Assembly (NCBI GenBank): GCA_016871575.1
Contig: VHCW01000001.1
Span: 1-35,730, forward strand
From: Verrucomicrobiota bacterium
Lineage (GTDB): Bacteria; Verrucomicrobiota; Verrucomicrobiia; Palsa-1439
Direction of reading: 5' to 3'
DNA: 35,730 nucleotides
Part shown: positions 1 through 35,730 of the stretch, piece by piece
Layout: each line of letters opens with the position of its first letter
Numbering within the stretch: the stretch's first letter is position 1
Program-made: the position numbers and the translations under genes
The notes under the pieces: generated by a model
What the model was told of the DNA's origin: nothing
What the model saw: the letters and a program-made list of their open reading frames with translations, nothing else
The model's database searches: none

Positions 1-796
1 CAACGCTCGTCGGCGCTTTCAGCCCGAGGCCGCGCCATGTCGCGTCGAGGATGTGACAGCCCATGTCGGCGCACCAACTGGTGCCGAAATCCTGCCAGCC
101 GCGCCACGCCGCGGGGTGATAGATGTTGGGCGCGTAGGGGCGCATCGGCGCGTTGCCGATCCAGTGGTCCCACTTCAAGTGCGCCGGCGGTTCCTCGCCG
201 GTGGCAGGACGCGGTCCCTTGATGCGGTTCGGCGCGGGACGGTTGGAACAGAGATAAACGTGCTTGATCTTGCCGATGGCGCCGCGCCGAAGCAGTTCCA
301 CGCACATTCGCTCCGGGATGCTGGAGACAAATTGCGTGCCGAGCTGAGTGACGATCCCCTTCTTGCTGGCCGCGACGGTCAGTTTGCGCACTTCGTCGAG
401 GTCGTGGCACATCGGTTTCTGGCAGTAAAGATGTTTGCCGCGCTGGATGGCGGTCCACGCAATCGGGAAGTGCATGTGGTCGGGCACGGTGACGTTGACT
501 GAATCAATCTTGTCGCCTTCCTTCTCGAACATCTCGCGCCAGTCGGTGTAGAGCCGCGCGCCCGGCACGAGCTTGGCCGCTGTTTCAAGATGCTGCGTGT
601 CCACGTCGCAGAGCGCGACGATCTGGAGACGCTCGTGGCTCTGGAAACTCTTCAGGTCGTTGCCGCCCATGCGGGTGACGCCGATGCAAGCGTGGTTGAG
701 CTTGCTGTTCGGCGCCGCGGCGCGCAGGCCAGAGGGAAGGATGAACGGCGCACTGAGCGTAAGACCCAGGAATTGACGGCGCGAAATATGACTCAT
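1..796 (-). CDS. Gfo/Idh/MocA-family oxidoreductase with Tat-like signal, 3' end beyond window
   Basis: The reverse strand is open from the ATG at 796 to the left edge, about 265 codons with no stop, so the C-terminus lies outside the window. The N-terminus reads MSHISRRQFLGLTLSAPF, a twin-arginine-type signal, and the mature part begins near residue 26. A Rossmann nucleotide-binding segment follows at residues 34-45 (HACIGVTRMGGN), then the ALCDVD strand (61-66) and the family KP signature at 126-128. That signature reads QKP instead of the usual EKP. Members oxidise or reduce sugars and related polyols with tightly bound NAD(P). Together with the two upstream sugar-isomerase-fold genes (10-bp gap to the nearer one) this suggests a periplasmic sugar oxidation/elimination module. 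The substrate cannot be read from the sequence. Confidence 0.88.
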   Translation of the reverse strand, partial: MSHISRRQFLGLTLSAPFILPSGLRAAAPNSKLNHACIGVTRMGGNDLKSFQSHERLQIVALCDVDTQHLETAAKLVPGARLYTDWREMFEKEGDKIDSVNVTVPDHMHFPIAWTAIQRGKHLYCQKPMCHDLDEVRKLTVAASKKGIVTQLGTQFVSSIPERMCVELLRRGAIGKIKHVYLCSNRPAPNRIKGPRPATGEEPPAHLKWDHWIGNAPMRPYAPNIYHPAAWRGWQDFGTSWCADMGCHILDATWRGLGLKAPTSV

Positions 797-806
797 GGGT
801 TTGTTC

Positions 807-1661
807 CTATTTGGGATGTTGAAATGATTTGCGGAAGATCGCGAGGCCCTTTTCTGCCAGCGGGCGACCGGGAGTCCCAGTGGTTTCCTCTTCGAGAACG
901 ATCCACTGATTGAAGCTGGTCTTGCGCAATGCTTCGACGACGGCGGGAATCTTCAGGCTGCCTTCGCCCAACGGCGGACGCTTGGTGACGGATTGAACTT
1001 GCTCGGAGGCATCCGCAAAATGAATCAGACCGAGCCGTTTGCCCAGCATGCCGATGATCGCGGCGGGATCCTTGCCGGCACGCACGGCGTGGCCGGTGTC
1101 GAAGGCGAAGCCGACCAGTTTCGGGTCGGTCAGCTTGCACAACTGCTCCATCCCATCGCCTTCGCACTCGACCCAGTGATTGTGGTAGAGACAACGGACG
1201 CCGTGCTTCGCGCAGATGCGACCGACTTCGTTCATGAACTCCGCCATCTTCGACCACGTGTCGGCGGGAAGCGGCCGGGGCTTCGGATACGAGCCGCTGA
1301 ACACAATGCAGTCACCGCCCGTCTTCTTCACAAATTGCGCCGTGCGTTCAACGTCAGCGAAGAGTTTTGGCTGCGGCAAGCCGCCCATGTGCGCGCCGAT
1401 GAGCTTCAGGTGCGCGTCCTTGAGGATCTTCGCAAAGTCAGAGGGCCAGTCGAAGTAACGCTCCAGGTTCTTCCAGTTGGTTTCGATGCCCTCGAAGCCG
1501 ACTTCGCCGATTTGACGGAGGACATTGAGGAACGCCGCTTCGTCTTTGTAGATGCCTTCGCCAAACGTCCGCGCCTGACAACCAAACCGCACCGGCTCGG
1601 CTGCGATGGCAGCGGCACACGACATCCATGCTATCGCCACTAACAAGCAGGTTCTACGCAT
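807..1661 (-). CDS. Sec-exported sugar phosphate isomerase/epimerase-fold (AP endonuclease 2 family) protein
   Basis: 284 residues. The N-terminus MRRTCLLVAIAWMSCAAAIAAEP is a Sec signal with a likely cleavage after AIAA. The mature part is a TIM barrel of the xylose-isomerase-like family: GFEGIETNW near residue 54, IGAHMGG, the HNHWVE strand and AFDTGHAVRAG with the metal-ligand Asp and His of the IolE-type fold, then LIHFAD. Known relatives are inosose dehydratase, sugar epimerases and, in glycan loci, lyases acting on keto-glycosides. The start overlaps the stop of the upstream gene by 8 bp (1654-1661), so the two are translationally linked, and the Gfo/Idh gene follows 10 bp later. The exact reaction is not determinable. 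The signal peptide separates it from cytoplasmic inositol enzymes. Confidence 0.85.
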   Translation of the reverse strand: MRRTCLLVAIAWMSCAAAIAAEPVRFGCQARTFGEGIYKDEAAFLNVLRQIGEVGFEGIETNWKNLERYFDWPSDFAKILKDAHLKLIGAHMGGLPQPKLFADVERTAQFVKKTGGDCIVFSGSYPKPRPLPADTWSKMAEFMNEVGRICAKHGVRCLYHNHWVECEGDGMEQLCKLTDPKLVGFAFDTGHAVRAGKDPAAIIGMLGKRLGLIHFADASEQVQSVTKRPPLGEGSLKIPAVVEALRKTSFNQWIVLEEETTGTPGRPLAEKGLAIFRKSFQHPK

Positions 1662-2514
1662 AAAGCACGCCGTCCATCTGCGCGGAGATTTCCGCCAGTC
1701 GCTGGCGGTCGCCGCCGCGCACCTCGGCGGTCGCCCAGCTTTGCAGCCCGATCTTCTTCAACTCCTCCCGCACGCGTTTCCAGTCTATGTCGCCCTGGCC
1801 GATGGGCACGTCGAAGCCCTTGGACATCCCTTCCTTCATCGCGATCTTCAGGCTGTATTCCTTGATGTGGATTTTCTCGATCCGCTTGCCGAGCACCTCG
1901 ATCCAATGTTGCGGCCAACCCCAGCGCATCACGTTGCCCACGTCGAAATAAGACTTCACCCACGGGCTGCCGATCTCGTCAATGTAGCGTGCCATCGTCA
2001 ACGGCTCGATGAGGAACGTGGCCCAGACGTTCTCGATCAAAATCTTGACACGCTTCTTCTCGGCGTGGGGAATCGCCGACTTGATCAGTTGCTGTGTTTG
2101 CCGGTAGTTCTCCATGAACGACGTGTTGGGATCGGCGCGGACAACGTGCAACACCGTGGTCGCGCCGCAGACCGCCGCATCGTCAATGGCCGCTTCCAAG
2201 TCCGGGTTGCTGCCGTTTGAGAAGCCGTGGATGGCGATGCCCACCTTCTCACTGGCTTGGGCAAGCGCCTTCACGTCCAGAGCGTCTTTCTTCGAGGCAC
2301 GACGGGATACCTCCACGCCTTCAAAGCCAACATCCTTCGCGAGCCGAAACTTGTCTTCCACCGAAAGCTTCGGCTCGGCAATCATGTCCCAGCCGACGGC
2401 CTTCTTGATGCGGCCACCCGGCGCAGGCACTGCCGATGCGAGTTGCAGGGCCGCGCCGCCGAGAAAGAGCGCGCTGGTCTGGATGAACTGACGCCGGTCA
2501 ATGTTTGTGTTCAT
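1654..2514 (-). CDS. Tat-exported sugar phosphate isomerase/epimerase-fold protein
   Basis: 286 residues from the ATG at 2514. The frame is open upstream to 2592, but this start has a clear GGAGG eight bases upstream and begins a clean twin-arginine leader (MNTNIDRRQFIQTSALFLGG). The barrel shows GFEGVEVSRRAS near residue 60, AIHGFSNGS, the ILIENVW strand and YFDVGNVMRWG with the conserved Asp, then KIHIKEYS and a final strand carrying AEVRGGD with a conserved Glu. It is a paralogue of the next gene downstream (807-1661), but one copy uses Tat and the other Sec. Both feed into the same operon as the partial Gfo/Idh oxidoreductase. The likely role is isomerisation or beta-elimination on an oxidised sugar outside the cytoplasm, inferred from context. 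Confidence 0.87.
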   Translation of the reverse strand: MNTNIDRRQFIQTSALFLGGAALQLASAVPAPGGRIKKAVGWDMIAEPKLSVEDKFRLAKDVGFEGVEVSRRASKKDALDVKALAQASEKVGIAIHGFSNGSNPDLEAAIDDAAVCGATTVLHVVRADPNTSFMENYRQTQQLIKSAIPHAEKKRVKILIENVWATFLIEPLTMARYIDEIGSPWVKSYFDVGNVMRWGWPQHWIEVLGKRIEKIHIKEYSLKIAMKEGMSKGFDVPIGQGDIDWKRVREELKKIGLQSWATAEVRGGDRQRLAEISAQMDGVLYA

Positions 2515-2588
2515 GGGGGAACCTCCGAATACTTTTGATTTCAAAATAATGTCAGCCAACCTCCCTATCGTCAAGCCTTTTTCTGTGT

Positions 2589-4304
2589 TCATGGCGCGTA
2601 TGTCAGGTCAATGTAGGAAACCACTGGCCGATTCGCTGGCCGTCGCGCCGACGGCGCGTATCGAACGTCGCGGAACTGTCTGCCGCCGTAGTCCAACGTC
2701 ACGCCCCTGATCACGGGCGAACCTGCCGAGATGACAATCTCATTCAATTGACGCAATTTGTCGGCGGGCACGTCACAACGAATCTCCGCCCCGGAAGTCC
2801 CATTGACGACCAGCGGATGGCTGTTGCACGACACTCGAGCCTCTGTCGCAAGTTTGCCGTCAACGCGAAACATGAGTTTCGCGCCAGTTGTAGCAGCAAA
2901 TTCCGCCTGCTTTCCGTTCACAACGACAAGAGGCTGGCGTTCGACTGATTTCTTTTCGCCGGCGCGTGCTGTCACGAGAAGGTCATACGCGCCGTCGGCA
3001 AATTTCGACGTGTCGAACACGGCTTCGAACGCCGTCGCCAGATTGCCCCGGCGCGAAAGCTTCGCCGGCATCGTCTGCCCGTCGAGCGCACACTCGACGG
3101 CGCCGACATCCCCGTTGAAATCCGCAACGAGCCCGCTGATTTTCTGTCGGCCTCGCACAAGGTCAGTGAACGCCGGCGACGCCACGTCAATCGTACGTTC
3201 CTCGGCCCAGTCGAGATAGACGTGTTCCTCGCGGTCGCCTTCCAGACGGAACAGCACGTAAGCGCGCGGCGTGGGCGGATACGGCGTGATGCCGTGCCAC
3301 GCGTACGAAATCGCCCCGCCAAGGATGTGCGGCGCACCAGCCCAAGTCGTCTCGTTACGACCGTGGACATGCCCGGCCAGCGTCATCAACAGTTTCTTGC
3401 CTCGCAACGCGGCTTGCAGTCGTCGTTCATGCGGGCGCGTGGGCGTGTCCGGTTGACGGACGCCGCCAACTTCAGGGAACATTGGCTCGTGAATGAGCAA
3501 CACGATCGGCTCGTCGTGTTTGACACCGGCAAGATAGCCGATGGCCCAGTCAGCGGATTCCTTGGTCAGTCCATAGACGAGAGTCCGATCCTTGATCATC
3601 GTACCGTCGAGCGCGATGAAGTGATACGACCCGTAACGAAACGCATACGTCACCGGGCCGAGCCGCTGCCGGTAAAGCTCCTTGCCGAAACCCGGCTCGT
3701 CGCCTTTCAATTTCGGGTTTGTGACGCCGGCGTTGTCATGATTCCCCATGATATTCCGTAACGGCGGCTTCAACCCTTTGCTCTCGTTTTCGTACAGGCT
3801 GAACAATTCACGCGCCCTCTCCATCGTTGTCATGGCCGAATCAACCACCAAGTCGCCGGTATGCACGACAAACTTCACCGGCGCCGGCAGGGCGTTGACG
3901 TGTTCGACGTAGCGGCGAAACATCGGCACCGCGTTGGTCTGAATGTGCGGGTCGGTGCCGTGCACGAAATAAAGCGGCCCGCTCTGGTCTTGTGTGCGCA
4001 ACGGAAAATCCACCGTTGTGCTTTCGGTGACGTGCGCCCACCACCGCGCCGCCGGCCAGGTGCCGGGGGCGTTGACGACGAACACGACCGCCGGTCCGGC
4101 GGGCAACGTGAGCTGGTAGCGTCCTTCCTTGTCGCTCGGTGCGAACGTCCGCTCATCGCTCACCACGCAGCCCTCGACGCCTTTCTCGCCGGCGTCGAAC
4201 GCGCCGTTGCCGTTGGCGTCGAGGAAGACCCGGCCAGTGACGGTTCCGGCAAACGATAATCGAACAAAGATCAGCCAAACGAGAAGAACGGATGCGGGCT
4301 TCAT
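2589..4304 (-). CDS. Exported calcineurin-like metallophosphoesterase with N-terminal SdrD-like domain
   Basis: 571 residues from the ATG at 4304, which starts a Sec signal (MKPASVLLVWLIFVRLSFAG). The frame stays open to 4928, but that extension is antisense to the methyltransferase at 4368-5042 and was dropped. A short beta domain of the MetallophosN/SdrD type follows (GRVFLDANGNGAFDAGE, residues 25-41). The phosphoesterase core has all the metal-site motifs in order: TDPH, GDLV, GNHDN, IHEP and GHVHGRN. A C-terminal beta-rich region of about 200 residues resembles the C-terminal domain often attached to such enzymes. Substrates of this class are phosphomonoesters or diesters outside the membrane. 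It is divergent from 4368-5042 with 63 bp between starts, and sits 74 bp ahead of the sugar-isomerase pair. Confidence 0.87.
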   Translation of the reverse strand: MKPASVLLVWLIFVRLSFAGTVTGRVFLDANGNGAFDAGEKGVEGCVVSDERTFAPSDKEGRYQLTLPAGPAVVFVVNAPGTWPAARWWAHVTESTTVDFPLRTQDQSGPLYFVHGTDPHIQTNAVPMFRRYVEHVNALPAPVKFVVHTGDLVVDSAMTTMERARELFSLYENESKGLKPPLRNIMGNHDNAGVTNPKLKGDEPGFGKELYRQRLGPVTYAFRYGSYHFIALDGTMIKDRTLVYGLTKESADWAIGYLAGVKHDEPIVLLIHEPMFPEVGGVRQPDTPTRPHERRLQAALRGKKLLMTLAGHVHGRNETTWAGAPHILGGAISYAWHGITPYPPTPRAYVLFRLEGDREEHVYLDWAEERTIDVASPAFTDLVRGRQKISGLVADFNGDVGAVECALDGQTMPAKLSRRGNLATAFEAVFDTSKFADGAYDLLVTARAGEKKSVERQPLVVVNGKQAEFAATTGAKLMFRVDGKLATEARVSCNSHPLVVNGTSGAEIRCDVPADKLRQLNEIVISAGSPVIRGVTLDYGGRQFRDVRYAPSARRPANRPVVSYIDLTYAP

Positions 4305-4367
4305 GCCTGAAGATATACCCTGCTGATGGCTCGACAAGCAACTCGAACCCGGATAAAGTCGCTCGCC

Positions 4368-5042
4368 ATGAAACGTTTTCTTCTGTTGTTCTTCATCTTG
4401 GCTGGCGCGGCTTTGGCCGAGGAGAAAAGCGTCCGCCCCGGCATCAATACCGAATACCTCAAACCCGATCTTGATGTGAAAAAGTGGGTGGCGCGCTTCG
4501 AGAAGCCCGGTCGCGAGGTGTTCGATCACCGCGAGAAGATCATGGAGGCGCTGCACCTGAAGCGCGGGCAGCGCGTGGCGGACGTTGGCGCGGGCACGGG
4601 GCTGTTCACGATGTTGATGGCCGATGCGGTGGGACCGAAGGGCAAGGTCTATGCGGTGGACATCGCCAAGGATTTCGTCGCGCTCATCAAGAAGCGTGCG
4701 ACCGAGGCGAACCTCAAGAACATTGAGACCGTTCTCTGCACCGAGCGCTCCGTGGAATTGCCGAAGGACTCGATTGAACTGGCGTTCACCAGCGACACCT
4801 ATCATCACTTCGAGTATCCGGGCAGCGTGGTGGCATCCATCCGTCAAGCCTTGCGTTCCGGCGGCGAGTTGGTGGTGGTGGATTACCGGCGCGAGCCGGG
4901 GAAAAGCTCCGATTGGATCGTCAAGCACGTCCGCGCCAGTCAGGAGGAGGTCGCGAAGGAGATCGAAGCCGCCGGGTTCGAGCGCGTGCCGGCGACTGAT
5001 TTTCTGAAGGAAAACTACTTCATGCGCTTCCGCAAGAAGTGA
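4368..5042 (+). CDS. Class I SAM-dependent methyltransferase-fold protein with Sec signal
   Basis: 224 residues from the ATG at 4368. An ATG-type start at 4326 is in frame, but the one at 4368 gives a textbook signal peptide (MKRFLLLFFILAGAALAEE). The fold is Rossmann methyltransferase: motif I VADVGAGTGLFTML (around residues 75-88), an acidic end of strand 2 (VYAVDIAKDF), post-motif TSDTYHHFEYP and the VVVDYRREPG strand. Most close relatives described as exported methyltransferases are uncharacterised. SAM is not expected outside the cytoplasm, so this is either an anchored inward-facing enzyme, a non-enzymatic SAM-fold protein or one with another ligand. It is convergent with 5052-6155 (9-bp gap) and divergent from 2589-4304. 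It is the only rightward gene in the first 16 kb. Confidence 0.85.
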   Translation: MKRFLLLFFILAGAALAEEKSVRPGINTEYLKPDLDVKKWVARFEKPGREVFDHREKIMEALHLKRGQRVADVGAGTGLFTMLMADAVGPKGKVYAVDIAKDFVALIKKRATEANLKNIETVLCTERSVELPKDSIELAFTSDTYHHFEYPGSVVASIRQALRSGGELVVVDYRREPGKSSDWIVKHVRASQEEVAKEIEAAGFERVPATDFLKENYFMRFRKK

Positions 5043-5051
5043 GCGCCGTTT

Positions 5052-6155
5052 TCACATCATCCGAAACGGTTTTCCGAGGCGCAAGGTGCGTTCGGCTTTC
5101 GGATACCAGCCTTGCGGGGCGTGCCGGTTGGTGTGCAGATAACATTGCACGCGCACCTCGTCGCTGCCTTCCGTAAAGGTCAGCAACCGGCTCATTGGAA
5201 CAGAGCGACTGGCGGCGTGGAAACGGGTGAGCGCGCAGCAGTTGATGAATGTCGCGCCCCACTTCCTTTCGATGTGGGTGCGTCCGTTGAGATTGTCGTC
5301 GGGATTGGTGTGCGTATGGCCGCCAATCCAAAGGTCAATCGCGCCGGGATGCGCCGCGAGATAATTTTCGAACGCCATCGCTTTCGGTTTGTCGTCCACG
5401 TAGTAAAGATAAGAGGAGCCTTCGGGGTTGCCGCCATCTTTTTGGTAGCCGTGGTAGCGACTGGTGTAGGTGCCGTCTGGATTCAAGGTTCCGCCCTCGG
5501 AATCGCCGGAGCCGACCGTCGTTTCGCGCAGCATGTGATGGTGCGCGGAGATGATGATGCAGTCGCGATTCGCCTCGACCCGCTCGCGCCACCATCGAAA
5601 CATTTCGCCGGTCACCGCGCCCGACGGATAGCCGCCGCGTTGGCCGCGTCCGACGGGCGGCGGCAGATCGTTGCGGTCGCTCATCACGAGGAAGAGCACG
5701 TTGCCGACGCGAAACTCGTAGCGTTCCCACGTGCCGGTGACCGGGTAGCGGCGGCGTTTCGGGTCCACGCCGGAAAAGTGCGTGTTCTCGCCGGTCGGGT
5801 CGAGCCATTTGCGGAACCACCGCTGCTTCGGCGTGGCATCGTGATTGCCGGCGAGATCGTAAAAATCCTCGCGCCGGTGTTTCGTGGCGGCGGCGTACTG
5901 GCGGACGACTTCGCGGCCTTCGTTGTCGTCGGGTGGTTCCTGGTTACCGGAGAAATCGCCGACATTGATGGCGATGTCCCACTCGAAGGCGCTTTCGGAG
6001 TGACGGATGGCGTCCGCGAGCGATTCGCGTTTTCGCCGGAGGTCCGTGCCCACATGCGCGTCACCGATGGCCCAGAGGCGGAACTGCCGGGACGGCGAGG
6101 CTTCGGCAGCGAACAGGGCGAGAAGCCCGATGCTCAAGAGAATCTTGCGCATCAT
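5052..6155 (-). CDS. Exported metallophosphoesterase
   Basis: 367 residues. The N-terminus MMRKILLSIGLLALFAAEASPS is a Sec signal. Two consecutive ATGs at 6155 and 6152 leave the exact start open by one codon. The calcineurin-like core contains IGDAHVG (Asp-x-His), NVGDFSG, AGNHDA, SAHHH and GGHTHTNPDD, so the dinuclear metal site is intact. The start overlaps the stop of the sulfatase in an ATGATG arrangement, so it is co-translated with the sulfatase and is the last gene of the five-gene leftward cluster that begins at 12615. The likely role is release of phosphate from an organic ester in the periplasm. The substrate is unknown. Confidence 0.87.
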   Translation of the reverse strand: MMRKILLSIGLLALFAAEASPSRQFRLWAIGDAHVGTDLRRKRESLADAIRHSESAFEWDIAINVGDFSGNQEPPDDNEGREVVRQYAAATKHRREDFYDLAGNHDATPKQRWFRKWLDPTGENTHFSGVDPKRRRYPVTGTWERYEFRVGNVLFLVMSDRNDLPPPVGRGQRGGYPSGAVTGEMFRWWRERVEANRDCIIISAHHHMLRETTVGSGDSEGGTLNPDGTYTSRYHGYQKDGGNPEGSSYLYYVDDKPKAMAFENYLAAHPGAIDLWIGGHTHTNPDDNLNGRTHIERKWGATFINCCALTRFHAASRSVPMSRLLTFTEGSDEVRVQCYLHTNRHAPQGWYPKAERTLRLGKPFRMM

Positions 6156-7564
6156 TTCTTCGCTTTCTTCTTTGCCTTCCCTTTCGGTTGTGGGCGCTCA
6201 CTGTAGGACTCGGCGTTTACGGATTTCAGGTAGTTCGAAAGCGTGTCGAACATCTCGGTCGTTTTACCCGGCATGGTGGTGGCGAGGTTGTTGGCTTCGC
6301 TGATGTCCTTCGAGAGATCGAACAACTCCTTGTCGCCGGTCCTCCAGTTCACAACGAGTTTCATTTCGCCGACACGCAGCGCAGAATGCGACAACGGACC
6401 GAAGAATGGCCGGTGAAAGACAAGGCCGGGAAGCGCGCGTTTCACCGCGCCGCGCCCTTCGTTTTCGAGCAGGGCGCGGAAACTGCCGCCATCCACGTCC
6501 GCCGGCAACGTTGCGCGTCCGCCGGCTAGGTCGTAGAAAGTGGGCAGCAAATCGTATTGCGCGACGGGGACATGGCTGACGGAGCCGGGCTTGACGCCGG
6601 GGCCGCGCACGATGAAGGGGACACGGATGCCGCCTTCGTAAAGATATTGTTTGCCCAAACGCAACGGATGATTGTTCGTGGGAAGCGATTCGTCGGTGTC
6701 GGCATAGAATGTGTTTCCGCCGTTGTCGGCGCTGAACACGATGTAAGTTTGGTCGGCAATGCCGAGGCGGTTCACCCCGTAGAGCAACTGCGTCATGCCC
6801 GTGTTCAAGTCCTCCAACATCGCGGCGAACACGGGCGGGAAACGCCGGGGCGGTTTGTCTTTTTGCAGGTACTTCTCGTTCGTTGCGGGCAACGCTTGGA
6901 TTTGCCGATGCACCGCGTAGTAACTGACCTGCACATAGAATGGGCGACGGTTCTTGACCTGTTGCGCCATGAAATCCACGGCGCGCCGGCTCAAGCTGAA
7001 GCTCAGCTTGGGATCATCTTTCAGGAGAAACGAGAACCGGTCTTGGTTGTTGGTTCCCATGCCGCCGGTCACGTTGCCGGTCACGCCGTCGCTGGCGTCG
7101 TAACCGCATTGTTCGGGTGTTGAAATCATGTCCTCGCCCCATTTGCCGAAGTGGGCGCAGACGTAGTCGGGATTGACCTGCTTGAGCGCGCGCGGCAGTG
7201 TGAGATGGTCAGCGGGCACCCATTGCTGGCTCTTGAACTCCGTGCCGCGCTGGCGGGCGGGCGTCATGCCATTTTGGATACTGCGTCGCGTCGGTGTGCA
7301 CAACGGCGCCGGCGAATAGCCGCTGGTAAAACGCATGCCTTCGCGCGCGAGACGGTTCATCGCAGGCGTGTGAAAATAACTGACCGCCGACTCCGGCAGA
7401 TCCGGGTGCATCCGCTCCGACATCATCGGCCAGCCTTGGTCATCGGTGAGGATGAAGATGAAGTTGGGCGGCGCGGCAAAGGCAACAGAATACAAACTAC
7501 AGAGCAGCGTTCCCCACAACATTCTCTTGAATGCCAAAGAGAATCTGCCCATGAAAAACAGCAT
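6152..7564 (-). CDS. Exported type I sulfatase (arylsulfatase family)
   Basis: 470 residues. After a signal peptide (hydrophobic stretch roughly residues 15-31, ending AFA), the sulfatase core starts with FIFILTDDQGW; Asp41 and Asp42 are calcium ligands. The key motif is CTPTR at residues 89-93. It fits C-x-P-x-R, in which the Cys is converted to formylglycine by the maturase, so this should be an active type I sulfatase. Further signatures are FGKWGEDM, VFSADNGGN and GKQYLYEGGIRVPF. The tail ends in a Lys-rich run (KGKAKKKAKK). The start codon is uncertain: ATG at 7564, 7552 or 7522. Six bases separate it from the upstream methyltransferase-fold gene and it overlaps the downstream phosphoesterase. 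No formylglycine-generating enzyme is encoded in this window. The substrate is probably a sulfated polysaccharide. Confidence 0.92.
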   Translation of the reverse strand: MLFFMGRFSLAFKRMLWGTLLCSLYSVAFAAPPNFIFILTDDQGWPMMSERMHPDLPESAVSYFHTPAMNRLAREGMRFTSGYSPAPLCTPTRRSIQNGMTPARQRGTEFKSQQWVPADHLTLPRALKQVNPDYVCAHFGKWGEDMISTPEQCGYDASDGVTGNVTGGMGTNNQDRFSFLLKDDPKLSFSLSRRAVDFMAQQVKNRRPFYVQVSYYAVHRQIQALPATNEKYLQKDKPPRRFPPVFAAMLEDLNTGMTQLLYGVNRLGIADQTYIVFSADNGGNTFYADTDESLPTNNHPLRLGKQYLYEGGIRVPFIVRGPGVKPGSVSHVPVAQYDLLPTFYDLAGGRATLPADVDGGSFRALLENEGRGAVKRALPGLVFHRPFFGPLSHSALRVGEMKLVVNWRTGDKELFDLSKDISEANNLATTMPGKTTEMFDTLSNYLKSVNAESYSERPQPKGKAKKKAKK

Positions 7565-7570
7565 GGAATG

Positions 7571-8242
7571 CTACTTGCCGGCGGCCGGCTTTTTCTCGGC
7601 GTCGTCCGGGTCAGGTTCTTTTTCCCACGGGACGATCCATTTGTAGATGGTATGGTCGCCGTCGTAGTCGGTATCGTCGTTCTGTCCGTTTTCGGTGGTC
7701 ATTCTGACGACCTCGATCGGTTTGGCGCCGCGCATGTCGAAATCGTGGGAGACGATGCGCGAGCCGGGCTTGAGTTTGGCGAGCTGGGGCATCAGGCGCA
7801 CATTCAATTCCGGCAACAGGTAGAGGAACACCACTGTGGCTTCGCGCAGGTCGAGGGTGAAAATATCCTTTTGTTCGATGGTGACCAGATGCTCGACTTT
7901 GTTGGAGCGGACGTTCGCAATGGATTCCGCGACGCGCTCTGGATCAATGTCGAAGCCCTTGGCTTTCACGCCATATTTTTTCGCGGCGGTCACGACTGCG
8001 CGACCGTCGCCGCAGCCGAGATCATAGACCACATCGCCGCGTTTCACCCCGGCCATTTGCAGCATCTTGTCCACCACCGACTGTGGCGTCGGCACATAAA
8101 CCACATCGGGTTTTTTCGTTGACGCTTCAGCGGGCGCGTCTGCCGTCCATGCCGGTAAAGGTATCAGCAGTGCTGCAATCGCCACGACGGCCAATCGCAA
8201 GCTGAGAGAAAATTGATTTGCAGACGAGGTTTGTGTTTTCAT
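7571..8242 (-). CDS. Exported class I SAM-dependent methyltransferase-fold protein
   Basis: 223 residues from the ATG at 8242; an ATG at 8260 and a TTG at 8290 are also in frame. The 8242 start gives a signal peptide with hydrophobic core LRLAVVAIAALLIPLPAW. The core resembles a small family of methyltransferases: YVPTPQSVVDKMLQMA, then motif I VVYDLGCGDGRAVV, strand 2 acid GFDIDPERV, VTIEQKDIF and FLYLLPELN. The catalytic chemistry is unknown. It lies between the DUF5009 acyltransferase (48 bp upstream) and the sulfatase (6 bp downstream), so it is probably part of that operon. It is one of three export-signal-bearing methyltransferase folds in the first 13 kb. Confidence 0.83.
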   Translation of the reverse strand: MKTQTSSANQFSLSLRLAVVAIAALLIPLPAWTADAPAEASTKKPDVVYVPTPQSVVDKMLQMAGVKRGDVVYDLGCGDGRAVVTAAKKYGVKAKGFDIDPERVAESIANVRSNKVEHLVTIEQKDIFTLDLREATVVFLYLLPELNVRLMPQLAKLKPGSRIVSHDFDMRGAKPIEVVRMTTENGQNDDTDYDGDHTIYKWIVPWEKEPDPDDAEKKPAAGK

Positions 8243-8290
8243 AGGTGTTCTCTGCGCCATCCCGATACCCAAAATGCCGCCCGATGTCAA

Positions 8291-9415
8291 TTACAGCCGC
8301 AGGTAAAGTTTGCGGCGGTGCAGGTAGATGAAGAACAGCCAGGCCAGCCCGTACGTGGCCACGGCCATCCAGACGCCGTGCCAGTAGGCGTTCATCCAAA
8401 GTTTCCAGCCGTCAAACAACGTGGTCGCAATCGCGCGGAAAGCTCCCATGAAGAGGCTCGTTGTCAGGTAGGCGAGAATCGAGTTGCTGCCGATGGCCAC
8501 GAACAGCCCCGCCCACTTCCGCCAGCCTTTGATGTCAATGACCCAGTGGAATACCGCCACAAGCAAATAGCTCCATCCCGCGCACCAGAGCACGTAGCTG
8601 CTGCTCCAGCGGACTTTTACGATGGGCAGATGAAAACTCCATAGCCAGCCCGCAAGCAGACAACCCGCGCCGAGCACCACGAGCCGGAGAAGCCGGTCGC
8701 ACGTCGCTTGGGGCGACTGGATCACATACGCCGCGAACACGCCCAGCATGGCGGTTGCCCCGTGCGTCCACAACGTCACCGGCCAGCCGCGACCCCAATG
8801 ACTGCTCCACGGTTTTCCGAGCAGCGCGATGCTGTAGTCATACACCCAATCGCTGAAGATGCAGCCCTCCTTGAACTGTCCGGCCACGTGGCCCGGCACC
8901 GGGACGAACATTTGCGCGGCCCAGTAACCGACGAGGATTGCCGCCGTCACGATGATCTGCGTGCGCAACGATGTCCAGAGCACCAGCGCCACGGCGATGA
9001 GATAACCGAAGCCGAGCATCATCAGCACGCTGTACGACAAGCGCATCTTCTGCGGGTCCCATGAGAGCAAGTTGCCGTGAATCAACCAGCCGCAGAACAC
9101 CATCCACCAGAAACGGATCAACGCATGACGGAACACTTTGCCTTTGCTGTCGCCGCGCGCCAGTCGCTTGCTGATCGAAAGCGGCACCGCCACGCCAATC
9201 AGAAAGAGAAACAGCGGAAAGATAAAATCATAAAACTGAAACCCGTCCCACTTGACGTGGGTAAACTGCTGCCCCAACCGGCCGAGAGCGGAACCTTCTG
9301 TCGCGTCCTTCGCCAGCAACCTGACGATTGCGCCGCCGCCCAGCAACCAAAACATATCGAACCCGCGAAGGGCATCAAGCGACAACAACCGGGAAGATGA
9401 TTGCGAATTGTTCAT
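8291..9415 (-). CDS. DUF5009/COG4299 membrane acyltransferase (heparan-alpha-glucosaminide N-acetyltransferase-like)
   Basis: 374 residues with about ten hydrophobic membrane segments. The N-terminal signature RLLSLDALRGFDMFWL is the hallmark of the DUF5009/HGSNAT-related family, followed by DFIFPLFLFLIGVAVPLS. Other conserved features are WTHGATAMLGVFAAY and IGSNSILAYL near the C-terminus. The human relative transfers acetyl from cytosolic acetyl-CoA across the membrane to terminal glucosamine of heparan sulfate, and bacterial relatives are common in glycan-degradation loci. The ATG at 9415 overlaps the stop of the propeller gene by 4 bp (ATGA), which gives translational coupling. The role as a transmembrane sugar acetyltransferase is inferred from the family and from the adjacent sulfatase. 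Confidence 0.87.
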   Translation of the reverse strand: MNNSQSSSRLLSLDALRGFDMFWLLGGGAIVRLLAKDATEGSALGRLGQQFTHVKWDGFQFYDFIFPLFLFLIGVAVPLSISKRLARGDSKGKVFRHALIRFWWMVFCGWLIHGNLLSWDPQKMRLSYSVLMMLGFGYLIAVALVLWTSLRTQIIVTAAILVGYWAAQMFVPVPGHVAGQFKEGCIFSDWVYDYSIALLGKPWSSHWGRGWPVTLWTHGATAMLGVFAAYVIQSPQATCDRLLRLVVLGAGCLLAGWLWSFHLPIVKVRWSSSYVLWCAGWSYLLVAVFHWVIDIKGWRKWAGLFVAIGSNSILAYLTTSLFMGAFRAIATTLFDGWKLWMNAYWHGVWMAVATYGLAWLFFIYLHRRKLYLRL

Positions 9416-12400
9416 GGGGACGCAAGGCAGGCAACCGAACCGTCTTTCAAGGACATATAAAGACGGCCATTGGCAGCGATTAGGCCGTCGAACACCGGGA
9501 TGGAATCGAGCTTCTGTTCAGCGACTTGTTTTCCGTCAGCGATGTTGACCGCCCATAACACGCCGCCTTTCCGGCCCTCGAAGGTGTCGGATGCGTCTTT
9601 CAGCACTGGCGAAAGTTCGTAGTCGTCCGTGGCGCTGGCGCTCATCCACTCCCGCGTTTTTGCTTCGTCGAACTGCGGCGGACCAGCGAGAAAGAGTGTG
9701 TCACCGGCCAAGACCATGCCTTGCGGATAAAGCGGCACGTCGGTGCGCCAATCGGCGGCCAATCCTCCTCCTCCGCCTTTCTTCTTGCTGGTGCTGCGGA
9801 GTTCGGTTTTGGATTGCTTGCCCATTGCCACCAAGCCGGTTTTGCGGAAGGTCTCATCTTGATAGGCGTAGGTCTTGGATGCGCTGAACACCATGAGGCG
9901 ACCTGACGGGCTGATGGTTTTCGCATGGTCAATGCCGGCGCGGCCGCTGTAGAAATGTTCGCCGTAAATCCAGTAGGACAGTTCCCACCACGAATCATCC
10001 AAGAACCCCATCGAACTGAAAAGGTGCGCCGGGAATTCGCGCTGGATTTCCAACTGGGTGTCGAATGTCACTGAACGCATCCAGAGGCGGTTGCCGTCGC
10101 TGGAGACAACATCGGGAAGGACGCCGGGCATTTCCGTTCGTTCGAGCCGGTGCTTGGTGCCCGCCAAGAAAGACGGATACAACTCCACGGTTTTGCCGGT
10201 CTTTGCATCGCGGCTGTAGAAGTTCTTTTCGAGTTTCAACTCGCCGGTCAGCAGATCGAGTTTCACCAGCCGGACACCGCCGTCGAGATAGGAGTTTCGC
10301 CCCGCGCACGCATAGACAAAGCCGTCCTGAATCAACACGCTGCCGTGAACCGGCCAGACGGACTCGACTTGGCCTTGCGCCACGAGCTTGCTTTCGTCGG
10401 GCGCGGCCCGGAACCGCCACGCCAGTTCGCCATCCGCAGCGCGCAATGCGTAAATCCAGCCATCACGGCAGCCGAAGACAGCCAAACCGCCGGCGATGGT
10501 TGGCGGCGAATCAATCCGTCCGCCGGCAATGAATTTCGCTTTCACGTCGCCGGTGGCAGCGTCAAGGATGAACAGGGTGTGATGGTCAATTGACGCCACA
10601 AAAAGTTTTCCACCGGCGACCACCGGCTGGGTGAGACGACCACCGATGGGCACGCGCCACGACGGTTTTAGGCTTGTCGAAACAGGGGTCGCAACGCAGC
10701 CGCTTCGGGCGGCGTCCGCGCGAAACGTCGGCCAGTCGGAGCGATTGTGAGTGGTAAGTGGTGAGTGGTGAGTGTAGGCGGGGCCGCATTCCAGCCGTTC
10801 GTCTTTCTGCTTTCTGCTTTCTGCTTTCTGCTTTCGTTTTGGCGCGAGCGCGTGAAACCCGGTGAGGCGGCTCTCGATGTAGCAGCCGCATTGGTCCGGC
10901 GGCGCGTAGATCAAGCCGTAGCTGGGCATGATGCCAAACTTGCAGCTTCCGCGGACCCAATCGTGCGGCGTGATTTCGCCGGTCTTGAAATCAATGAACT
11001 CGATGCCGGTCCGGCCAGCGAGGATGTAATTGAGCGTTGCCTTGTCTTGATAACAACGATGGTGGTGTCGCGACGGCCAATCATCTGACAGTGGCCGTTC
11101 CAACAACAACTTGCCCGTGAGCAGGTCGCGAACGGAACGATAATCCTGTTTGGTTCGTTCCAAGTTCTCGCCATGCCAAACGCGTCCATCCACGCAGAAA
11201 ACGTCCGCCGGCGCGCGGCAACCTTCAGCACACGGAGCCGACCAGAGTCGCTCGCCGGTTTTCACGGAGAACGCCACGAGGTCGCCGGTGCTGAACCCGC
11301 CGGCGGCAAATTGATCCTTGCCAATTTTTTGGCCGGGACCGCTTTGCCGGTCGGCAGAGATGACCACCTCATCGAACACGACGAGATTTGGCGAGGACCA
11401 ACCGGGGCGCAGATAGTCCGCTCGCCTTGGGCTTTTCCAAATCACAGTGCCATTGTTCGCGTTCAAACACACGAGGTTGTTGGTGTTCTGGAAAAACAAT
11501 CGCCCTTTTTTCGAGGCGAGCGTTTGCGGCAGCAAGCCGTCGGTGTCCGCATCGGACTTCGTCCACAACGGCTCGACGTTGTCGGCGCGGAACGCGAGGA
11601 TGCGCTTCGCCTGCGGCTCGGTGTGCCGGTAGGCCATCGCCCGCCGGTCAATCGCTTTCGGGTCGGCGTTGTTGGCCACCACGAACAACACACCGGCGTC
11701 GTGAATGATTTCCTCCGCCGGTCCGGTGTTGCGGTAGGTGCGGAGCGTCGCGCCTGTGACAGTATCGAGCGCCGACACCGGGCCGTGGATGCTGAGCGTG
11801 CAGAACAACACGTTCTCCGACGCGACGAGTCGCCGGTGCAGATCAACGGGAGAACAATTCCTGTCTTTGACGTAGGAGGGCTGCCACGAGGCAATCGGTC
11901 GTTTCCACAGGATGAGGCCGTTGAATGCGTCCCGCGCGAACAACGCCCACCGGCACGGCAGACTCACCGGCAGCGCGTTGATGTTTTCGTCGGCGATGTA
12001 GAACAGTCGTCCGCCGCCGGAGACCATCACACTGAACGACGATGGATAGACGTGGCTTTTGGCGTGTTGCGGATCGCCGGCCCATTGGATGTGAAAGGGC
12101 GGTCCCACGGCCAAGTCTTTCGACATCACGTGCCCGTCGGGGCCGTGCAGGTAATGAGTCCAGTCATCGTATTCTTTGGGAAACGGCTTGACCGCCTTCG
12201 TCTTTCCCAGATAAGCGACACCGTTGGGGGCGAGGATTCGCATGACTTCCGCCGTGGAGACTTTTCCCAAGTCATCTGCGATGACGAGATTGGCTATGTT
12301 GGGGATGAGCGGGAGCGTTTCGGAGCGGAGAAGATCGAAGGCGAGTTGTTTGCTCTTGTTTTGGGAAGTGGCGTATTTGCGTGCAGCCGTCACATTGGCT

Positions 12401-12615
12401 TCGTCCGTGTCCAACCCGTAAACGAGCAGATTGTCTTTTCCTGCGAGTGCCGTGGAAAGCCGGCCATCTTGGCAACCGATGTGGACGACCAATCCACCCT
12501 GGATGCCCGTTGCCTTCAGGATGGCATCTGCCTCGGATGCCGTTGACGTTGCGGCAGCCAACAGAGAGAGCAGGAATGCGCAAAAGGAAAGAAGTCGCCG
12601 TTGTTTGGTGTTCAT
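9412..12615 (-). CDS. Exported fusion of methyltransferase-like domain and PQQ-type beta-propeller repeats
   Basis: 1067 residues from the ATG at 12615, which begins a Sec signal (MNTKQRRLLSFCAFLLSLLAAA). Residues about 30-155 form a methyltransferase-like Rossmann domain (VVHIGCQDGRLSTALAG, VYGLDTDEANV). The junction motif is DDWTHYLHGPDGHVMSKD, then GPPFHIQWAG. The rest is PQQ_2-type propeller blades, for example YIADENINALP, DWPTFRADAARSG and YALRAADGELAWRF. The two propeller halves are joined near residues 595-623 by a stretch encoded by simple heptamer repeats (KQKAESRKQK and THHSPLTTH), which looks like inserted repeat DNA and not conserved protein. A poly-Gly run (KKKGGGGGLAADW) sits near residue 945. 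It is first in the five-gene cluster. Binding of actual PQQ is not shown. The family is widespread but uncharacterised. Confidence 0.85.
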   Translation of the reverse strand: MNTKQRRLLSFCAFLLSLLAAATSTASEADAILKATGIQGGLVVHIGCQDGRLSTALAGKDNLLVYGLDTDEANVTAARKYATSQNKSKQLAFDLLRSETLPLIPNIANLVIADDLGKVSTAEVMRILAPNGVAYLGKTKAVKPFPKEYDDWTHYLHGPDGHVMSKDLAVGPPFHIQWAGDPQHAKSHVYPSSFSVMVSGGGRLFYIADENINALPVSLPCRWALFARDAFNGLILWKRPIASWQPSYVKDRNCSPVDLHRRLVASENVLFCTLSIHGPVSALDTVTGATLRTYRNTGPAEEIIHDAGVLFVVANNADPKAIDRRAMAYRHTEPQAKRILAFRADNVEPLWTKSDADTDGLLPQTLASKKGRLFFQNTNNLVCLNANNGTVIWKSPRRADYLRPGWSSPNLVVFDEVVISADRQSGPGQKIGKDQFAAGGFSTGDLVAFSVKTGERLWSAPCAEGCRAPADVFCVDGRVWHGENLERTKQDYRSVRDLLTGKLLLERPLSDDWPSRHHHRCYQDKATLNYILAGRTGIEFIDFKTGEITPHDWVRGSCKFGIMPSYGLIYAPPDQCGCYIESRLTGFHALAPKRKQKAESRKQKDERLECGPAYTHHSPLTTHNRSDWPTFRADAARSGCVATPVSTSLKPSWRVPIGGRLTQPVVAGGKLFVASIDHHTLFILDAATGDVKAKFIAGGRIDSPPTIAGGLAVFGCRDGWIYALRAADGELAWRFRAAPDESKLVAQGQVESVWPVHGSVLIQDGFVYACAGRNSYLDGGVRLVKLDLLTGELKLEKNFYSRDAKTGKTVELYPSFLAGTKHRLERTEMPGVLPDVVSSDGNRLWMRSVTFDTQLEIQREFPAHLFSSMGFLDDSWWELSYWIYGEHFYSGRAGIDHAKTISPSGRLMVFSASKTYAYQDETFRKTGLVAMGKQSKTELRSTSKKKGGGGGLAADWRTDVPLYPQGMVLAGDTLFLAGPPQFDEAKTREWMSASATDDYELSPVLKDASDTFEGRKGGVLWAVNIADGKQVAEQKLDSIPVFDGLIAANGRLYMSLKDGSVACLASP
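10747..10774. repeat. Tandem heptamer array, 4 units of gtgagtg inside the propeller ORF
   Basis: On the + strand four consecutive 7-mers read gtgagtg, gtaagtg, gtgagtg, gtgagtg, so only one unit has a single substitution. On the coding strand it produces part of the peptide THHSPLTTHN. The length (28 bp) is not a multiple of three, so a change of one unit would shift the reading frame of 9412-12615. Confidence 0.9.
10804..10831. repeat. Tandem heptamer array, 4 perfect units of tttctgc inside the propeller ORF
   Basis: Four perfect copies of tttctgc on the + strand (gcagaaa on the coding strand), followed by a decayed unit tttcgtt. They encode KQKAESRKQK in the propeller protein. The array is 29 bp away from the gtgagtg array, and together they form an interdomain linker. 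Heptameric short tandem repeats of this style are known from filamentous cyanobacteria and seem common in some Verrucomicrobiota; the comparison is from memory, not a search. Confidence 0.92.
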
Positions 12616-12669
12616 GGGAACGGCTGGTAGATCAAGGTAGATCAAGGTTGCGCCATTCCCGATACGGCC

Positions 12670-15600
12670 TCAGGGTGTGATGTTCTTTTCGAAGGGGATA
12701 ACCACAGCGGCGGCTTCGCGCAATTTCTTGTCGCCGTCGGCGCGTTTGTCGGACACATCGGCGTAGCCGGCGAAGAAGAATTGCTGGATGCGTTCGTTGA
12801 TGTCCCAGCCGATGGTCCAGCCCTTGAACTTGTTAATGGCCAGACGGATCAACTCGCGCGCTTCCTCCATCGCCTTGACTTCGCTGGCCAGAGACGGTTT
12901 GAGCAGGTCGTTGGCCTCGGCAAACAGCGTGAGTTTCTTCTGGAGCTGATTGTCCATCTCGGCAACGGGGCCGCGATACACTTCCAGCGTCGAGGCAACC
13001 TTCAAATCCTGCGCAACCGCGTCCAGCGTGGAGCGCCAGAGGTCGAGGTTGATCTGCATATTCCGCTTCAACACGAGTTTCTCCGAGATGAGTTTGTCGA
13101 AGTAATCCTGTTGCGTGGTGAAGATGGACAACAATTGGTTGCGGGCAGTTTCGACTTTGTTCTGGGCTTCGTCGTTGCGCGCGTCGCGGGCGAGCGTTTT
13201 CAACTCGTCATTGATGCTTTGGATGTCGTTAATCAAGCGGACGCTTTCGCGGATGATGATCGCTTCCGGCGTCTGTGGCGTGTAGGCCTTGACCCGGTCA
13301 AGCGTGTCGGAGATGCGGGCATCGAACTGCTTGTCACGCAGCATCTCCAGCACTCTGCCTTGCATGGCGACCTGTTTGCTCTGCATGGCAGCCTGCTGGC
13401 CGCGTATCGCTTTGCTTGAGGAGGAATAGACCGGTGTGGCCGATGCCGATGCCATGCGTCCCAGCAAGTCCGTGCTGGCGGTGCTGGCGCGACCTTCGGC
13501 GGCGGCGACGACGATGTTGGTGTTGACCACCGTCATGGCGACAACATTGCTCTGAAGTTTCTGGCTGATGCCCAAGCCGCACAGGCCGCGTTCGAACCGG
13601 GCCTGCGGATCGTTGGGTGTCAGGCTGAGCAGCGCCGTGTACACAGGCATTGCCTCGGCGTATTGATTGAGCCGCAGCAGGCTCTGGGCGAACATGCGGT
13701 AGTATTTCGGTTCCAAGGCGAAAAACTCCGCGCCCTTTTTCAGGTAGGAGACAGCATTGGTGTAATTGCGGTTCAGATAATTGACTTCGCCGAGCGCAAA
13801 GTACAGTTCCTTCAGTTTGTCCCGCTCCAGCTTTTCCGGGTTGGGCGTCAACTGGAGGAATTTTCCGAAGAACGCGGCTGCCTCCACCAGTTTGTTGCTT
13901 TGCAGGCAGACTTCGCCGGCTTTCAGGTAACATTCCTCCGCCGGGACGGCCAGCTCGGTGGCCAGCGACGGGTTCAAGGCCAGCGCCTGGTCGAAGCGGT
14001 CAGCGGCCTCGACAAAATTCGTTTGTTGCTGGAACGCGGCGCCTTCCTCGGCGAGGACGAAGGAGCGGGCCAACTGGCCGAGGTTCTGGATCATGGCCAG
14101 ATTGTCTTTCGTGGTTGCCGTGGCTGCGTAGGGGCCTTGCAGGTCGCGAACCAGCCTGGCGGCCTCGGTGGCGTTGGAACGGACGTTCAATCGGGTGAGC
14201 GCGGTCAACATCTCAATGGCCTCTTTGTTCTCCAAGCGGGCGAGGTTTCGGTTCAGCGTCACTTTGCGGGCCGCATAGACGCTGGTTTTCGCGAACTGCG
14301 AAGCAAAGGCGCGGTAGGCCGCCAGCGCCTCGGCATATTGTCCCTCGCGATCCAGTCTGATTGCCTCCAACCACTGGGCATCGGCCAGTTGGTTTTGGGC
14401 TGCCGCAAACTCGGCCTCCAACGCCGCGGCTTGCGCCTTGAAATCCTCAAGGTTCGTGGCGCGCGGATAGGTGCCGATGATCTTTTTCATCATCGCCAAC
14501 GCCTCGGCCTTCTTGCCTTCCTTCAACAGCGGCTCCACCTTCGCCACGGCGGCCTCGGCCTGCGCATTGACGATCAATTGTTCCACGCCGCGCGCCACGC
14601 CCTCGAAATTCTTGAACGTCTCCGTGAGCATGTATTTCTTCTGCAACTCGCGCAGGATGAACTGGCTGCGGTCAAACTGTTTCTCCTCCGCCTGACGCCG
14701 CGCTTCCACCAACAACTCGCGCGCGATTCGCTCCCGCGCCCCCAGGTAAACGCTGCGCCCCATCTCCAGCGGCCGCAACACGGTCTGCGAATGCCACGGC
14801 GCCACAGCGCCGATGTCGCCGCCCTGCAAGATGCCCGTTTGATCTATCGAAAAGGTCATCTGGCCCGTGACGCCATAACTGTCCGGTCTCGCTGTCGCAA
14901 GGAATCCATCCGCGCCCTGCGCTTTCACCGTGAACAGATACCCCTCTGATCGTTCGACAAACTGCGCATTGGGCACGAACGGATTCGGCAGCGTCCGCAA
15001 TTGTTCCAACGACGCATAAGCGCTGCCGCCGCCCTCCAGCGGGAGGGCGCGCACGGCTTTCAGGTATTCCTGGACCACGGCGATTTCCTTCAACAAAAAC
15101 GCCGCCTGGTCCTCGTTGAGTTTGACTGCAGCCAGCGCCTTTGTTGCCGCCTGGCGTTCCTCCCGGTACTGCGTGTACCAGAACCCGCCAACGCTCATTG
15201 CCGCAACCCACAAGAATCCCAGGCCGATCCCCCACATCGCATACCGGCGGTCCCGCACAAATCCGCCACGTTGACGGATCAGCGAGAGGCTCATGAAACC
15301 GAATATGATTCCCAACAACCACCCGATCCCCAGCACCACCGGGCCAAACAACCCGAAAAAGAAACTCAGCATCGGCAAAATTCCCGCCCCGCGCGCCTGC
15401 GGTGATTGTGTGGGCGCCATGTACAGGTCGGCCGGCGCGAGCGGCGCCGCGTCAGCGTTGCGCGGCTGAATCAGTCCGCACCGTTTGCAGTTCGGCTCCG
15501 ATGCCAGGCGCGGCGCGCCACAGTGCGGACAGTGCTCTTGGCGGCTCAACTCTGTTCCCGCGCCGTCGCCGACGCGCGCCAGCGCCGTCGTCGCCGCCGG

Positions 15601-15885
15601 TTCTTCCAGAAACAGAATCGTCAATCCGCCCACTTGCACCACCGCCCGATGGCCGAGCACGAACCGTTGCACCGCCCGCCCGTCCACCGACAAGCCCTTC
15701 TGATCGCCAATATCCAAAACAGTCACCATCCCATTGCGCTGCTCGAAACGAACCTGATGCGGTCCGATCGTGTCGGCGTCCACTCGAACGTCGTTTTCTT
15801 CGGCGCTGCCGACAGTCAACGTCTCCACTTCGAGCACGACGACTTCGGCGTCAGCACCGTCTGGATTGAACACAAGCTTGGCCAT
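12670..15885 (-). CDS. Membrane protein with FHA domain, zinc ribbon and TPR-like repeats
   Basis: 1071 residues from the ATG at 15885; longer in-frame starts up to 16140 run into the palindrome and have no domain. Residues 1-95 look like an FHA fold (GSAEENDVRVDADTIGPHQVRF, then GLSVDGR). A zinc ribbon follows with Cys119, Cys122, Cys133 and Cys136, then a hydrophobic hairpin at about 172-205 of the DUF4190 kind and another membrane helix at 216-238. The remaining roughly 830 residues are helical with TPR-like units, for example WLEAIRLDREGQYAEALAAYRAF and LYFALGEVNYLNRNYTNAVSYLKKGAEFF. FHA domains bind phosphothreonine, so a Ser/Thr kinase partner would be expected, but none is encoded here. 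The topology suggests a cytoplasmic sensor head and a long extracytoplasmic TPR arm. It is divergent from the PaaX-like gene across a large palindrome, so it may be controlled by it. Confidence 0.8.
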   Translation of the reverse strand: MAKLVFNPDGADAEVVVLEVETLTVGSAEENDVRVDADTIGPHQVRFEQRNGMVTVLDIGDQKGLSVDGRAVQRFVLGHRAVVQVGGLTILFLEEPAATTALARVGDGAGTELSRQEHCPHCGAPRLASEPNCKRCGLIQPRNADAAPLAPADLYMAPTQSPQARGAGILPMLSFFFGLFGPVVLGIGWLLGIIFGFMSLSLIRQRGGFVRDRRYAMWGIGLGFLWVAAMSVGGFWYTQYREERQAATKALAAVKLNEDQAAFLLKEIAVVQEYLKAVRALPLEGGGSAYASLEQLRTLPNPFVPNAQFVERSEGYLFTVKAQGADGFLATARPDSYGVTGQMTFSIDQTGILQGGDIGAVAPWHSQTVLRPLEMGRSVYLGARERIARELLVEARRQAEEKQFDRSQFILRELQKKYMLTETFKNFEGVARGVEQLIVNAQAEAAVAKVEPLLKEGKKAEALAMMKKIIGTYPRATNLEDFKAQAAALEAEFAAAQNQLADAQWLEAIRLDREGQYAEALAAYRAFASQFAKTSVYAARKVTLNRNLARLENKEAIEMLTALTRLNVRSNATEAARLVRDLQGPYAATATTKDNLAMIQNLGQLARSFVLAEEGAAFQQQTNFVEAADRFDQALALNPSLATELAVPAEECYLKAGEVCLQSNKLVEAAAFFGKFLQLTPNPEKLERDKLKELYFALGEVNYLNRNYTNAVSYLKKGAEFFALEPKYYRMFAQSLLRLNQYAEAMPVYTALLSLTPNDPQARFERGLCGLGISQKLQSNVVAMTVVNTNIVVAAAEGRASTASTDLLGRMASASATPVYSSSSKAIRGQQAAMQSKQVAMQGRVLEMLRDKQFDARISDTLDRVKAYTPQTPEAIIIRESVRLINDIQSINDELKTLARDARNDEAQNKVETARNQLLSIFTTQQDYFDKLISEKLVLKRNMQINLDLWRSTLDAVAQDLKVASTLEVYRGPVAEMDNQLQKKLTLFAEANDLLKPSLASEVKAMEEARELIRLAINKFKGWTIGWDINERIQQFFFAGYADVSDKRADGDKKLREAAAVVIPFEKNITP

Positions 15886-16205
15886 GTGATGTTCCGCGGC
15901 AAAAGCAGGATACAGCCATCCTTGCAGGGATGTCAACCTGCTCACAAGCGATTTGACTGTTTGACGATCGCCGGTCTTCACAGAAACGTGTGGCAAGGAA
16001 TCATTCCCGCCGATGCGTCTCTTCGGTGAAAGGAACGAATGAAGTGTCGCCACCTCGTTCAGAGTCGGGCGAGGCAGGTACATTTCCCTCCAGTTGCGCG
16101 TGAGAGCCAGATATGCAAAAGTCATTCTATTTTGAAACATATGTTACAGAATAGAATGTCTTTTCTTCTGGTGTCTCCCTGCCGCTTTTGGTAGAAGATG
16201 CGCCT
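15886..16205. other. 320-bp divergent intergenic region between FHA gene and PaaX-like gene
   Basis: No convincing gene lies here; the FHA frame continues open toward 16140 but without a recognisable domain. The region is AT-richer around 16110-16175 and holds the 48-bp near-palindrome described separately. Within it AT-rich TATTCT/AGAATA elements lie symmetrically and could act as -10 boxes in both directions, but I could not assign a firm promoter. Confidence 0.6.
16117..16164. promoter_or_regulatory. 48-bp near-perfect palindrome, probable operator upstream of PaaX-like gene (copy A)
   Basis: Centred between 16140 and 16141 on CATATG. Comparing the left arm with the reverse complement of the right arm gives 21 matches of 24. 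The inner core is TGAAACATATGTTACA (16133-16148), with ATTCTATT and AATAGAAT arms outside it. It lies between the divergent FHA and PaaX-like genes, about 40 bp upstream of the regulator start. The bases 16118-16148 recur exactly at 16990-17020. Autoregulation by the PaaX-like protein is inferred. Confidence 0.75.
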
Positions 16206-16985
16206 GTGAGAATTCAATATGAACTGCTCTTGGAATGCTTTTTCTGGGGTTTGGAAACATTCTCGCGCCGTGATTGCGGCCTGATTCTGGCCGGTTGTCG
16301 GGAGACCGCCAGCGGACGACGAGTCGAGGAGTTGTTGGAACGGCTGCGCGACCAAGGCTTCATCGAACAACACGGACGCGGCGCAAACGCCTCCTTCACG
16401 ATCACCGACCTCGGGCGACAGCGCGTTCGGGTCGCCGATCCGAACGCGCACTGGAACCTTCCGTGGGACGGCAAGTGGCGCGTGTTCAGTTTCGATCTGC
16501 CTGTCATCCGCCGCAAAGACCGTCTTGTCTTGTGGCGCGCCCTGCGCGATCACAAACTCGGCTTGCTCCAGCGAAGTGTCTGGATATGGCCGCACGAAGT
16601 CGAGCCGTTGCTCAATGATGTGCTCGATGCCCACGGCATCCCCGAATGTTTTTGCGGCTTCGAAGCCGGCCGGTTGTTTCTTTGCGACCACGCTGAAGTC
16701 GTTGCCACGGCATGGAATTGGAAGGAAATATCCCATCAGCAGGACACCTATCTCCAGCATGATGTTCTTCGCCATCCCGTCTTGGCTCGCGCTGGCGACC
16801 TGACGGCGCTCGCCCGACTTGCCCGCATCGAACGCACCGCTTATCAATACGCCTTTTGTTTCGACCCGCTGTTGCCGCGCGAGCTTTGGCCCGCGCGCTA
16901 CCAAGGCCCTGACGTTGAGGAAACACATCGCAACTTCCGCTCCCGCCTTCTGCGCCGCCTTCGAGAACTCGCTTCCTCCGCCTGA
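16206..16985 (+). CDS. PaaX-like transcriptional regulator
   Basis: 259 residues from a GTG at 16206 preceded by AGAAG eight bases upstream. A TTG at 16188 is in frame but has no ribosome-binding site; there is no in-frame ATG near the start. The N-terminal 75 residues read as a winged helix with the wing around ERLRDQGFIEQHGRGANASFTITDLGRQRV. The central part, residues 88-165, matches the PaaX middle domain, which has a Cas2-like ferredoxin fold (KWRVFSFDLPVIRRKDRLVLWRAL, then LGLLQRSVWIWPHEVEPLL). The C-terminal part has PRELWPARYQGPDVEETHRNF. PaaX in Proteobacteria represses phenylacetate degradation and senses phenylacetyl-CoA, but no paa gene is present here, so the ligand and target differ. 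The gene is bracketed by two palindromes sharing a 31-bp direct repeat. Confidence 0.82.
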   Translation: MRIQYELLLECFFWGLETFSRRDCGLILAGCRETASGRRVEELLERLRDQGFIEQHGRGANASFTITDLGRQRVRVADPNAHWNLPWDGKWRVFSFDLPVIRRKDRLVLWRALRDHKLGLLQRSVWIWPHEVEPLLNDVLDAHGIPECFCGFEAGRLFLCDHAEVVATAWNWKEISHQQDTYLQHDVLRHPVLARAGDLTALARLARIERTAYQYAFCFDPLLPRELWPARYQGPDVEETHRNFRSRLLRRLRELASSA

Positions 16986-16988
16986 TCT

Positions 16989-17036
16989 GAAAGTCATTCT
17001 ATTTTGAAACATATGTTACAAACGAAAGTGACTTTC
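16989..17036. promoter_or_regulatory. Second large palindrome downstream of PaaX-like gene (copy B)
   Basis: It begins three bases after the PaaX-like stop codon and lies between two convergent genes. The left half, 16990-17020, is identical over 31 bp to copy A at 16118-16148. The right half differs from copy A but still completes a palindrome: GAAAGTCA at 16989-16996 pairs with TGACTTTC at 17029-17036, and the 16-bp core is the same. Bases 17023-17037 (cgaaagtgactttcg) can fold into a short hairpin by themselves, but no T-run follows. A site here is not upstream of any gene start, so looping with copy A, transcription blocking or a recombination footprint are the options. Confidence 0.7.
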
Positions 17037-17065
17037 GCAGGTACACCCAAGAGCAATCGAAAGGA

Positions 17066-17977
17066 TTACTGAATTCGTCGCGCCCGTTGCCGGCGAGCGG
17101 GCGGCGGGGGTTCGAGGGGGTCGAGTTTCATCTGTTTCAGTTCCGCTGCGACGCGCTCTGCCGCAACCTCACAATACTTCTTGGAGAGATCCGTGTGGAC
17201 GAAGTGACGGCCGGTTTGGGCGGCGACAGCGGCCACGGTGCCGGTGCCGCCGAACGGGTCGAGGACGGTGTTGCCTTTGTAGCTGTAAAATTTGATGAGA
17301 CGGTAGATCAGTTCTTCCGGAAACGGCGCGGGATGGCCTTCCTTGGCTTTCGGCGCGCCTTTGCCGCGCCGGGGCGGATAGAGGCTTTTCAGGAACGGTT
17401 GCCGCCCCATTGTTTCCGGGTGGATGTGCCAGAAACCGTCGGAGAACTTGATGAACTCTTTGCTGGTGATGTCGGCGTCGGCTTTGTTGCCGGGCAAGCT
17501 CCACGAGTCTTTGGAGAAGATGAGAACGTATTCCCAACTCGGAATGATGTGCGGGTTGCTGGGACGACGGAACGAACCCCACGCGGTGCGGCGACGCATC
17601 GTTTGTTTGTACCAGAGAATCTCGGTGCGCATGATGAGGCCCAGCCCGCGCAGTTGAGCGGCCATGTCGTAGTGGATCGGCTTGAAATCTTTGATGCTCG
17701 TCGGTGTGACGTTGAGCGCGAATCGTCCGCCGGGGACGAGGACGCGCTTCAGTTCCTTCCAGAACGGCATCAGCCACGCGAGATAGTCTTCGTATGGCAT
17801 CTTGTCGTGGTGGGCGTCGTAGTCGAGACCGACGTTGTACGGCGGGGAGGTGATGGCGAGATGCACACACTCATCGGGCATCGCTTGCAGGATCGCTTTC
17901 GCGTCGCCGCAAATGATTCGGTCCGTCCACCAATCGCCTTCGGTGGACAATGGAGGAAACGTGAGAACAGATTTCAT
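17066..17977 (-). CDS. Solitary beta-class DNA methyltransferase (N6-adenine or N4-cytosine)
   Basis: 303 residues from the ATG at 17977; the frame stays open to 19405 but that part is antisense to the oxidoreductase gene and was dropped. Motif IV TSPPYNVGLDYD is at residues 43-54 and motif I DPFGGTGT at 240-247. The order IV before I, with the variable region in between, defines the beta class. The SPPY catalytic tetrapeptide fits N4-cytosine methylation but is also seen in some adenine enzymes. Supporting segments are RVLVPGGRFALNV, SWEYVLIFSKDSW and HPAPFPEELIYRLIKFYS. No restriction endonuclease gene is adjacent: one neighbour is the PaaX-like gene (convergent) and the other a sugar oxidoreductase (divergent, 117 bp). 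It is probably an orphan methylase affecting gene regulation or protecting against restriction. Confidence 0.9.
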   Translation of the reverse strand: MKSVLTFPPLSTEGDWWTDRIICGDAKAILQAMPDECVHLAITSPPYNVGLDYDAHHDKMPYEDYLAWLMPFWKELKRVLVPGGRFALNVTPTSIKDFKPIHYDMAAQLRGLGLIMRTEILWYKQTMRRRTAWGSFRRPSNPHIIPSWEYVLIFSKDSWSLPGNKADADITSKEFIKFSDGFWHIHPETMGRQPFLKSLYPPRRGKGAPKAKEGHPAPFPEELIYRLIKFYSYKGNTVLDPFGGTGTVAAVAAQTGRHFVHTDLSKKYCEVAAERVAAELKQMKLDPLEPPPPARRQRARRIQ

Positions 17978-18025
17978 TGTCGGTTTAGTTAGCAGAGCCG
18001 GCGCGGTTTGCCGACAAAAATCAGC

Positions 18026-18054
18026 TTGTGCGAACAAAAACCGCCGGGTATCGT
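18026..18054 (+). promoter_or_regulatory. Candidate sigma-70-like promoter for the oxidoreductase operon
   Basis: TTGTGC (18026-18031) and TATCGT (18049-18054) are separated by 17 bp, about 40 bp upstream of the operon start. Both hexamers depart from consensus, so this is only a candidate. The position fits the 117-bp divergent gap. Confidence 0.25.
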
Positions 18055-18094
18055 CCAAGCAGCATTGCCACAAAACCAAAGGAGTCATATCACC

Positions 18095-19435
18095 ATGATC
18101 GCTCACCGTCGTGTCAGTCGTCGCAACTTCCTGAAAGCGGGCGTCGGAACAGGCGCAGGTCTGCTCATTCTTCCCTTCGGCCTTGCCCGTGGCGCCGCGT
18201 CGCCCAACAACAAACTCAACATCGCCATGATCGGCGCCGCCGGCCGCGCCAACTCCAACCTCAAGGGCGTCGCCACCGAAAACATCGTCGCGCTCTGCGA
18301 CGTGGACGAGCAGAAACTCGCCGCCGCCGCGAAAAAGTTTCCGGATGCGAAGACCTACGTGGACTGGCGGAAATGCCTCGACCAAAAAGACCCCAAGATT
18401 GATGCCGTTGTCTGTTCGACCACTGATCACACGCACGCGTTCATCAACATCTGGGCAATGAACCGCGGCATGCACGTCTATTGCGAAAAACCGCTCGCCA
18501 ACTCTGTCCAGGAAGCCCGGCTCGTTCGCGAGACCTACCTGAAGAACAAAGGCAAGCTTGCCACGCAGATGGGCACGCAGATGCACGCGACTGACAATTT
18601 TCGCCGGGTGGTCGAGTTGGTCCGCAGTGGCGCCATCGGCACGCCGCAGGATGTCCGTGTCTGGTGCAGCCGCACGCCGAAGGGCGGCAGCTATCTTCCC
18701 GATGAAGGCCCGGCACCGGAGTATCTGCACTGGGATTTGTGGTGCGGCCCGATGCCGTCGCACGCCTACAACAAGGAGTATGTCACCGGCGGCTGTCTTG
18801 CTTGGAATCGGTTCTGGGATTTCGGCAGCGGCCAGATCGGCGACATGGGCAGCCACATGATGGACCTTGCCTACTGGGCGTACGATCTCCGTTTCCCGAC
18901 CACCTGCAAAGCTGAAGGCACACCGGTCAACACCGACACCTGTCCCGAATGGCTCACCGCCGAGTGGGATCATCCCGCCAACAACTGGCGCGGCCCCGTC
19001 AAGGTGTATTGGTACGATGCCGGCAAGAAACCCGGCATGCCCTCGAAAATCTTCAACCGCGAAGAACTTTTCAAGGGACTTCTCTTCAAAGGGGACAAGG
19101 GATTCCTCCTCGCCGACTACAACTATCGGCTGGTCATGCCCACCACCGGCGACATGACGCACTACAAGTCGCCGAAGCCGCAAGACCTCATTCCGCCGTC
19201 GCCGGGCCATCACGAAGAATGGATTGCCGGCTGCAAGACTGGCAGCCCGACGCTCTGCAACTTCGACTACTCCGGCGCGATGATCGAGCACAACCTTCTC
19301 AGCCTCGTCGCCTACCGCGTCGGCAAGAAACTCGAATGGGACGCCGCCAAGCTCAAGGCCACCAACTGTCCCGAAGCCGACCAATACATCAGCAAAGACA
19401 ACCAATACCGCCCCGGATGGAAACTCAACGGATGA
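18095..19435 (+). CDS. Tat-exported Gfo/Idh/MocA-family oxidoreductase
   Basis: 446 residues from the ATG at 18095, supported by AAAGGAG ten bases upstream (18078-18084). The leader VSRRNFLKAGVGTGAGLLIL is a twin-arginine signal. Rossmann motif IAMIGAAGRAN starts at residue 43, ALCDVD at 66 and the family signature EKP at 131-133. The C-terminal domain has GSGQIGDMGSHMMDLAYWA, as in the large Tat-exported subgroup found in Verrucomicrobiota, Planctomycetota and Bacteroidota. These enzymes are likely to oxidise or reduce sugars or cyclitols in the periplasm with a bound nicotinamide cofactor loaded before Tat export. It is first in the operon, and its stop overlaps the next start by ATGA. Confidence 0.92.
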   Translation: MIAHRRVSRRNFLKAGVGTGAGLLILPFGLARGAASPNNKLNIAMIGAAGRANSNLKGVATENIVALCDVDEQKLAAAAKKFPDAKTYVDWRKCLDQKDPKIDAVVCSTTDHTHAFINIWAMNRGMHVYCEKPLANSVQEARLVRETYLKNKGKLATQMGTQMHATDNFRRVVELVRSGAIGTPQDVRVWCSRTPKGGSYLPDEGPAPEYLHWDLWCGPMPSHAYNKEYVTGGCLAWNRFWDFGSGQIGDMGSHMMDLAYWAYDLRFPTTCKAEGTPVNTDTCPEWLTAEWDHPANNWRGPVKVYWYDAGKKPGMPSKIFNREELFKGLLFKGDKGFLLADYNYRLVMPTTGDMTHYKSPKPQDLIPPSPGHHEEWIAGCKTGSPTLCNFDYSGAMIEHNLLSLVAYRVGKKLEWDAAKLKATNCPEADQYISKDNQYRPGWKLNG

Positions 19436-20376
19436 ACACGATCACACGCCGCCAATTCATCGCCGCCAGCGCCGCCCTCGCGCTCACCGCGCGCACCGCC
19501 GTCAGTGCCGGCAAACCCAAAACCAAACTTCGGAAGGCGCTCATCCGCGGTCTGCCCGACGAGAAGACGCTTGCGCCGCTCAAGGAAGCCGGCTTCGACG
19601 GCATCGAGTGCAACACGTGGAACGTCGAACCCGAAAAGGCACAGGCGGCCCGCAAAGTCGCCGACAGCCTCAAGATGCGCATCCACAGCGTCCTGCGCGG
19701 ATGGACACGGTTCAACGACACGAAATTTGTCGCCGAGGACATCGCCACCGTCGAGACCGCGCTTCGTACCGCGCAGATTTACGGCGCCGACGCGCTGCTG
19801 GTCGTCCCGTGCAAAATCGGCGGCATGCCGATGCCGAAGCCGCGCGAGTTCAAGATCGAGTTTGACGAAAAGACCAACCGCATCAAGAGCGTCGGCCCCG
19901 GCGACTACGCCGACTACATCAAGGCGCACAACGAAGCAATTGACGCCTCGCGCGCCGCGTTCGAGAAGCTGATTCCCGCCGCCGAGAAACACCGCGTCGT
20001 CATCGCCCACGAGAACGTCTGGAACAACCTCTGGGTTCAGCCCGCGATCTTCGCGAACTTCGTCCGCAGCTTCAAGAGCCGCTGGATTCAGGCCTACTAC
20101 GACATCGGCAACCACGTCAAATACGCGCCGTCCGAGCAATGGATTGCCGCGCTCGGCCCGCTCATCGCCAAGTGTCACGTCAAGGACTTCAAGCTCAACG
20201 ACGACCCCGGCGGCAACGGCACCTGGGCTGACCCGCTCGAAGGCAGTGTCAACTGGCCCGCCGTCCGTGCCGGACTGGCCAAAGCCGGCTACACCGACTG
20301 GCTCACGATCGAAGGCAGCGGCAAACTCCCGCTCGCCGACCTCAACCAACGCCTCGACAAAATCAACGCATTATAA
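19432..20376 (+). CDS. Tat-exported sugar phosphate isomerase/epimerase-fold protein
   Basis: 314 residues starting at the ATG inside an ATGA overlap with the oxidoreductase stop. The leader MNTITRRQFIAASAALALTA is a twin-arginine signal. Barrel landmarks: GFDGIECNTWN near residue 60, ALLVVPCKIGG, VIAHENVWNN (conserved Glu), AYYDIGNHVKYA (Asp and His metal ligands), KCHVKDFK and a final WLTIEGSG. It probably acts on the product of the oxidoreductase; partners in comparable loci isomerise or cleave keto-sugars. The stop TAA overlaps the next start by one base. This is the third exported member of the fold in the window (compare 807-1661 and 1654-2514) and the second pairing with a Gfo/Idh gene. 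Confidence 0.88.
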   Translation: MNTITRRQFIAASAALALTARTAVSAGKPKTKLRKALIRGLPDEKTLAPLKEAGFDGIECNTWNVEPEKAQAARKVADSLKMRIHSVLRGWTRFNDTKFVAEDIATVETALRTAQIYGADALLVVPCKIGGMPMPKPREFKIEFDEKTNRIKSVGPGDYADYIKAHNEAIDASRAAFEKLIPAAEKHRVVIAHENVWNNLWVQPAIFANFVRSFKSRWIQAYYDIGNHVKYAPSEQWIAALGPLIAKCHVKDFKLNDDPGGNGTWADPLEGSVNWPAVRAGLAKAGYTDWLTIEGSGKLPLADLNQRLDKINAL

Positions 20377-23300
20377 TGAAAACAACAATCGGGTACGCTT
20401 CTGCATGCCTAGTCCTCTGTTTGGCTGTCGGCGCCTTCGCCAAGGAAGCCATCGAACCGGCGGGAAAAATTCCCGTCCTCAAACAAGTGGACGTCGTCGT
20501 GGTCGGCGGCGCGTCGGGCGGCGTCGAGGCCGCGCTGGCCGCGGCGAAAAACGGCGCGAGTGTGTTCCTCGTCGCGCCGCGACCGTATCTCGGCGAGGAC
20601 ATTTGTGCGACCTACCGGCTCTGGCTTGAGCCGGGCGAGACGCCGACCACCGATCTTGCCAGGGAAGTCTTCAAACCCATGCCTGTTGTCCGACCGGTCG
20701 GACCGGGGCTGCCGTTCCAGTATGCCGCCAATGTGGCCGCTGCCGCCCGTCACAAGGACACCACGCCGCCCAGCCTGCTCACCGACGGCAAATGGCAAAA
20801 CGTCGGCCGCCAAAGCGTCGAGTACAGCGACGACGTGACGTTCACGCTCGACCTCGGCAAGGAACAGAAAATCGCCAGGGTCATCGTCCTCGCCTTTCAG
20901 CGCCCGGCCGATTTTGAAGTCGCCAAAGTCACCGTCACCGACGGCAAACAAACCGCTGTCGTGGCCAACCAGCAGACGGGAATGCCGCAAGGCGACAGCG
21001 TGGTGCACCTTTCCGCGCCGCTCCAGACAAGGGCCCGGCGATTGACGGTCACCGTCCACAAGACGCCCGAAAGTCAACGCATCCTCCTCGGCGAAATCGT
21101 CGTCGAAAGCGACGCGCCGGCCGCAACCACAGAGAAAACCGCGGAGCCGCCCCGCCTCGTGACGCCGATGCAGGTCAAGCGCACGCTGGAACAAACCTTG
21201 ATCAAGGCCAACGTCACGTTCCTCTACACCAGCTATCTCGCCGGGCTGTTGCGCGACGCCGACGGCAAACCCGCCGGCGTTGTCGTCGCCAACCGCTCCG
21301 GCCAACAGGCCATTCCGGCGAAAGTCATCATTGACGCCACCGACCGTGGCGCCGTGGCCCGCCTCGCCGGCGCGAAATTCCGTGACTACCCGTCGGTGAC
21401 GCAGAAGTTCCGCCGCATCGTCGTCGGCGGTCCCGCCGGCAAGGACATTGTGCCGCGCGCCCAACCGCTGACCGTCACCGACCGCAAAGGCAACGAATAC
21501 CCGATCCACGAATACGAACTCGCGCTCACGATGCGCGACGGCAGTTTCGGCGCGTTCGCCGATGCCGACCAAGTCGCCCGCGACCTGACGTGGACGAAGG
21601 AAGCCGTGGACGGTTCCGAAACGCTTTTCCAGGTTCCGCCCGATTCGTTCCGCGCCAAACAATCCTTCACCGGCGCGTGGCCCGGCGCCGACAGGCTTCC
21701 GCTGGACTGTCTGCAACCAGCCGATGCCGAGCGCATCTTCGTCCTCAACGGTTGCGCCGACGTGCCGCGCGAAGCCGCTGCCGCGCTCACGCGCCCCGTC
21801 AACACGATGGCCGTCGGCGCCCGCGTCGGCGAGGCCGCCGCGGTGCTCGCGAAACAAACGGCGAAACTTTCCGGCGTCAAGGTCGCCGGAGCCAAACCGA
21901 AACAACCCGTCGCCGGCAAAACGCGCGACGCAAGCGATCACGGCAACTACCGGGCAAAGGCCGGCGATGTCCCTGCCGAAGTGCGCGGGCTGCCCGTGCT
22001 TGGCGAGTATGACGTGGTGGTGGTCGGCGGCGGCACCGGCGGCGCGCCCGCCGGCATCGGCGCCGGACGGCACGGGGCGCGGACGTTGTTGCTCGAATAC
22101 CTGCACGGCCTCGGCGGCATCGGCACGACCGGTTACATCTCGTCGTACTACCACGGCAACCGGGTCGGGTTCACGCGCGAGATTGACAGGGGCGTCATCG
22201 AACTGGGCGGCCCGATCAACACGGACCGCACGTGGGACCCCGAACACAAGAGCGAATGGTATCGCCGCGAACTGCGCAAAGCCGGCGTGGACGTCTGGTA
22301 CGGCACGTTCGGCGCGGGCGCGTTCGTCGAGAACGGGCGCGTCAAGGGCGTCGTCGTGCTCACGCCGCACGGTCGCGGCGTCGTGCTCGCGAAGACCGTC
22401 GTGGACGCCACGGGCAACGCCGACATTGCTGCCAGCGCCGGCGCGGAATGCCGTTACACCGGCGCGGGCGACATGGCGGTCCAGGGCACCGGCCTGCCCC
22501 CGCGCGAACTGGCGCAGCGGTACACCAACACCGATTACACGTTTGTGGATGACACCGACGTGTTCGACATCTGGCGCGCGCTCGTGACGGCCCGCGAGAA
22601 ATTCCAGAAAGCCTACGACCTCGGCCAGCTCGTGGACAGCCGCGAACGCCGGCAGATTGTCGGCGACGCTTTTCTTTCGCCGATGGACATGATGCTGGGG
22701 CGGACGCATCCGGACACCGTGGTGATTGCCCGGAGTAATTTCGATTCGCACGGCTACATCGTCCACGAGATGTTCCTGCTGCGACCGCCGGACAAGGCGA
22801 GCATTGACGTGCGGGTGCCGTGGCGTTGTCTGTTGCCGAAGGGGATTGACGGCGTGATTGTGACGGGGCTGGGTGTGAGCGCCCATCGCGACGCGATTCC
22901 CGTGATCCGGATGCAGCCCGACATCCAGAACCAGGGCTACGCCGCCGGCGTGGCCGCGGCGATGATCTCGACGAAAGGCATCAAGACGCGCGAGTTGGAC
23001 ATCAAGGCGCTCCAGCGTCATCTCGTGAAAGTGGAGATTTTGCCGGAGAGCGTGCTCACCGAGACGGACAACTTCCCGTTGCCGAGGGAGAAAGTGGCGG
23101 AGGCGGTCAAAGCGGTCACGACGGATTTCAAGGGACTGGAAGTGGTGCTGGCGCACTTTGGGATGGCGCGACCGATGTTGCGTGCCGAATACGCAAAAGC
23201 CAGTGACGAGAAAACCCGCGTCACGTACGCGCACGTCCTCGGCATGATGGGCGACGCAACCGGCGCGGAGACATTGGCGAAAGCCGTTGCGGAAACGAAA

Positions 23301-23774
23301 GAGTGGGACAAGGGCTGGAACTACAGAGGGATGGGACAATTCGGCATGTGCGTCAGTCCGCTCGACAGCCAGATCATCGCGCTGGGACGGACGAAGGACA
23401 AACGCGCTCTCGCGCCGATCCTTGAGAAGGCAAACCAACTGACAGTGACGAATGAGTTCTCGCATTTTCGCGCCGTGTCGCTGGCGTTGGAGGCGCTGGG
23501 CGACAAGCGCGCCGCGAAACCGCTGGCCGCGTTGCTCCAGAAGGAAGGCATCGCCGGGCACGCGCAGACCAACATCGCCGTTGCGCTCGAACGAGTCATG
23601 CCGAGCGGCACCGACAACACGCGGCGGAACGAGCAATTGATCGAGTTATACGTCGCGCGGGCGTTGTATCGCTGTGGCGACAGCGGCGGCCTCGGTGAGA
23701 AGACGCTTCGTCAGTATGCGCAAGACCTGCACGGCCACTACGCCCGCCACGCGCGAGCCGTCTTGAACCAATAA
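20376..23774 (+). CDS. Exported tandem FAD-dependent oxidoreductase with discoidin-like insert and HEAT-like tail
   Basis: 1132 residues. The signal peptide is MKTTIGYASACLVLCLAVGAFA. The first FAD-binding motif, VVVVGGASGGVEAALAAAKNGA (about 38-59), lacks the middle Gly of GxGxxG. The second, VVVVGGGTGGAPAGIGAGRHGA, near 547-568, is canonical. Between them, residues about 130-250 look like a galactose-binding/discoidin-type beta domain (FTLDLGKEQKIARVIVLAF). Each half ends with the family pattern around FVLNGCADVPREAAAALTRPVN and VIVTGLGVSAHRDAIPVIRMQPDIQNQGYAAGVAA. Residues about 950-1100 contain HEAT-like helical repeats. It follows the isomerase gene in a TAATG overlap and is the last gene of the operon. 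The substrate is unknown, but linkage points to sugar oxidation. Possibly one half is structural. The gene is convergent with phoB, with a 9-bp gap. Confidence 0.87.
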   Translation: MKTTIGYASACLVLCLAVGAFAKEAIEPAGKIPVLKQVDVVVVGGASGGVEAALAAAKNGASVFLVAPRPYLGEDICATYRLWLEPGETPTTDLAREVFKPMPVVRPVGPGLPFQYAANVAAAARHKDTTPPSLLTDGKWQNVGRQSVEYSDDVTFTLDLGKEQKIARVIVLAFQRPADFEVAKVTVTDGKQTAVVANQQTGMPQGDSVVHLSAPLQTRARRLTVTVHKTPESQRILLGEIVVESDAPAATTEKTAEPPRLVTPMQVKRTLEQTLIKANVTFLYTSYLAGLLRDADGKPAGVVVANRSGQQAIPAKVIIDATDRGAVARLAGAKFRDYPSVTQKFRRIVVGGPAGKDIVPRAQPLTVTDRKGNEYPIHEYELALTMRDGSFGAFADADQVARDLTWTKEAVDGSETLFQVPPDSFRAKQSFTGAWPGADRLPLDCLQPADAERIFVLNGCADVPREAAAALTRPVNTMAVGARVGEAAAVLAKQTAKLSGVKVAGAKPKQPVAGKTRDASDHGNYRAKAGDVPAEVRGLPVLGEYDVVVVGGGTGGAPAGIGAGRHGARTLLLEYLHGLGGIGTTGYISSYYHGNRVGFTREIDRGVIELGGPINTDRTWDPEHKSEWYRRELRKAGVDVWYGTFGAGAFVENGRVKGVVVLTPHGRGVVLAKTVVDATGNADIAASAGAECRYTGAGDMAVQGTGLPPRELAQRYTNTDYTFVDDTDVFDIWRALVTAREKFQKAYDLGQLVDSRERRQIVGDAFLSPMDMMLGRTHPDTVVIARSNFDSHGYIVHEMFLLRPPDKASIDVRVPWRCLLPKGIDGVIVTGLGVSAHRDAIPVIRMQPDIQNQGYAAGVAAAMISTKGIKTRELDIKALQRHLVKVEILPESVLTETDNFPLPREKVAEAVKAVTTDFKGLEVVLAHFGMARPMLRAEYAKASDEKTRVTYAHVLGMMGDATGAETLAKAVAETKEWDKGWNYRGMGQFGMCVSPLDSQIIALGRTKDKRALAPILEKANQLTVTNEFSHFRAVSLALEALGDKRAAKPLAALLQKEGIAGHAQTNIAVALERVMPSGTDNTRRNEQLIELYVARALYRCGDSGGLGEKTLRQYAQDLHGHYARHARAVLNQ

Positions 23775-23783
23775 GCGGCCAAC

Positions 23784-24464
23784 TCATTCGGCAAAACGAT
23801 AACCCACGCCACGGACGGTCTCGATCTTGTCGGCGAACTTGCCGAGTTTTTCCCGGAGCCGGCGAACGTGCGTGTCCACGGTGCGCGTGTCCACGTCGCC
23901 TTCATAGCCCCAGACATCGGCCAGGAGACGGTCGCGGGTCTGGACGCGCCCGCGCCGTTCGAGCAGCGTCGCCAACAGCGTGAACTCGGTGGCGGTAAGC
24001 TCCAACACCTTGCCTTTGCAGGCGGCCTCGTGCCTGGCAAGGTCCACAACCAAATCGCCGCTGGCCAGCAATTCACCGGTCTTGACGCCGCCCTTGGCGC
24101 GTTCCAGCAGTTTTTTCACGCGCAACACCAGCTCGCGCGGACTGAACGGCTTGGTGACGTAGTCGTCCGCGCCGAGTTCGAGTCCGAGGACGCGGTCCAC
24201 TTCGTCCGCCTTCGCTGTGAGCATGACAATCGGAATGTGAGCGGTCTTGGAGTCGGCCTTGAGGCGCTTGCAGACTTCCGTTCCTTCAAGTTGCGGCAAC
24301 ATCAGGTCGAGCACCAGCAGCGCCGGCAACAGGTCGCGCGCTTTCGTGAGGCCGGTGACGCCGTCGCGGGCGGCGACGATGTGATAGCCGGCCTTTTTGA
24401 GATGGTACGCGACCAGGTCGAGAACGTCTGGTTCGTCTTCCACAATCAGGATGGTAGCTGGCAT
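23784..24464 (-). CDS. phoB: PhoB-type phosphate response regulator (OmpR family)
   Basis: 226 residues. The receiver domain has the acidic pocket EDE at 9-11, phospho-acceptor Asp53 (LVLDLMLP), the conserved Thr in VMLTAKAD and Lys in VTKPFSPREL. The C-terminal winged helix has LELTATEFTLLATLLERRGRV, the recognition helix region TRTVDTHVRRLREKLG and VRGVGYRFAE. It is the fourth gene of the leftward pstA-pstB-phoU-phoB set, 9 bp after phoU, so PhoB is a sound name by context. A phoR histidine kinase is not next to it; the strand beyond is occupied by the convergent FAD oxidoreductase gene. It likely binds the three half-sites upstream of pstA. Confidence 0.9.
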   Translation of the reverse strand: MPATILIVEDEPDVLDLVAYHLKKAGYHIVAARDGVTGLTKARDLLPALLVLDLMLPQLEGTEVCKRLKADSKTAHIPIVMLTAKADEVDRVLGLELGADDYVTKPFSPRELVLRVKKLLERAKGGVKTGELLASGDLVVDLARHEAACKGKVLELTATEFTLLATLLERRGRVQTRDRLLADVWGYEGDVDTRTVDTHVRRLREKLGKFADKIETVRGVGYRFAE

Positions 24465-24473
24465 GGCGTGATT

Positions 24474-25130
24474 CTACTCGTTTTGGTGTCGAATGTCGCG
24501 CGCTTCGTACAGGTACACGATTCCCTCGGCAAGGTTCGTCGCGTGGTCGCCGATCCGCTCCAGTTTGCGGGCAACGGTCATCAAGTTCAACGCGCGGCTG
24601 ATCGTCTGCGGGTCTTCGATCATGAAACTCGTCAGTTCACGCCGGACCTGTTCATTGAGCTGGTCCACGGCGTTATCATGGGCAATGACCTCGCGGGCCA
24701 GTTCCGGCTTGGCATACACAAAAGCATCCAGCACGTCGTGCGTCATCTTCTGGACCAGGGCCGCCATTTGCGGGATGTCCACCAACGGTTTCAACGGCGG
24801 CTCTTGTGTCAATTCGCAGGCGCGGTGGGCGATGCTGACGGCCTGGTCGCCGATGCGTTCGAGTTCCGTGGCGATTTTCATCGCGACGATGATGAAGCGC
24901 AGGTCGCTGGCCTTCGGCTGGCGCAAGGCGATCAACTCGATGCCGACACGATCCACGTCCATCTCCATGCGGTCCAATTGCGCGTCTTCCGTGTCAACCT
25001 TGCGGGCCAGTTCCTCATTGCGCTCCACCAGCGCCTTGAGCGCGTCGGCGACGCTCTGCTCCGCCACGGCGGCCATCCGCAGCAGCATCTCCTTCAGTTG
25101 GCCTAATTCCTGGTCAAAATGCAGTTCCAT
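24474..25130 (-). CDS. phoU: Phosphate-specific transport accessory protein PhoU
   Basis: 218 residues from the ATG at 25130, which sits one base after the pstB stop and has GGAGG ten bases upstream (inside the end of pstB). A TTG at 25139 is also in frame but too close to that GGAGG. The protein is two copies of the PhoU three-helix bundle: LGQLKEMLLRMAAVAEQSV and DRVGIELIALRQPKASDLRFIIVAMKI in the first, and the equivalent TISRALNLMTVARKLERIGDHATNLAE in the second, with the metal-binding acidic E-x-x-x-D patches ELERIGDQA and KLERIGDHA. PhoU links the Pst transporter to PhoR and dampens the Pho response when phosphate is plentiful. Confidence 0.93.
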   Translation of the reverse strand: MELHFDQELGQLKEMLLRMAAVAEQSVADALKALVERNEELARKVDTEDAQLDRMEMDVDRVGIELIALRQPKASDLRFIIVAMKIATELERIGDQAVSIAHRACELTQEPPLKPLVDIPQMAALVQKMTHDVLDAFVYAKPELAREVIAHDNAVDQLNEQVRRELTSFMIEDPQTISRALNLMTVARKLERIGDHATNLAEGIVYLYEARDIRHQNE

Positions 25131-25131
25131 C

Positions 25132-25890
25132 TTATCCAAACCTCCCGGTTACGTAGTCTTCGGTTTGTTTGTTCGCTGGGTTCGTGAAAATCTTCGTCGT
25201 GGCATCGAACTCCACCAGTTTGCCAAGGTAGAAGAACGCCGTGTAATCGCTGACGCGCGCCGCTTGTTGCATGTTGTGCGTCACGATAACGATGGTGTAC
25301 TCTTTTTTCAAATCCTGAATCAGCTCCTCGATTTTTGCCGTCGCCACGGGGTCGAGCGCGCTGCACGGCTCGTCCATGAGCAACACTTCGGGCTCGACAG
25401 CGATGGCGCGCGCGATGCAAAGCCGTTGCTGCTGGCCGCCGGAAAGCGCCATCGCGGATTCCTGGAGACGGTCTTTCACCTCGTCCCAGAGCGCCGCTTT
25501 GCGGAGGCTGGCCTCGATGCGGTCGCTCAACTCGCCCTTGGCGGTCACGCCCTGGATGCGCAGGCCATAGGCGATGTTGTCGGCGATGGATTTCGGGAAC
25601 GGATTCGATTTCTGGAACACCATCCCGACCCGTTTGCGCAATTCGATCACGTCCACTTCCGGCGCATAAACGTCCTGGCCGTGGAGCATGATGCTGCCCT
25701 GCACGCGCGTGCGCTCGATCAGATCGTTCATCCGGTTCAGGCACCGCAACAGCGTGCTCTTGCCGCAACCGCTCGGGCCGATCAACGCTGTGTTCTGGTT
25801 CCGGCGAATCGTGACGTCCACGTCGTAGAGCGCCTGTGACGGGCCGTACCAGAAGTTGAGTTTTGTGAGTTCGAAGACCGTGTTATCCAT
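25132..25890 (-). CDS. pstB: Phosphate ABC transporter ATP-binding protein PstB
   Basis: 252 residues. Walker [10 protein letters not shown] is at 38-46, followed by the PstB-specific [12 protein letters not shown]. The Q-loop is in [15 protein letters not shown], the ABC signature is LSGGQQQR, Walker B is [13 protein letters not shown] and the switch His is in VTHNMQQ. It provides the ATP hydrolysis for high-affinity phosphate import. The ATG at 25890 has GAGGA upstream and overlaps the pstA stop by 8 bp. It is followed immediately by phoU. Confidence 0.95.
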
Positions 25891-26812
25891 GGGCAGTCCT
25901 CAATTTGGCGCGGATGCCGGCGCGCACCAGCACCGCGGTCAGGTTCAACAGGAACGTCAACACCAACAACACCAGCACGGTGCCGTACAGAATCGGTTTC
26001 GTCCGCTCGATGTCCGGCGATTGCGTGCTGAGCACAAACACGTGGTACCCCAGGTGCATGAACTGGTCGGTCGCCGCCTTCGGCAGATGCGCCAGGTAAT
26101 ACGCCGCGCCCGTGAACATAATCGGCGCCACCTCGCCCGCGCCGCGTCCAACCGCCAGAATCGCGCCCGTCAAAATCCCCGGCATCGCCTGCGGCAACAC
26201 CACTTTGCGAATCGTCTCCAGCTTGGTGGCGCCGAGCGCGAGGCTGCCCTCGCGAAAACCGTTCGGCACCGCCCGCAACGCCTCCTCCGTCGCCACGATC
26301 ACCACCGGCAGCGTCAACACCGCCATCGTGGCCGCCGCCCAGATCAGCGCCGGCTTCGCGTAGTGCAGTGCGCCGCCGTAAAAAAACCTGTCAATCCCGC
26401 CGCCGACGAACTGGACGAAAAATCCCAGCCCGAACAGGCCGAACACGATGCTCGGCACACCGGCGAGATTGTTGATCGCGCCCCGGATGACGCGGGTGAT
26501 GGGCGATTCATGGCGGGCGTACTCGGTCAGGTAAATGGCCGTGATCACGCCGACCGGCACGACCGCGATGGTCATCAGAAACACCAGCGCCACCGTCCCA
26601 AAAATCATCGGGAAAATGCCGGCCTTCTGCGTGTCGAACATTCCCTCGGTGGTGCCGCCAACAACGAAACGCAACGACACCTGCGCCGCGCCGTTCCAGA
26701 TGATGTTGCCGAGAATGAGCGCGATGATCCCGACAATGAGCAGCGTCGCCAGCGCCGTGGCGCCGTGAAACGAGGCCGACCGCCAATCCAGTTGTTTCGC
26801 CTTGAGTTGCAT
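25883..26812 (-). CDS. pstA: Phosphate ABC transporter permease PstA
   Basis: 309 residues from the ATG at 26812. An ATG at 26836 is in frame, but it lies on the last Pho-box half-site, so the shorter start is preferred; neither has a strong ribosome-binding site. The protein has six hydrophobic segments, the first at about 18-40 ([19 protein letters not shown]). The permease EAA loop reads [44 protein letters not shown], given here for its length of about 44 residues. It forms the membrane channel with PstC, but neither pstC nor pstS lies upstream: the next gene is a divergent beta-helix protein. The operon therefore begins at pstA. Confidence 0.92.
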
Positions 26813-26835
26813 TTCCAGGCAAACTGCCAAGCTCA

Positions 26836-26863
26836 TGTGACAATTCTGTGACGAACATGTTAC
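26836..26863 (-). promoter_or_regulatory. Pho box: three PhoB half-sites with 11-bp spacing upstream of pstA
   Basis: Reading the + strand, TGTGAC occurs at 26836-26841 and 26847-26852 and TGTTAC at 26858-26863, each exactly 11 bp apart. On the minus strand these are GTAACA, GTCACA, GTCACA, resembling the CTGTCA half-sites that PhoB binds as 11-bp direct repeats. The orientation suits transcription toward pstA. The right end is 70 bp from the divergent beta-helix gene, which could also be affected. No clear -10 box was recognised. Confidence 0.7.
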
Positions 26864-26932
26864 GTGCCGGCAAAGACGCCGGCCCCAAGAGAAAACTTCA
26901 CGCCGGCGCAACGGTTGTGGTAGGCATACACC

Positions 26933-28729
26933 ATGACACTACTGCTTGCCGCCGCCCTCATCGTTTCCGACACCGCCACGCTGGAGAAACAACTCGAAGC
27001 CGCCCGCACCGCTCCGAAACCCGTCACCATCGAAGTGCGCGCCGGCACGTATTTCCTCGACAAACCCATCGCGCTCGGCCCCGAACATTCCGGGCTGACG
27101 CTGGCCGCGCGCCGCAATGAAAAGCCGATCATCAGCGGCGGCCGGCGCGTCACGGGTTGGAAACCGGTAACCGATCCCGCGGTGTTGGCGCGGCTGGACG
27201 AATCGGTGCGTGGCACAGTATTGCAGGCCGACATCGGCACAGTCACGGGTGATCGTCTGGAGTTGTTCTTTCAGGACCAACCAATGACCGTCGCCCGGTG
27301 GCCGAATACCGGTTTCGTCAAGATCGTGGACGTCGTCGAGCAGAATTACGAAAGCCGCGGCCGGAAAGGAAGCAAGACCCCGAAGTTCTACTACGACGGC
27401 GACCGTCCCGCGCGCTGGGCGGGCGAAAAAGATGTCGCGTTGCACGGCTACTGGTTCCACGACTGGTCGGACCAACGCCAGAAAATCGCCTCGATTGACA
27501 CGGAGAAACGAATTATCACGCTTGCGCCGCCCGCGCACGGCTACGGTTACCGGAAAAACCAGTGGTATTACGCCTTCAACGCCCTCGCCGAACTCGATGC
27601 CCCCGGCGAATGGTATCTCGATCGCGCAGCAGGTCGCCTCTATTTCCTTCCGCCCGCGCCCATCGGGCAGGGGACAGCCGTCGTTTCCGTGTTGTCGAAC
27701 CTGGTGGTGATGCTCGACGCGACCAATGTGACCGTACGCGGACTGGTCTTTGAAGCCGCGCAAGGCACCGCCATCACCGGCAGGAACGGCCACCACAACC
27801 AGATCGTCGGCTGCGTGATCCGCAACGTCGGCAGCCGGGCCGTGCAAATGAGCGGCGGCACCGCGCACCGCGTCGCCGATTGCGACATCCACGGCACCGG
27901 CGATGGCGGCATCGGGTTGACCGGCGGCGACCGCAAAACGCTCACGCCCGCCGGGCATGTTGCGGAGAACAACCACATCCACCACTACGCCCGGTGGCAC
28001 CGGATGTACCGGCCCGCCATCGCGCTCAGCGGCGTCGGCAACCGCGCCGCGCACAACCTCATCCACGACGCGCCGCACCAGGCGATGTCGTTCAGCGGCA
28101 ACGACCATCTCATCGAGTTCAACGAGATTCACAACGTCTGCACCGAATCCAAGGATGCCGGCGCCATTTACAGCGGGCGCGACTGGACCGCGCGCGGCAC
28201 CGTCATCCGCCACAATCACCTCCACGACATCACCGGCCTCGAAGGCCGCGGCTGCATGGGCGTGTATCTTGACGACATGCTCTCTGGCATCACCATTGCC
28301 AACAACCTTTTCTCCAACGTCACGCGCGCCGCGTTCATCGGCGGCGGGCGCGATTGCGTGATTGAAGGCAACATCTTCGTGGACTGCAAACCCGCCGTCC
28401 ACGTGGACGCCCGCGCGCTCGGCTGGGCCGCCAAAAGCGTTCCCACGACGATGACCCAGCGCCTCAACGCGATGCCCTACAAACAGCCGCCGTGGAGCAC
28501 GCGCTATCCGCGACTGGTGAACATCCTCGACGACGACCCCGCCGCACCGAAGGGCAACGTCATCGCCCGCAATCTTTGCATCGGCGGCAAGTGGGACAAC
28601 ATCGAAAAGAAAGCGTTGCCGCTGGTGACGTTCGAGGACAACCAACTCGACGTCGCGCCCGGTTCGCCGGCGCACCGTCGCGCCCTAAAACAGATTCAGG
28701 CCGACCAGATCGGCCTCCGGAGAAAATAG
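26933..28729 (+). CDS. Exported right-handed parallel beta-helix protein, GH141-like
   Basis: 598 residues. The ATG at 26933 is the first possible start because an in-frame TAG precedes it at 26921. The leader MTLLLAAALIVSDT is hydrophobic but has almost no positive charge, so export is likely but not certain. The N-terminal part has VTIEVRAGTYFLDKPIAL and a beta-sandwich-like insertion ending in the segment ALAELDAPGEWYLDRAAGRLYFLPP, as seen in GH141-related and other large beta-helix polysaccharide enzymes. The helix itself is repeated Asn- and His-rich coils (NHIHHYARWH, NLIHDAPHQAM, NEIHNVCTESKDAGAIYSG, NHLHDITG). It probably cleaves or binds a polysaccharide. The substrate is unknown. 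It is divergent from the phosphate operon and is followed by a possible terminator. Confidence 0.82.
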   Translation: MTLLLAAALIVSDTATLEKQLEAARTAPKPVTIEVRAGTYFLDKPIALGPEHSGLTLAARRNEKPIISGGRRVTGWKPVTDPAVLARLDESVRGTVLQADIGTVTGDRLELFFQDQPMTVARWPNTGFVKIVDVVEQNYESRGRKGSKTPKFYYDGDRPARWAGEKDVALHGYWFHDWSDQRQKIASIDTEKRIITLAPPAHGYGYRKNQWYYAFNALAELDAPGEWYLDRAAGRLYFLPPAPIGQGTAVVSVLSNLVVMLDATNVTVRGLVFEAAQGTAITGRNGHHNQIVGCVIRNVGSRAVQMSGGTAHRVADCDIHGTGDGGIGLTGGDRKTLTPAGHVAENNHIHHYARWHRMYRPAIALSGVGNRAAHNLIHDAPHQAMSFSGNDHLIEFNEIHNVCTESKDAGAIYSGRDWTARGTVIRHNHLHDITGLEGRGCMGVYLDDMLSGITIANNLFSNVTRAAFIGGGRDCVIEGNIFVDCKPAVHVDARALGWAAKSVPTTMTQRLNAMPYKQPPWSTRYPRLVNILDDDPAAPKGNVIARNLCIGGKWDNIEKKALPLVTFEDNQLDVAPGSPAHRRALKQIQADQIGLRRK

Positions 28730-28755
28730 CCTGTCTCTCGCAACGGTTGCAGGCT
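28728..28755 (+). terminator. Possible hairpin terminator after the beta-helix gene
   Basis: AGCCTG at 28728-28733 pairs with CAGGCT at 28750-28755, and inside it GCAACGGTTGC is itself palindromic. The sequence tgcatttt follows. The stem starts in the stop codon and the T-run is short, so this is a weak call. Confidence 0.35.
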
Positions 28756-28788
28756 TGCATTTTCATCGGGACGGAGTAGAACGGCGTC

Positions 28789-29577
28789 ATGTTCGAGATT
28801 TGGGATGTGCACGTTCATCTCTCCGGCGTGCCGGGCGCGACGCCGGAAGAAAGGCTTGAACGTCTGTTGGAAGGCGCCGAGCGGCTGGGCATCGCGCGGT
28901 TGTGTGTGTTCATGGGGATGAAGTGGAGTTACGATCCGACTCCCGACGACATGCGAAGGCAAAACGACGAGGTGCTTCGCGCCGTGAAACGTTTTCCCGA
29001 CCGCGCGTTCGGCTTTGTCTATCTCAACCCCCAGCACACGCAAGCCAGCCTCGACGAACTGAACCGTTGCGTTCGTGATGGCCCGATGGTCGGCGTGAAA
29101 CTCTGGGTGGCGATGCACTGCAATGAGTCGAAGCTTGATCCGATTGTCGCCCGCGCCACCGAACTGAAAGCCGTCGTGCTTCAGCACACGTGGTACAAGA
29201 TCACCGGTAATTTGCCCGGCGAGTCCACGTCCGAAGACCTCGCGCAACTGGCGGCCCGACATCCAAACGCCACGTTCATCTCGGCCCACAGCGGCGGCGA
29301 TTGGGAACGCGGTCTCCGCGCCATCCGGCCTTATCCGAACGTTTATGGCGAGATTTGCGGCGGCGACCCGACCGCCGGCTACACCGAGATGGCCGTGCGT
29401 GAACTCGGCCCGGAGCGGGTCCTCTACGGCAGCGACGCTGGGGGGCGGAGTTTCGCGTCGCAATTGGCCAAGGTGCTCGGCGCGGACATTCCCGATTCGG
29501 CCAAACGTCTTGTCCTCGCCGAAAACACGAAGCGAATTCTGAAGCCCATTTTGCGCGAGAAAGGAATCAAAATATGA
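28789..29577 (+). CDS. Amidohydrolase family 2 (COG2159) metal-dependent hydrolase
   Basis: 262 residues with no signal peptide, so cytoplasmic. The TIM-barrel metal site starts with WDVHVHLS (residues 5-12; D-x-H-x-H form). The barrel continues with GFVYLNPQH, GVKLWVAMHC, VVLQHTWYK, FISAHSGGDWERGLRAI and VLYGSDAGG, where the last Asp is the typical general base. These hydrolases or decarboxylases act on lactones or aromatic acids. An ACGGAG lies upstream of the ATG. The stop overlaps the next start by ATGA, so it forms a pair with the second amidohydrolase-fold gene. Confidence 0.87.
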   Translation: MFEIWDVHVHLSGVPGATPEERLERLLEGAERLGIARLCVFMGMKWSYDPTPDDMRRQNDEVLRAVKRFPDRAFGFVYLNPQHTQASLDELNRCVRDGPMVGVKLWVAMHCNESKLDPIVARATELKAVVLQHTWYKITGNLPGESTSEDLAQLAARHPNATFISAHSGGDWERGLRAIRPYPNVYGEICGGDPTAGYTEMAVRELGPERVLYGSDAGGRSFASQLAKVLGADIPDSAKRLVLAENTKRILKPILREKGIKI

Positions 29578-30440
29578 ACCTTGAACCATCGCGACGCGAC
29601 TTCCTCAAGACCGCCGCGGTCGCCGCGGGAGCGGTATTGATCCGCAACGTTGCCGTGGCCAAACCGGCGGACGCCTTGATAGACACCAACGTGTATCTCT
29701 CGCATTGGCCGCTGCGCCGGCTGCCGTGCGACGACACGGCCAAGCTCGTCGCCAAACTCCGCGCCAACGGCGTGACACAAGCGTGGGCGGGTAGCTTCGA
29801 CGGCCTGTTGCACCGCGACATCGCCGCCGTGAACGCCCGCCTCGCCGACGAGTGTCGCCGGCTCGGCGGTGGTCTGCTTGTGCCGTTTGGTTCGGTGAAC
29901 CCGAAGTTGCCGGATTGGGAGGACGACCTGCGCCGGTGCGTTGAGGAGCACCGGATGCCCGGCATCCGGCTCCATCCGAGCTATCACGGCTGCAAACTCG
30001 ATGATCCCGACTTTGCAAAGCTGTTGCAGTTTGCGGCAAAGCGCGGGCTGCTCGTGCAGATCGCGCACATCATGGAAGACCGGCGCATGATGCATCCGTT
30101 GCTCCAAGTCGAACCGCCCGATCTCAAGCCGCTCGCCGACATCGTGAAGAAAACGCCGGGCCTCCGTCTGGAGCTTCTCAACGTCAAGCTGCCGCCGCTT
30201 GATCTCCTGAAGGCCGGCGACGTGAGCGTGGAGATTGCGATGCTCGAAGGCGTGGGCGGCGTCGGCAAACTGCTCGCGCAACTTCCGGCCGAGCGCGTGC
30301 TGTTCGGTTCGTATGCGCCGAAGTTTTATTTCGAGTCGGCGTTGTTGAAGTTGAAAGAATCGCCACTGACCGAAGAACAACTGCGCGCCGTCCGCTGCGC
30401 CAACGCCCAGCGGCTGCTCGCAAGAAAGCAGTTATCATGA
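29574..30440 (+). CDS. Tat-exported amidohydrolase-fold protein
   Basis: 288 residues. The leader EPSRRDFLKTAAVAAGAVLI is a twin-arginine signal. The core resembles the preceding gene: DALIDTNVYLSHWPLRRL replaces the usual D-x-H-x-H with D-T-N-V-Y, so the first metal-ligand pair is missing. Later parts are LVPFGSVNPK, GIRLHPSYHGCKL, LVQIAHIMEDRRMMH and VLFGSYAPKFYF, where the usual GSD is GSY. Both ends of the metal site are thus altered, which suggests a non-catalytic or differently acting partner of 28789-29577. The two are ATGA-coupled. Confidence 0.83.
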   Translation: MNLEPSRRDFLKTAAVAAGAVLIRNVAVAKPADALIDTNVYLSHWPLRRLPCDDTAKLVAKLRANGVTQAWAGSFDGLLHRDIAAVNARLADECRRLGGGLLVPFGSVNPKLPDWEDDLRRCVEEHRMPGIRLHPSYHGCKLDDPDFAKLLQFAAKRGLLVQIAHIMEDRRMMHPLLQVEPPDLKPLADIVKKTPGLRLELLNVKLPPLDLLKAGDVSVEIAMLEGVGGVGKLLAQLPAERVLFGSYAPKFYFESALLKLKESPLTEEQLRAVRCANAQRLLARKQLS

Positions 30441-30489
30441 ACCGCCATCCATCTTGCCGGGAATTCATCCCGCATAAGAGCGGCTGCGA

Positions 30490-31638
30490 TTGAATTGGAC
30501 TTCCAGGAAACGCGTGGTGGCCGCGATGGAACATCGCGAGCCGGACCGCGTGCCGATTGACATCAATCCGGTGCCGGATTTCTACCTGAAGTTGAAGGAG
30601 TATCTGGGGCTGCGCGTTGACGAGAAGATCGAGCCGGGTTTCATGGAGGAAGCAATTCCGCATCCGAAGGTTCTCGCGGCGCTGGGAGCGGACTTGATCT
30701 CCGTGAAGCTCGGTTCTTCAAAAGTGACGCGCCGCCTGCCGCCGCGGGAAGGTTTGGTCATGGACGAATGGGGCGTCGGACTGGAACGGATTCATCAACG
30801 TGGCGGCGGAAGTTATCTGGAGCCGGTCTATCATCCGCTCGCCAACGCGACGCTCGATGATTTGGAGGCATATCCGTGGCCCGATCCGTCGGCGCCCGGC
30901 CGGGGCGAGGCGGCAGCGGCGGAAGCGAAACGATTGTACGAAGACACCGACCTGGCGTTGGTCGGTCGGTTTGGCGGGCCGATTGTCCAGACAGCGATCT
31001 ACCTGATGGGATTTCAACGCTGGCTCGAATGCGCCGCCTGTGAACCGGAGTTCGCCGGGCGATTGCTGGACAAGATCACCGACATCCAAATGGTGCTGGA
31101 TCGCATCGGATTGGAAGCCACCGCGAGGTATCTTCAAATCTACAAGGTCAGCGGCGACGATCTCGGGATGCAGACCGGCCCGTTGTATTCGCCGGCGATG
31201 TTCCGTGAGTTGATTCTGCCCCGTCTGCGCCGGCGGTGGCGAGCGGCCCGCGAGTATCTCGACCAAGTGAATCCGTCCTGCAAGATGATGTTTCACAGTT
31301 GCGGCGGCATTCGTCCGTTCATTGGCGACTTGATTGGGATCGGCCTGCAAGTCCTCGACCCGGTCCAACCGCGTGCGACGGGCATGGATTCGGCGGGATT
31401 GAAACGTGAGTTTGGCGACCGCCTGACTTTCCACGGCGGCGTGGATGAACAGCACGTCCTGCCCTTCGGTTCCGAGGAGGACGTCGTGGCCGAAGTGAAA
31501 CATCGGCTCCGGGATTTCGCGCCGGGCGGCGGCTACATTCTCGCGCCATCGCATTACGTGCAGGCTGACACGCCACCGGCAAACATCGTGGCCATGTGTC
31601 GCGCCGCCCGGAAATTCGGACGTTATCCGATCAGTTAG
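30490..31638 (+). CDS. URO-D superfamily protein (uroporphyrinogen decarboxylase-like/methyltransferase-like)
   Basis: 382 residues beginning at a TTG (30490) with AAGAGCGG upstream. The next ATG at 30526 would remove the family N-terminus WTSRKRVVAAMEHREPDRVPID, so the TTG is preferred. Other landmarks are GADLISVKLGSS, LVGRFGGPIVQTAIYLMGF, the segment VSGDDLGMQTGPLYSPAMFREL, the MFHSCGGIRPFIGDLIGIG strand with a conserved His-Ser-Cys and ATGMDSAGLKREFGDRLTFHGGVDEQHVLPFG. It belongs to the divergent branch that includes MtaA/CmuA-type corrinoid methyltransferases and not to true HemE. It lies 49 bp after the amidohydrolases and is convergent with 31635-32453, with overlapping stops. Confidence 0.85.
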   Translation: MNWTSRKRVVAAMEHREPDRVPIDINPVPDFYLKLKEYLGLRVDEKIEPGFMEEAIPHPKVLAALGADLISVKLGSSKVTRRLPPREGLVMDEWGVGLERIHQRGGGSYLEPVYHPLANATLDDLEAYPWPDPSAPGRGEAAAAEAKRLYEDTDLALVGRFGGPIVQTAIYLMGFQRWLECAACEPEFAGRLLDKITDIQMVLDRIGLEATARYLQIYKVSGDDLGMQTGPLYSPAMFRELILPRLRRRWRAAREYLDQVNPSCKMMFHSCGGIRPFIGDLIGIGLQVLDPVQPRATGMDSAGLKREFGDRLTFHGGVDEQHVLPFGSEEDVVAEVKHRLRDFAPGGGYILAPSHYVQADTPPANIVAMCRAARKFGRYPIS

Positions 31639-32453
31639 GCGAGCGGCAACGATGCGCCGACACGCGTGGCCTCGTCGTGGAGTGACACCAACGGCGCGAT
31701 GTTGGGATGAACTTCCCGGTTGCCGATGGCGCGCACCAACGCACACGTCGCATTGTTTTTGCTTGCTTCGATGTAGCGTTTCTCCCACGACTGGAACTTC
31801 GCTTCCGCTTTCGCGTCTAGCCACGGCCAGCGCACCTCCGGCGGGCGCAGCCCGCATCGCCACGGCTTCGGTGTCAGTCGGGCACGAAAACTTTTCTGCG
31901 CCTTGCAAAGCCGGCGGTACAACGGGTCGCTGCCCAACTCCTCGAACACAGCGTCCGTTTCCGCCGCGTCCGGCTCGAACAGCGCGTGTGTGGCCAGCAA
32001 TCGCAGCCCGGCCTTCGTCCGGTAGATGCGCCAGCCCCAACCGGGCTTGCCGCGCGTCCAGGTCTCGATTCGCGCCAGTGCGATGGATTCGGGCGAAGGC
32101 TCGTTGCCGCGTTCCGGTTTGCCGAACAATTTCTTGAACAAACCGCCGCCGGCAGGTTTCGGCTCCGGCAGGTCAATGTCCACGAACAACGCCCGCGCCG
32201 TATTCAGCACGTGACAGCCGTAGGCGTTGCGAGTGACGACTGCGTCGGTGAGTTCCTGCAAGACCGGCTCGCGCAACGGGCGGTTGGCGTAGCCGTAGCG
32301 TTGCGTCGGCCAGCCGGAGACGCGGACGCGGTCGGCCAGTTGCTGCAACGCTTGGTTGGCGAGTTGTTGTGCTTCGTGGAGACTGGCGTTCGACCAACGC
32401 CAGCAGATGAGTTCCTCATTCGACGCCTTGGCCCAGAATTTTGGAAAGTTCAT
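31635..32453 (-). CDS. Uncharacterised cytoplasmic protein with VDID and RLTPKPWRCG motifs
   Basis: 272 residues from the ATG at 32453; the frame is open to 32489. There is no signal peptide or membrane helix. It begins NFPKFWAKAS and is Trp- and Arg-rich. Conserved-looking segments are ARALFVDIDLPEPKP, GWGWRIYRTKAGLRLLATHALF, DPLYRRLCKAQKSFRARLTPKPWRCG and a C-terminal PNIAPLVSLHDEAT. I recognise this as a family with a wide distribution but no assigned function that I can name. The acidic VDID strand followed later by a GLRLLATH segment vaguely recalls archaeo-eukaryotic primase motifs, but the match is too weak to claim. Its end overlaps the URO-D stop by 4 bp. The upstream neighbour is the zinc-ribbon gene 61 bp away, so it may be transcribed with mutL. 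Confidence 0.75.
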   Translation of the reverse strand: MNFPKFWAKASNEELICWRWSNASLHEAQQLANQALQQLADRVRVSGWPTQRYGYANRPLREPVLQELTDAVVTRNAYGCHVLNTARALFVDIDLPEPKPAGGGLFKKLFGKPERGNEPSPESIALARIETWTRGKPGWGWRIYRTKAGLRLLATHALFEPDAAETDAVFEELGSDPLYRRLCKAQKSFRARLTPKPWRCGLRPPEVRWPWLDAKAEAKFQSWEKRYIEASKNNATCALVRAIGNREVHPNIAPLVSLHDEATRVGASLPLA

Positions 32454-32514
32454 GGAAGCAGAGTGTAGCAGCATGGACGCGGCGCACACAAGAGGACATT
32501 GCCCTTGTTGTCGA

Positions 32515-33015
32515 TCACCGTCGCAGCAGATGAAGAAGGGCTGTGAAGGCTGTGTCCATCAGAACTCCGTCATCGTCCTTGATAGGCGTTTCCTCGGGCG
32601 CAAGACCGCCGGCCAAGAGACTCGACTCGGCGAGTTTGGCGCGGGCGGCGCTGCGGTAGTTGGTCTTGGCGAGGGCGAGCAGCATGTTCGGCAATTCGTC
32701 GGCGTCGAGCCAGATGCGGTTGCAGGCGTCGCAGCGGTCAATTGTAACGGCAGATAGCCCAAGATAGCCGTACTTCTCCATCGCCCGGCGGCAGAACGGA
32801 CACTGCAACGCGGGATCAGGCAGGGCTTGCGGCGAAGCGAGAAACGTCTTCGCTTCGGCCACCTCGATCGGGATACTTCGCCAGCTTGTTTCCAGCATTG
32901 TCGCGAGGTCGGCATGATTGATCAGCGCCCCGGCACAGGAACGGCAGAGCAGCACCTCGAACAAATCCACTTGCGCCGTCTCCAGCGGCTTCGTGCAGCG
33001 TGGACAATCGCTCAC
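32515..33015 (-). CDS. Zinc-ribbon protein (zf-TFIIB family)
   Basis: 166 residues from a GTG at 33015 preceded by GGGAGG (5-base spacer). The GTG overlaps the mutL stop as GTGA. Two zinc ribbons can be seen: Cys4, Cys7, Cys24, Cys27 (SDCPRCTKPLE and LLCRSCAGALI), and Cys72, Cys75, Cys95, Cys98 (QCPFCRRAM and DRCDACNRIWLDADEL). The second carries the W-L-D-x-x-E-L signature of the TFIIB-like COG3809 family, whose function is mostly unknown. The C-terminal 50 residues are helical and Ala/Leu-rich. Coupling to mutL does not by itself imply a repair role. Confidence 0.83.
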   Translation of the reverse strand: MSDCPRCTKPLETAQVDLFEVLLCRSCAGALINHADLATMLETSWRSIPIEVAEAKTFLASPQALPDPALQCPFCRRAMEKYGYLGLSAVTIDRCDACNRIWLDADELPNMLLALAKTNYRSAARAKLAESSLLAGGLAPEETPIKDDDGVLMDTAFTALLHLLRR

Positions 33016-34712
33016 ACTTTCCTCCCGAATTTCTTTTCCAGTTCGGCGTAGCTGAATTGAATCATCGTGGGCCGGCCGTGCGGACAGGTGTACGGCAGGT
33101 CGCACCGGTGAAGCTGCTGAAGCAGCGCCCGCAGTTCCTCGCCGCGCAACGGATCGCGCGCCTTCACCGCGTGACGACAGACCGTCGTCGCGATCCTGTC
33201 CTCGCCGAGCCGGCGGGCGTGGATTTGCTCGCCGGTCTGCTGGAGTTCGTCCACGATGTCGCGGAACGTCTGGAGCAGGTTGTCCAGAGCGAAATACGGC
33301 GGGACAGCGTCAATGAGGAACGTCTTGTCGCCGAACTCGCTGATGCCGACGCCGAGCTTGTGGAGCGTCGCGAGGTTGGCGCGCAGAAACGCGGCGTCGC
33401 GCGCATCGAGTTCGAGCGTCTGCGGCAGGAGCAGCTTCTGCGACGGCGCGTTGCCCTCGGCGAGTTCCTTGAGCATCTTCTCGAAGAGCACGCGCTCGTG
33501 GGCCGCGTGCTGGTCCATCAACACGAGGCCTTCCGGCGATTGGACGAGAACGTACAGATCGCTGAGCACGCCGATGATCCGCCACGCGCCGTCCTCGGTG
33601 TGGACTTCGGTTATGGGGAGTTGGTTGTAGTGGCCGCCGTCCCCGGCGGCGGGAATCGGCAACGACATGGCCGCCGGGACGGCGGCCACTACACCGGCGG
33701 CCTCTACACCAACAGGCAACGGTCTCGCGGTTACGCCTTTCGGTTCGAGCGCGGCGCGGACGGCGTCAATCACGGCCTGGCGGACAGCAAACTCGTCGCG
33801 GAAACGGACTTCGCGTTTGGTCGGGTGGATGTTCACGTCCACCAGCGCGGGATCAACCTCGACGAAGAGGAACGTGACGGGGAATTGTCCGCGCATCAAC
33901 GCGGTGTGATAGCCTTCGCGCAGCGCGTAGTTGATCCCCTTGCTCTCGACAGGGCGTCCATTGACGAAGATGTGCTGCTGGGTGCGATCGGCGCGGCTGA
34001 CGCCGGGTTTGCCGATGTAGCCGGAGACACCTTCTGCTTTCACCGGGATAAGTTGCTCGGCGAGTTGTTTGCCGTGGAGTTCGCGCAGGCGCGTCAACAG
34101 GTCTGGCGCAGGCGCGAGGTGGAAGATTTCGCGGTCGTCCACCGTGAGGCGGAACGCGACGGACGGATGCGCCAGCGCGCAGAGCGTGACGATGTGTTCG
34201 ATGTGCGCCGTTTCGGTCGGCGGCGAACGGAGAAATTTCCGGCGCGCCGGCAGATTGAAGAATAAATTTCGGACTTCAACGATGGTTCCTTCAGCGGCGC
34301 CGGTGTCCTTGACGCTGACGATTTTGCCGCCGGCAATCTCGATTTGTGTGCCGGCGAGCGTGCCGCGTTCGCGCGTCGTGAGCGTGAAGCGCGAGACGGC
34401 GGCGATGCTCGGCAACGCTTCGCCGCGGAAACCGAGCGTCGAGATTTCGTGGAGGTCTTCGGCCTTGGTGATTTTGCTGGTGGCGTGGCGTTCGAGCGCG
34501 AGCAGCGCGTCGTCGCGGCTCATGCCGGTGCCGTCGTCGGTGACGACGATGGCGGTGCGTCCGCCGTTCCTGACGGCGACGGTGATGCGCTTGGCGGTGG
34601 CGTCGAGGGAGTTTTCGACCAGTTCCTTGACGACCGAGGCGGGTCGCTCGACCACTTCGCCGGCGGCGATCTGGTTGGCGACGTGCTCGGAGAGGAGTCG
34701 GATGCGGTTCAC
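33012..34712 (-). CDS. mutL: DNA mismatch repair endonuclease MutL
   Basis: 566 residues. The GHKL ATPase has VANQIAAGEVVERPASVVKEL, catalytic Glu33 in LVENSLDA, TDDGTGM and LGFRGEALPSIAAVS. The transducer domain has NLFFNLPARRKF and VDVNIHPTKREVRF. The C-terminal domain carries the metal-binding endonuclease motif DQHAAHERVLFE, starting at Asp400 and fitting DQHA-x2-E-x4-E, plus CRHAVKARDPL and CPHGRP. It is therefore of the nicking type found in bacteria without MutH. It couples mismatch recognition by MutS to strand incision. The linker at about residues 340-363 is encoded by a palindromic repeat element (33626-33693) inserted in frame. No mutS is present here. Confidence 0.96.
   Translation of the reverse strand: MNRIRLLSEHVANQIAAGEVVERPASVVKELVENSLDATAKRITVAVRNGGRTAIVVTDDGTGMSRDDALLALERHATSKITKAEDLHEISTLGFRGEALPSIAAVSRFTLTTRERGTLAGTQIEIAGGKIVSVKDTGAAEGTIVEVRNLFFNLPARRKFLRSPPTETAHIEHIVTLCALAHPSVAFRLTVDDREIFHLAPAPDLLTRLRELHGKQLAEQLIPVKAEGVSGYIGKPGVSRADRTQQHIFVNGRPVESKGINYALREGYHTALMRGQFPVTFLFVEVDPALVDVNIHPTKREVRFRDEFAVRQAVIDAVRAALEPKGVTARPLPVGVEAAGVVAAVPAAMSLPIPAAGDGGHYNQLPITEVHTEDGAWRIIGVLSDLYVLVQSPEGLVLMDQHAAHERVLFEKMLKELAEGNAPSQKLLLPQTLELDARDAAFLRANLATLHKLGVGISEFGDKTFLIDAVPPYFALDNLLQTFRDIVDELQQTGEQIHARRLGEDRIATTVCRHAVKARDPLRGEELRALLQQLHRCDLPYTCPHGRPTMIQFSYAELEKKFGRKV
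33626..33693. repeat. Palindromic repeat element (REP-like), in-frame copy inside mutL
   Basis: 68 bp. The ends TGTAGTGGC and GCCACTACA are inverted, and there are two GC-rich hairpins inside (cgccgtccccggcggcg and gccgccgggacggcggc). The last 28 bp of the shared segment, 33670-33697, are identical to 35068-35095. A partial further terminus, cggcggcctctacacc, adjoins on the right. It codes for the low-complexity linker between MutL domains. Confidence 0.85.
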
Positions 34713-35024
34713 GGGGGGAGTATAATGGCACGGTTTGCGGAGGAAAAGGGAAGTTTTCGTAGGCCAAACAAAAGTCCAGCTCTTGTCGTCGTCCCCGTTC
34801 TGGTTGCGAGAGAAACGTGGGCATCGTCAGAACCCACCTGACCGCCGATCCAGCTAATGGATGAAGCTCACTTGAGATGCTTCTCAAAGAAGCCGAGCGC
34901 CAGCCAGTTCTTGGTGAATGCGCCCTGTTTCATATCAGCCGGTGTGTTGTCGCCACACTGCTCCGCCGGCGCGCGGATGAAATCGTGCCACGCCACAACG
35001 GCGCGATAACATGTCGGGTGTCGT
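34713..35024. other. Degraded intergenic strip between mutL and the truncated recombinase
   Basis: No intact gene is visible. A minus-strand reading frame runs from about 35010 to 34868 and ends in the peptide LALGFFEKHLK. It has a coding-like composition, but its upstream end starts inside the palindromic element at 35025-35091. It may be the C-terminal remnant of a displaced gene, for example an alpha/beta hydrolase, where such endings are common; this is weak. The sequence before 34868 shows nothing that I can assign. Confidence 0.4.
34868..35010 (-). pseudogene. Possible C-terminal gene remnant
   Basis: A short frame ends in the peptides YRAVVAWHDFIRAPAEQ and TKNWLALGFFEKHLK before a stop at 34868. 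No start codon with a ribosome-binding site precedes it, and its upstream part merges into the REP-like repeat. The protein family is not recognised with confidence. It is listed because the residue composition is protein-like and the surroundings show other truncations. Confidence 0.25.
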
Positions 35025-35091
35025 TGTAGTGGCGTCCGTCTCGGACGCAATCCACCGGGACACCCGCGCCGCCGGGACGGCGGCCACTACA
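35025..35091. repeat. Palindromic repeat element (REP-like), intergenic copy
   Basis: 67 bp with the same architecture as the copy in mutL: inverted ends TGTAGTGGC and GCCACTACA, an inner hairpin ggcgtccgtctcggacgc on the left and gccgccgggacggcggc on the right. Bases 35068-35095 match 33670-33697 exactly over 28 bp. It abuts the 3' boundary of the truncated recombinase. Confidence 0.87.
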
Positions 35092-35098
35092 CCGGTTT

Positions 35099-35135
35099 GT
35101 TTGATGGCACGACAATACTGCTGACGATGTCAAAC
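35099..35135. repeat. Short inverted repeat at the 3' break of the recombinase
   Basis: GTTTGA (35099-35104) and TCAAAC (35130-35135) are inverted around a 25-bp centre. The stop codon of the truncated recombinase lies in the right arm. The arms do not match the attC core GTTRRRY. Confidence 0.4.
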
Positions 35136-35730
35136 CGTGCCGTTTTCCAGCAGGTGAGTGGCAAAGCTGTGGCGGAAGGTGTGGCAACTGGCTGGCTTTT
35201 GCAGGCCGGCGGCGCGCACGGCCTGCTTGACGGCACGTTGCAACACGACCTCGTGGACGTGATGACGGCGTTCAGCGCCGCTGCGCGGATCAATCGAACG
35301 CTTGGCGGCAGGGAAAACGTATTGCCACGCCCATTCACGATTCGCTTTCGGATACTTCCGCTCAATGGCGAACGGCAATTCGACGGTGCCGAAGCCTTCC
35401 GCCAATTCCTCGTCGTGCAGCGCCTTGACTCGCGCCAGATGGCGTTGGAGCGGCTCGCGCAATTTCTGCGGCAGCACGGTCACGCGGTGTTTGTTCCCTT
35501 TGCCGTCGCGAATGGTGATCTGGTTGTAGCCAAAGTCAACATCCTTGACGCGCAGACGCAGGCACTCCATCAACCGCAACCCGCTGCCATAAAGCAGTTC
35601 GACCATCAACCGTGTCGTGCCCGATAACCGCGACAGCACGGCAGCCACTTCCTCCCGCGCCAACACGACCGGCAATCGTTTGGAAGTCTTGGCGCGTTCC
35701 ACTCCGGTGATCAGCCCAATTTCCTGTCGT
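35130..35730 (-). pseudogene. IntI-family tyrosine recombinase, 3'-truncated, 5' end beyond window
   Basis: The reverse strand is open from the right edge (35730) to a stop at 35130. The segment [20 protein letters not shown] starts the catalytic domain. Catalytic Arg is in [20 protein letters not shown], Lys in [15 protein letters not shown] and the second His/Arg box in [16 protein letters not shown]. The stretch [19 protein letters not shown] and [18 protein letters not shown] is the extra region characteristic of integron integrases. The protein ends two residues after LLENG, so the LLGH box and nucleophilic Tyr region (about 35 residues) are gone. I see no continuation in other frames. 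It should be inactive unless assembly or sequencing is wrong. Any attI or cassette array would be beyond the right edge, upstream of this gene. Confidence 0.82.

Follow-up and report, generated by a model that had tools for sequence, protein, structure and literature searches.

The stretch of DNA analyzed here (35,730 nucleotides from a Verrucomicrobiota bacterium, hereafter the window) contains a unit of ~0.9 kb in which a PaaX-like gene lies between two large palindromes. This unit is probably an element of a dispersing system similar to that formed by REP sequences and RAYT genes. Judged from their sequences, such palindrome-bounded PaaX-like cassettes and the solo copies of their palindromes look like mobile or self-spreading DNA of a kind not described before.

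PaaX-like genes bracketed by palindromes

Features of the window locus are listed in Table 1. A preliminary description, made from the letters of the window, had reported an exact 31-bp direct repeat whose copies form the left halves of palindromes of roughly 48 bp with centers 872 bp apart, and all of this was reproduced (the palindromes measure ~46–48 bp; the center of palindrome A falls between positions 16140 and 16141 and that of palindrome B between 17012 and 17013). The right halves of A and B do differ, as it had stated, but they do not vary freely: over 46 bp, the whole of copy B is identical to a solo palindrome in reversed orientation (C61:9484–9529). Palindromes A and B and five solo copies on other contigs belong to one palindrome family, giving seven copies in the genome from which the window was taken (designated G000; 5.19 Mb, 257 contigs). 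An arm match of the grade of A is expected by chance in about 2e-5 palindromes in the window, and a match to the core pattern occurred in none of the shuffled versions of the window sequence. Also as described before, palindrome A occupies a divergent promoter region, and B, between convergent genes, is unfit as a normal promoter operator at this locus. Comparison with relatives showed that the DNA methyltransferase gene on the right is common to them, whereas the paaX region is not. No cas genes were present among the identified neighbors of the window gene, and no aromatic-acid catabolic genes were found beside it, its neighbors being the FHA/TPR and DNA methyltransferase genes.

Table 1. 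Features of the window locus and positions of the gene-free doublets in genome G249.
Feature	Position	Strand	Details
Left neighbor, FHA/TPR gene, outside the element, divergent from paaX	12670–15885	-	Pfam FHA/TPR and gene call
Palindrome A, upstream, 48 bp, left end of the element	16117–16164		21/24 arm pairs
31-bp direct repeat, first copy (left half and core of A)	16118–16148	+	Identical to 16990–17020
PaaX-like gene, 259 aa, GTG start	16206–16985	+	PF20803 (E 2.8e-14), PF08223
Palindrome B, downstream, 48 bp, right end of the element, by the stop codon	16989–17036		19/24 arm pairs
31-bp direct repeat, second copy	16990–17020	+	4 bases past the stop codon (16983–16985)
Right neighbor, N6/N4 DNA methyltransferase gene, outside the element, convergent	17066–17977	-	PF01555 (E 1e-42)
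G249 doublet, contig C72	L238:1155–1320		
G249 doublet, contig C34	L237:170–440		

Fourteen paralogs of the window gene were detected in G000, and TIGR02277 likewise gave 15 loci. A palindrome pair brackets all 15 of these genes, which occupy unrelated places in the genome, the pair at L071 being degenerate. Each locus has its own palindrome sequence, with cores such as ACAATTGT, ACGATCGT, ACATATGT and ATAATTAT; the upstream copy is located ~65–180 bp before the aligned start and the downstream copy usually 0–60 bp past the stop. At one locus (L066) the two ends are perfect 40-bp palindromes and identical to each other. The centers are 841–895 bp apart in G000 and 810–1054 bp apart over 45 loci. 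A family set of 52 homologous loci across Verrucomicrobiota was then compared with 16 control loci of canonical paaX, one from E. coli K-12 and 15 from a plasmid collection, by a score that combines joint palindromy and upstream/downstream similarity (maximum 80). The mean score was 61.1 for the family and 40.3 for the controls (Mann-Whitney p 3e-9), at which no bracketing was evident by this score; 47 of the 52 family loci, including 14 of the 15 in G000, exceeded the control maximum of 45. Among the five that did not, L111 is truncated by a contig end, and palindrome remnants are visible by eye at L071 and L129. A null built from mismatched pairs (mean 46) is conservative because real palindromes are mixed into it. 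Direct and inverted orientations of the two element ends showed no consistent difference.

The preliminary description had offered three ideas for the locus, and the one now favored is a movable cassette of regulator and palindromes, as all 15 paralogs are bracketed at unrelated sites and solo copies exist. Homologous loci that keep copy A alone, which it had named as contrary evidence, were not the pattern found across the loci. Another of its ideas, a looping repressor with its own gene inside the loop, agrees with the presence of two binding-site-like palindromes ~870 bp apart and with a spacing of 872 bp that is near 83 turns of 10.5 bp. However, the spacings have no helical phasing at 10.5 bp (Rayleigh p about 0.48 over the 45 loci and about 0.51 over the 15 loci of G000), downstream copies are found between convergent genes, and solo palindromes occur with no partner, all of which makes looping most improbable.

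Locus and palindrome may change together. In genus g99, the PaaX-like locus was inherited in place in four genomes (L120, L123, L124 and L133), a point against the mobile-element reading, and at L133 both palindromes have shifted jointly to another sequence while the protein is still an ortholog (~60% identity). This is apparently a case of paired evolution of the protein and its site.

Pairing of the palindrome arms runs through the center (0.75, 1.00, 0.91 and 0.89 at positions 1–4), dips at position 9 and declines at 20–22 bp. Such a profile differs from that of a looped hairpin and would fit duplex DNA bound by a symmetric protein. In some types (L061, L070, L074, L122 and L128), a GG or CC step occupies the exact center, where pairing is 0.75 compared to 1.00 at the next position; such a step would give the palindrome a direction. 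An RNA or single-strand hairpin device, i.e., a terminator, an mRNA stabilizer or the hairpin substrate of a Cas2-like nuclease, was also considered. Cas2 proteins are nucleases, the copies are located at gene ends, and G.T mismatches slightly exceed A.C mismatches on the sense strand (91 vs 68), all of which would fit such a device. Nevertheless, pairing continues through the exact center, where a loop is expected, Rfam gave no match to an RNA family, and the window copies have no G+C-rich stem; this explanation is very improbable. Among solo copies, the same change was present on both arms in 11 cases, compared to 0.44 expected if the arms changed independently, an excess that is inflated by the shared ancestry of a few copies and is still large. 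Either the palindromes would be copied via a folded or one-arm template, or their arms would be corrected against each other.

Solo palindromes and gene-free doublets

Using all 30 end palindromes of G000 as queries, we recovered the element ends and identified at least 24 solo palindromes in this genome, which represent 9 of the 15 types and include five of the window type. This number is a lower bound, the first look having scored 40 of 81 candidates. We further searched 14 other genomes with one another's palindromes. Most of them hold additional scattered copies and, among the matches listed, these belong to each genome's own type. About 20 copies of the own type were detected in G249, and about ten or more in each of G241, G349 and G034, whereas in G036 and G155 the own palindrome was found only at element ends. 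The G000 types were missing from 37 of the 38 relatives searched, the exception being G034, in which the resident type is related to them. Thus, with copies falling on the own type and types absent from relatives, the palindrome type tracks its gene.

It could be argued that an unrelated transposase, of the host or of another element, disperses the palindromes and that the PaaX-like gene is cargo or encodes a repressor that parasitizes the repeats. An enzymatic role of the PaaX-like protein is indeed hypothetical, and the gene copies are fewer and older than the palindrome copies: within G000, identity to the window protein is at most 67%, suggesting that the gene copies are old and that the palindromes are more active than the whole element. 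On the other hand, in the genomes tested the palindrome type follows the resident PaaX-like gene and is missing wherever that gene is missing; the Cas2-type residues of the protein, described below, are invariant. We consider an unrelated transposase unlikely.

The location of solo copies in G000 was examined with a simple codon-usage gene caller written for this analysis. Twenty-one of the 24 solos are intergenic, compared to an intergenic background of 11.7%. These showed no enrichment at gene starts (10 of 21 within 150 bp, compared to 47% of random intergenic positions) and were enriched near gene stops (15 of 21 within 150 bp, compared to 38%). Four solos are located in convergent intergenic regions and three overlap genes. 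One of the latter lies in miaA, a conserved gene for a tRNA-modifying enzyme (L136:1784–2737; G000 C1:102233–103186), in which an in-frame 42-bp palindrome encodes residues PVGCCVTAITQHPT. Relative to 12 homologs, the palindrome adds 8–12 codons, a net gain with some replacement, and this extra length of the gene suggests that the palindrome entered a pre-existing gene. The rsmB gene with a solo has the same length as some of its homologs and no extra residues compared to those. At L140:2000–2070 (G000 C46), a solo and a predicted phosphatase-like gene overlap at the 3' end of the gene, and a neighboring gene lies 10 bp from this solo.

No target-site duplication was visible by eye in the flanks of elements and solos, nor did a clean empty site with such a duplication come to light. 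One solo (L146:2005–2049; G000 C31:14204–14248) is enclosed by the halves of a 14-bp inverted repeat (CCGCCAACCTTTCC ... GGAAAGGTTGGCGG), an arrangement resembling insertion into the loop of a hairpin. Terminator-like hairpins as insertion targets, hinted at by the flanks on C31, C61 and C117, were not significant overall (p 0.08 and 0.33 for the 24 solos with two boundary choices, and about 0.6 for the 15 elements).

An additional arrangement was detected in G249, where two palindromes enclose a 62-bp non-coding spacer. Contig C72 carries this palindrome-spacer-palindrome unit, and contig C34, at an unrelated place, carries it in tandem. The two doublets have about 90% identity, and homology stops at the outer palindrome edges. 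The occurrence of the same doublet at two places suggests that two palindromes can bound a copied segment that contains no gene. In appearance the doublets are similar to REPIN/BIME units. We also considered the spacer as a product of internal deletion of an element; the interior of the element has no clear similarity to it.

These data bear on a further explanation, in which the PaaX-like protein is an autoregulated transcription factor, two operators bracket its gene, and the solos are operators of a regulon controlled in trans. In its favor, PaaX proteins act as repressors, palindrome symmetry extends through the center as in duplex operators, upstream and downstream copies co-vary between orthologs, and copy A is situated at a divergent promoter. 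However, solos are enriched toward stops and not toward starts, and four lie between convergent genes, whereas a regulon predicts the reverse; three solos overlap genes. Moreover, near-identity spans more than 40 bp, the G249 doublet recurs at another site together with its spacer, nearly all loci retain the downstream copy, and bracketing was not seen at canonical paaX loci. The regulon explanation is thus weakened by the doublet and by the placement of solos, and we regard it as rather unlikely. From the miaA case, the own-type copies, their absence in relatives and the G249 doublet, we infer that the palindromes have probably been mobile.

The PaaX/Cas2-like protein and its distribution

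The window protein consists of a winged-helix N-terminus, a Cas2-like PaaX_M domain and a PaaX_C domain. Among 22 family proteins scanned, PaaX_M was present in all and PaaX_C in 21, and in profile scans Cas2 models matched only some members, weakly. A predicted model of the window protein (pLDDT 85, pTM 0.82) had E. coli PaaX (8a39) as its best PDB match. In this model the middle domain has a beta-alpha-beta-beta-alpha-beta topology and lies between the winged helix and C-terminal helices; a Foldseek match to Cas2 had an E-value of about 0.3. The window protein scored 41.4 bits against TIGR02277, compared to the equivalog cut-off of 264.55, which was passed by no G000 locus. A conserved HUH motif was absent from the family, H-hydrophobic-H being present in 1 of the 52 proteins.

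Multiple residues (D97, R106, G119, L121, Q122 and S124) are invariant in all 52 family proteins, whereas none of the 16 canonical PaaX proteins, a set from other phyla, has D or Q at the positions of D97 and Q122. D97 directly follows the predicted strand 91–95, the first of the middle domain. In Cas2, the metal-binding Asp stands after the first strand, and we take D97 to occupy the position of this residue. The invariance of Cas2-type residues suggests selection on a putative active site. A role in DNA handling, kept open in the preliminary description because of the Cas2-like domain, gains indirect support from the Cas2-type residues, which canonical PaaX has lost and the whole family retains. 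Taken as a whole, the interpretation of the preliminary description is partly supported.

Members of the family were found in 26 of 388 genomes of the phylum and 16 of 199 genera. G000 has 15, compared to none in a relative of the same genus. In the phylogenetic tree, the G000 paralogs fall into several lineages and are interleaved with those of other families, their neighbors including genes from G002, G034 and G155; for example, L062 of G000 is sister to L106 of G155 with support of 100/98. This interleaving indicates that horizontal gain or much loss was involved. No family member was detected in the plasmids, phages and viral contigs searched; weak plasmid matches with distant members were actinobacterial and mostly annotated as PaaX regulators.

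Proposed mechanism and comparison with known systems

We propose that a dimeric PaaX-like protein would bind its cognate palindrome as duplex DNA via the winged helix, a binding predicted from palindrome symmetry and the presence of this domain. The palindrome would then be copied or moved, either alone or as a pair with any DNA between the two copies, and this may be caused directly by the Cas2-like domain or occur with host repair and replication. The PaaX-like protein is accordingly a putative enzyme of movement, and catalysis by its Cas2-like domain is our hypothesis. A broader proposal, which we advance tentatively and place just short of an even chance, is that the protein itself serves a new class of mobile DNA as its recombinase or nuclease. 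It would then be a fusion of a winged helix with Cas2 that recognizes its own palindromes and moves or copies them and the intervening DNA, and it would be related both to Cas2 and to a family of regulators whose catalytic residues were lost later. Repression of its own gene via copy A may be an additional role of the protein.

In the literature searched, which excluded preprints and most subscription journals, we found no paper that links PaaX with Cas2 or with dispersed palindromes, nor any description of mobile or dispersing DNA based on a protein with the PaaX/Cas2 fold. If the proposal is true, genes routinely annotated as PaaX regulators are candidate recombinases, a second and independent REPtron-like system exists, and mobile DNA offers a route to tracing how Cas2 and PaaX repressors arose. 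The name PaaX regulator should not be transferred to these genes in Verrucomicrobiota. Both the gene and its 46-bp sites are short, and direct laboratory tests are therefore feasible.

Several known systems share features with this family. PaaX repressors of the phenylacetate operon (TIGR02277; 8a39) have the same domain order and fold. The present proteins differ from them in their bracketing palindromes, in a score far below the cut-off, in the invariance of D97, R106, Q122 and S124 (D and Q being absent in the 16 canonical proteins), and in that no aromatic-acid genes adjoin the window gene. CRISPR-associated Cas2 appears to have in common with them a Cas2-type domain with D just after strand 1, followed by R and G..Q.SV, but here this domain is fused to a winged helix and PaaX_C and the gene is set between dispersed palindromes. 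In MITEs and insertion sequences with terminal inverted repeats, too, a gene-bearing form is accompanied by short non-autonomous copies; however, each end here is a full palindrome and there is no DDE transposase.

The closest parallel involves REP sequences. RAYT genes are reported to have a REP on either side in every case and to be related to IS200/IS605 transposases (PMC2817692, PMC3733652). In a REPtron, as here, a gene lies between two palindromic repeats (15 of 15 loci in G000; 47 of 52 family loci above the controls), cognate repeats are dispersed and mostly extragenic (21 of 24 solos intergenic), and repeat doublets and paired arm changes occur (PMC2817692, PMC3733652). In contrast, the protein here is PaaX/Cas2-like and not an HUH tyrosine transposase of the IS200/IS605 type. 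REPs have a GT(A/G)G (GTAG) head, a GC-rich stem and 2–4 unpaired central bases, whereas the palindromes described here are ~40–46 bp long, pair through the center, vary in base composition and have no shared head that we could see, and each type comprises few copies, from 1 to about 20. Taking these similarities and differences together, the family most likely works like a REPtron, yet falls outside REPtron membership.
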